Positions 1 to 64,000 of a stretch of 64,000 nucleotides of DNA are shown piece by piece. Position numbers and translations under genes: made by a program. How positions within the stretch are numbered: position 1 is the stretch's first letter; each line of letters opens with the position of its first letter. The notes under the pieces are model-generated. The model searched no databases and had not been told where the DNA came from. It saw only the letters and a program-made list of their open reading frames with translations. The stretch is from Arthrobacter echini (lineage in GTDB: Bacteria; Actinomycetota; Actinomycetes; Actinomycetales; Micrococcaceae): NCBI RefSeq assembly GCF_008107445.1, contig NZ_VSLD01000004.1, positions 124,001 to 188,000 on the forward strand. Reading direction: 5' to 3'.

Positions 1-1506
1 CTCGTACTGCTCAACCTCCGCGGCATCACGCGCGGGGTCCGGGCGCGCGCCGTCGTGACCTACGTCTTCCTCGCGGGAATCCTGGCCCTCTGCGTCACAG
101 GCATCGTCCAGTCGTTCTCGGGGACGCTCGGTGAGGCACCGAGCTCCCGCTTCGAGATCCTCCCCGACGCGGGGCTCGACGCCGGCCTGGTGGGGCTGGC
201 GGGCGCCCTGCTGATCCTCCGGGCCTTCTCGGCAGGAGCCGCCGCCCTGACCGGTCTGGAGGGGCCCGGCGCCAATGTGCCGCGTTTCGAGGCACCGAAG
301 AGCCGCAACGCCGCCACGACGCTCCTGGTGCTCGGTCTCGTGTCCGCGGCGATGCTCGCCGGGGTGATCTACCTGGCCAATGCCACACGCGTCCATGTGG
401 TGCAGAATCCGGCCGCGCAACTACTGCTGGACGGCCGGCCGGTGCCGGGGGACTACATCCAGTCGCCCGTGGTCAGCCAGCTCGCACGGACCGTCTTCAC
501 CGCCGGCTCATCCGCCTTCTACCTCGTGGTCGCGGCGACGGCGCTCATCCTGATGCTCGCCGGGCACGCGGCGTTCAACGCCTTCCCCGTCCTGGCATCC
601 ATCCTGGCCACCGACGGCTACCTGCCGCGCCAGCTGCGCACGAGGGGGGACCGCCTCACCTTCAGTAACGGGATCCTCGCGCTGGGCCTGGGCGCCGTCG
701 TGCTGATCCTCCTCTTCCGGGCGGACGTCACGGCCCTCGTCCAGCTGTACATCGTGGGGGTCTTCGTCTCGTTCACCGGCGGCCAGCTGGGACTGATCCG
801 GCACTGGAACAGGGAACTGCGCAGCACCGTGGGAAAGCAGAACCGCTGGAGGATCCACAAGTCGCGCGCCATCAACACGCTGGGTTTCGCCCTCACAGCG
901 GCAGTCCTGGTGGTCATCCTCATCACCAAGTTCGAGTACGGCGCCTGGATCGCGGTGCTCGCCATGGCCGTCCTCTTCGGCCTCATGCGCAGCATCAAGA
1001 GACACTACGACTCAGTGGCCAGTGAACTCGCGATCGACGACGCCGTCAGGCTTCGGGCCCTGCCCTCCCGCGTGCATGCCGTGATCCTCGTCTCGCACGT
1101 CCGGAAGCCGGTCCTGCGCGCCCTGGCGTTCGCCCGCGCCTCGCGGCCCTCCCGCCTCGACGCCATCACGGTGGACGTAGACCCGGAACAGACGCGGACC
1201 ACCCTCGCGGACTGGCAGAAGTACGAGATCCCCGTGCCCATCACCGTGCTCGCCTCGCCCTACCGGGACACCATCGCCCCGATCCTCGAGTACATCCGCA
1301 CCATGCGCCGGGACTCCCCGCGGGATCTGATCGTGGTCTACATCCCGGAGTACGTGGTGGGAAAATGGTGGGAGCAACTCGTCCACAACCAGACCGCCCT
1401 GCGCATCAAGGCGCGCCTGCACTTCGTCCCCGGAGTGATGGTCGCGAGTGTCCCCTGGCAGCTCGCGTCCTCGGACGCGACCCGCAGCTACCAGGATCTG
1501 AAGTAG
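1..1506 (+). CDS. APC-family amino acid/cation permease, 3' part
   Basis: The frame is open from the first base, so the N-terminus lies upstream; 501 residues are visible. The start of the visible part (NLRGITRGVRARAV followed by a hydrophobic helix) and the SAGAAALTGLEG segment are typical of the amino acid-polyamine-organocation superfamily. Several membrane helices follow up to about residue 335. The last ~160 residues are soluble, with alternating beta/alpha character (VHAVILVSHV, DLIVVYIPEYVVG), like the cytosolic tail found on many actinobacterial APC permeases. It should import an amino acid or similar solute through the inner membrane; the substrate cannot be read. The gene ends 9 bases before the next start, so the two are probably co-transcribed. 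Confidence 0.85.
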   Translation, partial: LVLLNLRGITRGVRARAVVTYVFLAGILALCVTGIVQSFSGTLGEAPSSRFEILPDAGLDAGLVGLAGALLILRAFSAGAAALTGLEGPGANVPRFEAPKSRNAATTLLVLGLVSAAMLAGVIYLANATRVHVVQNPAAQLLLDGRPVPGDYIQSPVVSQLARTVFTAGSSAFYLVVAATALILMLAGHAAFNAFPVLASILATDGYLPRQLRTRGDRLTFSNGILALGLGAVVLILLFRADVTALVQLYIVGVFVSFTGGQLGLIRHWNRELRSTVGKQNRWRIHKSRAINTLGFALTAAVLVVILITKFEYGAWIAVLAMAVLFGLMRSIKRHYDSVASELAIDDAVRLRALPSRVHAVILVSHVRKPVLRALAFARASRPSRLDAITVDVDPEQTRTTLADWQKYEIPVPITVLASPYRDTIAPILEYIRTMRRDSPRDLIVVYIPEYVVGKWWEQLVHNQTALRIKARLHFVPGVMVASVPWQLASSDATRSYQDLK

Positions 1507-1515
1507 GAGGACGCC

Positions 1516-2880
1516 ATGACCGACGCCCCAGCCACCGCGACCGCCGGGCAGCAGCCCACCGCTCCACAGCCCACCGAGGTGGTCCCGGACGTCGAGCTGA
1601 CCATCGGCAGGCCAGCCCACGGCGGCCACTTCGTGGCCCGTCACGAGGGCCGCGTGGTGTTCGTCCGGCACGCACTGCCGGACGAGCGGGTCCGGGTGCG
1701 CTTCACGGAGACGGAGCCCACCGCCAGTTTCTGGCGGGCCGACGTCGTCGAGGTGCTCGAGGCCTCCCCCCAGCGCACCGGGCACCCATGGCGGCCCGCG
1801 GACGCGCTCGCCGCTGCCGCGCGGGGACGCGCGGCCGTGGGTGGAGCAGAGTTCGGGCATATCCGGCTCGGCGAGCAGCGGCGCCTGAAGGGCGCGATCT
1901 TCCGGGAGCAACTGGAACGCCTGGCCCACGCCGAGCGCACACCCACCGTGGAGGCGGCGCCCGGCGAGGCGGAGGACGGGCTAGGATGGCGGACCCGCGC
2001 GGCCTTCGCCGTGGACCGGTCCGGTCACCTGGCCATGCACCAGCACCGCTCGCACGAGGTGGTCCAGGTCCGCGAGATGCCCCTCGCCGTCCCGGCGGTC
2101 AACGCGCTCGGACTCTGGGCGATCGATCTCACGGGTGTCGACCGGGTCGACGTCGCGGTCCCGTCCGGCGGGGGAGAGCCGCTCGTGCTGCTCGTCCCTT
2201 CGGCCGGCACGCACCCGCGGCGCGTCGCGGCCATCGCCGCCGCGATCACCGGTGCGTCCGTGGCGGTCCTCGACCCGGAGTCGGGCCGCGTGCAGCGGCT
2301 CAAGGGGCGCACGTGGCTGCAGGAATCAGTGCTCGGTGTCGACTACCGCATCACGGGAGCAGGATTCTGGCAGATCCACCGCGGGGCCCCGGAGACGCTC
2401 GTCGGTGCCGTGCTCGACGGCCTCCAGCCCGCTGCGGGGGAGCGTCTGGCCGACCTGTACGCCGGTGCCGGCCTGTTCACCGTCCCGCTCGCCCGCGCCG
2501 TCGGTCCCGGTGGCGCCGTCCTGTCGGTCGAGGGCTCCGCCGGGACGGTGCGGGATGCACGCCGCAATCTCCACGGCCAGGCGCAGGCCTCCATCGTCCA
2601 GGGCCGCGTGGATGCAGCCCTGGGCCGCTGGAGCGACCCGCTCGACGCCGTCCTGCTCGATCCACCGCGGGCCGGTGCCGGGAGGAAGGTCGTGGGGCAG
2701 ATCATCGCCGCACGACCGAGGGCGGTGGGCTACGTGTCCTGCGATCCGGCATCGTTCGCCCGGGATCTCGGCTATTTCCTCACAGCCGGCTGGTCCCTGG
2801 ACACGCTGCGCGTCTTCGATCTCTATCCGCACACGCATCACATGGAGTCCTTCGCACGGCTCCTGCCGCCGCGGGCGTGA
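1516..2880 (+). CDS. TRAM-domain class I SAM-dependent RNA methyltransferase (TrmA/RlmD family)
   Basis: This 454-residue protein should methylate C5 of a uridine in tRNA or rRNA. Residues ~25-85 form a TRAM RNA-binding domain. The SAM site is ADLYAGAGLFTVPLA near residue 315, followed by LDPPRAGAG. The catalytic cysteine is in YVSCDPASFARDL (Cys409), with the proton-abstracting glutamate in HHMESF (Glu444). The four cysteines that hold a 4Fe-4S cluster in E. coli RlmD are absent: the stretch after TRAM has no cysteine. An ATG at 1516 follows AGGAGG with good spacing. The target base cannot be assigned from sequence. Confidence 0.9.
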   Translation: MTDAPATATAGQQPTAPQPTEVVPDVELTIGRPAHGGHFVARHEGRVVFVRHALPDERVRVRFTETEPTASFWRADVVEVLEASPQRTGHPWRPADALAAAARGRAAVGGAEFGHIRLGEQRRLKGAIFREQLERLAHAERTPTVEAAPGEAEDGLGWRTRAAFAVDRSGHLAMHQHRSHEVVQVREMPLAVPAVNALGLWAIDLTGVDRVDVAVPSGGGEPLVLLVPSAGTHPRRVAAIAAAITGASVAVLDPESGRVQRLKGRTWLQESVLGVDYRITGAGFWQIHRGAPETLVGAVLDGLQPAAGERLADLYAGAGLFTVPLARAVGPGGAVLSVEGSAGTVRDARRNLHGQAQASIVQGRVDAALGRWSDPLDAVLLDPPRAGAGRKVVGQIIAARPRAVGYVSCDPASFARDLGYFLTAGWSLDTLRVFDLYPHTHHMESFARLLPPRA

Positions 2881-3024
2881 GCAGCCGACAACGCCGGGAG
2901 ATACGGCACACGCGAGACACCGCCTGCGAGCCGATGGCACCCCGCACGGGCACCGAACGTTAGAGTAATGGTCAGTCACCGGCGGTTCTCCCGCCGCCAC
3001 GCCCAACGAACCGAGGAGGCGCCG

Positions 3025-4998
3025 ATGGGACTCTTGGAGACCATTCGCGGCCCACAGGACCTGAGCAAGCTCAGCGGATCCCAGCTGCGAGCTCTCGCCC
3101 AGGAGATCCGGACCTTCCTGGTCAGCAACGTCTCACGGACCGGCGGTCATCTCGGCCCCAACCTTGGCGTGGTCGAACTGACCCTGGGGATCCACCGGAT
3201 CTTCGACTCGCCGCGCGACAGCGTCATCTTCGACACCGGACACCAGTCCTATGTCCACAAGCTCGTGACCGGGCGGCAGGACTTCAGCACGCTCCGCCAG
3301 CAGGGAGGCCTCTCCGGCTACCCCTCGCGCGCGGAGTCCGTGCACGACGTCGTCGAGAGTTCCCACGCCTCGTCCTCCCTCTCCTGGGCCGACGGCATCT
3401 CCCGGGCCCGCGTCCTCACGCACGAGGGCGAGCGGTACACGGTCGTCCTCGTCGGCGACGGGGCGCTCACGGGCGGCATGGCCTGGGAGGCACTGAACAA
3501 CATCGCTGCGGACAAGCGGCGGCGGGTCGTGATCGTGGTGAACGACAACGGCAGGTCCTACGCGCCGACGATCGGCGGAGTCGCCGACTACCTCGCCTCG
3601 CTGCGCCCCACGCTGGACTCCGTGCGGACCCACCACATCTACGAGCGGACCCTGGACTGGGTGAAGGCCCGGATGCAGAACGGTGGTCCGGCCGGTGAGT
3701 TCAGCTACAAGAGCCTCCACGCCATGAAGAAGGGCATCAAGGACTGGTGGGCGCCGCAGGGACTCTTCGAGGACCTCGGCATGAAGTACGTGGGACCCGT
3801 GGACGGGCACGACCAGTCCGCCGTCGAGCAGGCCCTGCAGCTCGCCAAGAACTACGAGGGACCCGTGATCGTGCACGCCATCACGGAGAAGGGTCACGGC
3901 TACGCCCCGGCCCGCGCGCACGAGGCCGACCAGTTCCATGCCGTCGGCGTGATCGACCCGGAGACGGGCGATCCGATGGATGCCGCGGGCCAGCAGTCAT
4001 GGACGTCGGTCTTCGCGAACGAGATCGCCGACCTCGCCGACGAACGCCCCGACATCGTCGGGATCACCGGCGCCATGCTCATCCCCGTAGGTCTCCACCG
4101 CTTCGCCGCGCGCCACCCCGACCGGGTCTTCGACGTCGGGATCGCCGAGCAGCACGCCCTTACCAGCGCGGCCGGAATGGCCTACGGCGGGCTTCACCCG
4201 GTCGTGGCACTGTACGCGACGTTCCTGAACCGTGCCTTCGATCAGCTTCTCATGGACGTGGCATTGCACCGTGCGGGCGTCACCGTGGTGCTGGACCGCT
4301 CGGGCGTCACGGGGCCCGACGGCGCGAGCCACCACGGCATGTGGGATCTCGCCATGCTGCAGGCGGTGCCGGGCCTGCATCTGGCCGCGCCCCGCGACGC
4401 CTCCCGGCTGCGCGAGGAACTCCGCGAGGCCGTCGCCATCTCCGATGCCCCGAGCGTGGTGCGCTACTCCAAGGGTTCCGTCGGTGCCGAGATCGACGCC
4501 GTCGAACGCCTCGACGACGGCGTCGACATCCTGGCGCGGCGCCCGTCGGGCTCGCACCGGAACGACGTCCTGATCGTGAGCGTCGGCGCCATGAGCGAAC
4601 TCGCGCTCGAGGTGTCCGGCAGGCTCGGTGCCCAGGGGATCAGCTCCACCGTCATCGACCCGCGCTGGTTGCTGCCGGTCCCGTCGTCGGTGATCGGCCT
4701 GGCCGCGGACCACCGCATCGTGATCGTCATCGAGGACGGCGTGCGCGCCGGGGGCGTGGGGTCGCGGATCAGGCAGGAGATGCGCTCCGCCGGCGTGGAC
4801 ACGGCACTGAACGAGGTGGGCCTCCCCGTCGAGTTCCTCGATCACGGCACACGCGCCCAGGTGCTCGAGCGCGTGGGTCTCACGGCCCAGAAGATCACCT
4901 ACGACGTCGTCGCCCAGGTGCTCGGGACGAAGGTGCCCGTGGCACGGCCCCTCGCGGAGGAGGAGTCCCCCGTCACGGGTCAGTACCCGCACGGCTGA
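3025..4998 (+). CDS. dxs: 1-deoxy-D-xylulose-5-phosphate synthase
   Basis: DXS condenses pyruvate and glyceraldehyde 3-phosphate to DXP, the first step of the MEP isoprenoid pathway and a precursor for thiamine and pyridoxal. The 657-residue length is normal. Visible features are the catalytic histidine in [11 protein letters not shown], the thiamine-diphosphate motif [16 protein letters not shown] ending near [12 protein letters not shown], and the catalytic glutamate in [17 protein letters not shown]. The ATG at 3025 is preferred over an in-frame start 57 bases upstream because GAGGAGG lies just before it and the protein then begins MGLLETI as in relatives. Upstream, TAGAGT near 2961 could be a -10 element, but no convincing -35 is seen. 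Confidence 0.95.
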
Positions 4999-5389
4999 TG
5001 CCCGCGGGCGGGCGGCACACCGGTTGCCCGAGGCTGCTTTCCGGGGCCCGTGTGAGAGAATGGCGAAGGCTGGTGGGGGAACCACATTCCCGCGCCGGTC
5101 CAGTGACAGGCTTCCGTTCCGCGAGCGATGCTTCAGCCCTACCGCGTCCGTCCCAGCGGCGGACATCGGCAGAATCCGCTCACGGAACCCACCGTCGACA
5201 AGGACGGCTGAGGTGGAAAAGCGCCACTGGTCCCTCGAGTGATTCCGCACCCCGTAGACGGTGCGACCCCGGAGGACACGACAACGACTTCCGGTCAGCC
5301 GCCGGGCGAACGGCCCGCGGCGGTCCGACATACCGCCCTCGAGGGTGCTGGGATGTGGCCGGTGCCGCAGGGGCTTGGAGCGAGAATCC
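4999..5389 (+). promoter_or_regulatory. Long intergenic leader upstream of rne
   Basis: These 391 bases between dxs and rne hold no convincing gene. A GAGAAT hexamer at 5056-5061 with CTGCTT 16 bases upstream could be a weak promoter, which would give a transcript leader of about 320 nt. Several short GC-rich dyads are present, but I could not fit the region to a known riboswitch. RNase E genes in enterobacteria have structured 5' leaders that mediate autoregulation; a similar role here is an inference only. Confidence 0.35.
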
Positions 5390-8300
5390 ATGGATCAGTC
5401 AGCACAGCAGGACCCAGCACAGCAGGACAACGGGACCGGGCAGGACACCCCCGCAGCACCGGAGGCAACCACGCCTCCGGCGAGGGCGCCGCGGAAGCGC
5501 CGCACCGCGAGCGCACCGGCAGGAGCGCCGCCCGCCGCCGAGCCCGCAGGAGATCCTGCCGACGGGTCGCCGGCCCCGACACGTCGGCGGGCCGCCCGTG
5601 CACCGAAGACCGACCAGGCCGATACCGATCAGACCGACACCAGCCAGGCCGCCAGCAGCCAGGCATCCACCAGCCAGATCCCCTCCGGCACGGCGGACGC
5701 TGCTCCCGAGGCCGGCTCCGCTCCCGAAGCGCCGGCGCGCGCTCCCCGTGGGCGCCGGAGGGCAGCGACCGCCGCGGCAGGACCCGCACGGACCCCCGAC
5801 GAGACGGCGACCGGCCAGGCGGCGCCCGCGGACGCGCCGTCGCTCTCCGAGGCGTCTCCGGCCGCCGGTACGACGGTGGACGGTACGACGGCGGACGGTG
5901 CTGCTGACGGCGGCGCCGCTGAGGACGCTGCACCCACCAAACCCACCCGGGCACGCCGGACCTCGGGACGGGGTCGCAGGGCCACCACCCCGACCGACAG
6001 TGGAGCAGCCACGACGGATGCGCAGGGCGATGACCTGCAGCCCGAAACAGCGCAGCCCGCTACCGGCACACCGGTGGTCGCCGACGTGGACACTCCCGAG
6101 GAGGACGGAGCGGACGCCGCCACGGGCACGGAGGCGACGTCGCCTCAACCCGATCCCTTCAGCCCGCCCGAATCACCGCTCTCCCTGCTGTTCCACGCCC
6201 CGGACCTGAGCGTGACCACCGTGCCCTCGGTCGAGGTGGCACCGCCCCGCGAGGACGAGCCCGCGGACGACGATTCCGATGACCAGGCGCCGCGCGCCCG
6301 GCGGAGCCGGCGCGGCCGCAGCCGGGGTCGCAGCGACAGTGCGACGAGCGATGCGGCGAACGACACCCAGGACAGCGACAACCAGGACGGCGACACCGAG
6401 GACGGCGACGAGGCGTCCGCGGACCGCTCGGGCCCCGGGACCAGCTCGCGACGGCGTCGTCGTCGTCGGCGTGGCGATCAGGACCTCGAACTCACGGGCG
6501 GCGAGGACGACGATCCACCCAACACCGTCACGCGGGTCCGGGCACCCCGGGCGGCGAACGAGCCCGTCTCGGACAAGGTGACCAGCGTGCGCGGCTCCAC
6601 CCGGCTCGAGGCCAAGAAGCAGCGTCGGCGGGAGTCCCGGGACACGGGACGTCGTCGCCAGGTCATCACCGAGGCCGAGTTCCTCGCCCGCCGCGAGTCG
6701 GTCGATCGGCAGATGATCGTCCGCCAGAGCGACGACAGGATCCAGATCGGCGTGCTCGAGGACGGGATGCTGGCGGAGCACTTCGTGTCGAGGACCCAGC
6801 AGGACTCGCTGATCGGCAACGTGTACGTGGGCAAGGTCCAGAATGTCCTCCCGAGCATGGAGGCAGCCTTCATCGACATCGGTCGCGGCCGCAACGCCGT
6901 GCTCTACGCCGGTGAGGTCAACTGGGATGCGGCCGGCCTCGACGGGCAGCCGCGTCGCATCGAGCTCGCACTGAAGTCCGGCGACCCCGTCCTCGTGCAG
7001 GTCACGAAGGACCCGGTGGGCCACAAGGGTGCCCGCCTCACCAGCCAGATCTCCCTGCCCGGCCGCTACCTCGTGTACGTCCCGGGTGGATCCATGACCG
7101 GCATCTCCCGCAAGCTGCCCGACGTCGAACGCAATCGCCTCAAGCGCATCCTCAAGGACCGCCTGCCCGAGAACGCCGGCGTGATCGTGCGCACCGCGGC
7201 CGAGGGGGCGAGCGAGGAGGAGCTCACCCACGACATCAACCGCCTCCGCGCCCAGTGGGAGGAGATCGAGCGCAAGGCCGGCTCGACGAAGACCCTCGCC
7301 CCGGAGCTGCTGTACGGCGAGCCCGACCTGACCATCAAGGTGGTCCGCGACGTCTTCAACGAGGACTTCTCCAAGCTCGTGGTCTCCGGCGAGGAGGCCT
7401 GGGACACCATCGAGGCGTACGTGATGTACGTGGCGCCGGATCTGGTGGGCAGGCTCGAGAAGTGGACGAGCGAGGAGGACATCTTCTCGGCGTCGCGCAT
7501 CGACGAGCAGATCTCGAAGGCCCTGGAGCGCAAGGTCTTCCTGCCCTCCGGTGGTTCGCTGGTGATCGATCGCACCGAGGCCATGACGGTTGTCGACGTG
7601 AACACGGGCAAGTTCACCGGCAGTGGCGGCAATCTCGAGGAGACCGTCACCAAGAACAACCTGGAGGCGGCCGAGGAGGTGGTCCGCCAGCTGCGGCTCC
7701 GCGACATCGGCGGGATCATCGTCATCGACTTCATCGACATGGTGCTGGAGGCCAATCGCGATCTCGTGCTGCGGCGCCTCGTCGAGTGCCTCGGCAGGGA
7801 CCGTACTAAGCACCAGGTCGCCGAGGTCACCTCGCTGGGTCTGGTCCAGATGACGCGCAAGCGCATGGGGACCGGGCTGCTCGAGGTGTTCGGCGAAGAA
7901 TGCCAGCACTGCGAGGGCCGCGGCGTCATCACGCATGCGGAACCCGTGGAGCACCGGCACACCCCTGCTCCCGACACCCAGCAGCAGGGTCGTCAGGGTA
8001 TGTCCCGCAGCGAACGGAAGCGGAACAGGACCAAGGGACCGCAGCAGGAGGAGGGCTCCGCCCAGCAGCCCGCACCGCCCGCCCCAGAGAACCCCGAGCG
8101 TGCCGCGAAGGCCGAGGCTGCGCGGGCGGCCCTCGCCAGCATCGCCGCGGCCACGCACCATGCGCCCGGCGAGTCGGCGGGGGACACTGCCGGACCCGCC
8201 GAGATCGAGGTGACGGAGGCCGTGCTGACCATCAACGGCGAGACGCTCACTCTGCCCAGGGCGGAGCGGCAGCACCCGGAGGAGCCGGGGGAGTCCCGGG

Positions 8301-8650
8301 CGGCGTCCACCGGCCTGACCCTCGACAGCCTGAGCGAGGCGTTCGAGCCGGCAGCACAGGCTCCCGTATCACTTCAGGCAGCCGGGCAGGACAGCTCCGG
8401 CGAGGCAGGGTACCGAACGGGGGCCGAGGTGCCGTCCGCCACCGGCGGCCGGCGTCCGCGGGGCCGCCGGGTCGCCCGCAGTGCGCAGGGCGCGGCCGAT
8501 ACGGCCATCGACACCGCCAGTGCGGAGGGCGCCGAGGGTGCTGCCGGATCACGGCACGTGGCCGCGGCGTCGCCGGCCGTGCGGGAACCGGAGGAGGGTG
8601 GCTCGGAGCCGCTGATCTTCGGTGTCGGGGTTCCCGCCTCGAAGCTCTAG
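5390..8650 (+). CDS. rne: Ribonuclease E/G family endoribonuclease
   Basis: This 1086-residue protein is the central endoribonuclease of mRNA decay and rRNA processing. Residues 1 to ~430 are a low-complexity Ala/Pro/Thr/Asp/Arg-rich extension, typical of actinobacterial RNase E, whose long tails lie at both ends. The catalytic core follows: an S1 domain (SLIGNVYVGKVQNVLPSM, ~470-560), the metal-binding VVDVNTGKFTG and IIVIDFIDM, and the zinc-link CQHCEGRG near residue 838. The C-terminal ~230 residues are again disordered. The ATG at 5390 follows GGAG; an in-frame start 129 bases upstream has no supporting site. Confidence 0.93.
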   Translation: MDQSAQQDPAQQDNGTGQDTPAAPEATTPPARAPRKRRTASAPAGAPPAAEPAGDPADGSPAPTRRRAARAPKTDQADTDQTDTSQAASSQASTSQIPSGTADAAPEAGSAPEAPARAPRGRRRAATAAAGPARTPDETATGQAAPADAPSLSEASPAAGTTVDGTTADGAADGGAAEDAAPTKPTRARRTSGRGRRATTPTDSGAATTDAQGDDLQPETAQPATGTPVVADVDTPEEDGADAATGTEATSPQPDPFSPPESPLSLLFHAPDLSVTTVPSVEVAPPREDEPADDDSDDQAPRARRSRRGRSRGRSDSATSDAANDTQDSDNQDGDTEDGDEASADRSGPGTSSRRRRRRRRGDQDLELTGGEDDDPPNTVTRVRAPRAANEPVSDKVTSVRGSTRLEAKKQRRRESRDTGRRRQVITEAEFLARRESVDRQMIVRQSDDRIQIGVLEDGMLAEHFVSRTQQDSLIGNVYVGKVQNVLPSMEAAFIDIGRGRNAVLYAGEVNWDAAGLDGQPRRIELALKSGDPVLVQVTKDPVGHKGARLTSQISLPGRYLVYVPGGSMTGISRKLPDVERNRLKRILKDRLPENAGVIVRTAAEGASEEELTHDINRLRAQWEEIERKAGSTKTLAPELLYGEPDLTIKVVRDVFNEDFSKLVVSGEEAWDTIEAYVMYVAPDLVGRLEKWTSEEDIFSASRIDEQISKALERKVFLPSGGSLVIDRTEAMTVVDVNTGKFTGSGGNLEETVTKNNLEAAEEVVRQLRLRDIGGIIVIDFIDMVLEANRDLVLRRLVECLGRDRTKHQVAEVTSLGLVQMTRKRMGTGLLEVFGEECQHCEGRGVITHAEPVEHRHTPAPDTQQQGRQGMSRSERKRNRTKGPQQEEGSAQQPAPPAPENPERAAKAEAARAALASIAAATHHAPGESAGDTAGPAEIEVTEAVLTINGETLTLPRAERQHPEEPGESRAASTGLTLDSLSEAFEPAAQAPVSLQAAGQDSSGEAGYRTGAEVPSATGGRRPRGRRVARSAQGAADTAIDTASAEGAEGAAGSRHVAAASPAVREPEEGGSEPLIFGVGVPASKL

Positions 8651-8687
8651 CCGGCCGGGACGGCAGGGCCGGCGGCAGCCCGTTGAT

Positions 8688-8717
8688 TTGCGGGAAGCTG
8701 CGGTCCTGCCGTAATCT
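8688..8717 (+). promoter_or_regulatory. Putative sigma-A-type promoter for rplU-rpmA
   Basis: TTGCGG at 8688-8693 and TAATCT at 8712-8717 are separated by 18 bases, a good vegetative promoter layout. It lies just after the rne stop, leaving a leader of about 200 nt before rplU. The call rests on hexamers and context only. Confidence 0.55.
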
Positions 8718-8930
8718 TGACCCTCGGTGCATCAGCGCGTTCAGCGGTGTGTCGGGGTACGTGTCGGGGTAACGGGACCAGCAGCGTCCAGGAGTTCCTC
8801 CTGACAGCGGCGGCCGGTCCGCCCAGGCGCCGACCACCCACAGGACGGCCGGGATCCTCCGGGATCGCCGTCAGGATCCACCAGAGATTTTTCATCAGAA
8901 GTCAGATCGTCGAGAGAAGTGAGTGTCCCA

Positions 8931-9239
8931 GTGGTGTACGCGATTGTCCGCGCAGGCGGCCGCCAAGAAAAGGTTTCTGTAGGAGACCTCGTTACCCTTG
9001 ACCGCGTCACCGGTCAGGCAGGGAGCACCTTCAAGCTTCCCGCCCTCCTGCTGGTCGACGGTGCCAAGATCACCTCCGCAGCGGAGGAGCTCGAGAAGAT
9101 CTCCGTCACGGCCGAGATCGTCGAGAATCTCCGCGGGCCGAAGATCGTCATCCAGAAGTTCAAGAACAAGACCGGGTACAAGAAGCGCCAGGGTCACCGT
9201 TCGGAACTGACCCGCGTCAAGATCACAGGCATCGCGTAG
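8931..9239 (+). CDS. rplU: 50S ribosomal protein L21
   Basis: L21 is a 23S rRNA-binding protein of the large subunit. The 102-residue sequence starts [15 protein letters not shown] and ends with the conserved basic segment [11 protein letters not shown] followed by KITGI. The GTG at 8931 is chosen because homologues begin at this residue; an in-frame GTG at 8919 would add four residues, and the purine-rich AGAAGTGAG lies at suitable distance. It is followed after 56 bases by rpmA, the standard L21-L27 operon. Confidence 0.95.
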
Positions 9240-9295
9240 TCCTTCCCGGACTCCGCCCGTTCACGTACTTTCCTCAGCGAAGGCAGGCATAACCC

Positions 9296-9556
9296 ATGGC
9301 ACATAAGAAGGGCGCAAGCTCTACCCGGAATGGCCGCGACTCGAACGCCCAGTACCTCGGCGTGAAGCGCTTCGGCGGCCAGGTCGTCAAGGCCGGCGAG
9401 ATCATCGTCCGCCAGCGCGGAACCCACTTCCACCCCGGTACCGCAGTGGGTCGTGGCGGGGATGACACCCTGTTCGCCCTCGAGGCCGGAGCGGTCGAGT
9501 TCGGGACCCGCCGCGGCCGCAAGGTCGTCAACATCGTCGGCGCCGCAGCGGAGTAG
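9296..9556 (+). CDS. rpmA: 50S ribosomal protein L27
   Basis: L27 lies near the peptidyl transferase centre. The 86-residue protein has the family hallmarks [17 protein letters not shown] at the N-terminus and [11 protein letters not shown] in the core. There is no cleavable N-terminal extension of the kind seen in Firmicutes. A strong terminator follows directly, which separates the ribosomal pair from obgE. Confidence 0.96.
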
Positions 9557-9586
9557 TCACGCCGCGCTGGACTGACCAGCTCTTCG

Positions 9587-9625
9587 GGTGGGGTGGGCCG
9601 CAACGGCCCGCCCCACCTTCTTTTA
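9587..9625 (+). terminator. Rho-independent terminator after rpmA
   Basis: A 14-bp stem (9587-9600 pairing with 9604-9617, one G-U pair) closes a three-base loop and is followed by TTCTTTT. It sits 30 bases after the rpmA stop. Confidence 0.85.
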
Positions 9626-9672
9626 AGCCGGATCACTCCGGCACAGTGAAGTATTCGTAGAAGGAGATCGCC

Positions 9673-11256
9673 ATGGCGAGCTTCGTTGACCGCGTAGTCC
9701 TGCACGTATCGGGAGGCACCGGAGGCCACGGGTGCGTCTCCGTCCACCGCGAGAAGTTCAAACCCCTGGGCGGGCCCGACGGCGGCAACGGCGGCGACGG
9801 CGGCGGCGTGATCCTGCGTGTCGATCACCAGAACACCACACTGCTCGACTACCACCACGCGCCCCACCGCCACGCCACCAACGGCGGCAACGGCATGGGT
9901 GACTGGCGGGGTGGCAAGAGCGGCGAGACGCTGATCCTGCCCGTACCGGACGGCACGGTCGTGAAGACCAAGGCCGGTGAGGTGCTCGCCGATCTCGTGG
10001 GCGAGGGAACGGAGTTCATCGCAGCTGCGGGCGGCCAGGGCGGGCTGGGCAACGCGGCCCTGTCCTCGCAGAAGCGCAAGGCACCGGGTTTCGCGCTGCT
10101 CGGGATCCCGGGCGACGAGCGCGACATCGTGCTGGAGCTCAAGTCCATCGCCGACGTCGCCCTGGTGGGTTTCCCTTCCGCCGGGAAGTCGAGCCTCATC
10201 GCGGCCATGTCGGCCGCGCGTCCGAAGATCGCGGACTACCCCTTCACCACGCTGGTCCCGAACCTGGGCGTGGTGGAGGCGGGATCCACGCGCTTCACCA
10301 TCGCCGACGTCCCGGGTCTCATCGAGGGAGCCAGTGAGGGGAAGGGTCTGGGTCACCACTTCCTGCGTCACGTGGAGCGGTGCGCCGCCATCGTGCACGT
10401 GCTGGACTGTGCCGCGCTCGAGACGTACCGTGACCCGCTGGGCGATCTCGCGGTCATCGAGGGCGAGCTCGAGAAGTACGCGGTGGACATGAGCTTCGCC
10501 GGCCCCGACGGCGACGTCGTCCCACTCAACGAACGGCCCCGACTGGTGGCACTGAACAAGGTGGACGTGCCGGACGGCCGGGACATGGCCGGCTTCGTCC
10601 GTCCCGAGCTCGAGGCGCGCGGCTACCGTGTGTTCGAGGTCTCGGCGTCGAGCCACGAGGGACTGCGCCAGCTCGGTTTCGCCATGGCGGAGATCGTCGA
10701 GAACGAGCGCAGGGCTCTCGCCACGGCGCCGCCGAAGATCGTACCGGAGATCCTGCGCCCCCGCGGCGTCAATGCAGCCTCCTTCCGCATCCGCCACGAG
10801 GAGAAGGACGCGTTGCCGCTGTACCGGGTCCTGGGGGAGAAGCCCGAGCGCTGGGTCCTGCAGACCGACTTCACGAACGACGAGGCGGTGGGCTACCTGG
10901 CGGACCGGCTCGCCAAGCTCGGTGTGGAGGAGCAGCTGTTCAAGGCAGGTGCCAAGCCCGGTGACACCGTGGTGATCGGCGAGGGTGACGGCGTGGTCTT
11001 CGACTGGGAGCCCACCATGATGGGAGGCGCCGAACTCCTGGCCGGACCACGGGGCAGCGATCTGCGCCTCGCCGAGTACATCCGACCCACGCGGGAGCAG
11101 AAGCGCGAGGAGTACCAGGAGCGCAAGGACGCCAAGGCCGCGGCCCGGGCCGAGCTCGAGGCCGATCGCAAGGCCGGGATCTGGACGGAATCCGTGCAGA
11201 ACCGCAAGACGACCACTCCTGCGCAGCAGGAACCGGACGCAGGGTCCCGGGGCTAG
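9673..11256 (+). CDS. obgE: GTPase Obg (ribosome assembly, stress control)
   Basis: This 527-residue GTPase works in 50S maturation and stress signalling. The glycine-rich Obg fold is residues 1 to ~160 ([27 protein letters not shown]). The G domain follows, with P-loop [11 protein letters not shown] near residue 165, switch [20 protein letters not shown], and NKVD. An OCT domain lies at ~360-440, and the charged C-terminal tail of ~90 residues is common in actinobacterial Obg. AAGGAG precedes the ATG. It comes directly before proB, 9 bases downstream. Confidence 0.96.
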
Positions 11257-11265
11257 GAGCTGATC

Positions 11266-12459
11266 GTGGCGTCCCAGGGATCCGTGCGGCCGCCGGCGAG
11301 CCGCGCGGGGTTGGCCACCGCGCGGCGCATCGTGGTCAAGGTGGGATCGTCGTCCCTGACCTCCGTGTCGGGGGGGATCTCGGATGCGGCCCTCGTGGGA
11401 CTGGCCGACGTCCTCGCCGAGCGCCGCGCGTCGGGTACCGAGGTGATCCTCGTGTCCTCCGGCGCCATCGCGGCCGGTCTCGCACCCCTGGGCCTGCTGC
11501 GCCGACCGGCACAGCTGTCCAGCCAGCAGGCCGCGGCGAGTGTGGGGCAGGGCCTGCTCATGGCCCAGTACTCCCGGGCCTTCGCGGTGCACGGCATCAC
11601 GGTGAGCCAGATCCTGCTGACCGCCGACGACCTCATCCGGCGCTCCCACTACGCCAATGCGCATCGTGCGATGGAGCGCCTCCTGAACTTCGGCGTCGTC
11701 CCGATCGTCAACGAGAACGACACCGTGGCCAGCCACGAGATCCGGTTCGGCGACAACGATCGGCTCGCAGCGCTCGTGGCACACCTCGTCAAGGCCGAGG
11801 CACTGGTCCTCCTGTCCGACGTCGACGCGCTGTACGACGGGCCCCCGAGCGCCGGTGCCAGCCGCATTCCGCAGGTGGACTCCGTGGCCGAGCTCGACGG
11901 CGTCCCGATCGGACGGGTGGGAGCAGCCGGTGTGGGCACCGGCGGCATGGTCACGAAGGTCGAGGCGGCCCTCATCGCGGCGTCCTCGGGAATCCCTGCC
12001 CTGGTCACCTCGGCCGCCAACGCCGCGGTGGCGCTGCGGGGTGACGACGTCGGGACGTGGTTCAGCGCGACCGGGAAGCGGCAGCCCATCCGCCTGCTGT
12101 GGCTCGCGCACCTCGCGCGGGTGCTGGGTACCCTCGTGCTCGACGACGGCGCGGTGCGGGCCGTGGGGGAGCGGCGGCGGTCGCTGCTGCCCGCCGGGGT
12201 CCTCGACAGCTCCGGTGTCTTCGAGGCGGGCGACCCCGTCGAGCTCGTCGGCCGGGACGGGACGGTGATCGCCCGCGGCCTCGTGAACTACAGCTCGGTG
12301 GAACTGCCGCGCATGCTGGGCAGGTCCACCCACGACCTGGCAGCTGACCTGGGTTCCGGGTACGAGCGGTCGATCGTACATGTGAACGATCTCGTGGTCC
12401 TCCCACCCACCCGGAGCACCGACGACACTGCGGCGCCCGGGGACCCGGGGCCTCGCTAG
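11266..12459 (+). CDS. proB: Glutamate 5-kinase
   Basis: ProB phosphorylates glutamate to gamma-glutamyl phosphate, the feedback-inhibited first step of proline synthesis. The 397-residue protein has the amino-acid-kinase fold (IVVKVGSSSLTS, VLVSSGAIAAGL, IVNENDTVA, FGDNDRLAALVA, GTGGMVTKVEAA) followed by a C-terminal PUA domain from about residue 285. The start is a GTG at 11266 with AGGAG upstream. It is followed by proA after 9 bases. Confidence 0.95.
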   Translation: MASQGSVRPPASRAGLATARRIVVKVGSSSLTSVSGGISDAALVGLADVLAERRASGTEVILVSSGAIAAGLAPLGLLRRPAQLSSQQAAASVGQGLLMAQYSRAFAVHGITVSQILLTADDLIRRSHYANAHRAMERLLNFGVVPIVNENDTVASHEIRFGDNDRLAALVAHLVKAEALVLLSDVDALYDGPPSAGASRIPQVDSVAELDGVPIGRVGAAGVGTGGMVTKVEAALIAASSGIPALVTSAANAAVALRGDDVGTWFSATGKRQPIRLLWLAHLARVLGTLVLDDGAVRAVGERRRSLLPAGVLDSSGVFEAGDPVELVGRDGTVIARGLVNYSSVELPRMLGRSTHDLAADLGSGYERSIVHVNDLVVLPPTRSTDDTAAPGDPGPR

Positions 12460-12468
12460 AATGCAGGG

Positions 12469-13809
12469 ATGACCGACCAGCAGCAAGCACTCATCGAGCC
12501 CGCGGGGACCGTCGCCAGCCCGGACGGGCAGCCGGAGGAACGCTCCAGCGAGGAGGTCGTCCGCGCCGTGCACACCATTGCCGATCGGGCGCGGGTGGCC
12601 GCGCGCTCCCTCGGCGGGGTGAATCGTGGCCGCAAGGACCGGTTGCTGCTGGCGATCGCGGCGTCCCTCGTGGAACGCCGTGATCTCGTTCTCGCCGCGA
12701 ACCGGACCGACGTCGAGCGTGGCCGTGCCGCGGGTACGTCCGCCGGCCTGCTGGATCGCCTGAGACTGGACGCGGAGCGGATCGGGACACTCGCCGATGC
12801 CCTGGCACAGCTGGCCACACTGCCCGACCCAGTCGGAACCGCCGTCCGCACCGAGACCCTCCCGAACGGGCTGCGAATGCGCCAGCTCCGCGTTCCACTC
12901 GGTGTCATCGCGGCGATCTACGAGGCCCGCCCCAATGTGACGGTCGACATCGCCGGGCTGGCCCTGAAGAGTGGCAACGCCGTGGTGCTGCGTGGGGGGA
13001 GTGCGGCCGCCGCGACGAACGCAGCCCTCGTCGGGATCATCCGCGACACCCTGACCGATCACGGACTGCCGGACGACGCCGTCCTGAGCATCGACGAGTA
13101 CGGACGGGAGGGCGCCCGCGTCCTCATGCAGGCGCGCGGCCGGATCGACGTGCTCATCCCGCGGGGCGGGCGGGATCTCATCCAGTCCGTGGTGAACACC
13201 GCCCGCGTCCCCGTGATCGAGACGGGCGAGGGGAATGTGCACATCTTCCTCGACGAGAGCGCCGACGAGGACATGGCGATCGACATCCTGCTCAATGCCA
13301 AGACCCAGCGACCCAGTGTGTGCAACACGGTGGAGACACTGCTCCTCCACAGCGGTGCCACGGCTGCACAGGGCGTCCTCGCCGCGCTGGTCAGGGCCGG
13401 GGTCACCCTGCACGTCGACGAGCGGTCCCGCGCACTGCTGCCCGAGGGGACCGACTCGGTGCCCGCCACGGACGAGGACTGGCGCAGGGAGTACATGCAG
13501 CTGGATCTCGCGGTGCGGACCGTGGACGGGGTGCAGGAGGCGCTCGAGCACATCCGGCAGTGGAGCACCGGCCACAGCGAAGCCATCATCACCAATGACC
13601 TGACAGCATCGGAGGAGTTCGTGGCCGGTGTCGACTCGGCCGCCGTCCTCGTGAACGCCTCCACCCGCTTCATCGACGGCGGAGAGCTGGGTCTCGGAGC
13701 AGAAGTGGGGATCTCCACGCAGAAGATGCACGCCAGGGGGCCCATGGGGCTGCCGGAGCTCACCACGACCAAGTGGATCGTTCAGGGAGCGGGCCAGATC
13801 CGCCGCTGA
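12469..13809 (+). CDS. proA: Gamma-glutamyl phosphate reductase
   Basis: ProA reduces gamma-glutamyl phosphate with NADPH to glutamate semialdehyde, the second step of proline synthesis, in the cytosol. It has 446 residues with an aldehyde-dehydrogenase fold. The catalytic cysteine lies in RPSVCNTVETLLLH, the family core ARPNVTVDIAGLALKSGN is intact, and the C-terminus carries TKWIVQGAGQIR. The ATG at 12469 comes 9 bases after the proB stop, so the two are translated from one mRNA. Confidence 0.96.
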   Translation: MTDQQQALIEPAGTVASPDGQPEERSSEEVVRAVHTIADRARVAARSLGGVNRGRKDRLLLAIAASLVERRDLVLAANRTDVERGRAAGTSAGLLDRLRLDAERIGTLADALAQLATLPDPVGTAVRTETLPNGLRMRQLRVPLGVIAAIYEARPNVTVDIAGLALKSGNAVVLRGGSAAAATNAALVGIIRDTLTDHGLPDDAVLSIDEYGREGARVLMQARGRIDVLIPRGGRDLIQSVVNTARVPVIETGEGNVHIFLDESADEDMAIDILLNAKTQRPSVCNTVETLLLHSGATAAQGVLAALVRAGVTLHVDERSRALLPEGTDSVPATDEDWRREYMQLDLAVRTVDGVQEALEHIRQWSTGHSEAIITNDLTASEEFVAGVDSAAVLVNASTRFIDGGELGLGAEVGISTQKMHARGPMGLPELTTTKWIVQGAGQIRR

Positions 13810-13910
13810 GGGCCGCAGCCGTCGGCAGTGTGCCCAGCGCGTACCATGGAGGTTCACCACTCATCGGGCAGCACCAGACCGCCGGCCCCTGAATCCGCAG
13901 AGGACCTACG

Positions 13911-14147
13911 ATGCTCTACTCCCTCGGCAGCGCCATGCTGGCGACTGAAGGCATGGAACACCACACCGAGCTGCCGATGCCGGCTCTGGCCTACGGCCTG
14001 ATCATCATGGGCCTGCTGCTCCTGCTGATGCTCGTCACCGTGTCCTTCGCCAACGTGCGCAACAGGCACGAGGCCGTCGAAGAGCACGTCGACCCCCACA
14101 AGCAGCACACCAACAAGCACGACCACGGCGAAGCGAACAGGCCCTAG
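13911..14147 (+). CDS. Small His-rich single-span membrane protein, unknown
   Basis: This 78-residue protein has an N-terminal ~25 residues ([20 protein letters not shown]), one strong hydrophobic helix ([20 protein letters not shown]) and a cytosolic tail rich in His, Glu and Lys ([15 protein letters not shown]). GAGGA lies upstream of the ATG. It sits between proA and nadD, and its stop is 9 bases before nadD, so it is likely co-transcribed with it. The His-rich tail could bind metal, but no function can be assigned. Confidence 0.75.
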
Positions 14148-14155
14148 CGGTCCTG

Positions 14156-14902
14156 ATGTCAGCAGAGCGCAGCGGACTGGAGGCCACGACAGGTCCGCGT
14201 CAGCATCGACGGGACGGCTCGCCGTGGCGGCTGGGTGTGATGGGAGGGACCTTCGACCCCATCCATCACGGTCACCTCGTGGCCGCGAGCGAGGTCGCCT
14301 CGGTGTTCGATCTGGACGAAGTGGTCTTCGTACCCACCGGGCAGCCCTGGCAGAAGGTGGACAGGGATGTCTCCGAGGCGGAGCACCGCTATCTCATGAC
14401 GGTCATCGCCACGGCGTCGAATCCCAGTTTCACCGTCAGCCGCGTCGACATCGAACGGCCGGGGCCCACCTTCACCATCGACACCCTCCGCGATCTGAAG
14501 GAGCAGCGACCGGGCGCACAGCTGTTCTTCATCACCGGCGCGGACGCCATGGCGCAGATCCTCACCTGGAAGGACGCCGAGGAACTCTGGTCGCTCGCGC
14601 AGTTCATCGGTGTGACCCGCCCGGGACACGAGCTCGACGGGCGTGGACGCGATGTGCGCCTCCTCGAGGTCCCGGCCATGGCCATCTCCAGCACGGACTG
14701 CAGGCGCCGCGTGGGCGAGGGCAAACCGGTCTGGTACCTCGTGCCCGACGGCGTGGTCCAGTACATCTCCAAGTACCGGCTGTACCGGCGCCCGGGGCGG
14801 ATCGACGACGGACTGTCCTCGGGCCTCATGGGCGACGAGGTCTTTCCCACGAGCGGACAGCCCGGAGTACGCTCCGGTTCCGCACGACAGCCCACCGGGT
14901 GA
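14156..14902 (+). CDS. nadD: Nicotinate-nucleotide adenylyltransferase
   Basis: NadD adenylylates nicotinate mononucleotide to deamido-NAD in NAD synthesis. The 248-residue protein shows the nucleotidyltransferase signature [15 protein letters not shown] near residue 30 and the second nucleotide-binding motif [10 protein letters not shown]. The N-terminal ~22 residues and the C-terminal ~30 residues are extra, low-complexity additions. It lies in the usual place upstream of rsfS. Confidence 0.94.
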
Positions 14903-14909
14903 ATCCGGT

Positions 14910-15689
<780 letters not shown>

Positions 15690-15716
15690 AACCGCTGACC
15701 ACACTCAAGGAGATCA

Positions 15717-16127
15717 GTGAGCGCTACCGAACAGTCCATCGGCATTGCCCGTACCGCGGCACACGCCGCCGTGGAGAAGCTCGCGCAGGACATCGTGGCC
15801 ATCGATGTCAGTGACCGGCTCGCCATCACGGACATCTTCCTCATCGCGTCCGCTCCGACCGAGCGCCAGGTCAACGCGATCGTGGACGGCATCGAGGAGG
15901 AGCTGTCCCAGCAGGGACTGAAGCCGGTCCGGCGGGAGGGCCGCAGCGAGGGTCGCTGGGTGTTGCTCGACTTCATCGAGGTGATCGTGCACGTGCAGCA
16001 CGAGGAGGACCGCGTGTTCTACGCCTTGGACCGCCTCTGGAAGGACTGCCCCGCCGTCGACCTCCAGCTCGAGGGTGCCGTGCACGGTGCGGCGCAGGAT
16101 GCCGGTTCCGGCGACACGACCGAGTGA
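15717..16127 (+). CDS. rsfS: Ribosome silencing factor RsfS
   Basis: RsfS binds L14 and blocks subunit joining in starvation. The 136-residue sequence contains the DUF143 hallmarks AQDIVAIDVSDRLAITDIFL, ASAPTERQVNAI and SEGRWVLLDFIEVIVHVQ. A GTG start at 15717 follows AGGAGATCA. The stop overlaps the next gene's GTG (GTGA), so the two are translationally coupled. Confidence 0.95.
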   Translation: MSATEQSIGIARTAAHAAVEKLAQDIVAIDVSDRLAITDIFLIASAPTERQVNAIVDGIEEELSQQGLKPVRREGRSEGRWVLLDFIEVIVHVQHEEDRVFYALDRLWKDCPAVDLQLEGAVHGAAQDAGSGDTTE

Positions 16128-16804
16128 CGCGGAACGTCCACGCCCATCCCGAGGCCCGGCGGATCATCTTCTGGCGCCACGGCCGCACGGAGTGGAACCA
16201 TGCGGGACGGTTCCAGGGCCAGGAGGACATCGCGCTCGACCCGACGGGGCGTGAGCAGGCCCTCCGTGCCGCCGAGGTGCTGCTCACACGGGAGCCTGCA
16301 CTGATCGTCTCCTCCGATCTGCGGCGCGCCGCCGACACGGCGGATGCCCTGGCCGAGCGGACCGGTCTCACGGTGTCGCTGGACGAGCGCCTGCGGGAGA
16401 CCGACGCCGGTCGGTGGCAGGGCTTGACCTTCGCCGAGATCGGTCAGCGGTTCCCCGAGGACAATGCGGCCTGGCGCGGTGGCGACCCGCACGTGCGTGC
16501 CGGCGGGCGCGAGAACCGCCTCGAGGTCGGTCAGCGCATGCTCGCGGCCGTGACGGACGCTCTCGCGCGCATCCGGCCCGCCGAGACCCTGGTGATCGTC
16601 AGCCATGGAGGGTCCATCAGGGCGGCACTCGCTGCGCTGATGGGTCTGCCACCGCAGCGCTGGGGTGCCCTGGCCGGTATCTCGAACTGCCACTGGTCCG
16701 AGGTCCACGAGGTGGTGGAGCAGGCGGAGGCGCGTTTCTCGTGGCAACTGACGGAACACAACGTGGGTCTCGGTTCCCTCCCCGCGGAGCCTCTGGAGGG
16801 CTGA
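16124..16804 (+). CDS. Histidine phosphatase family protein (phosphoglycerate-mutase-like)
   Basis: The 226-residue protein shows the catalytic RHGRTEWN near residue 18 and the second histidine in VIVSHGGSIRAALA, with the acid residue in LRETDAGRWQGL. In mycobacteria the gene at this place next to rsfS encodes glucosyl-3-phosphoglycerate phosphatase; that role is plausible here but not shown by the sequence. The GTG start overlaps the rsfS stop by 4 bases. Confidence 0.88.
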   Translation: MTRNVHAHPEARRIIFWRHGRTEWNHAGRFQGQEDIALDPTGREQALRAAEVLLTREPALIVSSDLRRAADTADALAERTGLTVSLDERLRETDAGRWQGLTFAEIGQRFPEDNAAWRGGDPHVRAGGRENRLEVGQRMLAAVTDALARIRPAETLVIVSHGGSIRAALAALMGLPPQRWGALAGISNCHWSEVHEVVEQAEARFSWQLTEHNVGLGSLPAEPLEG

Positions 16805-16822
16805 GCGCAGACCACGGCTGAT

Positions 16823-16851
16823 TTGGTGAAGACCGGAGAATTTACTACACT
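16823..16851 (+). promoter_or_regulatory. Putative promoter of tRNA-Ala
   Basis: TTGGTG (16823-16828) and TACACT (16846-16851) are separated by 17 bases, about 60 bases upstream of the mature tRNA. Confidence 0.6.
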
Positions 16852-16911
16852 GGCACAGTTGCCTGAACGGGTGTGAGCCCATCGAAGCAGCAGCACGACG
16901 CAGCACAGTAC

Positions 16912-16984
16912 GGGGCTATGGCGCAGCTGGTAGCGCACCTGCATGGCATGCAGGGGGTCAGGGGTTCGAATCCCCTTAGCTCCA
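16912..16984 (+). tRNA. tRNA-Ala (anticodon GGC)
   Basis: A complete cloverleaf of 73 nt is present. The acceptor stem GGGGCTA pairs with TAGCTCC (one G-U). The anticodon stem CCTGC/GCAGG closes loop ATGGCAT with anticodon GGC, and the T loop is GGTTCGAATCC. The discriminator base is A. The 3' CCA is not encoded in full (bases CCC follow), so it must be added after transcription. Confidence 0.97.
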
Positions 16985-16997
16985 CCCGATAGACGTC

Positions 16998-17031
16998 GAA
17001 GCCCGTTTCATCTCATGATGAGGCGGGCTTC
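16998..17031 (+). terminator. Hairpin terminator after tRNA-Ala
   Basis: GAAGCCCG (16998-17005) pairs with CGGGCTTC (17024-17031), with partial pairing inside, followed by TTCC. The same hairpin overlaps the 3' end of the convergent SDR gene and could work in both directions. Confidence 0.65.
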
Positions 17032-17855
17032 TTCCGTGCGTATGCTGCCTGCTGCCGACGTGCGAGGCGGACCACGAACGGTGCAAGACGCGCTGCGAGC
17101 CCGGGAGCCAGATCGAAGAGGCGGACCTGGACGCCGCGCCATGCCGGCGCCGTCGTGACCGGGCGGGGCTTCGCCACCACGCGAAGAACCAGATCGGCGA
17201 TCTCCCCGGGCTGGAACAGCGTGCCGGAGAAGGACATCGCTGCACCGGGGTCGCGCACCCTGTCGAACAGCATGGGCGTCCACATGCCATCGGGGCAGAC
17301 GGCGCTGATATGGATGGCACGCTCGCCCTCCACGCGGAGATCGCAGAGCGCCGAGGTACTGAAGCCCAGGACAGCGTGCTTGGACGCGGCGTAGACACCT
17401 TCGCCCGGTACGGAGACGAGTCCCGCGAGGGAGGCGACGTTGACGACGTGACCGCGATGGGCCGGACGCATCATCTCCAGCGCGGCGATGGTGCCGTGCA
17501 TCGTTCCCAGGGCATTGACCTCCATCATCAGCCTGCGCTGCTGGTCGGTGTGGGACCAGACCGGGCCCGTGGACAGCACACCGGCGTTGTTCACCCACAG
17601 ACCGAGCGCACCGCTCTCCGCGACCGCTGCCTCGGCCGCCACGCGGCACGCGTCGGGATCACGGACGTCCAGCCCGGATGAGCTGGCCGAACCTCCTGCG
17701 TCCCGGATCTCCGCGGCGACGGCGGCGGCGAGAGCCTCGTCCAGATCGGTCACATGGACCTTCCACCCGAGCCCTCCGAGTCGGAGGGCTATCTCCCGTC
17801 CCAGGCCGCCTCCCGCGCCGGTGACGACGCCCCCGCCATCGTGCGGACTGCTCAT
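17013..17855 (-). CDS. Short-chain dehydrogenase/reductase
   Basis: The 280-residue classical SDR has the NAD(P) motif VVTGAGGGLGREIA near residue 10, NNAG in WVNNAGVLSTGPV, and the catalytic Y-x3-K in GVYAASKHAVLGF. It begins inside the stop of the upstream flavin monooxygenase (ATGA overlap), so the two are coupled. A shared pathway in which the monooxygenase oxidises a substrate and the SDR works on the alcohol/ketone is likely by analogy with Baeyer-Villiger clusters; the substrate is unknown. Confidence 0.88.
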   Translation of the reverse strand: MSSPHDGGGVVTGAGGGLGREIALRLGGLGWKVHVTDLDEALAAAVAAEIRDAGGSASSSGLDVRDPDACRVAAEAAVAESGALGLWVNNAGVLSTGPVWSHTDQQRRLMMEVNALGTMHGTIAALEMMRPAHRGHVVNVASLAGLVSVPGEGVYAASKHAVLGFSTSALCDLRVEGERAIHISAVCPDGMWTPMLFDRVRDPGAAMSFSGTLFQPGEIADLVLRVVAKPRPVTTAPAWRGVQVRLFDLAPGLAARLAPFVVRLARRQQAAYARKKPASS

Positions 17856-19252
17856 GCCGCTGCCACCCGCGCCGCCGCGACCCTGGTGCGTGTGGCACCG
17901 CGCCGGCGTTCGCGGGCGAGGTCCCACAGATAGTGGTCGAAGTCGACCTCCATCGTGTGCCGGGGCGAAGCGTAGAACCGACGTCGGACCCGCTCGTGGT
18001 CGGCCATCATCTGGCGGTGGATCTCGCTCGCAGCCGGCGGGACGTACCGGCCGGTGAGGTGCTCGGCGACCCAGCGGGACTGCGCCTCGGCCAGCGGCAT
18101 GACTGCGCCGACGGGCTGGAGCAGCCCGATGAAGAACAGACCCGGAAGACCGGGGTGGACCGTGCGCTTCCACAGCGGCAGGTTGTTCTTCTCGACGCTG
18201 AGCAGATCGGCGTCGAAGAACGGGAAGCTCACGTTGTACCCCGTGGCCCACACGATCAGATCGGCGTGGCTCCGAGTGCCGTCCGTGAACACCACCTCGC
18301 TGCCATCGAGGCGTTCGATGCCGGGACGGGGAATGACGGCGCCGGAGCGCAGGGCCTGCCGGATCTCCTCGGACTGCACCGGGTGCGATTCTCCGGGTGC
18401 ATGATCCGGCTGGGGCAGACCCAGCCGTGCAGCGTTGCCGGAGGTGAGTGCCCCGAAGCGCAGGCGAGCCCTCGTGGCCCACCACGGCATCCACCCGGGC
18501 AGGGCGAGCCTGTCCGAGGCCAGCCCGAGGGTGAACTTGCGCAGGATCCACTGGCCCCGCCGCTGGGACAGCACGGTGTTGCGTGCCCCCCTGCCCGCCT
18601 CGGATGCGATATCGAGGGCCGAGTTGCCCGAGCCCACGACGACGACGTCCCGGTCACGCAGCTGTTCGCCCGAGCGGTAGTCGTGGGAGTGCATCTGCTC
18701 TCCGTCGAAATGGCCCGGATAGACAGGATCCGGCCAGCGGGGATCCCAGTGATGGCCGTTGGCAACGAGGACGGCGTCGTAGTGACGGGTGAGTTCGCCG
18801 TCGGCACCGTGCGTCACGACCCCCCACCCCGAACCGGCTCGTGAGACGTCGACCACCGTCGTGTTGAAGGTGATGCGCTCGCGGAAGGCGAAGTGGTCCA
18901 CATAGGCGTCGAAGTACGCCGCCACCTGATCGTGCCGGGCGTAGGGCGGATAGTCGGCGGGCATGGGGAAATCGGAGAACGCCATGCGCGGGCACGAGGT
19001 GTTGATCTGCAGCGTCTCGTAGCAGGCGGAGACACCGTTGGGATTGTCGTAGACCCAGTTGCCACCCGGCACGCTGCCCTGCTCGAAGCAGTCGAACGGG
19101 ACACCGGCGGCGTGCAGGGCCTTGGCTGCGGCGAGACCCGATGACCCGGCACCGATGATGCAGGCACGCGGAAAGGCAGGGTTCGGCGGGACCGGGGCGG
19201 CGGCGGGGGCAACATCGCGTTGCCGGACGGCGTAGGGCATGTGCTTCATCAT
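17852..19252 (-). CDS. Flavin-containing monooxygenase (FMO/BVMO type)
   Basis: The 466-residue flavoprotein uses FAD and NADPH to hydroxylate or insert oxygen. Seen are the FAD site IIGAGSSGLAAAKAL near residue 30, the FMO fingerprint F-x-G-x3-H-x3-Y in FDGEQMHSHDY, the NADPH site VVVGSGNSALDIASEA, and ATGYN late in the chain. The start at 19252 (two adjacent ATG codons) is uncertain; an ATG 12 bases downstream is also possible, and further upstream the frame shows no family similarity. It is coupled to the downstream SDR by a 4-base overlap. Confidence 0.9.
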   Translation of the reverse strand: MMKHMPYAVRQRDVAPAAAPVPPNPAFPRACIIGAGSSGLAAAKALHAAGVPFDCFEQGSVPGGNWVYDNPNGVSACYETLQINTSCPRMAFSDFPMPADYPPYARHDQVAAYFDAYVDHFAFRERITFNTTVVDVSRAGSGWGVVTHGADGELTRHYDAVLVANGHHWDPRWPDPVYPGHFDGEQMHSHDYRSGEQLRDRDVVVVGSGNSALDIASEAGRGARNTVLSQRRGQWILRKFTLGLASDRLALPGWMPWWATRARLRFGALTSGNAARLGLPQPDHAPGESHPVQSEEIRQALRSGAVIPRPGIERLDGSEVVFTDGTRSHADLIVWATGYNVSFPFFDADLLSVEKNNLPLWKRTVHPGLPGLFFIGLLQPVGAVMPLAEAQSRWVAEHLTGRYVPPAASEIHRQMMADHERVRRRFYASPRHTMEVDFDHYLWDLARERRRGATRTRVAAARVAAA

Positions 19253-19323
19253 GGCAGCTCGTACCAGAGGCAACCAGACCCTGTCCGGTTCAGGCCCGGA
19301 CAGTCCCTCCCGGTCCGCCGCCG

Positions 19324-20181
19324 TCACCCCGAGCCGACCGCGATCGCCAGGCTCCTGAGCCCCGAGCGGCTCATCGTGGTGATCGCCCACCCGACACCGC
19401 CGATGGCGTAGAGACTGATCGGAACGAGCAGGCACCACTCACGCACGGAACCGGCGTTCCCGAGGACCGGCACGGCGACGTAGCCGTTCTTCCGCCATAT
19501 CCGGCCCACGACCGGCAACGCCGCGATCGCTCCCGGCGGCTTGAGGGTGAGCGGATGGAGGAGGTTGCATCCTCCCGTGGTCAGCATGTCGCCGAGAACA
19601 TGGACGATCACGCCGAGTCCCACGGCGACCGGGAACCAGAACTGCTCCTCGGGGGCGAAGGCGCAGACGAACGCACCCGCGACCAGCCCGACTGCCCAGG
19701 GGGACTTCCTCATCCGGTCCGGGATGATCTTCAGCACCTTGGCCGCGAACGACACCAGGAGGACGGCGAGCAGCCCGGCGCCGGGGAAGACCCGACCGAA
19801 GGCCTCGGTGTCCAGTGTCCACAGGCCAGCCACCCATGCCACGGAGACGAAGGCGACGATGCCGATGATCGAGTGGGTACCGTGACGATGTCCGCCGGAG
19901 ATGGCTCCGATGCCGGAACAGACGGCGTTGGACAGCGGTGGCAGGGAATGGGCGATCGTGGCGTTGTGGTGATCAGCGTCGGGCAGCAGCGCGGCCCCGG
20001 CCGTGACGAGGGCTCCGGTGACCACCCCGACGGGGCTGACCTCGAGCAAGCCCAGGCCCAGGGCGATCGTGTCGGGCAGGAAGGTCAGCGTCGCCGCGGC
20101 GACGCCGAGGCCAACCTCGACGTGTGTGGTGACTGCAACCCAGGCGGCGGCGCCGCAGGCTGCATGGTGGGCCCCCATCAT
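19324..20181 (-). CDS. Membrane-bound metal-dependent hydrolase, YdjM family
   Basis: This 285-residue protein has several membrane helices and the conserved early segment MMGAHHAACGAAAW plus LLPDADHHNATIAH, GHRHGTHSIIGI and HVLGDMLTTGGCNLLHP. The repeated His/Asp residues are the metal ligands of the LexA-inducible YdjM (DUF457) family. AAAGGA lies 9-10 bases before the paired ATG codons. The physiological substrate of the family is not known. Confidence 0.85.
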   Translation of the reverse strand: MMGAHHAACGAAAWVAVTTHVEVGLGVAAATLTFLPDTIALGLGLLEVSPVGVVTGALVTAGAALLPDADHHNATIAHSLPPLSNAVCSGIGAISGGHRHGTHSIIGIVAFVSVAWVAGLWTLDTEAFGRVFPGAGLLAVLLVSFAAKVLKIIPDRMRKSPWAVGLVAGAFVCAFAPEEQFWFPVAVGLGVIVHVLGDMLTTGGCNLLHPLTLKPPGAIAALPVVGRIWRKNGYVAVPVLGNAGSVREWCLLVPISLYAIGGVGWAITTMSRSGLRSLAIAVGSG

Positions 20182-20276
20182 GGCGGGTGGTCCTTTCGTG
20201 GGCGGCTCGTATTCGCCCATACTCCGTGCAGCCACCGACATCCTGGTCCGGGTCCTCGGGACCGGGGTTCGGCAGG

Positions 20277-20540
20277 TCAGGGACGGGTGCGCGACCCGTA
20301 GCGCTGGATCAGATCCGTCAGCGCCAGGACGGCGATGATGATGGACGCCGCAACCGCCACCAGCATCATGTACAGGCCCGTCAGCATCACCATGGCCGAA
20401 CTGGCATCGCGGAGGAAGTCGATCCCACCGACCGCCCCGACGATCCAGAAGATGGACACTCCGAGGAGTGCGCCCACCGACGGCAGTGCCCTCCAGTTGT
20501 CCTTGAGCCACTGAGTCGGTCGTGTGCTTGAGATCCCCAT
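20277..20540 (-). CDS. Small two-span membrane protein, unknown
   Basis: The 87-residue protein has two hydrophobic helices (VGALLGVSIFWIVGAVGG and LTGLYMMLVAVAASIIIAVL) and a short basic C-terminus (IQRYGSRTRP). The ATG at 20540 has GGAG 10 bases upstream; an ATG at 20549 is an alternative but would place GGAG too close. It lies between the YdjM-like gene and the proline-rich surface protein, all on the same strand. No function can be read. Confidence 0.65.
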   Translation of the reverse strand: MGISSTRPTQWLKDNWRALPSVGALLGVSIFWIVGAVGGIDFLRDASSAMVMLTGLYMMLVAVAASIIIAVLALTDLIQRYGSRTRP

Positions 20541-20617
20541 GAGCGCCATGCTCCAAGTGTCGGACCCGCGTGGCGGGGGAGCGTCGGCGACACGTATCGA
20601 ACAGGTCACGATTGGGC

Positions 20618-21433
20618 TCAGTGCGAGGTACGGCTCCCGGGCAGGCCGAACAGCTTGACGAGTCCGGCGACGCACCCGATGATCACCACGGACAACACGG
20701 CGAGGAGGGGGACATTCGGCTCCGACCGGGAAGTGGCGGGCTCGAGGGACACCGGCTCGGCAGTGGCGCTCGCGGTGGGCGAGGACTCGGGGCTCGCGCT
20801 GGCCGACGGCGAGGGTGTAGGCGTCTTCGTCGCTCTCGGTGTCTTCGTGGCAGAGGGGGTCGGAGCGGGTTCGGGCTCCACCGGCACCACCGGCACCACC
20901 GGCAATACCGGCACCGGTGCAGGAGCAGGTATCGGGACGGGCACAGGGGCGGGAACCGGGGCGGGTGCCGGTGGCAGAACGGGCGGTGCGATCGGCTGCG
21001 GGGCCGGCGCGGGCGGCGCAGGTGCAGGAGCAGGAGCAGGGGCTGGTGCGGGCGCAGGGGCCGGAGGAGGTGGGGGAGGCGTTGTCGGGGGCGTTGTCGG
21101 GTCGGAAGTGGGCGTCTTCGTCGGGGCGGGGCTGGGAGGAGGCGGGGGTTCAGGTGTTGATGTCTCGGGCGGCGGCGTCTTCTTGGATGCTGCCGGATCA
21201 CCGCCGGGTGTCATGCCCTTGTCGCCGTCGGCGGTCTCCTCCGTCAGCTGTGACTCGGTACCGGGATCGGTCTCGGGATCGGTGTCGACATCGGGATCGA
21301 CGGTCTCCTGCTGCGTCGTCGTCGGACGCGTGGTCGTGTCGTCGACGGCCAGGGCGCCGGGCGCACCGAACGACAGGCCCGCGCCCGTGACGATGGCCGT
21401 AGCGGCAAGGGCCTGCGTCCACTTTCTTCCCAT
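20618..21433 (-). CDS. Secreted proline/alanine-rich surface protein with C-terminal anchor helix
   Basis: The 271-residue protein has a signal peptide (MGRKWTQALAATAIVTGAG, cleavage after ALA-V likely), an acidic/Thr-rich segment, then ~130 residues of Pro-Ala and Pro-Val repeats and a Ser/Thr-Pro run. A hydrophobic helix (LLAVLSVVIIGCVAGLVKLF) and short basic tail follow. No LPxTG sorting motif is seen, so it is more likely held in the membrane with the Pro-rich part crossing the wall. The layout resembles a stalk or spacer; no binding domain is visible. Confidence 0.75.
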   Translation of the reverse strand: MGRKWTQALAATAIVTGAGLSFGAPGALAVDDTTTRPTTTQQETVDPDVDTDPETDPGTESQLTEETADGDKGMTPGGDPAASKKTPPPETSTPEPPPPPSPAPTKTPTSDPTTPPTTPPPPPPAPAPAPAPAPAPAPAPPAPAPQPIAPPVLPPAPAPVPAPVPVPIPAPAPVPVLPVVPVVPVEPEPAPTPSATKTPRATKTPTPSPSASASPESSPTASATAEPVSLEPATSRSEPNVPLLAVLSVVIIGCVAGLVKLFGLPGSRTSH

Positions 21434-21514
21434 GATGTCCCAGTCTCCAGACCGTGTTCGAGCGTCAGACGTACCGCTCCATAGTGTCATGCGGGCGGCC
21501 CCGCAAAGGCAGCA

Positions 21515-22381
21515 TCATCGGCCCGTCCGCTGATCCCCCTCCGGGGGTCCGAGGAGGCGGGCCGCGTCGGCCCGCGCCAGGAGCTGAGCGTCCGTGAGGG
21601 TGCTCCCACGCAGGAAGCCGTTCTCGCGCAGCAGCAGTCTGATCTCCTCGACGGAGTACGGGTCGGGCCAGCGATTGTGCGCCACCACGTGGCAACTGCC
21701 GCAGAGGGGGACCAGATCGCTCAGTGGATCGATCTCGTAGTCGGTGTCGACGAAACCCGGCGGCGTCACGTGGTGTACCTGGACCAGGTCGCGGGCCACC
21801 GTGCCGTAGCGCTGTTCCATGTCGAGCCCGCACGCATGGCACGCCGAGCCTCGATAGGCAAGGACCGTGCGCCGCAGCTCGGGATCCTGCTCGTACCTGT
21901 TGATCAGTACTCTGCGGACGGCTCGGGAGGGTAGGGACCCCGGAATGGGGTCCAGCGCTCCCCGCTCCGGCTGTGCGGCCCCGGTCCAGAGCCTGCGCAG
22001 CGTGCGCGCCGTCGCTCGATCCACCGGCTGCACCCCCTCCTCCAGCCGAAGCTCCGGCAGTTCCTCCTCGAGCCGGGTCAGGGCCACCTGATCGCCGAGG
22101 GGGAGCAGGAGGTCGACGTCGACCGCGACCTGGATCGTCGTCGCGTCAGCTGCCCCGGAGCCTACCCAGCCCACGGTGCCGTGGCCGCTGAGCCCGCACA
22201 TCGCGGAGCGGGCGCCGATGATCACGAGCCATACCTCCAGCTCCGGAGCGGGCCGAAGTGCCGACGGGAACCCCCACAGCTGTCGGAGCAGACCGCGGGC
22301 CTGGACGGTCCGCACCGCCGCGGCATGACTTCCGGCCCAGACCGGCCGGTCGGGGTCCCATGCGAGGATGACTGCCTCCAT
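21515..22381 (-). CDS. HNH endonuclease domain protein
   Basis: The 288-residue protein carries a C-terminal HNH module: zinc-type CHACGLDMEQRYG, the catalytic VQVHHVTPPG, then VPLCGSCHVVAHNRW. This arrangement is that of McrA-like HNH nucleases. The N-terminal ~150 residues (EAVILAWDPDRPVW onward) are not recognised and may recognise DNA or regulate. The start at 22381 is divergent from the App1 gene, 94 bases away. Role in defence or DNA repair is open. Confidence 0.8.
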   Translation of the reverse strand: MEAVILAWDPDRPVWAGSHAAAVRTVQARGLLRQLWGFPSALRPAPELEVWLVIIGARSAMCGLSGHGTVGWVGSGAADATTIQVAVDVDLLLPLGDQVALTRLEEELPELRLEEGVQPVDRATARTLRRLWTGAAQPERGALDPIPGSLPSRAVRRVLINRYEQDPELRRTVLAYRGSACHACGLDMEQRYGTVARDLVQVHHVTPPGFVDTDYEIDPLSDLVPLCGSCHVVAHNRWPDPYSVEEIRLLLRENGFLRGSTLTDAQLLARADAARLLGPPEGDQRTGR

Positions 22382-22475
22382 GGGCCCGAGTGTGTCACGA
22401 CCGGTGCCGGGCTGCCGAGCTCCCGCCGTCGAACTCCGCCGTCGGTCGTGCGGGCTGCATGGAAGACTGGGGACC

Positions 22476-23612
22476 ATGCGCCCTCGTCATGCCCTGTCCT
22501 TCCTCCGGCCTGCCCGTCCCATCCCGGATTCGCCGGCCTCCGGGTCGGAAGCCGGCAACATCGCGCTTCGCCTCGACGACGCCTGGCTCGGGTTCCAGAC
22601 GCGTCGCGCCCTCCGGCTGGGACGTAGGGAGACGGTCATCCCGTACACCGGGTACGGCACGACGTCGTGGGTCCGGGTGCTGGCGCGGGTGGTCCTCAGC
22701 GACCCGAGGGACAGCGAGCGCGGCCCCGAGGAGGGACCGCTCAGGCCTCTGCAGGAGGGCATCCGGGGCTGGCGGAACTTCACGAGCCCGCCGGTCGCCG
22801 ACGCCGTCGTGCGGGTGACCATCGGGGATACCGTGCACGAGGTCGGGGCGGACCACGGCGGCGTGGTCGACGCCCGGATCCAGGTGGCCCTGGAGGCCGG
22901 GTGGCACACGGTCTCGATGCAGTCCGGGCAGTCCAGGTCCGTGGAGGCGCCCGTGCGTATCGTGTCCGACCGCGCGGAGTTCGGCGTCGTGTCAGACATC
23001 GACGACACCGTCATGGTCACAGCACTTCCCAGGCCGTTCCTGGCGGCGTGGAACACCTTCGTCCTCGACGAACATGCCCGGACCCCCACCCCGGGGATGG
23101 CCGTGCTCTACGAGCGGATCGTGCGCACGATCCCCTCGGCGCCGGTGCTCTACCTCTCCACCGGTGCCTGGAACGTGGCGCCGGCCCTGTCGAGGTTCCT
23201 CTCGCGCAATCTGTACCCGGCGGGTCCCAAGCTCCTCACCGACTGGGGCCCCACGCGTGACCGCTGGTTCCGCAGCGGCCAGCAGCACAAGCGGTCGGCT
23301 CTCGAGCGGCTCGCCGAGGAGTTCCCGGGCGTCCGATGGCTGCTGGTGGGAGACGACGGCCAGCACGACGAGGCCATCTATTCCGACTTCGCCCAGCGCC
23401 ATCCGGAGAACGTCCGGGCGATCGCCATCCGGCAGCTGTCCGTCGGCGAGGCCGTGCTCGCGGGTGGCCGCTCCAAATCCGGCGTACGGGCCACACCGGG
23501 AGTTCCGTGGATCTACGCTCCCGACGGCGCAGGAATGTCGGTGGAGCTCGAGAAACTGGGGGTCATCGTCGGCGAGACCCGTTCTGCCGGAGAACCCGAG
23601 GAGACCCACTGA
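22476..23612 (+). CDS. App1-type phosphatidate phosphatase family protein (DUF2183)
   Basis: The 378-residue protein has a HAD-like catalytic region with VVSDIDDTVMVTALP (D-x-D-x-T, near residue 172) and the second conserved block HKRSALERLAEEFP followed by WLLVGDDGQHDEAIY. These are the marks of the yeast App1/DUF2183 family, which dephosphorylates phosphatidate. The N-terminal ~130 residues form a beta-rich domain. ATG at 22476 follows GGGGA. In bacteria the substrate is not established. metF follows after 20 bases. Confidence 0.85.
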   Translation: MRPRHALSFLRPARPIPDSPASGSEAGNIALRLDDAWLGFQTRRALRLGRRETVIPYTGYGTTSWVRVLARVVLSDPRDSERGPEEGPLRPLQEGIRGWRNFTSPPVADAVVRVTIGDTVHEVGADHGGVVDARIQVALEAGWHTVSMQSGQSRSVEAPVRIVSDRAEFGVVSDIDDTVMVTALPRPFLAAWNTFVLDEHARTPTPGMAVLYERIVRTIPSAPVLYLSTGAWNVAPALSRFLSRNLYPAGPKLLTDWGPTRDRWFRSGQQHKRSALERLAEEFPGVRWLLVGDDGQHDEAIYSDFAQRHPENVRAIAIRQLSVGEAVLAGGRSKSGVRATPGVPWIYAPDGAGMSVELEKLGVIVGETRSAGEPEETH

Positions 23613-23632
23613 CCCTGCCCGAAGGACCACAG

Positions 23633-24535
23633 ATGACGCCCAGAACGTATCCGGCACTCTCCTACGAGCTGTATCCGCCGCGCAACGCGAAGGCTGTGGG
23701 CCCCCTGTGGGCCACCATCCGCCGGCTGGAGGCCACGCGCCCCGACTTCGTCTCGGTCACCTACGGTGCTGCGGGAAGCAACAGGGAGGCGGCGATCGAC
23801 CTCCTGCGACGGCTGCTGACGGAGACAACGCTGAAGCCGCTGGCTCATCTGACGAGCGTGGGGAGCAGCCGGGCCGAACTCGTCGGGATCATCGAGCGGC
23901 TCCTCGGCGGAGGGGTCCGGGGCATCCTCGCACTGCGCGGTGATGCCCCCGACGGCGTGGAGCCCGGGTCCGGCGACGTGGAGCACGCCGACGAGCTCGT
24001 CCGGCTGATCCGCGACGTGGAAGCGCAGCGCACGGCCCAGCTCGCAGCCGGCCGGGTCTCCATCGGGGTCGCCGCCTACGCGACCCGCCATCCCGACTCT
24101 CCCAGTATCGAGAGGGACATCGAGGTACTCCTCGCCAAGGAGGCCGTCGGGGCCGATTTCGCCATCACCCAGGTGTTCTTCCACGCCTCCGACTACTCGA
24201 AGCTGGTCAGCAGGGCGGAGCGGGCCGGCGTCACCATCCCGATCATCCCCGGCGTCATGCCCATGACCAGCTCCCGTCGGCTGACGAAACTGGGCAGTCT
24301 GGCCGGCATTGACGTCGACGACGCCTTCCGGGCACGGCTCGACGACGCCGCCTCCGACGAGGAACGCCGCAGCATCGGCGTCGCGGCGACCGTCGAGCTC
24401 GCGCGCGCGGCCCTCGACGAGGGCGCCCCGGGTGTCCATCTGTACACCTTCAACGAGCATGCTGCGGCACTCGCGGTCCTGGACGCCCTGGAACTGGAGC
24501 GCCCGCCCGAAGCAGGCCTCGCGGCATCCATGTAG
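23633..24535 (+). CDS. metF: Methylenetetrahydrofolate reductase
   Basis: MetF reduces 5,10-methylene-THF to 5-methyl-THF, the methyl donor for methionine synthesis, with FAD. The 300-residue length fits bacterial MetF. Seen are SYELYPPRN at the N-terminus (catalytic Glu), FVSVTYGAAGS, ILALRGDAP, GADFAITQVFF, IIPGVMPMTS and the C-terminal GVHLYTFNE. ATG at 23633 follows GAAGGA. It is convergent with the LysR gene; only 29 bases separate their stops. Confidence 0.93.
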   Translation: MTPRTYPALSYELYPPRNAKAVGPLWATIRRLEATRPDFVSVTYGAAGSNREAAIDLLRRLLTETTLKPLAHLTSVGSSRAELVGIIERLLGGGVRGILALRGDAPDGVEPGSGDVEHADELVRLIRDVEAQRTAQLAAGRVSIGVAAYATRHPDSPSIERDIEVLLAKEAVGADFAITQVFFHASDYSKLVSRAERAGVTIPIIPGVMPMTSSRRLTKLGSLAGIDVDDAFRARLDDAASDEERRSIGVAATVELARAALDEGAPGVHLYTFNEHAAALAVLDALELERPPEAGLAASM

Positions 24536-24564
24536 TACCCGGCCCGGGTTTTCTGCCGGGCGTT

Positions 24565-25497
24565 CTACTGGGCGGCGGTGTGCCGTGGGCCGATGCTGTG
24601 GCTGCGCAGGATGTCCGCCAGCTGGCCCATGAAGAGCCTGACCCGCGCGTCGTCGGCGTCTCCCGTGCGCAGGGCGAAGATGCTGCGGGCCAGCCTGATC
24701 TCCGGGACGTCCAGGACCACGATGCCCTCGGGTCTGTTGACCATGGCGAGCTCGGGGACGAGGGCGGCGCCCAGCCCGGCGGACGTGAGCTCGAGGCTCG
24801 CGTTGAAGTCGTCGCAGTAGGCCGAGATGCGGGGGTGGAGATTGCAGCTCGCGAAGAGGCGTTCGATCACCGTGGCATCGGCGGTCCCGGGATGATGCAT
24901 GATCCAGGGCATGTCGGCGAGCTGGTCGGCACTCACGCGCGATCCGCTGCGGATGCCCCAGCTCGCGGGCAGGATGACGCGGAAATCGTCGTCGCCGATC
25001 CACTCCCGGCTGAGCGTGGACGGCCACGCGAGTCCTGCCTGTCCCACCTGGTAGACGAGGGCCAGATCCAGCTCGCCGCCGGTCCGCAGGCCCTGGATGG
25101 TGTGCGCCGGTTCCCCCACGAAGAGGCGGAGGGTGATCCCGAGGCGCTGCCACTCGGGCTGGCGCAGGAGGCGGGGGAGGGCGAAGGTCGCGAGGCTGGG
25201 AAAGATCCCGAGGCGAAGCTCGCGTGTGGTCCCAGAGTGGGCGCGGGCCGTCGAGGCGAGGAGCGCGTCGATGTCTGTCAGGACCTTCGCGGCGTGCCGG
25301 GACAGGGCCAGTGCGGCATCGGTCGGGACGGCGCTCCTTGCGGCCCGGGTGAAGAGCGTGGCGCCGGTGTCGCGCTCCAGGGCGGACATCTGCTGCGAGA
25401 CCGCCGACGCCGTGTAGCCGAGGCTCGTCGCGGCAGCGCTGAAGGACCCGTGCCGGATCACCTCGAGCAGGGTGCGCAGATGGGTCGGATTGACCAT
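24565..25497 (-). CDS. LysR-family transcriptional regulator
   Basis: The 310-residue protein has the LysR winged helix at residues 1-60 (LLEVIRHGSFSAAATSLGYT, SAVSQQMSALERDTG) and a periplasmic-binding-protein-like effector domain (residues ~90-300). The ATG at 25497 with GAGAGG 6 bases upstream is preferred over an ATG 15 bases further up. Its convergent neighbour is metF, and it is divergent from nrdHIEF across a 527-base gap, so its target is not evident. Confidence 0.9.
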   Translation of the reverse strand: MVNPTHLRTLLEVIRHGSFSAAATSLGYTASAVSQQMSALERDTGATLFTRAARSAVPTDAALALSRHAAKVLTDIDALLASTARAHSGTTRELRLGIFPSLATFALPRLLRQPEWQRLGITLRLFVGEPAHTIQGLRTGGELDLALVYQVGQAGLAWPSTLSREWIGDDDFRVILPASWGIRSGSRVSADQLADMPWIMHHPGTADATVIERLFASCNLHPRISAYCDDFNASLELTSAGLGAALVPELAMVNRPEGIVVLDVPEIRLARSIFALRTGDADDARVRLFMGQLADILRSHSIGPRHTAAQ

Positions 25498-26024
25498 CGG
25501 GATCCTCTCCACCGTGCCGGACGTCCAGGTGCTGACGGGGCGCCGTGCCGTGTTCCGTCCCGAGCCCCATCGAGCCTACCTGCGACGGGCTGCGGGGCGG
25601 GCGATGCGACCGCCCGGACGTCGTTCGCGACACGCCGTGGAAGTGCGACACGGTCGCTTTTTTCCTGTGGGGGAAGTACTCCACAGGGTGTGGGTGGAGG
25701 CATGGAGGAGCCTCCGGAACGGCTCATTCCCGGGCTTCGCGGAGCCCCCGATCTGTGGACATCGTGTGGACGACCTGCGGTGTAAATGACATACTTGTAA
25801 TACATCATCTAGGGGTTCGCGCCACCGGCGTGCACTAGATGTAGTATCGAAGTACAGAACCAGCCGCTGGACGAACAGAGGCCGGGGGACGCGGGAATCC
25901 CAGGATTCCTCTCATTTCCGGGCCGTGCACCACGAAGTACACCAGCCCTCTGTCGACGCAGGACCCAGCACGTGAAGAACCAGTCAGCACAAGATTCAGC
26001 AGTAGAGAAAAAGGGGACCAGGAC
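25498..26024 (+). promoter_or_regulatory. Intergenic control region between the LysR gene and nrdH
   Basis: These 527 bases hold no convincing gene. They contain a 7-bp inverted repeat CCTGTGG/CCACAGG with 10-base spacer at 25664-25687, an AT-richer stretch around 25780-25850 that is the likely nrdH promoter, and the two NrdR-like boxes listed separately. About 175 bases of leader lie between the boxes and nrdH. AGAAAAAGGGG precedes the nrdH start. Confidence 0.6.
25800..25847 (+). promoter_or_regulatory. Tandem NrdR boxes upstream of nrdHIEF
   Basis: Box 1 is ATACATCATCTAGGGG (25800-25815). Box 2 is GCACTAGATGTAGTAT (25832-25847), whose reverse complement matches box 1 at 12 of 16 positions and resembles the actinobacterial ACTACATCTAGTG-type NrdR site. 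The 32-bp offset is the three-helical-turn spacing known for paired NrdR boxes. NrdR with ATP/dATP should repress the operon here. Confidence 0.75.
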
Positions 26025-26270
26025 ATGACAGTCACGGTGTACACGAAACCAGCGTGCGTGCAGTGCAATGCCACTTACCGGGCACTGGACAAAAAGGGCA
26101 TCGCCTACCAGAGCGTCGATATCTCGCAGGATCCGGCAGCACTCGAGCGGCTGCGGTCCATGGGATACATGCAGGCGCCCGTCGTCGTCACGGACAACGA
26201 CCACTGGTCGGGATTCCGCCCCGACAAGATCCACTCGATCTCCGACTCCGCCGTCAGCTCGGTGGCCTGA
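26025..26270 (+). CDS. nrdH: Glutaredoxin-like protein NrdH
   Basis: NrdH is the electron donor of class Ib ribonucleotide reductase and is itself reduced by thioredoxin reductase. The 81-residue protein has the redox motif in [14 protein letters not shown] and the NrdH-specific C-terminal [21 protein letters not shown] precedes the ATG. It is the first gene of nrdHIEF; nrdI begins 37 bases after its stop. Confidence 0.95.
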
Positions 26271-26307
26271 CCGGTTCCCCCGGGGGAACCGCCGGGCGGC
26301 ATCGGTC

Positions 26308-26777
26308 ATGACCGGTATCACGATGGACGAGAGCAGGGTTTCCGCCGCTCCGGACGGTACCGGCTCGGCGGAAGGCCCGTTCACGGAAGCCCCCCTGATC
26401 TACTTCTCGTCGGTTTCGGACAACACACACCGTTTCGTCGGGAAGCTCGGCATCGAGGCCGCTCGGATGCCGCTGCTCACCAAGGACCCCACGCTGCGGG
26501 CAACGCGACCCTACGTGCTCGTGCTGCCGACGTACGGCGGGATCACCGGCAAGGGAGCCGTGCCCCGCCAGGTCGTGAAGTTCCTGAACGACGAGCGGAA
26601 CCGGAGCCTCCTGAGGGGCGTCATCGGCGCGGGCAACACCAACTTCGGGGAGACCTACTGTCTCGCCGCCGACGTCGTCGCCGCCAAGTGCGACGTCCCC
26701 GTACTGTACAGATTTGAAGTCATGGGCACGTCCGAGGACGTGGACCGAGTAACCAACGGATTGGAAGAGTTCTGGAC

Positions 26778-26781
<4 letters not shown>
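26308..26781 (+). CDS. nrdI: Flavodoxin-like protein NrdI
   Basis: NrdI supplies the oxidant that builds the dimanganese-tyrosyl radical in NrdF. The 157-residue protein has the FMN-binding [11 protein letters not shown], the VLVLPTYGG segment and [17 protein letters not shown]. The ATG at 26308 gives ~28 residues before the fold; an ATG at 26323 is a possible alternative. The stop overlaps the nrdE start (ATGA). Confidence 0.95.
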
Positions 26782-29997
<3,216 letters not shown>

Positions 29998-30041
29998 GGA
30001 CGACCCTGTACGCTTGTGAGATTCGGCTCGAGAGAGCCTGG

Positions 30042-30082
30042 AAAGGCCCGGCTCTGCGGACGACCGCAGCTCCGGGCCTTTT
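30042..30082 (+). terminator. Rho-independent terminator after nrdF
   Basis: AAAGGCCCGG pairs with CCGGGCCTTT, and an inner CTGCGG/CCGCAG stem closes the loop ACGA. TTTTCTCT follows. It lies 45 bases after the nrdF stop. Confidence 0.85.
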
Positions 30083-30132
30083 CTCTGCATCCCCCGAGCG
30101 AGCAGTAGAACGCAGGGGTCAGCGTAGACGGA

Positions 30133-30627
30133 TCAACGGATGTGGAAGCCGGCCTGTGTCACCGGCACGATGTCCGCTCTGCCGCCACCACAGTCGGCTG
30201 CTCCGGGTCCTATCCGGGGGAGCGAGAAGTTCTGCTCGCCTTCAGTGTCGAGAGTGAAAGCCACCATCTTGCCATCCAGGACGACGCCGGAGGCTGTCTC
30301 TCCCTTCGTGATCGTTCCGCTCACCTCTGTTCGACCCTCGTCGAACTCCAGGCATGTCACCCGTGCCGTGAAGCGGGACAGTCCTGACGGGCTGTGGTGG
30401 GTGAAGGACAGGTTCCCTGTGGCCGTACCGTCGCTGCCGACTTTGCCCTGGACCGAGAGCCTCCGCTGGTCCTCCGGCAGTGAACTGACAGCAGCCCCAT
30501 TGATGCGGGACGCTCCGTGCGCAGCGGTGCCGGAGTTGGTCCGGGGCGCTCCGGGATCGTATGCGAATGAGGCCTGGATAGCCGGCAGGAGTCGTCCTTC
30601 AGTGTGCAGTACTGACCCGGAGTCCAC
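30133..30627 (-). CDS. Unknown beta-rich protein, possibly N-terminally truncated
   Basis: The 164-residue open frame from a GTG at 30627 has strong alternating hydrophobic pattern in its second half (FTARVTCLEFDEG, EVSGTITKGETASG, KMVAFTLDTEGEQNFSL), like secreted beta-sandwich proteins. No signal peptide and no ribosome-binding site are seen, and the first 29 bases overlap the 3' end of the upstream PNPOx gene in another frame. It may be a remnant that lost its secretion signal, or may be translated by coupling. No function assigned. Confidence 0.5.
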   Translation of the reverse strand: MDSGSVLHTEGRLLPAIQASFAYDPGAPRTNSGTAAHGASRINGAAVSSLPEDQRRLSVQGKVGSDGTATGNLSFTHHSPSGLSRFTARVTCLEFDEGRTEVSGTITKGETASGVVLDGKMVAFTLDTEGEQNFSLPRIGPGAADCGGGRADIVPVTQAGFHIR

Positions 30628-31042
30628 GAAGCTGCGTGGGAGCGAGGCAGAAGAAGAGGTCCCGCTGTCCGGGAGCCCACGGTTCCTCGACGGCTTTCCC
30701 CCAGAGCGTCGTCAGCAGGCCCGGGTCCTCCACACGGGTCACAGGACCGTTCGCCAGGATGCTCCACCCGCTGTGTGTCTCCTTGTTCACCTGGTCGACC
30801 TGGAAAGCTGCACGGCCCAGATCGCTGGTGGCGATGATTCCGTCAGCAGAGGTCCGGAAGTAGATGCGTTCGTCCAGCACCACGTAGTGCACGGGGAAGA
30901 TGTCGAGCAGGCCGTCCCGGAAGAAGCCCAGGCGTCCCGTCGACCGGGTGCTCGCGAGTGCCCAGCACTCCGAGGGCGGCAGCGCGTCGGACGCGCGGAG
31001 AGTACCGGGCGTGCCCCAGGACGAGTCCTCGGCGGCGGTCAC
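30599..31042 (-). CDS. PNPOx-like flavin-binding split-barrel protein (copy 2)
   Basis: The 147-residue protein has the layout of the pyridoxamine-5'-phosphate-oxidase-like/NimA family: ECWALASTRSTGRLGFF, then a beta strand LDIFPVHYVVLDERIYFRTS. It is a diverged duplicate of the protein encoded just upstream and overlaps that gene by 4 bases (ATGA). Such F420- or flavin-binding proteins are frequent in DosR regulons, which fits the neighbouring DevS/DevR pair. Reaction unknown. Confidence 0.8.
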   Translation of the reverse strand: MTAAEDSSWGTPGTLRASDALPPSECWALASTRSTGRLGFFRDGLLDIFPVHYVVLDERIYFRTSADGIIATSDLGRAAFQVDQVNKETHSGWSILANGPVTRVEDPGLLTTLWGKAVEEPWAPGQRDLFFCLAPTQLRGLRVSTAH

Positions 31043-31509
31043 TGCCCCACCTGCTCGGAGGATGCAGCGGCACGAACGACGGACGGGACGAACGCACGTC
31101 CGCTGATCGAGTCCGGGACGAGCCGCATGAAGCGGTCCGTCCTCCCGCTCTCCCAGGGGTGGAGGGGTAGTTGCACCGTGTCCATGAGCTCAGCGGTGAC
31201 GGCGATGGTGGACGTGTGCCCCTTCACGACGACGCTCCACATCATCTCCTGGTCGCCACCCCACTCCGTGGTCCCGGGAGCCAGACGGCCGTCGGCTTCC
31301 AGGGCCGATGCTGCCTTCTCCGCAGCGGACGACTTGGTGCCCTCGGAGGTCCTGTAGATGAGACTGCCGTGGTCCACGACGAAGTTGATGGGAAAGATTT
31401 CCGGTCGGTCGTCGACGCACAATGCCAGACGGCCGAACGGGGCGGTGCGAAGGAGTGCCCAGCATTCGTGCGCGGGAAGAATTTTGGTGGAGGTGGGTTG
31501 AGGGTCCAT
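31039..31509 (-). CDS. PNPOx-like flavin-binding split-barrel protein (copy 1)
   Basis: The 156-residue paralogue of the next gene carries ECWALLRTAPFGRLALC, EIFPINFVVDHGSLIYRTS and EMMWSVVVKGHTSTI, typical of the PNPOx/NimA split barrel. It reads away from the DevS-like kinase gene; an 80-base gap between the two starts contains a DosR-like palindrome, so both units may answer to DevR. Its stop overlaps the start of copy 2. Confidence 0.82.
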   Translation of the reverse strand: MDPQPTSTKILPAHECWALLRTAPFGRLALCVDDRPEIFPINFVVDHGSLIYRTSEGTKSSAAEKAASALEADGRLAPGTTEWGGDQEMMWSVVVKGHTSTIAVTAELMDTVQLPLHPWESGRTDRFMRLVPDSISGRAFVPSVVRAAASSEQVGQ

Positions 31510-31542
31510 AGCGTGACACTATGAAAGTGCTGTCGGTGCGGC

Positions 31543-31560
31543 TAGGGTCCTGAGGCCCTA
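31543..31560. promoter_or_regulatory. DosR-like palindrome between PNPOx operon and devS
   Basis: TAGGGTCCTGAGGCCCTA is an imperfect palindrome with matching outer TAGGG/CCCTA arms. It fits the GGG-n(5-7)-GGCCCT layout of the mycobacterial DosR box. It sits in the 80-base divergent gap. Confidence 0.5.
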
Positions 31561-31589
31561 TCCAGGACGCAGCGGGTAGGAGAAGTGCA

Positions 31590-33251
31590 GTGGCATCACG
31601 AGCAGAACAACCGTCCCTGATCTCCCCGGACGCGGGTTTCGGTTCCGGAACTCCTGCGGGAATAGGCAATCTCCTGAGTGCCTTCGGAGCCACGGCCGAC
31701 AATCTGGAGCTGGACACCGTCCTCGAGCGCGTGACGGCGGCGGCGTGCCAGCTGGTGGACGCCCGCTTCGGCGCGCTGGGTGTCATCGGCCCGGACCGGA
31801 TGCTGAGCCAGTTCATCACCGTGGGCCTGCAGGACGACGAGATCCGGCGCATCGGTCCGCTTCCGGAGGGCCACGGGGTCCTGGGGCTGCTCATCACCGA
31901 ACCGCACCCATTGCGACTGCACGATCTCCGACAGCATCCTCGCGCGGCGGGCGTTCCTGAGCATCACCCGCAGATGACCTCGTTCCTGGGCGTTCCCATC
32001 CGTATCCACGGGACCGTCTTCGGCAATCTCTATCTGACGGAGAAGAACGGGGGCGCCGACTTCTCGGACACCGATGAGCAGCTCCTGGTGGCACTGGCAG
32101 CGGCGGCCGGCGTCGCCATCGAGAACTCGCACTTGTTCGACGAGGCGACGCGCAGAACGCGCTGGCTGCAGGGGGGCCTGGACGCGGCCCGCGAACTCCT
32201 GGAGCAGAACGACGCCTCCCGCAACGACTTCGAGGTCCTGACCCGTCACGCACTGAGTGCATCGAACAGCTCCCTCGCGGTGATCCTCCGCGACTTCGGG
32301 CACGACCGCGGTCTCATCTGCGAGGCGGCGGAAGGCGAGCTCGCCGGGGTGTTCCTGGGCCGGTCGAGCGCCGAGAGTGCTCTCCTCGAGGGGTTGACCA
32401 GCAGCTCGGACCCTCTGCTCCTCACGGCGGACGACGCCGCGCGGCTGCTCCCCGGCGCCCCTCGGGGAACGCTCGACACGGCCCTGTGTACCCTGCTCAC
32501 GGGCACGGAGGAACGCCAGTTCCTGCTCCTCGGACGCTCGGCGCCCTGCCCGCCGTTCTCCCGCGTGGACCACGAGATGATGCGATCCTTCACCTCGCAC
32601 GTGTCCCTGGCGCTCGAGTTGCTCGGTGCCCACCGCCGTCGCGAGCAGCAGGCGGTCTTCGGTGACCGTGACCGCATCGCGCGCGACCTGCACGACCTGG
32701 TGATCCAGCGCCTCTTCGCCACCGGCCTCAGCATCCAGAGCCTGCGCAAGTACCTCACCGACAGCGAACCGTTGAACAGAATCACAGCCGTGACGTCGGA
32801 ACTCGACTCGACGATCAGGGAACTGCGCGACACCATCTACTCACTGCGGTCGGTCCCGCAGATCACGCCCACCTTCACGTCCAGTATCTTCGCTCTGGTC
32901 GCGGAGGCCTTCGACGGTCACGAGCTCGAACCCGTGGTGCAACTGTCCGGCCCGGTGGACACCGTCGTGGACGAGGCCGTCGCGGCGCATGTGAGGGCAG
33001 TCCTCCTCGAGGGGCTCTCGAACGCGCTGCGGCACGCCCACGCTGCATCGATCACGGTGACGCTCCGGGCCCAGCCGGAGCGGCTGGAACTGACGATCGC
33101 CGACGACGGTCGTGGCTTCGAGCACCTGCCGGCGCCGGGAGGATTGGAGAACATGCGGCGTCGGGCCGAGCTGTGCGGCGGTGACCTGGACATCCGCAGT
33201 GCGCCCGGGGAGGGGACCGTCGTCCGCTTCGCCGTACCCCTGAAGGGCTAG
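31590..33251 (+). CDS. devS: DevS/DosT-like GAF-domain sensor histidine kinase
   Basis: The 553-residue soluble kinase has a first GAF domain (~25-175), a second GAF-like domain (~195-345), a HisKA_3 dimerisation helix with the phospho-accepting His in DRIARDLHDLVIQRLFATG (near residue 367), and an HATPase with EGLSNALRHAHA, ADDGRGFEH and GLENMRRRAELCGG. The segment EHHPQMTSFLGVPIRI aligns with the part of mycobacterial DevS/DosT GAF-A that holds the haem-ligand histidine, so oxygen/NO/redox sensing is likely. GTG start at 31590 after AGGAGAA. Its stop overlaps the convergent devR stop. Confidence 0.88.
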   Translation: MASRAEQPSLISPDAGFGSGTPAGIGNLLSAFGATADNLELDTVLERVTAAACQLVDARFGALGVIGPDRMLSQFITVGLQDDEIRRIGPLPEGHGVLGLLITEPHPLRLHDLRQHPRAAGVPEHHPQMTSFLGVPIRIHGTVFGNLYLTEKNGGADFSDTDEQLLVALAAAAGVAIENSHLFDEATRRTRWLQGGLDAARELLEQNDASRNDFEVLTRHALSASNSSLAVILRDFGHDRGLICEAAEGELAGVFLGRSSAESALLEGLTSSSDPLLLTADDAARLLPGAPRGTLDTALCTLLTGTEERQFLLLGRSAPCPPFSRVDHEMMRSFTSHVSLALELLGAHRRREQQAVFGDRDRIARDLHDLVIQRLFATGLSIQSLRKYLTDSEPLNRITAVTSELDSTIRELRDTIYSLRSVPQITPTFTSSIFALVAEAFDGHELEPVVQLSGPVDTVVDEAVAAHVRAVLLEGLSNALRHAHAASITVTLRAQPERLELTIADDGRGFEHLPAPGGLENMRRRAELCGGDLDIRSAPGEGTVVRFAVPLKG

Positions 33252-33889
33252 CGAAGGGGAGAGGCGGAGCGGGAGACGAAGACCGCCGCCTGGGTACGGC
33301 TCTGGAAGCCCAGCTTCGACAGGATCGACGACACGTAGTTCTTCACGGTCTTCTCGGCCAGGAAGAGCGCCGCGCCGATCTCCCGGTTCGTGAGGCCGTC
33401 CCCGATCAGGGTGAGCACCTTCTTCTCCTGTGTGGTCAGCCCGGCGAGGCGGAGATCCTCCGCCGGTGCGTCGAACAGCCCCTTGATGATCCGATCCTTC
33501 ATGCCGGGTTCGAAGAGAGACTCACCAGCGGCAGCCCTGCGCACCTTGCCGACGAGATCGGAGCCGAGGATCTCCTTCAGGATGTATCCGGAGGCGCCGG
33601 CGAGCACCGCTCCCCGCAGAGCCTGGTCGTCGTCGTAACTGGTCAGGATGACGCACGTCAAGGACGGGTCGATCGAGCGCACGTCCCTGCACACCTCGAT
33701 ACCCGAGCCGTTCGGTAGACGAGCGTCGAGAATCGAGATGTCCGGAGCGAGGGCCGGGATGCGTCGGGCGGCCTCCTCGGCGGAGCCGGATTCGCCCACG
33801 ATCACGCAACCCTGCGCCTCGAGCAGTTCACGTAGCCCCAGGCGCACCAGCTCGTGGTCGTCGAGCAGGAACACTGTCACGTCTTTCAT
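33248..33889 (-). CDS. devR: DevR/DosR-like response regulator (NarL/LuxR type)
   Basis: The 213-residue regulator has a receiver domain with acidic pocket DD at residues 10-11 and phospho-acceptor Asp55 in ISILDARLPNG, and a C-terminal LuxR-type HTH. The recognition helix region FLAEKTVKNYVSSIL and the tail RTQAAVF are almost the same as in mycobacterial DosR, so DNA specificity should be close. The ATG at 33889 opens the receiver domain; longer in-frame starts run into the repeat region. Its last codon overlaps the devS stop on the other strand. Confidence 0.9.
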   Translation of the reverse strand: MKDVTVFLLDDHELVRLGLRELLEAQGCVIVGESGSAEEAARRIPALAPDISILDARLPNGSGIEVCRDVRSIDPSLTCVILTSYDDDQALRGAVLAGASGYILKEILGSDLVGKVRRAAAGESLFEPGMKDRIIKGLFDAPAEDLRLAGLTTQEKKVLTLIGDGLTNREIGAALFLAEKTVKNYVSSILSKLGFQSRTQAAVFVSRSASPLR

Positions 33890-33915
33890 GCGCTGGTTGT
33901 CCTCATTCCTGATAT

Positions 33916-33972
33916 CCCACTCCTGAACCGGCTTCCCACTCCTGAACCGGTTTTCCACTCCCGAACCGGGCG
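33916..33972. repeat. Three tandem 19-bp repeats upstream of devR
   Basis: Units 33916-33934 and 33935-33953 differ at one base (CCCACTCCTGAACCGGCTT / ..GTTT); the third, 33954-33972, is diverged (TCCACTCCCGAACCGGGCG). They lie 27-83 bases upstream of the devR start, where regulator sites would be expected. The 19-bp period is a little under two helical turns. Confidence 0.85.
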
Positions 33973-34084
33973 AACGGTCGTTCGTACCTCGAATCGCTGC
34001 GCCGGGGTCATGCCCTTTTCGATGATGGACCTCGCCGTCAGCCCTGCACAGGGTCCAACGTCCCGGTCCCTCCAGCCACATACC

Positions 34085-34100
34085 GGGCCCTTTGGCCCTA
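34085..34100. promoter_or_regulatory. DosR-like box upstream of the universal stress operon
   Basis: GGGCCCTTTGGCCCTA resembles the GGGACTTNNGNCCCT consensus of mycobacterial DosR and is flanked by CCGG/GTGG. It lies 63 bases before the start of the first USP gene. Confidence 0.55.
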
Positions 34101-34162
34101 GTGGCGGCCCGGGGAGTGGGCGAGCATCACTGAAGTACGTTCACGCCGAAGTAAGGATAACC

Positions 34163-34654
34163 ATGACCACGAATTCTGCACCGCATCCCCGCACCATCGT
34201 CGTCGGCGTCGACGGCTCTGCCTCCTCGGTTGCCGCACTGCAGCTGGCTGCGAGCCTGATACCGCTCGCCGGGGACGTCATCCACGCCGTGTCGGCCTGG
34301 CAGCACCCCTTCGTGCTCAGTCCCTACACGCCGATGGAGTGGAACTACGAGGAGATGTCGCAGAAGGCCCTGGATCAGGCCCTGGTCGAAGCCTTTCCCG
34401 ACGGGCCCCCTGCCGGTCTCGAGAGCCGCACGGTCCAGGGGTCGCCCGCTGCCATCCTCATCGAGGAGTCCAAGCACGCGTCGATGGTGGTGGTGGGTTC
34501 ACGAGGGCACGGTGGCTTCGCCGGGCTTCTGCTCGGATCCGTCAGCTCGGCCGTCGCCGAACGGTCCGCCTGTCCGGTCCTGGTGTCCCATGGAGCCCCT
34601 CAGCTCGCCGAGGGGCAGCCCGTAGCACTGCCGTCGTCGGACGTGACGGCATGA
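34163..34654 (+). CDS. Universal stress protein, single domain
   Basis: The 163-residue USP has VVGVDGSASSVAALQLA at the N-terminus and the ATP-binding GSRGHGGFAGLLLGSVS followed by CPVLV, so it should bind ATP. In mycobacteria such proteins are DosR-controlled and needed for dormancy; the box upstream supports the same here. AAGGA precedes the ATG at 34163, and the stop overlaps the next gene's ATG. Confidence 0.92.
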   Translation: MTTNSAPHPRTIVVGVDGSASSVAALQLAASLIPLAGDVIHAVSAWQHPFVLSPYTPMEWNYEEMSQKALDQALVEAFPDGPPAGLESRTVQGSPAAILIEESKHASMVVVGSRGHGGFAGLLLGSVSSAVAERSACPVLVSHGAPQLAEGQPVALPSSDVTA

Positions 34655-35508
34655 GCGGCGGTCGCTCCGGCGTCGGAGGCGCGCACCAGAGGCCCGTGAT
34701 CGTCGGGTTCGACGGCTCCGAGGACTCGCGCCGCGCAGTCCAGTGGGCCGCGCGGCATGCCGTGGCCGCGGGACTGCCACTCGTCGTCGCGCACTGCTGG
34801 GTGTGGCCCCTGTTCACCCAGAATCTGGGCCCGGTGACGTACGTCGAGGACAGTGGACTCCAGCGAGAAGCGGAGAAGACGGCCGCGGAGGGTCTGGAGT
34901 TGGCTCTGCAGACGGAGCCGGACGTGGACGCGAGCGTGCGGCTGGTCGCCGGGTTCCCGTCGGAGATGCTGACGCGACTCTCCACCGAGGCCTCTCTGGT
35001 GGTGACCGGTACGCGAGGCCTCGGAGGCTTCACCGGGCTGCTCGTCGGCTCGGTCAGTCTCCACCTCGCCGCCAGCGCGTCCTGTCCGATCGCGGTCATC
35101 CGCGATGAGCATGCGGGGCAGGGGGATATTCTGGTCGGCGTCGACGGCTCACCCGAGAGCGAGCGCGCGGTACTGACGGCCGTCGAGCTTGCGAGGACGC
35201 TGCAGACTTCCTTGCGCGTCCTCCATGTCCGGGCCTACGGGCGCAATGTACCCACGCGGCTCGACGAGCCGTCCGAAGACCCCATCATCCAGCAGGCCCT
35301 CGATCTTCTTCCGCCGGACAGCGACCTCGGCGTGACCGTCGAGTCGCTCTCCGATCCGTCCGTCCCGGGAGTGATTGTCCACCACGCACGCGGGAGCGCC
35401 TGCGTGGTGCTGGGGGCGAAGGGGCGCAACACCATCGGCGCCAGGCTCGGCTCGGCGGTCCATGCCGTCCTGCACCACGCCAAGGGCAATGTGATCGTGG
35501 TCCGCTGA
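34651..35508 (+). CDS. Universal stress protein, two tandem domains
   Basis: The 285-residue protein has a first USP domain (VIVGFDGSEDSRRAV; ATP motif GTRGLGGFTGLLVGSVS) and a second (ILVGVDGSPESERAV; motif GAKGRNTIGARLGSAVHAV). The second motif lacks the full G-2x-G-9x-GS pattern, so it may not bind ATP. It overlaps the upstream USP by 4 bases. It resembles the two-domain Rv2005c/Rv2623 proteins of the DosR regulon. Confidence 0.92.
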   Translation: MSGGRSGVGGAHQRPVIVGFDGSEDSRRAVQWAARHAVAAGLPLVVAHCWVWPLFTQNLGPVTYVEDSGLQREAEKTAAEGLELALQTEPDVDASVRLVAGFPSEMLTRLSTEASLVVTGTRGLGGFTGLLVGSVSLHLAASASCPIAVIRDEHAGQGDILVGVDGSPESERAVLTAVELARTLQTSLRVLHVRAYGRNVPTRLDEPSEDPIIQQALDLLPPDSDLGVTVESLSDPSVPGVIVHHARGSACVVLGAKGRNTIGARLGSAVHAVLHHAKGNVIVVR

Positions 35509-35576
35509 GGCGACGCACCAGCCTCACCGGGCCGGAGGGCCTGCTCCGCCATTAGGGGCAGATTCCGCATGAAACG

Positions 35577-35592
35577 GGGACTTTCTGCCCTA
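35577..35592. promoter_or_regulatory. DosR-like box upstream of the unknown-STAS-ADH operon
   Basis: GGGACTTTCTGCCCTA is a full match to the GGGACTTNNGNCCCT consensus. A weaker reversed copy (TAGGGGCAGATTCC) starts at 35553, 24 bases upstream, giving a paired arrangement. It lies 85 bases before the ATG at 35677. Confidence 0.65.
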
Positions 35593-35676
35593 GTTCCCCG
35601 ACGCCACTCGGGATTGGATGAGGGTAGATCGCCCTCGCGGCGATCCGATCGACGTTCGACGAGGGGGACCCGCACC

Positions 35677-35973
35677 ATGACCAGCATCAGTGAGATCTGG
35701 GCGTTGCTCGACACCGACGTCCAGCAGTGGCTCCTGGACAATCCCGGAACGCGCGTGCTGCCCCGGCTCTACGTCAATCACGTTCCGGCCGGCGGGCCGG
35801 AAACGGGTCAGTGTCTGCGCCTCGACGAGCACGGCGACTACTGGCTGACGCCGGAGGAGATGGTGTTTCTCACCGCCAGAAGGCAGGAACTGGTTCCAGG
35901 GAAGCAGGACACCGTGGGAGCGGACAGCGGTGGCGGCGAGTCCACCCGGACCGGGGAAGCGCTCGATCGATGA
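35677..35973 (+). CDS. 98-residue unknown protein in the DosR-like cluster
   Basis: It begins MTSISEIWALLDTDVQQWLL and contains a compact ~70-residue domain (LPRLYVNHVPAGG, LDEHGDYWLTPEEMVFL) followed by a disordered tail. No family is recognised. GAGGGGGACC precedes the ATG. The stop overlaps the next start by 4 bases (ATGA), and a DosR-like box lies upstream, so it probably is induced with the cluster. Confidence 0.7.
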   Translation: MTSISEIWALLDTDVQQWLLDNPGTRVLPRLYVNHVPAGGPETGQCLRLDEHGDYWLTPEEMVFLTARRQELVPGKQDTVGADSGGGESTRTGEALDR

Positions 35974-36464
35974 CGCCTCCTGCGGATCAGGTTCGTGCGC
36001 CGTTGCAGGTCGTGCCGCCCCCCGCCACCCTCGAGGACGTCGATGATCAGCGCGAGCCGGAAGGTCCTGGCGGGAGTGATAGGCAACGACGTCGAGAGTT
36101 GACTGTTCACCCGTCGGCGGGACGGCAGAAATTGCGTATCCTCGTCCAGATCGACGCGGAGAGCGGATGTGTCCGCATCGAGGTGCGAGGGTGTTTGACG
36201 CCCCTGAACATTCACGGCCTCGATCTGGTGGTCTGCCGCGCCAGCACCCTGGGTCGTGAATCGTGCATAATCGTCGATCTCTCACAGGCGAGCCAGTGGG
36301 AGGGGATGGATACCTGGTTGCAGCCAGAGGCGATCAAACGCCGGCTGAATCACGTGTCCCGCAACTCCATGGGTGAGCGCCTCCGGATCGTCCCCATGGC
36401 TGGACCAGTGGATGCTTCGGTGTCACTACCGACGGCGTCCCTCCCGACGAAAGGAACACCATGA
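35970..36464 (+). CDS. STAS-like domain protein, unknown role
   Basis: The 164-residue protein has a disordered N-terminal ~50 residues and then a fold resembling anti-sigma-factor antagonists: ILVQIDAESGCVRIEVRG, LTPLNIHGLDLVV, then ESCIIVDLSQASQWEG in the place where a STAS domain has its phosphorylatable Ser. The match is by pattern only. It overlaps both neighbours by 4 bases, so the three genes are one translational unit. Confidence 0.65.
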   Translation: MTPPADQVRAPLQVVPPPATLEDVDDQREPEGPGGSDRQRRRELTVHPSAGRQKLRILVQIDAESGCVRIEVRGCLTPLNIHGLDLVVCRASTLGRESCIIVDLSQASQWEGMDTWLQPEAIKRRLNHVSRNSMGERLRIVPMAGPVDASVSLPTASLPTKGTP

Positions 36465-37495
36465 GAGCACTTCAGTACCGAACGATAGGCGCTGCACCTG
36501 AGCTCGTCGATATTCCAACGCCGACGCCGGGCCCCGGCCAGGTCCTCGTGAAAGTGACCGCGGCGGGCGTGTGTCACTCCGACGAGTTCCTGATGAGCCT
36601 GCCGGAGGACCAGTACACGTACGGTCTTCCGCTCACGCTCGGGCACGAGGGGGCGGGGACGATCGAGGCTGTAGGACCGGGTGTCACCGGCCTGACCATC
36701 GGGGAATCGGTGCTGGTGTACGGGCCGTGGGGTTGTGGTCGGTGCTACCCCTGCTCCAAGGGGGAGGAGAACTACTGCGAGAAGGCGGCGGCACTGGGCA
36801 TCAGACCCCCGGGGCTGGGAGCTCCGGGTGCCATGGCGGACTACCTGCTCGTGGACGATGCGCGACACCTCGTCCCACTGGGCGATCTCGATCCCGTCGC
36901 GAGCGTGTCGTTGACCGACGCCGGGCTGACCCCGTACCACGCCATCAAGAAGTCCCTGCCGAAGCTCGTCCCTGGCTCGGTGGCCGTGGTGATCGGCGCC
37001 GGTGGACTGGGGCATGTGGCCATCCAGATCCTGCGAGCCATGGCTCCGTGCACCGTCATCGCCGTCGACACGTCGGAGGAGAAGCTCGAGTTGGCCCGAG
37101 CGGTCGGCGCCCATCACGCGGTCACCTCCGACCAGCGAGCAGAGGAGCAGATCCTGGGACTGACCGGCGGGCGGAAGGTCGACGTCGTCTTCGATTTCGT
37201 GGGGATCGATCCGACCACCGAGCTTGCGTCCCGGCTCGTCGGGGTCGGCGGCGACATAGTGATCGTGGGCGTCGGACCGGGCACCGTCGAGGTGGGCTTT
37301 TTCTCGACGCCGTGGGAAGCCTCTGCCCGTGCACCCTACTGGGGGTCGCGCTCCGAACTGATGGAGGTGGTGGAGCTGGCTCGTGCAGGGAGGATCAGCG
37401 TCGAGGTGGAGACCTTCTCCCTCGACGAAGGACCCGAGGCGTACGAGAGGCTCAAGGCCGGCACCGTTCGCGGCCGTGCCGTCATTGTCCCCTGA
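36461..37495 (+). CDS. Zinc-dependent alcohol dehydrogenase
   Basis: The 344-residue medium-chain dehydrogenase oxidises/reduces an alcohol with NAD(P). It shows the catalytic-zinc ligand block VCHSDEFLM, GHEGAGTIEAVGPG, the four-Cys structural zinc loop GCGRCYPCSKGEENYC, and the cofactor site VVIGAGGLGHVAIQILRA. Its place at the end of the DosR-boxed operon suggests a fermentative or redox-balancing role at low oxygen; substrate unknown. Confidence 0.92.
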   Translation: MRALQYRTIGAAPELVDIPTPTPGPGQVLVKVTAAGVCHSDEFLMSLPEDQYTYGLPLTLGHEGAGTIEAVGPGVTGLTIGESVLVYGPWGCGRCYPCSKGEENYCEKAAALGIRPPGLGAPGAMADYLLVDDARHLVPLGDLDPVASVSLTDAGLTPYHAIKKSLPKLVPGSVAVVIGAGGLGHVAIQILRAMAPCTVIAVDTSEEKLELARAVGAHHAVTSDQRAEEQILGLTGGRKVDVVFDFVGIDPTTELASRLVGVGGDIVIVGVGPGTVEVGFFSTPWEASARAPYWGSRSELMEVVELARAGRISVEVETFSLDEGPEAYERLKAGTVRGRAVIVP

Positions 37496-37593
37496 CGAGG
37501 GTGAGGAGCTGCTGAGTGGGAGTTCACAGGAGATACCTGACTCCGCCGCGGATAGACGAACTGAATGCAGGCTCCAGCTCTTTTCCGGCCAGC

Positions 37594-39012
37594 TCACGCG
37601 GCAAGCGGCTCTGAGCGTCGGCCGATATGCCGTTGCGCCTTCAGTCGCCGCCGCATGAGGCGGTTGCCATGGAGTGCTGCTCCGACGGAGCAATTTGGGT
37701 CGCTGCCTAAGAGCGGAGGCGCGAGGGATCTGTACGTGTGGCCGGTCGGCGTGCGGAGGTCAATGGTATGCCTTGGGCCGGAACGGGTCGAGGATCTCCA
37801 ACCGGCAAGTTCCTTGGTGTGGTTGCAGGCCTCGCAGAGACCGGCGCCGTTCAAGAGACTCGTCGATCCGCCGTGGTGCCACGGAACGATGTGATCGTGA
37901 TGCCTGATCGGCGCGTCGCAGTACGGTGTTCGGCAGGTATGGTCCCGGATCTCCAGGAAGCGACGCTGGGCATGCGTGAAGAGCCGGGAGCGGGAGTCGA
38001 CGCCGAGGAGATCCCCGCTTGCGGGGGCGGTGAACAGGCGTCGGAGGAAGACGTGGAGCTCCTGCCCACACGGATCCGTCTCCGCGCAGACCATCTCCCT
38101 GGCCCACCCGGCAGGAACCACACCGTAGCCGTTGAGTCTGGCCGGCTCGCTGTCGCCCTGGAACAGCGTGCGGTCCGTCATAACGAGCTGGATCTCCACG
38201 CTCGATACGCCGCCGCGAACGCCCGTTGTGCGTTCCACCAGGGTGTCGGCCATGAGCTGGCCTCGGCCGCGCGGATCGCCCCGAGCCCGGAGCGAATCGG
38301 TGTGCCGGGTCAGCTCGGCATAGACCGCCACTGCCTCGGCGACGGGTAGCAGCGCGGTCAGGTAGGCCATGGTGTCGGGTGCCGGACGCAGACTGACGTA
38401 GCGCTCGCCGGCCGCATGCCGTGCCCGGTCGGTCACCGATCGGGGATCCCGGCGGTAGGTCGCCGTGCGCGCTGCGGCAATGAGTGCTCGATCGCCGGCC
38501 CCATTGAATGTGCCGGCGTCGGCGGCGAGCTCTTCGTCGACGGCGCAGCGGTCCGCGGCGCTCAGGCACGCGGTTTCCCGGACCAGCAGGGTGGCGCGCC
38601 ATTCGTTGAGTTGTCCGGTCTCGAGTGCAGTAAGGGTATGAGGCATCTCGATGACGAGCGCATGGGCCAGGCCGAGCAGTCGGTTGCCGCGGGACGGGGA
38701 CTGCCTGCGGGCCAGCGCCAGCTGAGCGCTGACTCCTTCGCCCTGCTTCGCCGCGGGTACACCCGCGGCCGCCTGTTCGCGCCGCTGGGCGAGATCGAAG
38801 GCGACGGCCGCGCGCGCGTGCATCGCCGCGATTGCGGAGGTGAGGTCCTCGAGTCCGCGGATCTGGTCGATCAGCTCCGCGCTGTCACCGGCGAGACGGA
38901 GGGACGCGACGTCGGAGATGAGCCCCCGGACGTCCGCGGGGCCGGCGTCACGGGAGGTTGAGTCTCGGCGAGCGGTGACTTTCTCCTGCGGTGCTTCCCG
39001 GCTGCTGTCCAT
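37594..39012 (-). CDS. DUF222 / 13E12-repeat HNH endonuclease protein
   Basis: The 472-residue protein has the long alpha-helical DUF222 region (residues ~30-330; LEDLTSAIAAMHARAAVAFD, LNEWRATLLVRETACLS) and a C-terminal HNH module: CRTPYCDAPIRHHDHIVPWH, GGSTSLLNGAGLCEACNHTKE. These proteins are numerous in actinobacteria, often near mobile DNA. No ribosome-binding site is seen before the ATG; the preceding bases are AT-rich. It marks the right side, in transcription sense, of the restriction island. Confidence 0.88.
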   Translation of the reverse strand: MDSSREAPQEKVTARRDSTSRDAGPADVRGLISDVASLRLAGDSAELIDQIRGLEDLTSAIAAMHARAAVAFDLAQRREQAAAGVPAAKQGEGVSAQLALARRQSPSRGNRLLGLAHALVIEMPHTLTALETGQLNEWRATLLVRETACLSAADRCAVDEELAADAGTFNGAGDRALIAAARTATYRRDPRSVTDRARHAAGERYVSLRPAPDTMAYLTALLPVAEAVAVYAELTRHTDSLRARGDPRGRGQLMADTLVERTTGVRGGVSSVEIQLVMTDRTLFQGDSEPARLNGYGVVPAGWAREMVCAETDPCGQELHVFLRRLFTAPASGDLLGVDSRSRLFTHAQRRFLEIRDHTCRTPYCDAPIRHHDHIVPWHHGGSTSLLNGAGLCEACNHTKELAGWRSSTRSGPRHTIDLRTPTGHTYRSLAPPLLGSDPNCSVGAALHGNRLMRRRLKAQRHIGRRSEPLAA

Positions 39013-39174
39013 GATCTATTTTCGCGTGCACCACTGACATTATGAGGTTCGCGGAAGAGGTTATCCACAGCCAGACTCAATGGCGTCGAGGCGGAATCAC
39101 GCGGCCTAAAAAGTATGGAACAACAATTCGTCAGCTTCGCCGTTCAGGGAGTCGAACCGAAGGGAGCGCGGCTA

Positions 39175-40131
39175 TCAGGTCGTCAGTTTGCCCAGTCGGT
39201 GTCTCAGCTTCGCCTCCCGTCCGGGATCTTCTCCGGAGTCCTTCGTCGTCGTGATGTACTCCTGCCCGTAGGTCCTGAGCAGCATGTCATCGACCACTCG
39301 TACGTGACCGGCGGGGAAACGGTACGACATCCTCCGGTCGATCTCCTCCCAATCGACGTCCTCGATCAGACGCCTGAGGGAGTCGACGGTATTGATGCCC
39401 ATCGAATCGAGCAGCGTCAGGAGCCAGTCGTACTGATCTTTGCGGCTCCGCGGATGGTCGGGTATTACTTCCGCGAGCAGCTCGGCGAGCACGTCAGCTG
39501 TCAGATCCGGCTCGCCCTGATGGGAGTCCGCAGCATTCGTGGCCTTTTCCACGGCTGCGGCTGAATGTATCTTGACGAACTCGTCGTCGGCCAGCTCTAT
39601 CAGTCCGGAGGCCAGCGTGAAGGCCCTGTTGATAGCGGGTGACACCTCGCCCAGTGCCTTGTAGCGCACATCGTGCTCGAACTCCGCCCAGGCATGCTGG
39701 AGGACGGTCTTGATCTGCACCTCGAATCGCTGTCCGACACAGGCTGCGCATCCCGGCGGAGTGTTGGCTGACGGCACCTGCAGCACCAGGTGATGCGCCG
39801 CATATCCGACGACGCCCTCCTTCATCTGCTGTGCCTTCTTGTCGATGTTCTCGACAACCAGAAACTGACCGGTCAGAGCGGCGACAACATTGGCGACGTC
39901 AGGCTGGATGTAGGTGATGATGCGGACGCCGAGGATGTCGTCAAGATCGTCGATTCCGTTCCTGTATTTGGCCTGCCCGCGCGCGTCGGTCTTCTGTAGT
40001 TTTTCTCTAGTGGAATCGACGCTCTTCACGCGGCTCTCGATGAGGTGGTAGTTCAGTCCGTCATCTCGTAGTCGTGCTCGAATAGCATCGGCGATGGCGT
40101 CGAGAGAGGAACCCAGGTTCTGTTGGTCCAT
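39175..40131 (-). CDS. RelA/SpoT-type nucleotide pyrophosphokinase at the end of a type I RM operon
   Basis: The 318-residue protein has a synthetase domain only, no HD hydrolase, TGS or ACT domain. Seen are the phosphate-binding R-x-K-x3-S-x3-K at residues 34-44, DDILGVRIITYI (65-75), the nucleotide-stacking Tyr in VVGYAAHHLVL, and EVQIKTVLQHAWAEFEHDV (137-155). The usual GYRSxH is GYAAHH. The last ~150 residues are a separate helical domain without a recognised fold. It starts 50 bases after the hsdR stop on the same strand. It may make (p)ppGpp or another pyrophosphorylated nucleotide or, like toxSAS toxins, modify another target. Confidence 0.82.
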   Translation of the reverse strand: MDQQNLGSSLDAIADAIRARLRDDGLNYHLIESRVKSVDSTREKLQKTDARGQAKYRNGIDDLDDILGVRIITYIQPDVANVVAALTGQFLVVENIDKKAQQMKEGVVGYAAHHLVLQVPSANTPPGCAACVGQRFEVQIKTVLQHAWAEFEHDVRYKALGEVSPAINRAFTLASGLIELADDEFVKIHSAAAVEKATNAADSHQGEPDLTADVLAELLAEVIPDHPRSRKDQYDWLLTLLDSMGINTVDSLRRLIEDVDWEEIDRRMSYRFPAGHVRVVDDMLLRTYGQEYITTTKDSGEDPGREAKLRHRLGKLTT

Positions 40132-40181
40132 TGCCAGCCTCGCTAGCTGCAGATCGATCAGGCGTTCCTGCTAGTCGGCCG

Positions 40182-43100
40182 TCATAAGCGCGCCTCCGCG
40201 AAGCGCGGCGCCATGGATTCCATCTGCTCCATGACCAGCTTGATCGCAGCGGGCTGCTTGTCGGGCGGGTAGCCGTACTTGACCAGCAGGCGCTTGATGG
40301 AGGACCGCAGTTTTGCCCGGACGTCGTCGCGCACCGTCCAGTCCGTGCGCACGTCGCGACGCATCACCGAGACCAGGTCACGCGCGATGTCGGCCAGGAT
40401 TCCTTCGCCCTGGACCTCGACGGCCGAATTGTTCGCGGAGACGGCGTCGTAGAAGGCAAGTTCGTCGGAGTTCAGCGGGGGAGTGAAGTGTGTGCCGCGA
40501 TTGCCCTCCTTCGCCACCTCCCGGGCGAGCTCCACCAGTTCGGCGATGACCTCGGCCGAGGTGAGCTGCTGGTTCGTGTACTTCTTCATCAGATCGGTGA
40601 TGCGCTCCGAGAAATTGCGCTGCCGGATGATGTTGTTCCGGGTGGTGGCGGCCGATTCGTCGGCGATGAGCTTCCGGAGCGCCTCGATGGCCAGCTGGGG
40701 GTTCCGCGCCTGCTGGGTCCTCGCGATGAACTCCGGGGTCAGATCATCCAGCGACGGCTTGGGCATGCCGGCTGCGGCGTAGATGTCGAGGATCTCCCCG
40801 GTGGACGTCGACGTCGCGATCAGGTTCCCGAGGAGCCGCTGGATGTCCTCGGGGACGGGCTCGCCCGACGCCTGACGGTCCGCGGCGTCGAACTTGGCCA
40901 TCCAGACGCGGGTCTCCTCGTAGAACTTCACCTCCGGCAGCAGCGGTGCCATGCTCTCCGCTCCCGAACACAGCGCCCACGCACGGGACAGCTGGCCGGA
41001 CAGGCGCCGGTAGGCGGCCGCGACCGTCTCGCCGTCGTCGGCCGGTGCGGACGACGCCGGCTCCCGGAGATGGTTCACGGCACCCGTCACCGCCGTCAGA
41101 TAGGCCTTCGGCCCACCGCGCAGCAGCACCGAGCGCCAGTCGTAGCCGGCGAGCAGTGCGGCGATCCTGCCGACAAGGTCGGTGGTCACCTCGATCGCGT
41201 CGTCGATGCTCCTGCCGACCGGCTTGTTCTGCTGATCCTCCGCCGTGTATTCGGCCAGCGCCTTCGAGAGATTCTCGGCCAGCGGAGCGAATGCCACCAG
41301 CAGGCCGTCCTCCTTGCCGCGGAAGGTCCGGTTGACCCGGGCCAGGGTCTGCATGAGCAGGGCGCCGCGCAGCGGGCGGTCGAGGTAGAGAGTGTGCAGG
41401 GGAGGGGAGTCAAAACCGGTGAGCATCATGTCCTTGACGATCACCAGCTCGAGCTCGTCGTCCACGTCCTTGAGGCGTTCCTTGACCAGCGCGTTCGCGG
41501 AGTCGCGGCGCACGTGGTCGGCAATGGGTCGCGGATCCGACGCCGTACCCGAGTACACCACCTTGATCCGCCCGCGGGACAGGTCCTCCGAGTGCCAATC
41601 AGGACGGAGGGCCACGATGGCGGCGTAGAGATTCGCGCAGATCTCGCGCGTGCCGCCGACGATCATGGCCTTGCCGGGGGCCTCGATGAACTTCGCCATC
41701 CGGTTGCGGCGGTTCTCCCAGTGCTCCACGAGATTCGCGGCGAGGGTGGCGATGCGCTCCGGCGCCCCGTATACGGCATTGACGACGGCGACGCTCGCTT
41801 CGATGCGGGCGCGCTCGGTGACGTCGAGACCCTGGGTGAGCTCGTCGGCGGACCGGTCCAGGTCCTCCTCCGTGACCCCGGCGGCGAGTTCCACCCGGAT
41901 GAGTCGGGGCTCGAAGTAGACCGGCACGGTGGCGCCGTCCTCGACCGCGCGGGAGAGATCGTAGATGTCGATGTAGTCGCCGAACACGTCGCGGGTGTTG
42001 CGGTCGTCGAAGGAGATGGGTGTCCCGGTGAAGGCGATCAGGGTGGCGTGCGGGAGGGCGTCGCGCAGATGACGGGCGTAGCCGTCGAGATCGTCGTAGT
42101 GGCTGCGGTGCGCCTCGTCCACCACCACGATGATGTTCCGCCGGTCCGAGAGCAGCGGGTGCTCGGCACCGACGTCCTTCTCGGCCTTGCTCCGGCCGAA
42201 CTTCTGCAGCGTGGTGAAGTAGATGCCGCCGGTGGTGCGGTTGGAGAGCTCGTCGCGGAGTTCGGCACGACGCCGGATCTGCTTCGGTGCCTCCGGGAGC
42301 AGCAGGCTGCGGGCGAATCCCTCGTACAGCTGCCCGTCGAGCTCGTTGCGGTCGGTGATGACGACGACAGTGGGGTTCTTCAGGCGCGGATGCCGGACCA
42401 CCAGATTGGTGTAGAGCTCCATCTCCAGCGACTTGCCGGAGCCCTGCGTGTGCCAGACGACGCCGGCCTTGCCGTTGCTCTCCACGGCCTGAATGGTGCT
42501 GCCCACGGCCTTGGTGACGGCGAAGTACTGGTGGGGTTTGGCGATGCGCTTCGTGAGCCCGTCGGAGCCGCCGTCGAACGCGGTAAAACTGGTGAGCAGC
42601 TGCAGGAAGCGGGTCTGGTTGTAGAGCCCGTCGAGGCTGGTCTCGAGCTGGGTGACGGCGTCGCCGTCGCGCATGAAGCCGGGCGGTACGGGCACGCCGT
42701 CGTCGTCGACGTTCCAGGGCGAGAAGTGGTTCAGGGGCGTGAACGGCGTGCCGTAGCGGGCGTCGATGCCGTCCGAGGCGAGCGTGAGGACGCAGAACCG
42801 GAAGGCGAGGGGGAACTCGCGCAGGTAGGTCTGCAGTTGTGCGTGGGCTGCGGCGACGTCCGCGTGGTGGCTGCCGGCCTTCTTGAGTTCGATGATGCTC
42901 ACGGGCATGCCGTTGCAGTAGAGCACCAGGTCGAAGCGGCGCTTGTGGTCGCCCTGGACGAGGGTGACCTGGTTGACGGCGAGCCAGCTGTTCTGTTCGG
43001 GCTCGGAACTGATCAGCCGAAGGGTGGGGTTGACCTCCAGCCCGTCGGTGTCGATGTAGCTGAGCCGGTAGCCGTCCACGAGGTAGCCGTGGATCCGGTG

Positions 43101-43379
43101 GTTCTCCGCCAGGGCGTCGGTCGATTTGGGTGCGGTGAGCTCCGCGAGTGCCTGCTGCAGGTACTGCACGGGGACCAGCGGGTTGAACTTCTGCAGTGCG
43201 GCGAGCAGGCGCGGGCGGATCAGCAGCTCGTCCCAGGAGTCCCGTTCGCCGGTGCCGGGTGCTATCTCCTGGCCCGTGGTCGGTGCCCAGCCCAGTTCGC
43301 CGAGGGAGTCCTTGGCGATGCCCTCCCAGTCGGCCTCGGAGAATCCGATGGCCGGAATGCCGGCGGATGCTGTGCTCAC
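40182..43379 (-). CDS. hsdR: Type I restriction enzyme, R subunit
   Basis: The 1065-residue subunit cleaves DNA after ATP-driven translocation. The PD-(D/E)xK nuclease is near residue 155 (RFDLVLY ... IIELKKA), the helicase Walker A is HTQGSGKSLEM (~312), Walker B is VVDEAHRSHYDD (~420), followed by LIAFTGTPI and the second RecA lobe (VIVKDMMLTGFDSPPLHTLY; VNRTFRGKEDGL). All key residues are present. GTG start at 43379 with AGGGGG upstream. The 112-base gap to hsdS is the largest in the operon. Confidence 0.95.
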   Translation of the reverse strand: MSTASAGIPAIGFSEADWEGIAKDSLGELGWAPTTGQEIAPGTGERDSWDELLIRPRLLAALQKFNPLVPVQYLQQALAELTAPKSTDALAENHRIHGYLVDGYRLSYIDTDGLEVNPTLRLISSEPEQNSWLAVNQVTLVQGDHKRRFDLVLYCNGMPVSIIELKKAGSHHADVAAAHAQLQTYLREFPLAFRFCVLTLASDGIDARYGTPFTPLNHFSPWNVDDDGVPVPPGFMRDGDAVTQLETSLDGLYNQTRFLQLLTSFTAFDGGSDGLTKRIAKPHQYFAVTKAVGSTIQAVESNGKAGVVWHTQGSGKSLEMELYTNLVVRHPRLKNPTVVVITDRNELDGQLYEGFARSLLLPEAPKQIRRRAELRDELSNRTTGGIYFTTLQKFGRSKAEKDVGAEHPLLSDRRNIIVVVDEAHRSHYDDLDGYARHLRDALPHATLIAFTGTPISFDDRNTRDVFGDYIDIYDLSRAVEDGATVPVYFEPRLIRVELAAGVTEEDLDRSADELTQGLDVTERARIEASVAVVNAVYGAPERIATLAANLVEHWENRRNRMAKFIEAPGKAMIVGGTREICANLYAAIVALRPDWHSEDLSRGRIKVVYSGTASDPRPIADHVRRDSANALVKERLKDVDDELELVIVKDMMLTGFDSPPLHTLYLDRPLRGALLMQTLARVNRTFRGKEDGLLVAFAPLAENLSKALAEYTAEDQQNKPVGRSIDDAIEVTTDLVGRIAALLAGYDWRSVLLRGGPKAYLTAVTGAVNHLREPASSAPADDGETVAAAYRRLSGQLSRAWALCSGAESMAPLLPEVKFYEETRVWMAKFDAADRQASGEPVPEDIQRLLGNLIATSTSTGEILDIYAAAGMPKPSLDDLTPEFIARTQQARNPQLAIEALRKLIADESAATTRNNIIRQRNFSERITDLMKKYTNQQLTSAEVIAELVELAREVAKEGNRGTHFTPPLNSDELAFYDAVSANNSAVEVQGEGILADIARDLVSVMRRDVRTDWTVRDDVRAKLRSSIKRLLVKYGYPPDKQPAAIKLVMEQMESMAPRFAEARL

Positions 43380-43491
43380 GGTTGTACCCCCTGGTTGACC
43401 GGACTGGCTAGTGGTGGTGCTGGTGTTGCTGGTGCGTTCATCGGCGTTGCTGCCGTGAGCCGCGGCGTTCGAGCTGTTCCCCCAAGTGGCG

Positions 43492-44601
43492 TCATACCCC
43501 GGCGTCCTCCAGCGCCTTCTCGGCGTCCTTCACGCGGAGCTTGCCGGACATGAGCTGGGGGAGCAGGGCGTCGCGGGTAGCGGCAAGGGTGCGGTTCTCC
43601 GTGATGAGCATGTGAGCTGTCTCCCTCAAAGGCTCTGCGATACTCTCGAACAAATTCCGGCTGGGCCCGCTTATCAGAGGGACAAGCGCTTCTCCAAATC
43701 GTTCAGCGCGAACTGCCGGATATGCGCTGCCTTCTGCAACTGTTTCCAAGTATGCGGTGAACTCTGGACGACGCGTAAGTTCATATAAGTACGCCCAGCC
43801 GACGGTCCGCGGAGACAAGACAGCAAAGCCGGTTGAAGCCACCAACAGAGGATCTTCGGACAGATTCAGTGCATGCGATCGACGGTTCGGACGCACCGTG
43901 GACCACAGCGTATCCCCTCGCTGGACCCCTCTTCTTGCTCTCGAAGGAGCATCGTCCCAAAGTGTGATGTCGGGGAAGTCGAATGAACCAACGCCAACCG
44001 CTGCAATGTCAATGTATCGAAGCCCGGTTCCGGGTATCGGTTTAACCTTGGATGCATTGACCTGCGCGATCTCGCCGAGCGGAACCTGCTTCGTGTCGTG
44101 CTGGATAAAGGCTGAAAGTCGAGTTGCAAGAAGTTCGTCTGCAGCAGCGGCAAGCTTGGTGTTGGCGGCGATCTTGTCGTCGAGCGCCCCCAGCACCTCC
44201 GCAACCGCCTGTTGCACATGAATGGCAGGCCAGGACACTCTTAGTGGGTGTAGATGATTGCGGTTCAATGTCGGATTAGCTGATCCCGCGTCGAGCCAAC
44301 TTGTATCAAATTGTTTCATAAAGTAGTAGACAAACCGCGGTAAATTACTTTTGAAGTCTTGGACCCACAGAGTAGTGTCGTGTGGCCAGTAGTGTCCCGG
44401 TAAGTAGAATACTTTCCCCAAAGTTCCCTTGCGACCGATTACTACGCCTGGCCCAGCTGCTGCGGCCGTGTCGTGAAAGCTTGCAATTCCTCCGGAAGAT
44501 ACAACTGGTACACCGCCAGAAGCTTGTGTTTTTCGTGTGATGTCGAAGCCTCGCTGGAAGTTGAGCACCTCCCCGAGCGTTGTGTCGCGCCACTCAGACA
44601 T
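43492..44601 (-). CDS. hsdS: Type I restriction enzyme, S (specificity) subunit
   Basis: The 369-residue subunit has two target-recognition domains separated by conserved helices: TRD1 (~1-130), spacer QQAVAEVLGALDDKIAANTK plus LLATRLSAF, TRD2 (~185-320), and the C-terminal spacer ENRTLAATRDALLPQLMSGK. The ATG at 44601 overlaps the hsdM stop by 8 bases. Both TRDs, TRD1 above all, are visibly more AT-rich and have different codon choice from their neighbours, a sign of recombination or transfer. The recognised sequence cannot be predicted. Confidence 0.93.
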   Translation of the reverse strand: MSEWRDTTLGEVLNFQRGFDITRKTQASGGVPVVSSGGIASFHDTAAAAGPGVVIGRKGTLGKVFYLPGHYWPHDTTLWVQDFKSNLPRFVYYFMKQFDTSWLDAGSANPTLNRNHLHPLRVSWPAIHVQQAVAEVLGALDDKIAANTKLAAAADELLATRLSAFIQHDTKQVPLGEIAQVNASKVKPIPGTGLRYIDIAAVGVGSFDFPDITLWDDAPSRARRGVQRGDTLWSTVRPNRRSHALNLSEDPLLVASTGFAVLSPRTVGWAYLYELTRRPEFTAYLETVAEGSAYPAVRAERFGEALVPLISGPSRNLFESIAEPLRETAHMLITENRTLAATRDALLPQLMSGKLRVKDAEKALEDAGV

Positions 44602-46237
44602 CGACCCGCCCCAACTGCTCCCGCACAATCTGAGCCAGCCGCTCCGACTCGTCGAACTGCTCGAACAACTCCTTCGATAACCGGGCTATCTTCTCCTCGA
44701 CCGGTTCGCCGTCGTCCTCGACCTCTGCCGCGCCAACGTACCTACCCGGGGTCAGCGCATAGTCCGCCGCCTTGATCTCGGCGAGGGTGGCCGAATAGCA
44801 GAAGCCGGGCTCGTCGTCGTACGTCAGGTCTGCCTCGACAGCCGAGGTGGTGCCACGCCAGGCGTGGAAGGTACCGGCGATCCTCGCGATGTCGTCGTCG
44901 GACAGCGCACGCTCGGCACGGTCCACCATGGAGCCCAGGTTCCGGGCATCGATGAACAAGACCTGTCCCGTCCGGTCCACCGAGCCGCGTGCTCCCGCCG
45001 CCTTGTCCCTGGCGAAGAACCACGTGCACACCGGGATGCCGGTGGAGCGGAAGAGCTGGGTGGGCAGTGCCACCATGCAGGAGACGAGATCGGCCTCCAC
45101 GAGCTCCGCACGGATCTCGCCCTCACCACCGGAGTTGGAGGACATGGACCCGTTAGCCATCACCACACCCGCGCTGCCACCCGGTGCGAGCTTGGAGATG
45201 ATGTGCTGGATCCACGCGTAGTTCGCGTTCCCGGCCGGCGGGATGCCGTACTTCCAGCGGGGATCGGACTCGGACCGCGCCCAGTCCTTGATGTTGAACG
45301 GCGGGTTGGCCATGACGAAGTCCGCGCCTTTGGCGCCGGTGAGCTCCGGGTGCTGGTCACGCGCGAACGTATCACCCCAGCGGGAGGCGAGATTGGCGTT
45401 CAGCCCGTGGATGGCCAGATTCATCTTCGCCATCCGCCAGGTGCGCTCGTTGAGCTCCTGCCCGTACACCGAGATGTCCGAGCCCTCCTTGTGATGGGAC
45501 TCCAGGAACTTCTCGGTCTGCACGAACATGCCGCCGGAACCGCAGCAGGGATCGTAGACCCGCCCGTGATCCGGCTCCAGCACCTCCACGAGCACCCGCA
45601 CCACACCGGCGGGAGTGTAGAACTCACCGCCCCGCTTGCCTTCGGCCCGGGCGAACTTCTCCAGGAAGTACTCGTACACCTCGCCCAGCAGATCGCGCGC
45701 CTTGCTCACGCCCTGACCCGTGAACCGTGCGGAGTTGAGCAGATCCATCAGCTCACCGAGCCGGCGCTGGTCCACGTTGTCCCGGTTGAAGATACGCGGC
45801 AGCGTCGCCGCGAGCGAGGGATTGGCCCTCATCACGGCGTCCATGGCGTCGTCGATCAGTTCACCGATGCTCCTGGGTGCCGCTCCGTCGATCGCCGGCA
45901 TGCCCTTGCCGTTCGCCGCGAGATAGTCCCAGCGTGCCTCGTCCGGCACCCAGAAGACGCCGCGCCCGGTGTATTCGTCCACGTCGTCGACGAGCTGCGA
46001 GACCTGGTCCTCGTCGAGGCCCTCGGCCTCCAGTTCGGCGACGATCTGCGTCTGCCGCTCCTCGAACGCATCCGAGACGTACTTGAGGAACACGAGCCCC
46101 AGGATCACGTCCTTGTACTGCGAGGCGTCCATGGAACCGCGCAGCTTGTCCGCGGCCTTCCACAGCGTGTCCTTGAGTTCTTTCATGGTGGACGGGGTGG
46201 CAGGAGCCTTGGTGGCTGCCTTCGTTCTCGGGGGCAC
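44594..46237 (-). CDS. hsdM: Type I restriction enzyme, M (N6-adenine methyltransferase) subunit
   Basis: The 547-residue subunit methylates adenine in the site chosen by HsdS. The N-terminal HsdM helical domain has LVFLKYVSDAFEERQTQ; motif I is VYDPCCGSGGMFVQTE (~230), motif IV is FVMANPPFNIKDW (~308), both intact. The GTG start at 46237 directly follows the TAA of the upstream fusion gene with no spacer (TAAGTG), so translation is probably coupled. It overlaps hsdS by 8 bases. Confidence 0.95.
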   Translation of the reverse strand: MPPRTKAATKAPATPSTMKELKDTLWKAADKLRGSMDASQYKDVILGLVFLKYVSDAFEERQTQIVAELEAEGLDEDQVSQLVDDVDEYTGRGVFWVPDEARWDYLAANGKGMPAIDGAAPRSIGELIDDAMDAVMRANPSLAATLPRIFNRDNVDQRRLGELMDLLNSARFTGQGVSKARDLLGEVYEYFLEKFARAEGKRGGEFYTPAGVVRVLVEVLEPDHGRVYDPCCGSGGMFVQTEKFLESHHKEGSDISVYGQELNERTWRMAKMNLAIHGLNANLASRWGDTFARDQHPELTGAKGADFVMANPPFNIKDWARSESDPRWKYGIPPAGNANYAWIQHIISKLAPGGSAGVVMANGSMSSNSGGEGEIRAELVEADLVSCMVALPTQLFRSTGIPVCTWFFARDKAAGARGSVDRTGQVLFIDARNLGSMVDRAERALSDDDIARIAGTFHAWRGTTSAVEADLTYDDEPGFCYSATLAEIKAADYALTPGRYVGAAEVEDDGEPVEEKIARLSKELFEQFDESERLAQIVREQLGRVDV

Positions 46238-48328
46238 TTACGCGGTTCCTTCGGTCGATACGGGATGGGTCGGCGCATCGGGCACATCGACCCCGGTGAG
46301 GGTGAGGCTTCCGCCGGCGACGCCGTCCAGGATCAGCCTAGCGAGTTCCTCCACGAGTCCGAGCCGTTCCCGCAGGGCATCCTGTTCGTGGCGCAGGCCC
46401 CGCAGCGCCGCGTGGAGCGGAGCGCGCTGCTGCTCCGGCGTCGTGCGCAGCAGCCACCGGCGCCACTCCTTCTCGGATGCGCCGAGGGCGTTGATGTCCG
46501 CGGCCACCACCTCGGCGAGCAGGCCACCGGGATCACCGGCGTCGATCCGGAATGCGCGGGCGGGAAAGACGACGACGGATCCGCCGGCGGTGTCCACCAT
46601 CGCGGCCGGTCGCGGGCTGGTGCAGAACACGACGTCGCCCGGCTCGGTCAACCGGCCCCCGGGAACTTGCTGGACGAAGTCGAGCACCGGAATCCGGCGG
46701 GGCTGCGCCGTCGGGTCGAGGACTTCGGCCGGGCCGAGGAGGGCTGCGCCCCTGGCGGTCTCCTCGCTCGGAGCGTCCCAGCGATTCCCGGGCAGATAGC
46801 GCAGGGTGCGCGCGGCGAGCAGGCGTGCCACCGGGACACGCTCCGGGACGCGCCGACCCCCGGCGGGCCGGTCCGGCCCGGCAGGCACTGCGCCTACGGC
46901 AAAGCCTGCTGCTCCGAGGATCCGGTTCAGGTGCTCCGCGCGGAGGGCGTCCTCGGCTGGACTGCGTTGTGCATCTCGGTGGTGTCCGGTGTCGGTCACA
47001 AGGGATCCGGGCGCCGCGAGCAGGGATCGTGTGCGCACGAGCCGGGCGAACCGGAACGCATGCGCGCGGACGGTCGCGAGATCGCCCATGGACGCCACGA
47101 GGTCACTGACGAGGTCACGCGACACGTCCTGAGTGAGCGCTCGCTGACCGAGATCGGCCACCATGGTCCAGCGGTCGGCGATGGGCACGTCGGCGAAGGA
47201 CGGGCCGAGGACCCAGAGGGCCTGCACCTCCCGGGGCCGGGACCGCAGGAGCCCGGCCGGCAACCGGACGATCGCGCGCACCCGGCCTGCGCGCAAAATG
47301 CCGGACCGGAGATCGGCCGCGTCGCGGCCCGTGACGGTGTCGCTGAGCACGCGCGCCGGCGCGAGGACCACCGCGCGCTGGTGGTCGTCCAGCCGATCGC
47401 TGATCCGTTCGATCGCGGTGAGGATCTCGGCAGTACTCATGGTGAGCTGGCCCGGCGACGGGTACTGGGCGAGGTGCACCAGCGACGAGCTGCCCTCGAT
47501 CGGGTCCGCCACGGGATCGGGGCCGGTGTCCACGCCGTGGACGCGCAGCCGACGGCGGAGGAGCCGGGCCGCCGGGCCGTCGTCGTCCGACGGGACGACC
47601 CTGACCTGGTCCCTCTCGCTCAGCGCATCGACGACGGCCATGAGCACGTCGCCGCCGCCACCGGCCGCGTCGACGAAGCCTGGTTCGCCGTCGAGCCCGG
47701 CCGACAGTTCTACGGCGCTCGTGACCAGGAGCCGCTGAGCGGCATCAGTGAGCGCCGTTGCCGCGAGCTCGGGTGGACCTGTGCGGAACCGGTTGGCGAG
47801 CAGCCCTTCGAAGGCCTCGGCAGCGGTGTAGGCGCTGTCCGCGAGTCGGTCCGCGAAGTGCGCCAGGGAGACGAGGTCGCCGCCCACCGAGGCGATCTCG
47901 GAGAACAGGAACAGATCATCCGGGTCGTGGTCGTCGGCGGTATCCAGGAGCTCGTCGGTGTCGAGGTGCCCCAGCATGCCGCCGGTCAGGGCCTTCAGGG
48001 TGAGCAGGGCCGTCAGACCGTCGAAGCGTGGTCGGCTCGTCTGCTGCTCCTGCCCCTGCGCCTGGGGCCGCGCGAACGCGGCGAGGTCGGCGTCCGCCTC
48101 CGCGTTGTTGCCGCGGCCCGTCGCCGCAAGCCAGGCCGCGACCTCGTCGGCGTCGAAGTGCGGCCGGCCGTTGTCCACGACAACCGGGTCCGGGAACGGA
48201 TGACCCGACCCTGCGCTTCGTGTCCGCCACAGGGAGACCACCGGTCGCTGGACATGCGCGAGCGCCGCAATATCGGTGAGCGTCATGCGCAGGGGCACCC
48301 TGTCGGAGTGCGCCGGTGTGCCGTCCAT
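46238..48328 (-). CDS. HTH - degenerate N6 methylase - specificity-like fusion protein
   Basis: The 696-residue protein leads the RM operon. Residues ~15-70 are a predicted HTH (LTDIAALAHVQRPVVSLWR; ADEVAAWLAAT), like AlpA/MerR-type binders. Residues ~95-480 follow the HsdM layout: motif I is degenerate (FVDAAGGGGDVLMAVV, 218-233), and where NPPF is expected only AQYPSPG is found (287-293). Residues ~520-690 look like an HsdS TRD plus helical spacer (LTEPGDVVFCTS; LRERLGLVEELARLIL). ATG 48328 follows GAGGGGG. It is probably not an active methylase; a DNA-binding regulator or assembly partner of the RM system is inferred. Confidence 0.7.
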   Translation of the reverse strand: MDGTPAHSDRVPLRMTLTDIAALAHVQRPVVSLWRTRSAGSGHPFPDPVVVDNGRPHFDADEVAAWLAATGRGNNAEADADLAAFARPQAQGQEQQTSRPRFDGLTALLTLKALTGGMLGHLDTDELLDTADDHDPDDLFLFSEIASVGGDLVSLAHFADRLADSAYTAAEAFEGLLANRFRTGPPELAATALTDAAQRLLVTSAVELSAGLDGEPGFVDAAGGGGDVLMAVVDALSERDQVRVVPSDDDGPAARLLRRRLRVHGVDTGPDPVADPIEGSSSLVHLAQYPSPGQLTMSTAEILTAIERISDRLDDHQRAVVLAPARVLSDTVTGRDAADLRSGILRAGRVRAIVRLPAGLLRSRPREVQALWVLGPSFADVPIADRWTMVADLGQRALTQDVSRDLVSDLVASMGDLATVRAHAFRFARLVRTRSLLAAPGSLVTDTGHHRDAQRSPAEDALRAEHLNRILGAAGFAVGAVPAGPDRPAGGRRVPERVPVARLLAARTLRYLPGNRWDAPSEETARGAALLGPAEVLDPTAQPRRIPVLDFVQQVPGGRLTEPGDVVFCTSPRPAAMVDTAGGSVVVFPARAFRIDAGDPGGLLAEVVAADINALGASEKEWRRWLLRTTPEQQRAPLHAALRGLRHEQDALRERLGLVEELARLILDGVAGGSLTLTGVDVPDAPTHPVSTEGTA

Positions 48329-48395
48329 GGAAGTCCCCCTCGTGATGTATGGCTTCAGGTTAACCAGCCTCACCCGTGTACTACGGCAGAACAGT

Positions 48396-48411
48396 GATAA
48401 CGGGTGTTATC
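48396..48411. promoter_or_regulatory. Perfect inverted repeat upstream of the RM operon
   Basis: GATAAC-GGGT-GTTATC, 6-bp arms with a 4-bp spacer, lies 67 bases before the start of the HTH fusion gene in the divergent gap. It is AT-richer than the surroundings and could be an operator for the HTH protein. Confidence 0.5.
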
Positions 48412-48556
48412 GCAAGAGTGTGACGGTGCGACTCATTCGGCCGATAGGTTCCATCAGGTGACAGCCGGACGGTTCCGGCGTCACAGCAGCGGCGGCCCCG
48501 GCCCTGGGGGACCGGGTCCCGCCGCTGCCCGATCGTCGAGACACGAGGAGTACAGG

Positions 48557-49234
48557 ATGAGCACGACAGAGCCGGAGTCCGACGAGCAGTGGACCACCGG
48601 AGACCAGGACGATCAAGAGGCCGGCCCGGTCCGGAGGACTCGATCGAAGGGGCTCATTCTCGGTGCGCTCGCCGCACTCGCCCTCCTCGGAGGAGCTGTC
48701 GGTCTCGGGACGACCCTGCCGGATCCGACCATGAGCGACGCCTACCTGGAGCTCGAAGACGACAGGGACGAGCTGCGGGCAGAACGGGACGGACTCCAGG
48801 CCGAGTACAACGCCGTCGAGGGACAGTACGACGCCGTACGTGCCGACTACGACGCCCTCAGCGGCGACATCGAGGACCGTGAGGCCGAAGTGGCCGCTCG
48901 CGAGGCCGACGCCGAGGAAGCGGCCGCAGAGGTCGAGGCGGCCGAGGCGGCGGTGAAGAAACGCGAGGAAGCGATCACCGCGGCCGAGGACGCCAAAGCA
49001 GCCAGCACGATCAGCGACGGCATCTGGACCGTCGGGACCGACATCGAGCCCGGCACGTATCGTTCCGCCGCCGAGGTGGGCTCCAGCTGCTACTGGGGGA
49101 TCTACCGCAGCGGAAGCAACGGCGATGACATCATCGAGAACGACATCCCCGGCGGCGGCCGGCCCACCGTCACCCTCTCGGACGGTCAGGACTTCAATTC
49201 CACCCGCTGCGGCAGCTGGGAGAAGCAGTCCTGA
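48557..49234 (+). CDS. Membrane-anchored coiled-coil protein with C-terminal actinobacterial domain
   Basis: The 225-residue protein has a short acidic cytosolic N-terminus, one membrane helix ([20 protein letters not shown]), an outside coiled coil of ~100 residues ([20 protein letters not shown] to [13 protein letters not shown]) and a C-terminal domain: [48 protein letters not shown]. That last domain recurs in actinobacterial exported proteins; its two cysteines could form a disulfide. AGGAGTACAGG precedes the ATG. Function unknown. Confidence 0.8.
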
Positions 49235-49394
49235 CACAGCGTTAGCAACGAGCGGCGGAGCCCGACCCGTAAGGGCAGCAGAAGGCCAGCTTCATCCTGA
49301 CGGCGATCGATCCCCGGATCGAGGAATACGAGGCTGCCCACCGACGCTCCACCAGTGGAGCCATCGTTCCCCACCCCAACCGCAGGAGTCATCC

Positions 49395-50441
49395 ATGCCT
49401 ACGACCGTCAACGCCTACGCGGCACCCTCCGCCGGAGCAGACCTCATCCCGACCACCCTCGAACGCCGCAATGTCGGACCCGACGACGTGCTGATCGACA
49501 TCAAGTTCGCCGGCATCTGCCACTCGGACATCCACACCGTCCGCGGCGAATGGGGACCCCAGTCCTATCCGCTGACCCCGGGACACGAGATCGCCGGTCT
49601 CGTCGCCGAGGTCGGCTCGAACGTCAGCAAGTACGCGGTAGGCGACCGCGTCGGAGTGGGTTGCATGGTGAACTCCTGCGGCGAGTGCAAGAACTGCAAG
49701 GCAGGCGAGGAGCAGTACTGCCTCAAGGGCAACACCGGGACCTACGGCGCCGAGGACCGCGACGGCAGCATCACGCAGGGCGGGTACTCCACCCAGGTGG
49801 TAGTGACTCAGGACTTCGTCCTCGGCATCCCCGAAGGAATCGAGCTCGACGTCGCTGCGCCCCTCCTGTGCGCGGGCATCACCACGTTCTCGCCCCTGAA
49901 GCACTGGGGTGCAGGACCGGGCAAGAAGGTGGCCGTCATCGGTCTGGGCGGCCTCGGCCACATGGCCGTGAAGCAGGCGGCCGCGATGGGCGCCGAGGTC
50001 ACGGTACTTTCGCAGTCCCTGAAGAAGCAGGAGGACGGGCTGCGCCTCGGCGCGAAGCACTACTACGCGACGAGCGACGAGAACACCTTCAGCGATCTTG
50101 CCGGGTCCTTCGATCTGATCATCAACACCGTCAGTGCCTCGATCCCGATCAGCGACTATCTGGGTCTGCTGACCCTCGACGGCGCACTGGTGAGCGTGGG
50201 CGCCCCGCCCGAGCCGCTGCCGGTCAACGCCTTCGCCCTCATCGGCGGGCGACGCTCCTTCGCCGGATCCCTGATCGGTGGCATCCGGGAGACGCAGGAG
50301 ATGCTGGACTTCTGTGCCGAGCACCACCTCGGCTCGGAGGTCGAGGTCATCTCCGCCGACAAGATCAACGAGGCCTACGAGCGCGTGATGGCCTCCGACG
50401 TCCGCTACCGCTTCGTGATCGATACCGCGACACTGAACTGA
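49395..50441 (+). CDS. NADP-dependent zinc alcohol dehydrogenase, YahK/CAD type
   Basis: The 348-residue protein is close to the YahK/AdhC aldehyde reductases: [30 protein letters not shown], structural zinc loop [17 protein letters not shown], and cofactor site [21 protein letters not shown] with Ser in the specificity strand (VLSQSLKK), which fits NADPH. It should reduce aldehydes broadly. GCAGGAG precedes the ATG. It reads alone; 160 bases upstream are non-coding with no clear signal. Confidence 0.92.
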
Positions 50442-50444
50442 TCC

Positions 50445-50810
50445 TCAGCCCTCGGGCCGGAGATTTGTCGCGGCCCGGCTGCCCACCTTCGCTCCGTACA
50501 GCACGAAGCCGAGGAGGGCAGCCGCTCCGGCCAGGACCGCCGTCGTGACAACGGCCAGTGGGACCGGCAGAACCGCGGGGATCGCGCTGACGATCGCACA
50601 CCAGCCTGCAACGACGGTCGGTCGCTTCGCCGCCCGATGGGCGACGAGCCAGGCGTCGTCGCTCGCCATGGTCGACGGGAGCCGGATGCCGGCGATGGGG
50701 TTCCTTCCCAGCCGACCACTGGCGGCGGCACCGGCCATCCAGAGGACCAACGCTCCCGCTCCCACCATGACGACAGCCAGAACAGCTCGTGCGACAAGAT
50801 CCTCGTCCAT
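50445..50810 (-). CDS. SdpI-family membrane protein
   Basis: The 121-residue protein has three membrane helices (LAVVMVGAGALVLWMAGAAA, VAGWCAIVSAIPAVLPVPLA, VLAGAAALLGFVLYG) and the SdpI-type loop GRNPIAGIRLPSTMASDDAW followed by AHRAA. B. subtilis SdpI is an immunity/signalling protein against toxin SdpC; most family members are of unknown role. It is convergent with the alcohol dehydrogenase, 3 bases between stops, and divergent from the CPBP gene. Confidence 0.8.
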   Translation of the reverse strand: MDEDLVARAVLAVVMVGAGALVLWMAGAAASGRLGRNPIAGIRLPSTMASDDAWLVAHRAAKRPTVVAGWCAIVSAIPAVLPVPLAVVTTAVLAGAAALLGFVLYGAKVGSRAATNLRPEG

Positions 50811-50939
50811 GAGGGCACCGTAGCAAGGCGGAAGCTTGTCGGGTTCACAGGTCCTTGTGACACGCCGACTGGCCGACGGCTACAACGGGTAGCGTGGCAG
50901 CACCAGGACTGGCGTGGACCACCGGAGAGGCGTGATCAG

Positions 50940-51815
50940 GTGAAGCAGCAATCCCGCCCGGCCACCGGCGGCACCGTGCGGGGGAGGGGTGACGCCGCAG
51001 CGGAGGCCTGGAAGCCCGGCTCGTGGACCACCCTTTCACCCGAGCTGCTGCCCGCCGCCCTGGTGTCCCTTGCCGGTTACCTGCTGCTGGTACTCCATCA
51101 AGCCGTCCTGGGGTACGGGATCCTCGTGGTTGCGCTGGGTATCGCCGCCGCCGTCTCGATGGCGTTCTTCCGCGACCTGCTCCTGATCGCCTTCGGGCTG
51201 ACCGTGATGAGTCTGGTACCCATCAGCACCGATATCGGCCTCGACCATATGGGCATCATGGGAGCGGCCATGATCCTCGCCGTCGGCGTCCCCTACACGA
51301 TCTCCCGCTTCGCCTATCGGGATCACGCCGTCAGCTTCCCCCTCCGCACCGGCAAGCGCTGGAGCCGGACCGAGAAGTGGTACCTGCCCGTCGTCGTCGT
51401 GATCGGGTACGCCCTGCTACCGGGTTACATGCTCGGGACGGGCGTGTACACGAACTGGCCGGCAGCGTCGGAGCCGGCGGAGATCGCCCGCCTGTTCGTC
51501 GGCACCAACGGCCTGGGTATCTGGGACGAACTGTTCTTCATCTGCACCGTGTTCGTCCTGCTGCGCCGCCACCTGCCGATGGTGCAGGCGAACCTGCTGC
51601 AGGCCGTCCTCTTCACGTCCTTCCTCTGGGAGCTCGGCTTCCACGCGTGGGCACCGCTGTTCATCTTCCCGTTCGCACTCCTGCAAGCCTTCATCTTCGC
51701 GCGGACCCGGTCGCTCTCCTACATCATCTGCGTCCACCTCCTGTTCGACTTCGTGCTGTTCCTCGTCCTCATCCATGCGCACAACCGTGCGTGGATCGAC
51801 ATCTTCATCTACTGA
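50940..51815 (+). CDS. CPBP-type (Abi) intramembrane protease homologue, degenerate
   Basis: The 291-residue protein has about eight membrane helices. The region GIWDELFFICTVFVLLRR stands where CPBP proteases have EExxxR, and CVHLLFDF fits the later HxxxD/N motif; WELGFHAW carries the middle histidine. The first Glu is Asp and the Arg is missing from its usual place, so peptidase activity is doubtful. The GTG at 50940 is the best start (GGAGAGG upstream). It ends one base before the next gene. Confidence 0.75.
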   Translation: MKQQSRPATGGTVRGRGDAAAEAWKPGSWTTLSPELLPAALVSLAGYLLLVLHQAVLGYGILVVALGIAAAVSMAFFRDLLLIAFGLTVMSLVPISTDIGLDHMGIMGAAMILAVGVPYTISRFAYRDHAVSFPLRTGKRWSRTEKWYLPVVVVIGYALLPGYMLGTGVYTNWPAASEPAEIARLFVGTNGLGIWDELFFICTVFVLLRRHLPMVQANLLQAVLFTSFLWELGFHAWAPLFIFPFALLQAFIFARTRSLSYIICVHLLFDFVLFLVLIHAHNRAWIDIFIY

Positions 51816-51816
51816 C

Positions 51817-52320
51817 GTGGACATCCCGAGCGTCGCCGCCTTCATCGACGCAGCCCTGCAGTACGAGAGCTCCTGGGAGCGCGCTGAGGACCACGAGCTG
51901 CTCCACGGCGGCGGCCTGGAGTACTACGGCGCATCGGTCGGCGCCATCCGCGGCACACTCCGGAACGCCCGGCGCCGCTACCCGGATCTCAGGCACGACG
52001 ACGTCGTCCGCCTCGCGTCCGAGCTGTGGTCACGGCCGGTCTTCGAGCGCCGACTCACTGCGGTGGTCCTGCTGCAGTCGTCCGCCCAGTTGCTGCGCCA
52101 CACGGATCTGACCCGGATCGAAGGTTTCCTCCGGACGGCCGGGCTGCCATATCTGGAGGACGCGCTCGCCCTCGACGTCGTCGCGCCCCTCATGGAGCAG
52201 CTGTCCGGGCAGGAGGCCGCCCGTGCGCGCGTGGTCCTCGAGCGATGGGCTGGCGGCGACAGCATGCCGCTGCAGCGCGCGGCTGTCCGAGCCGCTACCG
52301 GACGTCGATCGAGCGGATGA
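51817..52320 (+). CDS. AlkD-like DNA alkylation repair protein, C-terminally truncated
   Basis: The 167-residue HEAT-like helical protein matches the first two thirds of the AlkC/AlkD family: YYGASVGAIRGTLRNARR, VVRLASELWSRPVFERRL, LLQSSAQLL, DALALDVVAPLM, VVLERWAGGDSM. Complete AlkD-like proteins run ~220-235 residues; here the chain ends at LQRAAVRAATGRRSSG, where W-x-R-R and several more helices would follow. Its last 26 bases overlap the end of the convergent glycosyltransferase gene. Probably not functional as a glycosylase. An ATG at 51775 is an alternative start. Confidence 0.65.
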   Translation: MDIPSVAAFIDAALQYESSWERAEDHELLHGGGLEYYGASVGAIRGTLRNARRRYPDLRHDDVVRLASELWSRPVFERRLTAVVLLQSSAQLLRHTDLTRIEGFLRTAGLPYLEDALALDVVAPLMEQLSGQEAARARVVLERWAGGDSMPLQRAAVRAATGRRSSG

Positions 52321-53089
52321 GGCGGCCACGCAGCGCCGGAACGAGATGGTGGACCCCCATCATGCCTATGCCGTAGCGGCGTACCCGGCGCATCGACGTC
52401 GCGACCCTGAGACGGGGATCGATCCGCACCGCACCCGAGCCGAACCGGCGTGCGATCGCCACGGAGAAGTCGATGTCCTCGTCGCGCTGGTCGATGGCGG
52501 TCCGGGCGATCCCTCCGGTCGCGAGATAGGCCGAGGAGCGCACGGCCATGTTGTGACCCGCGACGAAGCGCAGATAGGTCGCGTCCACATGCTTGGCGGC
52601 CATCATGATCCGCAGCAGCACCAGGGCGCCCGGCATGAGCAGGTCATCGCCCCAGCGGTAGTACCTGTCGCGCAGCGGCACGCTCGTACCGCCGGCCAGC
52701 TGGACGTGGGGGTGATCGTGGAACAGGGTGCAGATCCGGGCGGCCCAGTCCTCGGCCGGTTCGCTGTCGCCGTCGGTGCGTGCCACCAGCTCGTGACCGT
52801 CCGCGATCGCGGCGCGGAACCCGGTGTCGCTCGCGGCCCCGGTACCCTTCTGCTGCTCGCTCAGCACCGTGAGATCGAGGTCCGGGTGCTCCGCCGCGAC
52901 AGCGTGGACGCGCTGGAGCGTGTCGTCCGTGGACCCGTTGTCGACCACGTAGATGCTCAGTCCGGCACCCTCGTGCTGCCGGCGGAGTGAGTCGAGGGTG
53001 CGGGTGACCTCGGGTTCGTTGAAGACGGGGACGACGACGGCGAGCCGCTGGATCACTGCCGGTTCCCCTTCTGCTGCGGTTCGGGACAC
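52295..53089 (-). CDS. Glycosyltransferase, family 2 (GT-A)
   Basis: The 264-residue protein has the GT2 fold: AVVVPVFNEPEVTRTLDSL, YVVDNGSTDDTLQRV, KGTGAASDTGFRAA, the metal-binding RTDGDSEPAEDW and DQRDEDIDFSVA. No membrane segment is convincing, so it should act in the cytosol on a membrane-bound or soluble acceptor, transferring sugar from a nucleotide donor. GTG start at 53089. The neighbours give no hint of pathway. Confidence 0.88.
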   Translation of the reverse strand: MSRTAAEGEPAVIQRLAVVVPVFNEPEVTRTLDSLRRQHEGAGLSIYVVDNGSTDDTLQRVHAVAAEHPDLDLTVLSEQQKGTGAASDTGFRAAIADGHELVARTDGDSEPAEDWAARICTLFHDHPHVQLAGGTSVPLRDRYYRWGDDLLMPGALVLLRIMMAAKHVDATYLRFVAGHNMAVRSSAYLATGGIARTAIDQRDEDIDFSVAIARRFGSGAVRIDPRLRVATSMRRVRRYGIGMMGVHHLVPALRGRLIRSIDVR

Positions 53090-53140
53090 TCACGGGAGCT
53101 CATGGAGCAACCATAGGCCGGTCCCGATGGGGTCCGCCCG

Positions 53141-53998
53141 TCATGTCCAGTGCGCCGGGGCGGTGAGCCGGGCAGGTAGCCGTGTCCGGGCGTTCCCGGC
53201 GGCCGCGGCGAGCTGCATGGGGGTGAGGAAGAGCGCCGACGAGAGATCCGCACCGTGGAGTCCGGCATCGCGCAGATCCGCGCCCAGCAGATCCACCCCG
53301 CGCAGATCGGCTCCGGCCAGATCCGCCGCGATCAGATATGCGCCCCGCAGGTCGGCGCCCCGTAGATCACGTCCGGCGAGATCCGCGCCGAGGAGGTCGG
53401 CCCCCGGGACCAGGCGTCGGGGGAGTCGCACGCCGTCGGCCCCTGCACGGACGCCGGCACTCACCGCGCCCAGCGCGGGGCCAATGCGCTGCCGGAGTTC
53501 GCCGAGATCGACGACGGCGAGACCCGCCGGGTCCCGCTGCGACAGCTCGACCGTTTCCGCCAGCAACGCCGCAAGCGCTGCCCGCGTGTCCGCCGTCACG
53601 GCCGGTGTCGCGTCCGCGAGCCGATGGGCCTCGTCGAGGTACCAGAGCACCTCGTGCAGTTGACGGACCACCGGGAAGGCCGAGAACATCGCCGGACGCA
53701 CCTCGGGATACTCGGTCCAGCTCCGCCCACCGAAGGTCTGCTGTGCCACCTGCTGCCCGGCGCCGAAACAATCGAACACGGTGCAGCCCCGGTATCCCCT
53801 GACACGAAGTTCGGCGTGGATGGTGCAGCTGAAATCCGCGGCCAGGTTCTGGCACGCCTGTCCGGCAGGCTTGTCATGCCCGAAATCGCTCGATCGCTCG
53901 AAGCCGAGCGCCGAGCAGCACAGCGCGAAACACCGCGAGCAGTCCGCCGTCAGGGGGACATCGGGGCGTCCGGTGAGATGGAGCGGGACGACGGCCAC
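53141..53998 (-). CDS. Cysteine-cluster plus pentapeptide-repeat protein
   Basis: The 285-residue protein has an N-terminal YkgJ-like cysteine cluster (DCSRCFALCCSALGF, ACQNL, SCTIHAEL, GCTVFDCFG), which probably binds metal, a helical middle, and at ~195-260 a run of about twelve pentapeptide repeats of A(D/N)LxG type (ADLLGADLAGRDLRGADLRG). Such repeats fold into a right-handed beta helix; some mimic DNA and protect gyrase. The combination is unusual but found in other actinobacteria. It reads with the upstream MFS gene, with 4 bases between them, which may mean it helps resistance. Confidence 0.82.
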   Translation of the reverse strand: MAVVPLHLTGRPDVPLTADCSRCFALCCSALGFERSSDFGHDKPAGQACQNLAADFSCTIHAELRVRGYRGCTVFDCFGAGQQVAQQTFGGRSWTEYPEVRPAMFSAFPVVRQLHEVLWYLDEAHRLADATPAVTADTRAALAALLAETVELSQRDPAGLAVVDLGELRQRIGPALGAVSAGVRAGADGVRLPRRLVPGADLLGADLAGRDLRGADLRGAYLIAADLAGADLRGVDLLGADLRDAGLHGADLSSALFLTPMQLAAAAGNARTRLPARLTAPAHWT

Positions 53999-54002
53999 GC
54001 CG

Positions 54003-55508
54003 CTAGACCGCGGCAGGTTCGTCGTCGGTCTCCTGCGGTGCGCGGATGAAGAACGATGCCACGACCGCCAGCAGGAAGATGAAGGCGCCGTACAGGAAGG
54101 CCGCGCGGACGCCTCCGGCCATCGCCGCTGCGGTACCGGTACCCTCCCCGGCCAGGACGGTGCTCTGGATGGTCAGCACGGAGATGAACAGTGCGGTGCC
54201 GGCCGCGCCCGCCAGCTGCTGCACCGTGCCGAAGACGGCACTGCCGTGGGAGTAGAGCGTGGGCTTCACCGAGCCGAGGGCCGAGGTCAGCAGTGGGGTG
54301 AAGATCAGGGCCAGGCCGATGCTCAGGAACACATGGGCCACGAGGACCAGCAGGATCGGCGTCGTCTCCGTCACCTGCGTCAGTGACCAGAAGACGGCGC
54401 TGACGACGAGGGTGCCCGGTACGAGGAGGACGCGGGGGCCACGGCGATCGTAGATGCGCCCCACGACCGGTCCGAGCAGCCCCATGGTCAGTCCACCGGG
54501 CAGCAGGACCAGACCCGATACGAACGGGGTCATGCCGAGCACGTTCTGCACGTAGATCGGAAGCAGGATGATCGTCCCGAAGAGGGCCATCATCGCGATG
54601 GCGATCGTGACGATCGAGATGGTGAAGTTCACCGAGCTGAACACGCGCAGGTCGAGCAGTGCGGCGTCGCGCTTCTGCAGGCGCAGCTGGCGCAGGACGA
54701 ACAGACCCAGGAAGAGGACGCCGAGGGCGAGCGGCAGCCACGGCGGCAAGGTACTTCCTGCGGAGGCCGCACCCAGCTGGCTGAGGCCGTACACGATGCC
54801 GCCGAACGCCAGCGCGGACAGCACGACCGAGACCAGGTCGATGGCGGAGGCACGCGGTGTGGTCACGTTCTGCATCTTGACGGCGCCGATGACCAGCATG
54901 ACGAGGCCGATCGGGAGGACCAGCCAGAACATCCAGCGCCAGTCGAGCACGCTGAGGATTGCACCGGAGATGGTGGGGCCGAGGGCGGGTGCAACGGAGA
55001 TGACGATCGAGATGTTGCCCATGATCCTGCCGCGCGACGTCCGCGGGACGAGATTCAGGACGGTGGTCATGAGCAGGGGCATCATGATGGCCGTACCGCC
55101 GGCCTGGACCACGCGCCCGACGACGAGCACGCCGAACCCCGGGGCCAGTGCGGCGATCAGCGTCCCGAGGCTAAAGAGGCTCATCGCGGTCAGGAACACC
55201 GGCCGGGTGTCGAAGCGCTGGAGGAGGAAGCCCGTCACGGGGATCACCACGGCCATGGTCAGCAGGAACGCGGTGGTGAGCCACTGTCCGGCTCCCACCG
55301 TGATGCCCAGGTCCCTGACGAGGCTCGGGATCGCGACGCCCATGATGGTCTCGTTGAGGATCACCACGAACGCCGAGACCATCAGGACCCCGATGACGAG
55401 CTTGTCGCGGGCAGGGAGCCTGCCCTGCTCATCGGAGGTTGTGAGCCTCTGGTCGGCCTTCTCGGGAGGAGCTGCGTCGGAGACGCGGGAGGTGGTGCGC
55501 TGGGTCAT
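54003..55508 (-). CDS. MFS drug exporter, DHA2 (EmrB/QacA) family
   Basis: The 501-residue transporter has 14 predicted membrane helices. Motif A-like and DHA2 motif C segments are visible: LNETIMGVAIPSLVRDLGI, WLTTAFLLTMAVVIPVTGFL, GRVVQAGGTAIMMPLL, and APALGPTISGAIL. It should export hydrophobic cations or antibiotics against protons. The ATG at 55508 fits better than one 36 bases upstream because family members begin near MTQ. It lies in front of the pentapeptide gene on the same strand. Confidence 0.92.
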   Translation of the reverse strand: MTQRTTSRVSDAAPPEKADQRLTTSDEQGRLPARDKLVIGVLMVSAFVVILNETIMGVAIPSLVRDLGITVGAGQWLTTAFLLTMAVVIPVTGFLLQRFDTRPVFLTAMSLFSLGTLIAALAPGFGVLVVGRVVQAGGTAIMMPLLMTTVLNLVPRTSRGRIMGNISIVISVAPALGPTISGAILSVLDWRWMFWLVLPIGLVMLVIGAVKMQNVTTPRASAIDLVSVVLSALAFGGIVYGLSQLGAASAGSTLPPWLPLALGVLFLGLFVLRQLRLQKRDAALLDLRVFSSVNFTISIVTIAIAMMALFGTIILLPIYVQNVLGMTPFVSGLVLLPGGLTMGLLGPVVGRIYDRRGPRVLLVPGTLVVSAVFWSLTQVTETTPILLVLVAHVFLSIGLALIFTPLLTSALGSVKPTLYSHGSAVFGTVQQLAGAAGTALFISVLTIQSTVLAGEGTGTAAAMAGGVRAAFLYGAFIFLLAVVASFFIRAPQETDDEPAAV

Positions 55509-55692
55509 GGTGGTTCCGCTCGGGTTGCTCTGGTGCGTGGGCACAGGCAGTGTTCCGCCCGGCGTCGAAGATGGTGGTGCCGCTCGAACGATGGGGGTCG
55601 GCGGCTTGCTCTCAGTCGAGAACCCCCGAAAGACCGACTCTATTCCACTAGCATGGGGCTTTCCCCGGCTTCACCGACGAAGGAGATTCTCC

Positions 55693-56469
55693 GTGCCTGA
55701 TTCTTTCTACCGCGACCTCGGCGGCGGAAGGTTCGAGTCCACCGTCCACGCCCAGGGCGCATGGAATCCCGCCGAGCAGCACATGGCACCCATCTCCGGG
55801 CTCCTCACGCACTGCCTGCTCGAGTGCGAGCCGCGCGAGGGGATGCAGTTGAGCCGGGTGAGTTTCGACATCCTCGGCATGATCCCCGGTGGGGAGTTCG
55901 AGGTGACCACCGCCGTCGTGCGCCCCGGGCGGACCATCGAGCTGCTCGAGGCGCGGATGGAATCGGGCGGCCGGACGGCCATCGTGGCCCGGGCATGGAG
56001 GCTCAGTACACAGGACACGACCGCTGTCGCCGCGGTGGAGGACCCACGGATGCCCGGTCCCGAGGAGGCGGGGCCGCACGAGGGCATGACGGCCTGGCCC
56101 GGCGGTTACATCCGATCGCTCGAGGTGCGGGTTCTTCCCGGTCTGCGGCCAGGGCGCGGGCAGGTGTGGCTCCGGAACCCCTACCCGTTGCTCGACACCG
56201 GGCCGGTGGCCGACGTGGTGCGGCTGGTCGGCATGATGGACGCGGCCAACGGCATCGCGTCGAGGGTCCCGCCGGGAGGCGACAGCTGGATGTTCCCCAA
56301 CGTCGATCTCCAGATCCACCTCCACCGCATGCCGCGTGGGGAGTGGCTCGGACTGGACACGCGGGTGACTTTCGGGGAGAGCGGTGTGGGGCTCACCTCG
56401 AGCGTGGTCCACGATCTCGACGGGCCGTTCGGGCGGCTCGAGCAGATCCTGACGGTCCGGAAGCTCTGA
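55693..56469 (+). CDS. Acyl-CoA thioesterase-like (double hotdog) protein
   Basis: The 258-residue protein resembles TesB-like double-hotdog thioesterases of actinobacteria: FESTVHAQGAWNPAEQHMAP, GLLTHCLLECEP, LSRVSFDILGMIPGGEFEV early, and WMFPNVDLQIHLHRMPRGEW then RVTFGESGVGLTSSVVHDLDG late. The second hotdog's conserved Asp/Thr/Gln triad residues are in part visible. GTG start at 55693 after AAGGAG. DUF427 and an aldo/keto reductase follow on the same strand. Confidence 0.82.
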   Translation: MPDSFYRDLGGGRFESTVHAQGAWNPAEQHMAPISGLLTHCLLECEPREGMQLSRVSFDILGMIPGGEFEVTTAVVRPGRTIELLEARMESGGRTAIVARAWRLSTQDTTAVAAVEDPRMPGPEEAGPHEGMTAWPGGYIRSLEVRVLPGLRPGRGQVWLRNPYPLLDTGPVADVVRLVGMMDAANGIASRVPPGGDSWMFPNVDLQIHLHRMPRGEWLGLDTRVTFGESGVGLTSSVVHDLDGPFGRLEQILTVRKL

Positions 56470-56562
56470 CGGCCGCTCGAGGGGGCGGCCGCGGAATGGG
56501 TCGGCGCACCCGGGAGTTGGAGCAGGTACAGGCACGCCCGTGAACAACGAGGAGAGGACATC

Positions 56563-56847
56563 ATGACAACAGCACACTGGAACGACACGGTCATCGCGGA
56601 GTCGGACGAGACCGTGATGGTCGAGGGGAACCACTACTTCCCGTCGGAGTCCATCTCGGAGGAGTTCTTCACGCAGACCGAGCAGCAGACGGTCTGCCCG
56701 TGGAAGGGCACGGCGAGCTACTTCACCCTCGACGTCGACGGCGAACAGAACCGCGACGCCGCGTGGAGCTACCTGGAGCCGAAGGAAGCGGCGGAGAACA
56801 TCCGCGGCCACTACGCGTTCTGGAAGGGCGTGACGATCACCGACTGA
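56563..56847 (+). CDS. DUF427 domain protein
   Basis: The 94-residue protein shows the DUF427 core: VIAESDETVMVEGNHYFP, CPWKGTASYFTL and EAAENIRGHYAFWKGV. This small beta-tent family is widespread; its conserved Trp/Lys/Tyr pocket suggests ligand binding, but no reaction is known. GAGGAGAGGACATC precedes the ATG. It lies 49 bases before the aldo/keto reductase gene, probably in one operon. Confidence 0.92.
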   Translation: MTTAHWNDTVIAESDETVMVEGNHYFPSESISEEFFTQTEQQTVCPWKGTASYFTLDVDGEQNRDAAWSYLEPKEAAENIRGHYAFWKGVTITD

Positions 56848-56896
56848 CCACGCGACGAGGCGAAGCAGACGGCGGCACCCGGACGAAGGAGCACTT

Positions 56897-57928
56897 GTGG
56901 ACTATCGGAAACTCGGCAACAGCGGCACCTCGGTCTCGCACCTGGCCCTCGGCACCATGACCTTCGGGGCCGAGGCGGACGAGAAGGCGTCGCACGCCAT
57001 CCTCGCCGACTACGCGGACGCCGGTGGCAATCTGATCGACACCGCCGACGTCTACACCCATGGTGTGTCCGAGGAGATCATCGGCCGGTGGCTCGCGAGA
57101 AATCCCTCAAGGCGCGAGCGCATGGTCCTGGCCTCCAAGGGCCGCTTCCCGATGGGCGACGACGTCAACGACCTCGGGCTCTCCCGCCGGCATCTGCGGC
57201 GTGCACTCGATGCCTCGCTGACCCGGCTGGGTGTGGACCACGTCGACCTGTATCAGGTGCATTCCTGGGACCCGTCGACGCCGCTGGAGGAGACGCTGGG
57301 CTTCCTGAACGAGGCCGTGGTGCGCGGCGACATCGGGTACTACGGTTTCTCGAACTTCACCGGATGGCAGCTGACCAAGGCGCACCAGATGGCGCTGCAC
57401 CGCGGCTACTCGCTCCCGGTGACCCTGCAGCCGCAGTACTCCCTGCTGGTGCGCGAGATCGAGGCGGAGATCGTCCCGGCGGTGCTCGACGCCGGCATGG
57501 GCATGCTGCCCTGGTCACCGCTCGGAGGCGGGTGGCTGACCGGGAAGTACACGCGCGACACGCAGCCTGCCGGTGCCACCCGCCTCGGTGAGGATCCCCA
57601 GCGCGGCATGGAGGGCTGGGAGAAGCGCAACGCCGAGGAGCGGACGTGGGGCATCATCGAGACGGTGGCGGACATCGCGACGGGTCGCGGCGTCACGGCG
57701 GCGCAGATCGCCCTTGCCTGGGTGGCAGCGCAACCGGCCGTGTCATCGGTGATCCTCGGGGCCCGGAGCCAGGAGCAACTGGCGGACAACCTGGCCTCGG
57801 CGACGATCAGCCTCTCGTCGGACGAGCTCGTCCGGCTCGACGACGCCAGCGCCCCGACCTTCGGGGACTATCCGTACGGCGGGCCGGGCCTCGACCAGCG
57901 CAGCCGCCGGCTCGACGGTGGGCGCTGA
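56897..57928 (+). CDS. Aldo/keto reductase (Tas/YajO-like)
   Basis: The 343-residue TIM-barrel oxidoreductase reduces carbonyls with NADPH. Visible are the N-terminal MDYRKLGNSGTSVS (as V from GTG), LIDTADVYTHGVSEEI with the catalytic Asp and Tyr, the Lys in VLASKGRF, the His in LYQVHSWDPS, and the cofactor region VILGARSQEQLADNL. AAGGAGCACTT precedes the GTG start. Substrate unknown. Confidence 0.92.
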   Translation: MDYRKLGNSGTSVSHLALGTMTFGAEADEKASHAILADYADAGGNLIDTADVYTHGVSEEIIGRWLARNPSRRERMVLASKGRFPMGDDVNDLGLSRRHLRRALDASLTRLGVDHVDLYQVHSWDPSTPLEETLGFLNEAVVRGDIGYYGFSNFTGWQLTKAHQMALHRGYSLPVTLQPQYSLLVREIEAEIVPAVLDAGMGMLPWSPLGGGWLTGKYTRDTQPAGATRLGEDPQRGMEGWEKRNAEERTWGIIETVADIATGRGVTAAQIALAWVAAQPAVSSVILGARSQEQLADNLASATISLSSDELVRLDDASAPTFGDYPYGGPGLDQRSRRLDGGR

Positions 57929-58102
57929 CACGAGCCGGAAGTATAGGGTGTGGCCGCTCGCGATGGACGTGGGAAATGGCAGGAGAAACTAAGCTTGCTT
58001 ACCATTCCCGCGCCCGTTAGGTTCTCCAACAGGGGCCAGCACCGACCATCGCCTTGATCGGTGGTCTTCATCCAGTGGCCCCCTCGATCCGGAGGTAGCC
58101 CG

Positions 58103-58984
58103 ATGTTCTTCCACAAGCAGGAACTGCAGTTCACGTCGAAGCCCAGCAAGCCCGATGCGGTGTATGCGAGGAAGCTGCAGGAGGTGCTCGGAGGTCAGTA
58201 CGGCGAGATCACCGTCGCCATGCAGTACGGCTTCCAGGCCTGGAACTCCCATCTTCCCGGCAAGTACCGGGACATGCTCTTCGGGATCGGCGCCGAGGAG
58301 ATGGGCCACGTCGAGATGCTGGCCATCATGATCGCCCAATTGCTCGAGAAGGCGCCCCTGGGTATCACGGAGGACGCCATCCAGTCGGATCCGACGGTGG
58401 CGGCGGTGATCGGTGGCATGGATGTGCAGCACGCCATCGTCGCCGGGGCGGGAGCACGACCCGTGGACAGCAACGGGAACCCGTGGCAGGGATCGTTCAT
58501 CACCGCCAGCGGCAATCTGCTCGCCGATTTCCAGGCCAATGCCAACGCCGAGATGCAGGGTCGCCTCCAGGTGGCCCGGCTGTACCACATGACCGACGAC
58601 CACGGCGTCCGGGACTTGCTCTCCTTCCTCCTGGCCCGCGACACGATGCACCAGAACCAGTGGATCGCAGCGGCACGGGAGCTGCAGGACGAGGGGCTGG
58701 AGTCCTTGCCTGTTCCGAGCAACTTCCCCATCAAGAAGGAGGAGCGCTCGGTGTCCTACCAGTATCAGAACTTCTCCGACGGAGCCGCAGCTGCGGAAGG
58801 CTCATGGGCCAGCGGTCCGACGCCGGACGGCTTGGGCGAGTTCACTTACCACGACGGGCCGACGACGTCGGCTCCGATGCCTCCCGCGACGCAGGTCGAC
58901 GCCCGCTACTACGGCACGACTCCTGTCCCGAACCGGGTGGAGAAGATCGCGGGTGCGGTCCAGGACAAGCTGCACAGGGAGTAG
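58103..58984 (+). CDS. Manganese catalase
   Basis: The 293-residue protein disproportionates hydrogen peroxide with a dimanganese site. All five metal ligands can be placed: Glu in QYGEITVAMQYGF, Glu and His in GAEEMGHVEMLA, Glu in NANAEMQGRLQVARLY, and His in RDTMHQNQW. The length fits the short non-haem catalases. GGAGGTAGCCCG precedes the ATG at 58103; the C-terminal ~70 residues are a low-complexity tail. It reads alone. Confidence 0.95.
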   Translation: MFFHKQELQFTSKPSKPDAVYARKLQEVLGGQYGEITVAMQYGFQAWNSHLPGKYRDMLFGIGAEEMGHVEMLAIMIAQLLEKAPLGITEDAIQSDPTVAAVIGGMDVQHAIVAGAGARPVDSNGNPWQGSFITASGNLLADFQANANAEMQGRLQVARLYHMTDDHGVRDLLSFLLARDTMHQNQWIAAARELQDEGLESLPVPSNFPIKKEERSVSYQYQNFSDGAAAAEGSWASGPTPDGLGEFTYHDGPTTSAPMPPATQVDARYYGTTPVPNRVEKIAGAVQDKLHRE

Positions 58985-59014
58985 GACTCCTCGCGGCCCG
59001 CGCGGGCAGGAGGG

Positions 59015-59179
59015 TCAGCCCGCCTGGTCCACGTCCTGGATCTGCCGCAGGACGTCCTCGAGTTCGTGGCTCAACTCCTCCAGCCTGGCCGTCCGGGATT
59101 CCGTCGTCAGGGCCAGGACGATCTCGTCCTGGCGCTCGCGCAGGCGGGTGAGCGCCGGCGCAGTGTCTTCAGCTGTCAT
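59015..59179 (-). CDS. Small helical (coiled-coil) protein, unknown
   Basis: The 54-residue protein (MTAEDTAPALTRLRERQDEI ... LSHELEDVLRQIQDVDQAG) is acidic and should form one long helix pair. No ribosome-binding site is strong. It is convergent with manganese catalase and downstream of the small antitoxin-like gene, with a hairpin between. No function can be read. Confidence 0.55.
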   Translation of the reverse strand: MTAEDTAPALTRLRERQDEIVLALTTESRTARLEELSHELEDVLRQIQDVDQAG

Positions 59180-59217
59180 GGCTCGATCTTCGCACGCAGA
59201 ACATGTTGGACACAGGA

Positions 59218-59249
59218 GAGGCCGGACCACCGTCAGGTGATCCGGCCTC
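59218..59249 (-). terminator. Hairpin downstream of the small antitoxin-like gene
   Basis: GAGGCCGGA (59218-59226) pairs with TCCGGCCTC (59241-59249), and an inner ACC/GGT pairing extends the stem. No U-tract follows on the minus strand, so it is a weak terminator call. Confidence 0.45.
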
Positions 59250-59264
59250 AGCCGGCAGGATCAG

Positions 59265-59390
59265 TTACTTCTGATCGCCATCTTTGCCGTCGAACGCGTC
59301 CTTGGCCTTGTCTTTGGCCTGGTCCACCTTCTCCGGGTTGTCGTTTGCGTAGTCCTTGGCCTTGTCGGCCATTCCGCTCATGTCTGCCAT
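59265..59390 (-). CDS. 41-residue MT0933-like (antitoxin-family) helical protein
   Basis: The frame codes for 41 residues beginning MADMSGMADKAKDYANDN, continuing with PEKVDQAKDKAKDAF and ending DGDQK. The KAKD-type heptads match small actinobacterial proteins of the MT0933 antitoxin family or CsbD-like stress proteins. AAAGGA lies 8-10 bases before the ATG, and codon use is normal. No toxin gene is adjacent, so a stress-protein role is as likely. Confidence 0.75.
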   Translation of the reverse strand: MADMSGMADKAKDYANDNPEKVDQAKDKAKDAFDGKDGDQK

Positions 59391-59567
59391 AGGTGAATCC
59401 TTTCGTTGAACCGGACCGCGGTTCTACCGTGGCTGCCACGGGGTGACATCTCCATCGTGGACCACGCCGAAGGATAAATCCATCACCGGTGGGTCTTGAC
59501 ACAGAGCAGCGGCGGGTGTGCTCCGCCGCGGCGCACGGCCCCGGGGTTCACTGCCTACGATGGACCG

Positions 59568-60308
59568 ATGAGTACTCCCTGGGGCGGCGAGGCAGAGCTG
59601 ACACTCGTCGTCGACCCACCCGCGGGTGACGCCGCAGGTCAACTCGACCGTGGCCTGGAGCTGCTGCGCGACGTCGCCGCCGGCACGCGCGCCCCGACCC
59701 TCCGCGTCTACAGGCCGAGCCCCACCGTCGCCTTCGGTCAACGGGATGCCCGCCTCGACGGTTTCCGCGGGGCCTCTGCCGCCTCGAGGGCCCACGGCTA
59801 CGAGCCACTGATCCGGCGTGCCGGCGGCCGCGCAGCCGCGTACCACTCCGGGTGCCTCGTCGTGGACCACATCGAACCGGCGTCCGACGCCGTCGCCGGG
59901 ACACGCACCCGCTTCGCCGCCTTCGGCGACTTCTTCGCCGGGGTGCTGGCCGACGTCGGGGTGAACGCCGGAGTGGGGGAGATCCCGGGGGAGTACTGCC
60001 CGGGAGAGTTCAGTGTCCACGGCCTCAGGGATACTGTGCCGACGTTCAAACTCGTGGGGACCGCACAGCGCGTGGTCGCCGGCGCCTGGCTGTTCTCCTC
60101 CGTGCTGATCATCGAGGACTCCGCTCCGCTGCGTGCCGTGCTCACGGATGTCTACGCGGCCCTGGGACTGCCGTGGCGGACCAGTACCGCCGGTGCAGCG
60201 GAAGACCTCGTCCCCGGCCTGCGCGTCGATGGCGTCCAGGAGGCCGTCCTCTCGGCCTACCGCACCGTCGTGCACCTGGACACCCCGGAGGCGTCCCGCC
60301 CCTCCTGA
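59568..60308 (+). CDS. Lipoate-protein ligase A-like protein
   Basis: The 246-residue protein has the biotin/lipoyl ligase fold: TLRVYRPSPTVAFGQRDARL, RRAGGRAAAYHSGCLVVDH, GEYCPGEFSVHG, and FKLVGTAQRVVAGAWLFSS with the invariant Lys. Lipoate ligases or octanoyl amidotransferases attach lipoyl groups to 2-oxoacid dehydrogenases. The missing large C-terminal accessory domain suggests octanoyl transfer rather than full ligase. The ATG at 59568 is the start nearest the fold. It is convergent with the MBL gene. Confidence 0.85.
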   Translation: MSTPWGGEAELTLVVDPPAGDAAGQLDRGLELLRDVAAGTRAPTLRVYRPSPTVAFGQRDARLDGFRGASAASRAHGYEPLIRRAGGRAAAYHSGCLVVDHIEPASDAVAGTRTRFAAFGDFFAGVLADVGVNAGVGEIPGEYCPGEFSVHGLRDTVPTFKLVGTAQRVVAGAWLFSSVLIIEDSAPLRAVLTDVYAALGLPWRTSTAGAAEDLVPGLRVDGVQEAVLSAYRTVVHLDTPEASRPS

Positions 60309-60327
60309 GACGGGACGCCGCCCGGTG

Positions 60328-60957
60328 CTAGTGGCCCCGCTGGATCCACTCCTCGAGGTGGGGAGCCTCCTCGCCGATACTGGTGCTGTCCCCGTGGCCG
60401 GGCCGCGCAACGGTCTCCGGCGGCAGAGTGAGCAGCCTCGTCCGGATGGACTCGATGATGGTCGGGAAGTCGCTGTACGACCGCCCGGTGGCTCCCGGTC
60501 CGCCCTGGAACAAGGTGTCGCCGGTGAAGACGGTGCCTTCCTCCTCGAGGAGGAAGCAGACCGACCCCGGCGAGTGACCGGGCGTGTGCAGCGCCGTCAG
60601 GGACGCGCCCGCGACGGGGAACGAGTCGCCGTCGCTGATCCGGTGGTGGGGCTCCCGATCGGGGAAGACCATGTCCCAGAGCTCACGATCGGCCTCGTGC
60701 AGGTGGATCGGCGCCTGCACGGCGTCGGCCAGCTCACGGACCACCCGGATGTGGTCGTCGTGGGCGTGCGTGAGCAGGATCGCCCGCACCGTGCGGCCGA
60801 CTACCTGCGCCACGATCGCGTCGGCGTCGTGGGGAGCGTCGATGATCACGCACTCGTCGTCGTCGCCCACGATCCACACATTGTTGTCGACGTCCCAGGT
60901 GCCGCCGTCGAGCGAGAAGGTCCCGGACGTGACGAGGTGTTCCACCCGCGCCGACAT
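60328..60957 (-). CDS. MBL-fold hydrolase, likely S-formylmycothiol hydrolase partner
   Basis: The 209-residue glyoxalase-II-like protein shows LLTHAHDDHIRVVREL (dimetal His/Asp), the bridging region LHTPGHSPGSVCF, FTGDTLFQGGPG and the last His in ARPGHGDSTS. Its ATG overlaps the stop of the mycothiol-dependent formaldehyde dehydrogenase gene by one base (TGATG), so the two are coupled. Known actinobacterial pairs of this kind remove S-formylmycothiol; the same role is inferred here. Confidence 0.88.
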   Translation of the reverse strand: MSARVEHLVTSGTFSLDGGTWDVDNNVWIVGDDDECVIIDAPHDADAIVAQVVGRTVRAILLTHAHDDHIRVVRELADAVQAPIHLHEADRELWDMVFPDREPHHRISDGDSFPVAGASLTALHTPGHSPGSVCFLLEEEGTVFTGDTLFQGGPGATGRSYSDFPTIIESIRTRLLTLPPETVARPGHGDSTSIGEEAPHLEEWIQRGH

Positions 60958-62042
60958 CAGAGCTCCACCACCGAACGCAGCACCGTGCCGTCGTGCATCT
61001 TGTCGAAGGCCTCCTCGACCTGGTCCAGCCCGATGCGCTCGGTCACGAACGCCTCGAGATCGAGCGTGCCCTGCAGATAGTGGTCCACGAGCATCGGGAA
61101 GTCCCGGCTGGGCAGGCAGTCGCCGTACCAGGAGGACTTCAGGGACCCGCCGCGGCCGAAGACGTCGAGCAGGGGCAGCTCCAGGGTCATCTCCGGGTTC
61201 GGGACGCCGACGAGCACGACGGTCCCCGCGAGATCACGGGCGTAGAACGCCTGCTTGTAGGTCTCCGGGCGTCCGACGGCGTCGATGACCACGTCCGCGC
61301 CGAAACTGCCGGTGAGGGAGCGGATCGCCTCGACGGGATCGGTCTCCCTGGAGTTGACGACGTGCGTGGCACCGAGACCCCTGGCGAGCTCGAGCTTCCG
61401 GTCGTCGATGTCGACGGCGATGATGGTGGTGGCCCCCGCGAGCCTGGCGCCGGCGATGGCGGCGATGCCCACCCCGCCGCAGCCGATCACGGCCACCGAG
61501 TCGCCGAGGGAGACGTTGCCCGTGTTGATGGACGCCCCGATGCCGGCCATGATGCCGCAGCCGAGCAGACCGACGGCTGCTGCGTCCGCCGCAGGATCGA
61601 CCTTGGTGCACTGACCGGCCGCCACCAGGGTCTTCTCGGCGAAGGCCCCGATCCCAAGTGCCGGGGTGAGCTCCGTCCCGTCCTCGAGCGTCATCTTCTG
61701 CGTGGCATTGCGCGTGTCGAAGCAGTACTGCGGTTCACCGCGGCGGCAGGCCCGGCACTCCCCGCACACTGCACGCCAGTTGAGGATCACGCGGTCACCG
61801 GGGGCGACGGTGGTGACGTCGTCTCCCACTGCACTCACGACGCCGGTGGCCTCATGCCCGAGCAGGAAGGGGAACTCGTCGTTGATGGCCCCCTGCTTGT
61901 AGTGCAGGTCCGTGTGGCAGACACCGCACGTCAGGATGTCCACCAGGGCTTCCCCCGGTCCCGGATCCGGCACCAGGATCGTCTCGATGGTCGCGGGGGC
62001 ATCCTTCGCCCGCACCACGACGCCCCGAACTTTGTGCACCAT
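60957..62042 (-). CDS. mscR: S-(hydroxymethyl)mycothiol dehydrogenase
   Basis: The 361-residue zinc dehydrogenase oxidises the mycothiol-formaldehyde adduct with NAD. It matches class III-like [36 protein letters not shown], the structural zinc loop [35 protein letters not shown] and [23 protein letters not shown] preference is suggested by VDIDDRKL. The next gene downstream, the MBL hydrolase, and the mycoredoxin upstream make a mycothiol-centred group. Confidence 0.9.
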
Positions 62043-62136
62043 GTCTCGTCAGTCCTTCCGCTGGGTGTGACGGACCGAAGGACCGGCCCGTCAGCCCCAG
62101 CATAGGGGGGACCGTCAGGGGAGGCGAGGGCGCGGG

Positions 62137-62394
62137 TCAGGCCTCGATCCTGGTCCTCACCTCGGCCGCCGACGGATTCGTGGCGGTGCTGCCGTCCGGG
62201 AAGATCACGGTGGGAACGGTCTGGTTGCCGCCGTTCAGGGACGCCACGAGCTCGGCGGTCCCCTCGACCTCCTCGATGTTGACCTCCGTGTACCCGATCC
62301 CGGCCGCGTCGAGCTGCGACTTCAGGCGACGGCAGTACCCGCACCAGGTGGTGGAGAACATGGTGATGGATCCGGCTTCTGGCGTGTAGTCCAC
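62137..62394 (-). CDS. mrx1: Mycoredoxin (glutaredoxin-like)
   Basis: The 85-residue protein has the redox motif [18 protein letters not shown], the conserved cis-Pro segment [14 protein letters not shown] and NPSAAEV. Mycoredoxins reduce mycothiol-protein mixed disulfides. The GTG start at 62394 follows GAGGAGC at 4-5 bases and places the first strand right before the motif; a longer in-frame ATG at 62541 adds 49 residues without similarity. It lies 94 bases upstream of mscR, on the same strand. Confidence 0.9.
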
Positions 62395-62632
62395 GGTGCT
62401 CCTCGCGTGCGTGCGACCGCTGCCGCACGACTGTATGTCCTGGCGGATACCGGGTGTACCCGCACCCGGCGTCAACACCGGACGATGCCGACCCATTCCT
62501 GCGGTCCGACCGGCGGGGTTGTTGGTCGCCTCCATGCCCACCCGATACGATCAGCACGGCGGTCCCGGCTCTTCGCCGGGTGACGTCCAGCCCTTCCGGG
62601 CCACCACTGTCCCAGCCTCGAGGAGACCATCC

Positions 62633-64000
62633 GTGTCAGCGCCACAGCCCATGAAACTCATCGTCGACGGTGAGGAGAAGCAGGCGACCACGGGTACCAC
62701 CGGGACCGAGCTGTTCGGCGAGCGGCGCGACGTCGTCGTCATGCGGGTGGACGGTGAGCTGAGGGATCTCGCCGAGGACCTCCCCGACGGTGCGTCCGTG
62801 GACGGCGTGACCCTCGAGGATGCCGCGGGTCTCGAGGTGCTGCGCCACTCGACCGCCCATGTCATGGCCCAGGCCGTGCAGCAGTTACGACCGGGCGCGC
62901 AGCTCGGGATCGGCCCGTACATCACGGACGGCTTCTACTTCGACTTCGACGTCGAGGAGCCCTTCACGCCGGACGAGCTCAAGCAGCTCGAGAAGATGAT
63001 GCTGAAGATCGTCAACGCGAACCAGCTCTTCAGCCGCCGTGTGGTCTCCGAGGACGAGGCACGCGAGGCGATGAAGGACGAACCGTACAAGCTCGAGCTC
63101 ATCGGACTCAAGGGCGGCGCCACGGAGGAGGACGGCGCTTCCGTGGAGGTGGGCGCGGGTGAACTGACCGTCTACGAGAACGTGGACCGGAAGACCGGCG
63201 ACGTCGTGTGGCAGGATCTCTGCCGCGGCCCGCACCTGCCGAACACCAAACTGATCTCCAATGCCTACGCCCTGACGCGGTCGGCGGCCGCATACTGGCG
63301 CGGCAGCGAGAAGAACAAGCAGCTGCAGCGCATCTACGGCACCGCGTGGCCCACGAAGGACGCCCTGAAGGCGTACCAGGAGCGGCTCGCGGAGGCCGAG
63401 CGCCGCGACCACCGGCGGCTGGGCTCCGAACTGGACCTGTTCTCCTTCCCGGACGAGCTCGGCTCCGGCCTGCCCGTGTTCCACCCCAAGGGCGGCATCA
63501 TCCGGAAAGCCATGGAGGACTATTCGCGCCAGCGCCATACCGAGGCGGGTTACGAGTTCGTCTACACGCCGCACATCACCAAGGGCCACCTCTACGAGGT
63601 CTCCGGCCACCTCGACTGGTACCGCGACGGCATGTTCCCGGCGATGCACGTGGACGAGGAACTGAACGAGGACGGTTCCGTGCGCAAGCCCGGGCAGGAC
63701 TACTACCTGAAGCCGATGAACTGCCCCATGCACAACCTGATCTTCGCCTCCCGCGGACGGTCCTACCGTGAGCTCCCGCTGCGCCTGTTCGAGTTCGGAT
63801 CGGTGTACCGCTACGAGAAGTCCGGCGTGATCCACGGCCTCACGCGCGTCCGGGGGATGACCCAGGACGACGCGCACATCTACTGCACGCGCGAGCAGAT
63901 GAAGGACGAGCTCACCGGCACCCTCACCTTCGTCCTGGGACTGCTCAAGGACTACGGTCTGGACGACTTCTACCTGGAGCTCTCCACCCGGAACCCGGAG
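62633..64000 (+). CDS. thrS: Threonyl-tRNA synthetase, 5' part
   Basis: The visible 456 codons run to the right edge with no stop. The chain shows the TGS domain (~6-70), the editing domain with [11 protein letters not shown] and [15 protein letters not shown], and the class II core: [27 protein letters not shown] with the zinc-ligand Cys, [18 protein letters not shown] and [13 protein letters not shown]. The GTG at 62633 has GAGGAG upstream; an ATG six codons on is an alternative. No T-box is seen in the 238-base leader region shared with the divergent mycoredoxin gene. Confidence 0.95.

What the first reader, a model, noticed from the sequence alone, without database searches (positions are those of the whole stretch)
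39175..48328. Type I restriction operon carrying an alarmone-synthetase domain at its end
Five minus-strand genes are packed as fusion - hsdM - hsdS - hsdR - RelA/SpoT synthetase with gaps of 0, -8, 112 and 50 bases. RM systems are known to carry back-up toxins (for example anticodon nucleases), and toxSAS/CapRel-type RelA/SpoT domains act in abortive infection. A RelA/SpoT enzyme as the last cistron suggests a two-layer defence: restriction first, then growth arrest by a pyrophosphorylated nucleotide if restriction fails. The link is an inference from gene order.
Basis: partly seen in the sequence, partly recalled or inferred. Interest (0 to 1): 0.8.

Follow-up and report, generated by a model that had tools for sequence, protein, structure and literature searches.

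The report
Alarmone synthetase riding a restriction operon
A soil-type bacterium carries, right behind its DNA-cutting defence genes, an enzyme that probably makes a growth-slowing signal; close relatives keep other genes in that same spot, so it looks like one of several swappable extras and its role in defence is still unproven.

Summary
The five-gene block is real, with the stated gaps. The last gene is a small RelA/SpoT synthetase with its catalytic positions kept. Its nearest solved relatives are RelP/RelQ-type alarmone makers; CapRel is more distant.

The link to restriction is not conserved. Of 58 fetched regions with this hsdR type, 0 show the synthetase. Of 120 loci holding relatives of the synthetase, 1 has this hsdR, as a broken fragment in Arthrobacter sp. 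H5.

The sister locus (hsdR 97% identical) matches the window up to hsdR's last codons and again before the next gene; between them it holds an unrelated small protein. Other relatives hold GmrSD, Mrr, a PADLOC candidate and other genes there. So hsdR is followed by a variable accessory slot, and the synthetase is a recent, foreign-looking occupant. The window and H5 synthetases fall in different clades, which suggests two separate pairings; a third relative sits in a DISARM locus. A back-up growth-arrest role is plausible but untested.

The parts
39175..40131 (-). Small RelA/SpoT-domain synthetase (318 aa) with a conserved C-terminal region of unknown fold
   Evidence: Pfam RelA_SpoT 4.2e-17; catalytic columns conserved in an alignment of 59 rows, window included; PADLOC PDC-S33 2.7e-14
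40132..40187 (-). hsdR-synthetase junction: ATG overlapping the hsdR stop, in-frame TAG at 40173-40171, remnant of the 5' extension
39071..40188 (-). Replaced segment (1118 bases): no similarity to the sister locus L162, which is 94% identical before it and 86% after it
   Evidence: blastn, alignment
40182..43379 (-). hsdR, type I restriction subunit
   Evidence: TIGR00348 2e-133; ELK at residue 164, DEAH at 421; TQGSGKS
43492..44601 (-). hsdS, specificity subunit (GC3 0.58, unlike its neighbours)
   Evidence: Methylase_S 1.3e-11; PDLC03063 7.7e-82; GC3
44594..46237 (-). hsdM, N6-adenine methyltransferase
   Evidence: N6_Mtase 2e-110; NPPF and DPCCGSG motifs
46238..48328 (-). Conserved first gene: HTH-like start, degenerate HsdM-like part without an NPP[FY] motif, HsdS-like C-terminal part (weak sequence evidence)

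Best explanation
A Micrococcaceae type I RM operon (first gene - hsdM - hsdS - hsdR) has a variable accessory slot directly after hsdR. In this genome an actRel/RelS-like small alarmone synthetase has replaced another small gene in that slot, recently and from another source. Shown: gene order, the difference from the sister locus, variability of the slot, conserved catalytic residues, different clades for the two hsdR-linked synthetases. Inferred: it is transcribed from the hsd operon; it transfers pyrophosphate from ATP to GTP, GDP or GMP; the resulting pppGpp, ppGpp or pGpp slows growth when the operon is active. Least certain: that this slowing acts as a second defence layer when restriction fails.
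For: Catalytic columns R34, K36, S40, K44, D65, R70, G109, Y110, H114, Q139, T142, W148, E152, H153, K158 are the same in 59 of 59 rows; E137 in 53 of 59, window included. Nearest solved chains are YjbM/YwaC-type enzymes at 1.1e-19 to 1.9e-15; 7ztb and 9erv at 1.6e-9 (that 7ztb is CapRel is recalled). A C. glutamicum actRel enzyme, RelS, makes pppGpp, ppGpp and pGpp (PMC5566576, abstract and passages). The sister locus has an unrelated 159-aa gene at the same point, and its genome has only the 31% paralogue. Of 19 slot proteins scanned: 3 GmrSD, 1 Mrr, 1 Fic, 1 DUF4357 (= PDC-S14, 4e-116), others listed in the report. GC3 of the synthetase 0.74, of hsdR 0.91, of hsdM 0.87.
Against: Standing in the slot does not prove a defence role: DUF4230 proteins (2), a transposase and a 5'-nucleotidase fragment also follow hsdR. 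Relatives mostly lie away from the defence genes tested (119 of 120); in 7 loci whose neighbours I scanned, 8 of 10 neighbour proteins had housekeeping-type families and 2 none. The 5' extension is interrupted by a stop, so expression may be weakened. hsdS also has low GC3 (0.58), so low GC3 alone does not date the arrival. No activity was measured. The RelS assignment rests on similarity and a recalled gene location.
Confidence: 0.6

Rival explanations
1. Neutral passenger: the region behind hsdR is only a recombination hotspot, and the synthetase is a stray housekeeping-type gene with no link to restriction.
For: 119 of 120 loci with a relative lack the window-type hsd genes and the other defence queries tested. 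Slot contents are mixed. 8 of 10 neighbour proteins scanned around 7 relatives have housekeeping-type families.
Against: Two hsdR-linked copies from different clades, same orientation, about 50 bases after the same hsdR type; defence-type genes recur in the slot.
Confidence: 0.45
2. Back-up growth-arrest layer: the synthetase acts when phage blocks or escapes restriction, as PrrC does for EcoPrrI.
For: Position, intact catalytic set, slot neighbours, apparent recurrence, and a related gene inside a DISARM locus of a Tsukamurella plasmid. PrrC precedent in PMC12707154 (passages).
Against: Not conserved with the operon (0 of 58 regions); no sensor or antitoxin domain recognised; alarmone-type rather than toxSAS-type sequence.
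Confidence: 0.25
3. toxSAS toxin that pyrophosphorylates tRNA.
For: RelA/SpoT domain in a defence locus; match to PADLOC candidate PDC-S33.
Against: Closer to YjbM/YwaC-type enzymes than to CapRel; no constant partner gene in the relatives listed.
Confidence: 0.07
4. The gene is decaying: the stop in its 5' extension marks loss of function.
For: In-frame TAG where relatives continue the reading frame.
Against: 318 codons with every catalytic residue remain open; an ATG with a Shine-Dalgarno-like GAGG follows.
Confidence: 0.2

Closest known systems
RelS of Corynebacterium glutamicum (actRel small alarmone synthetases; PMC5566576, abstract and passages)
   Same: Actinobacterial, synthetase domain without a hydrolase domain, similar size; Corynebacterium relatives are about 40% identical
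   Different: Most Corynebacterium copies listed lie in a shared gene neighbourhood, next to an amylase-domain gene in the one scanned; the window copy lies behind hsdR. RelS itself was not compared
TgvAB inside the Vibrio cholerae VPI-2 type I RM cluster (PMC11411939, passages)
   Same: Second defence genes carried by a type I RM cluster; GmrSD proteins also occur in the slot studied here
   Different: Embedded inside the cluster and a nuclease pair, not a nucleotide synthetase at its end
DarTG2 between hsdS and hsdR in E. coli (PMC12255303, passages)
   Same: Toxin system carried in a type I RM operon; its site proposed as a recombination hotspot
   Different: Toxin-antitoxin pair in the internal site
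PrrC beside EcoPrrI (PMC12707154, passages)
   Same: RM-linked back-up arrest model
   Different: Anticodon nuclease set off when the RM enzyme is inhibited; no such link tested here
CapRel (PMC9712102, passages)
   Same: RelA/SpoT-family synthetase domain
   Different: C-terminal antitoxin domain and tRNA target; profile similarity weaker

Membership tests
actRel/RelS small alarmone synthetase | Synthetase domain without a hydrolase domain | tested here: met
   RelA_SpoT is the one Pfam family at E up to 0.01
actRel/RelS small alarmone synthetase | Catalytic and G-loop residues conserved | tested here: met
   (which residues are catalytic is recalled)
actRel/RelS small alarmone synthetase | Restricted to Actinobacteria and grouping with Corynebacterium RelS | tested here: inconclusive
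   Groups with Corynebacterium and Nocardioides copies, apart from the 30% paralogue (midpoint root, long branches flagged); RelS itself (cg2324) was not in the tree, and a record titled Sporosarcina (L052) also matches
actRel/RelS small alarmone synthetase | Makes (p)ppGpp or pGpp | not testable with these tools
   Biochemistry needed
toxSAS / CapRel | Antitoxin gene next to it or fused antitoxin domain | tested here: not met
   Upstream gene is hsdR, downstream an HNH-domain gene with a promoter-like site of its own; no Pfam domain in the C-terminal part; the fold of that part was not obtained, so an unrecognised domain is possible
toxSAS / CapRel | Closest sequence relatives with solved structures are toxSAS | tested here: not met
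toxSAS / CapRel | Toxic to the host, tRNA pyrophosphorylation | not testable with these tools
Type I RM system | hsdM, hsdS and hsdR with key motifs in one operon-like block | tested here: met
RM-guarding back-up toxin (PrrC-like) | Conserved linkage to the RM operon | tested here: not met
   0 of 58 regions
RM-guarding back-up toxin (PrrC-like) | Activated when restriction is inhibited | not testable with these tools
   -

The most novel reading that the evidence does not exclude
Actinobacterial alarmone synthetases are repeatedly recruited as growth-arrest cargo by DNA-targeting defence loci: type I RM in two separate lineages and DISARM in a third, giving these systems an alarmone arm.
Probability: 0.2. 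Interest if true: 0.75.

Novelty: new variant of a known kind. Interest (0 to 1): 0.42.

Why it matters
Type I RM operons are known to carry extra defence genes. If an ordinary alarmone synthetase can serve as such cargo, stringent-response enzymes become a source of defence effectors, and the slot behind hsdR in Micrococcaceae becomes a place to look for untested ones (the recurring small protein with two hydrophobic stretches, and the 386-, 488- and 680-aa proteins without a family).

Tried and rejected
Conserved hsdR-synthetase module: rejected (0 of 58 hsdR regions; 1 of 120 synthetase loci). toxSAS reading: set low on sequence. Phage or plasmid source: 14 phage records match, covering at most 74% of the query, that best one at 26% identity; 27 plasmid records match, 4 of them covering at least 80% at 26-32% identity; I opened 7 of the 27, one a DISARM locus. 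Flanking repeats as an insertion scar: nothing convincing. Fold of the synthetase's C-terminal part: not obtained.

Paper searches whose listings showed no report of a RelA/SpoT gene in a type I RM operon: (open-licence library, no preprints; listings seen, and passages of six papers read). Two recalled toxSAS papers are not held.

Limits of the counts. The 80 named loci are the best 80 of 561 found, with up to 10 kb on each side; 8 of the 80 are shorter than 15 kb in all. The 40 class loci are 40 of the 43 matches outside this family; G549, G471 and G521 were not fetched. No class locus shares an exact 150-base word, near its middle, with a named one. The 58 hsdR regions come from 56 genomes; 4 lack a hsdR match of 950 aa or more; 2 with full hsdR hold under 1200 bases downstream, so a synthetase further on could be missed there. 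One search used 13 queries beside the synthetase, so other defence genes, and hsdR of distant types, could be missed. My gene caller is rough: it lost most of the window's hsdS, so slot lists are approximate. I scanned 19 of 52 slot rows and 11 of 76 rows between hsdS and hsdR.

Full report
What is there. hsdM, hsdS and hsdR are recognised by Pfam and PADLOC, hsdM and hsdR also by NCBIfam, hsdM there below the curated cut-off. hsdM keeps DPCCGSG and NPPF, hsdR keeps ELK and DEAH and TQGSGKS (the stricter pattern had missed it). The last gene has a RelA_SpoT domain (4.2e-17) and matches part of the PADLOC candidate family PDC-S33 (2.7e-14). The window's genome (3.16 Mb, 42 contigs) has one further match to it, 30% identical, on another contig.

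The enzyme. In an alignment with 58 relatives the synthetase residues are invariant or nearly so. A profile of that alignment finds YjbM/YwaC-type (RelP/RelQ) chains at 1.1e-19 to 1.9e-15 and two RelA/SpoT-family chains, 7ztb and 9erv, at 1.6e-9; I recall 7ztb as CapRel. With the single sequence these two do not appear at E up to 0.01. The C-terminal region is conserved in the family (R278, D281, D282, L284 invariant) but has no credible solved match. The published actRel enzyme RelS of C. glutamicum makes pppGpp, ppGpp and pGpp, and its deletion alone had no growth effect in standard conditions (PMC5566576, abstract and passages). That the Corynebacterium copies found here are RelS orthologues is inferred from similarity, from their shared neighbourhood with an amylase-domain gene in the locus scanned, and from recall that cg2323 is such a gene.

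The start. In the relatives looked at the frame usually runs about 20 residues further upstream to a start codon. In the window the same frame has an ATG that overlaps the hsdR stop and meets a TAG 14 codons before the ATG at 40131. The RelA_SpoT domain starts at residue 32 counted from 40131, so it is untouched, but the gene may be expressed differently from its relatives.

Is the pairing conserved? No. This hsdR type occurs in 95 of 395 family genomes at E up to 1e-50, own included. I fetched 58 regions around the better hits, from 56 genomes: 54 have a hsdR match of at least 950 aa; of these 41 also show hsdM and 37 the first gene; 0 of 58 show the synthetase. In two of the 54 under 1200 bases downstream are held. 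In the other direction, the synthetase group at 43-62% identity occurs in 15 of 149 family genomes, own included. Among 120 loci with relatives (80 named; 40 from the class sample) 1 has the window's hsdR nearby. That one, L048, is Arthrobacter sp. H5: a C-terminal hsdR fragment of about 195 codons with one internal stop, then an open synthetase frame about 50 bases on if its ATG at 1861 is the start, with a tRNA-Met some 460 bases before the fragment. It has a full hsd operon on another contig (L168), where the 507 bases held after hsdR begin a 5'-nucleotidase-like gene.

How it got there. The sister locus L162 (hsdR 97% identical, same flanking genes) matches the window at 94% down to 40189 and again at 86% from 39070 on, with no match between. 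There L162 has a 159-aa protein with two hydrophobic stretches (by eye; no membrane prediction was run). Eight of the 58 regions have that family behind hsdR. In the hsdR tree (FastTree) the window groups with L162, L163 and L164; L162 and L163 have this family, L164 has no recognised gene there. The simplest reading is that the synthetase replaced this gene after the split from L162. Its GC3 (0.74) is below that of hsdR (0.91) and hsdM (0.87), which fits a foreign source, though hsdS is lower still (0.58). The small-protein family was not found in the window's genome (the tool warns that an empty answer without a positive control shows nothing). In the synthetase tree the window groups with L032, L033, L034 and L071 (100/99) and H5 with another clade of 11 rows (99/92). 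I read this as two separate pairings; one old pairing followed by losses and exchange is not excluded, but would need loss in the 58 regions.

The slot. In 35 of 58 regions a same-strand gene follows hsdR within 420 bases by my rough gene caller. Of 19 such proteins scanned (of 52 rows): GmrSD in 3, Mrr in 1, Fic in 1, ankyrin in 1, DUF4357 in 1 (PDC-S14, 4e-116), DUF4230 in 2, transposase in 1, 5'-nucleotidase fragment in 1, and no family in 8, of which 5 belong to the small-protein family. Between hsdS and hsdR, 8 of 11 proteins scanned (of 76 rows) are YhcG-type nucleases; the others are an antitoxin, a DUF3800 protein and a 5'-nucleotidase. Cargo of this kind in type I RM operons is known: TgvAB (PMC11411939), DarTG2 (PMC12255303), PrrC (PMC12707154) (passages).

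A third case. Of 7 plasmid hits opened, a Tsukamurella plasmid has a relative (31% identity over 91% of the query) between a cytosine methyltransferase gene and UvrD, DrmA and DrmB genes: DrmA 5e-244, DrmB 4e-8 on a cut stretch, methyltransferase to DrmMII at 1.2e-15 but better to type II. The other six opened show no restriction operon beside the match, though the Bacteroides one lies among phage genes.

The first gene. The 711-aa protein occurs in 64 of 395 family genomes at E up to 0.001, a few of these short weak matches. No Pfam, PADLOC or NCBIfam family matches the window's copy at E up to 0.01; 6 of 30 relatives touch N6_Mtase, best 0.00033, and single members touch HTH families at 0.01-0.09. 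Profile comparison aligns residues 233-392 to HsdM (E 0.053, probability 1%) and 539-685 to HsdS (E 0.0011, probability 20%), both weak. A predicted model (mean pLDDT 81, pTM 0.60) matches type I methyltransferases best, 7eew at 1.7e-11, with low TM-scores of 0.33-0.37 over the whole chain. No member of 30 has an [NDS]PP[FYW] motif, against NPP[FY] in 21 of 21 HsdM. I read it as a degenerate HsdM-HsdS fusion with a DNA-binding start, possibly a regulator or an assembly partner.

Verdict. What remains is a recent capture of an alarmone-type synthetase by a slot that in relatives often holds defence-type genes, seen in two genomes from different synthetase clades. Whether it acts in defence needs the bench tests listed.

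Noticed in passing
46238-48373: Conserved 711-aa first gene of the operon: HTH-like start, degenerate HsdM-like middle without NPP[FY], HsdS-like end; no Pfam, PADLOC or NCBIfam match for the window copy.
   Followed up: partly
L162:12283-12759 and seven other loci: About 150-aa protein with two hydrophobic stretches (by eye) sits behind hsdR in 8 of 58 regions; no Pfam family for the 5 copies scanned; a candidate effector.
   Followed up: partly
L163, L164, L168, L176, L178, L199, L205, L213, between hsdS and hsdR: YhcG-type PDDEXK nuclease genes placed inside the operon.
   Followed up: partly
L221:5911-7302: RelA/SpoT-domain protein of 464 aa inside a DISARM-like locus on a Tsukamurella plasmid.
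   Followed up: partly
L170:12226-13689, L191:12219-14258, L205:6300-7457: Slot proteins (488, 680 and 386 aa) without a Pfam or PADLOC match.
   Followed up: no
L048:1220-1810: hsdR C-terminal fragment with one internal stop, some 460 bases after a tRNA-Met, followed by an open synthetase frame, in Arthrobacter sp. H5.
   Followed up: yes
L226:5887-6960: (p)ppGpp synthetase gene among phage structural genes on a Bacteroides finegoldii plasmid record.
   Followed up: no
L052: Record titled Sporosarcina beigongshangi carries a synthetase 45% identical to the window's, in a gene neighbourhood shared with Arthrobacter loci; the title or the assembly may be wrong.
   Followed up: no
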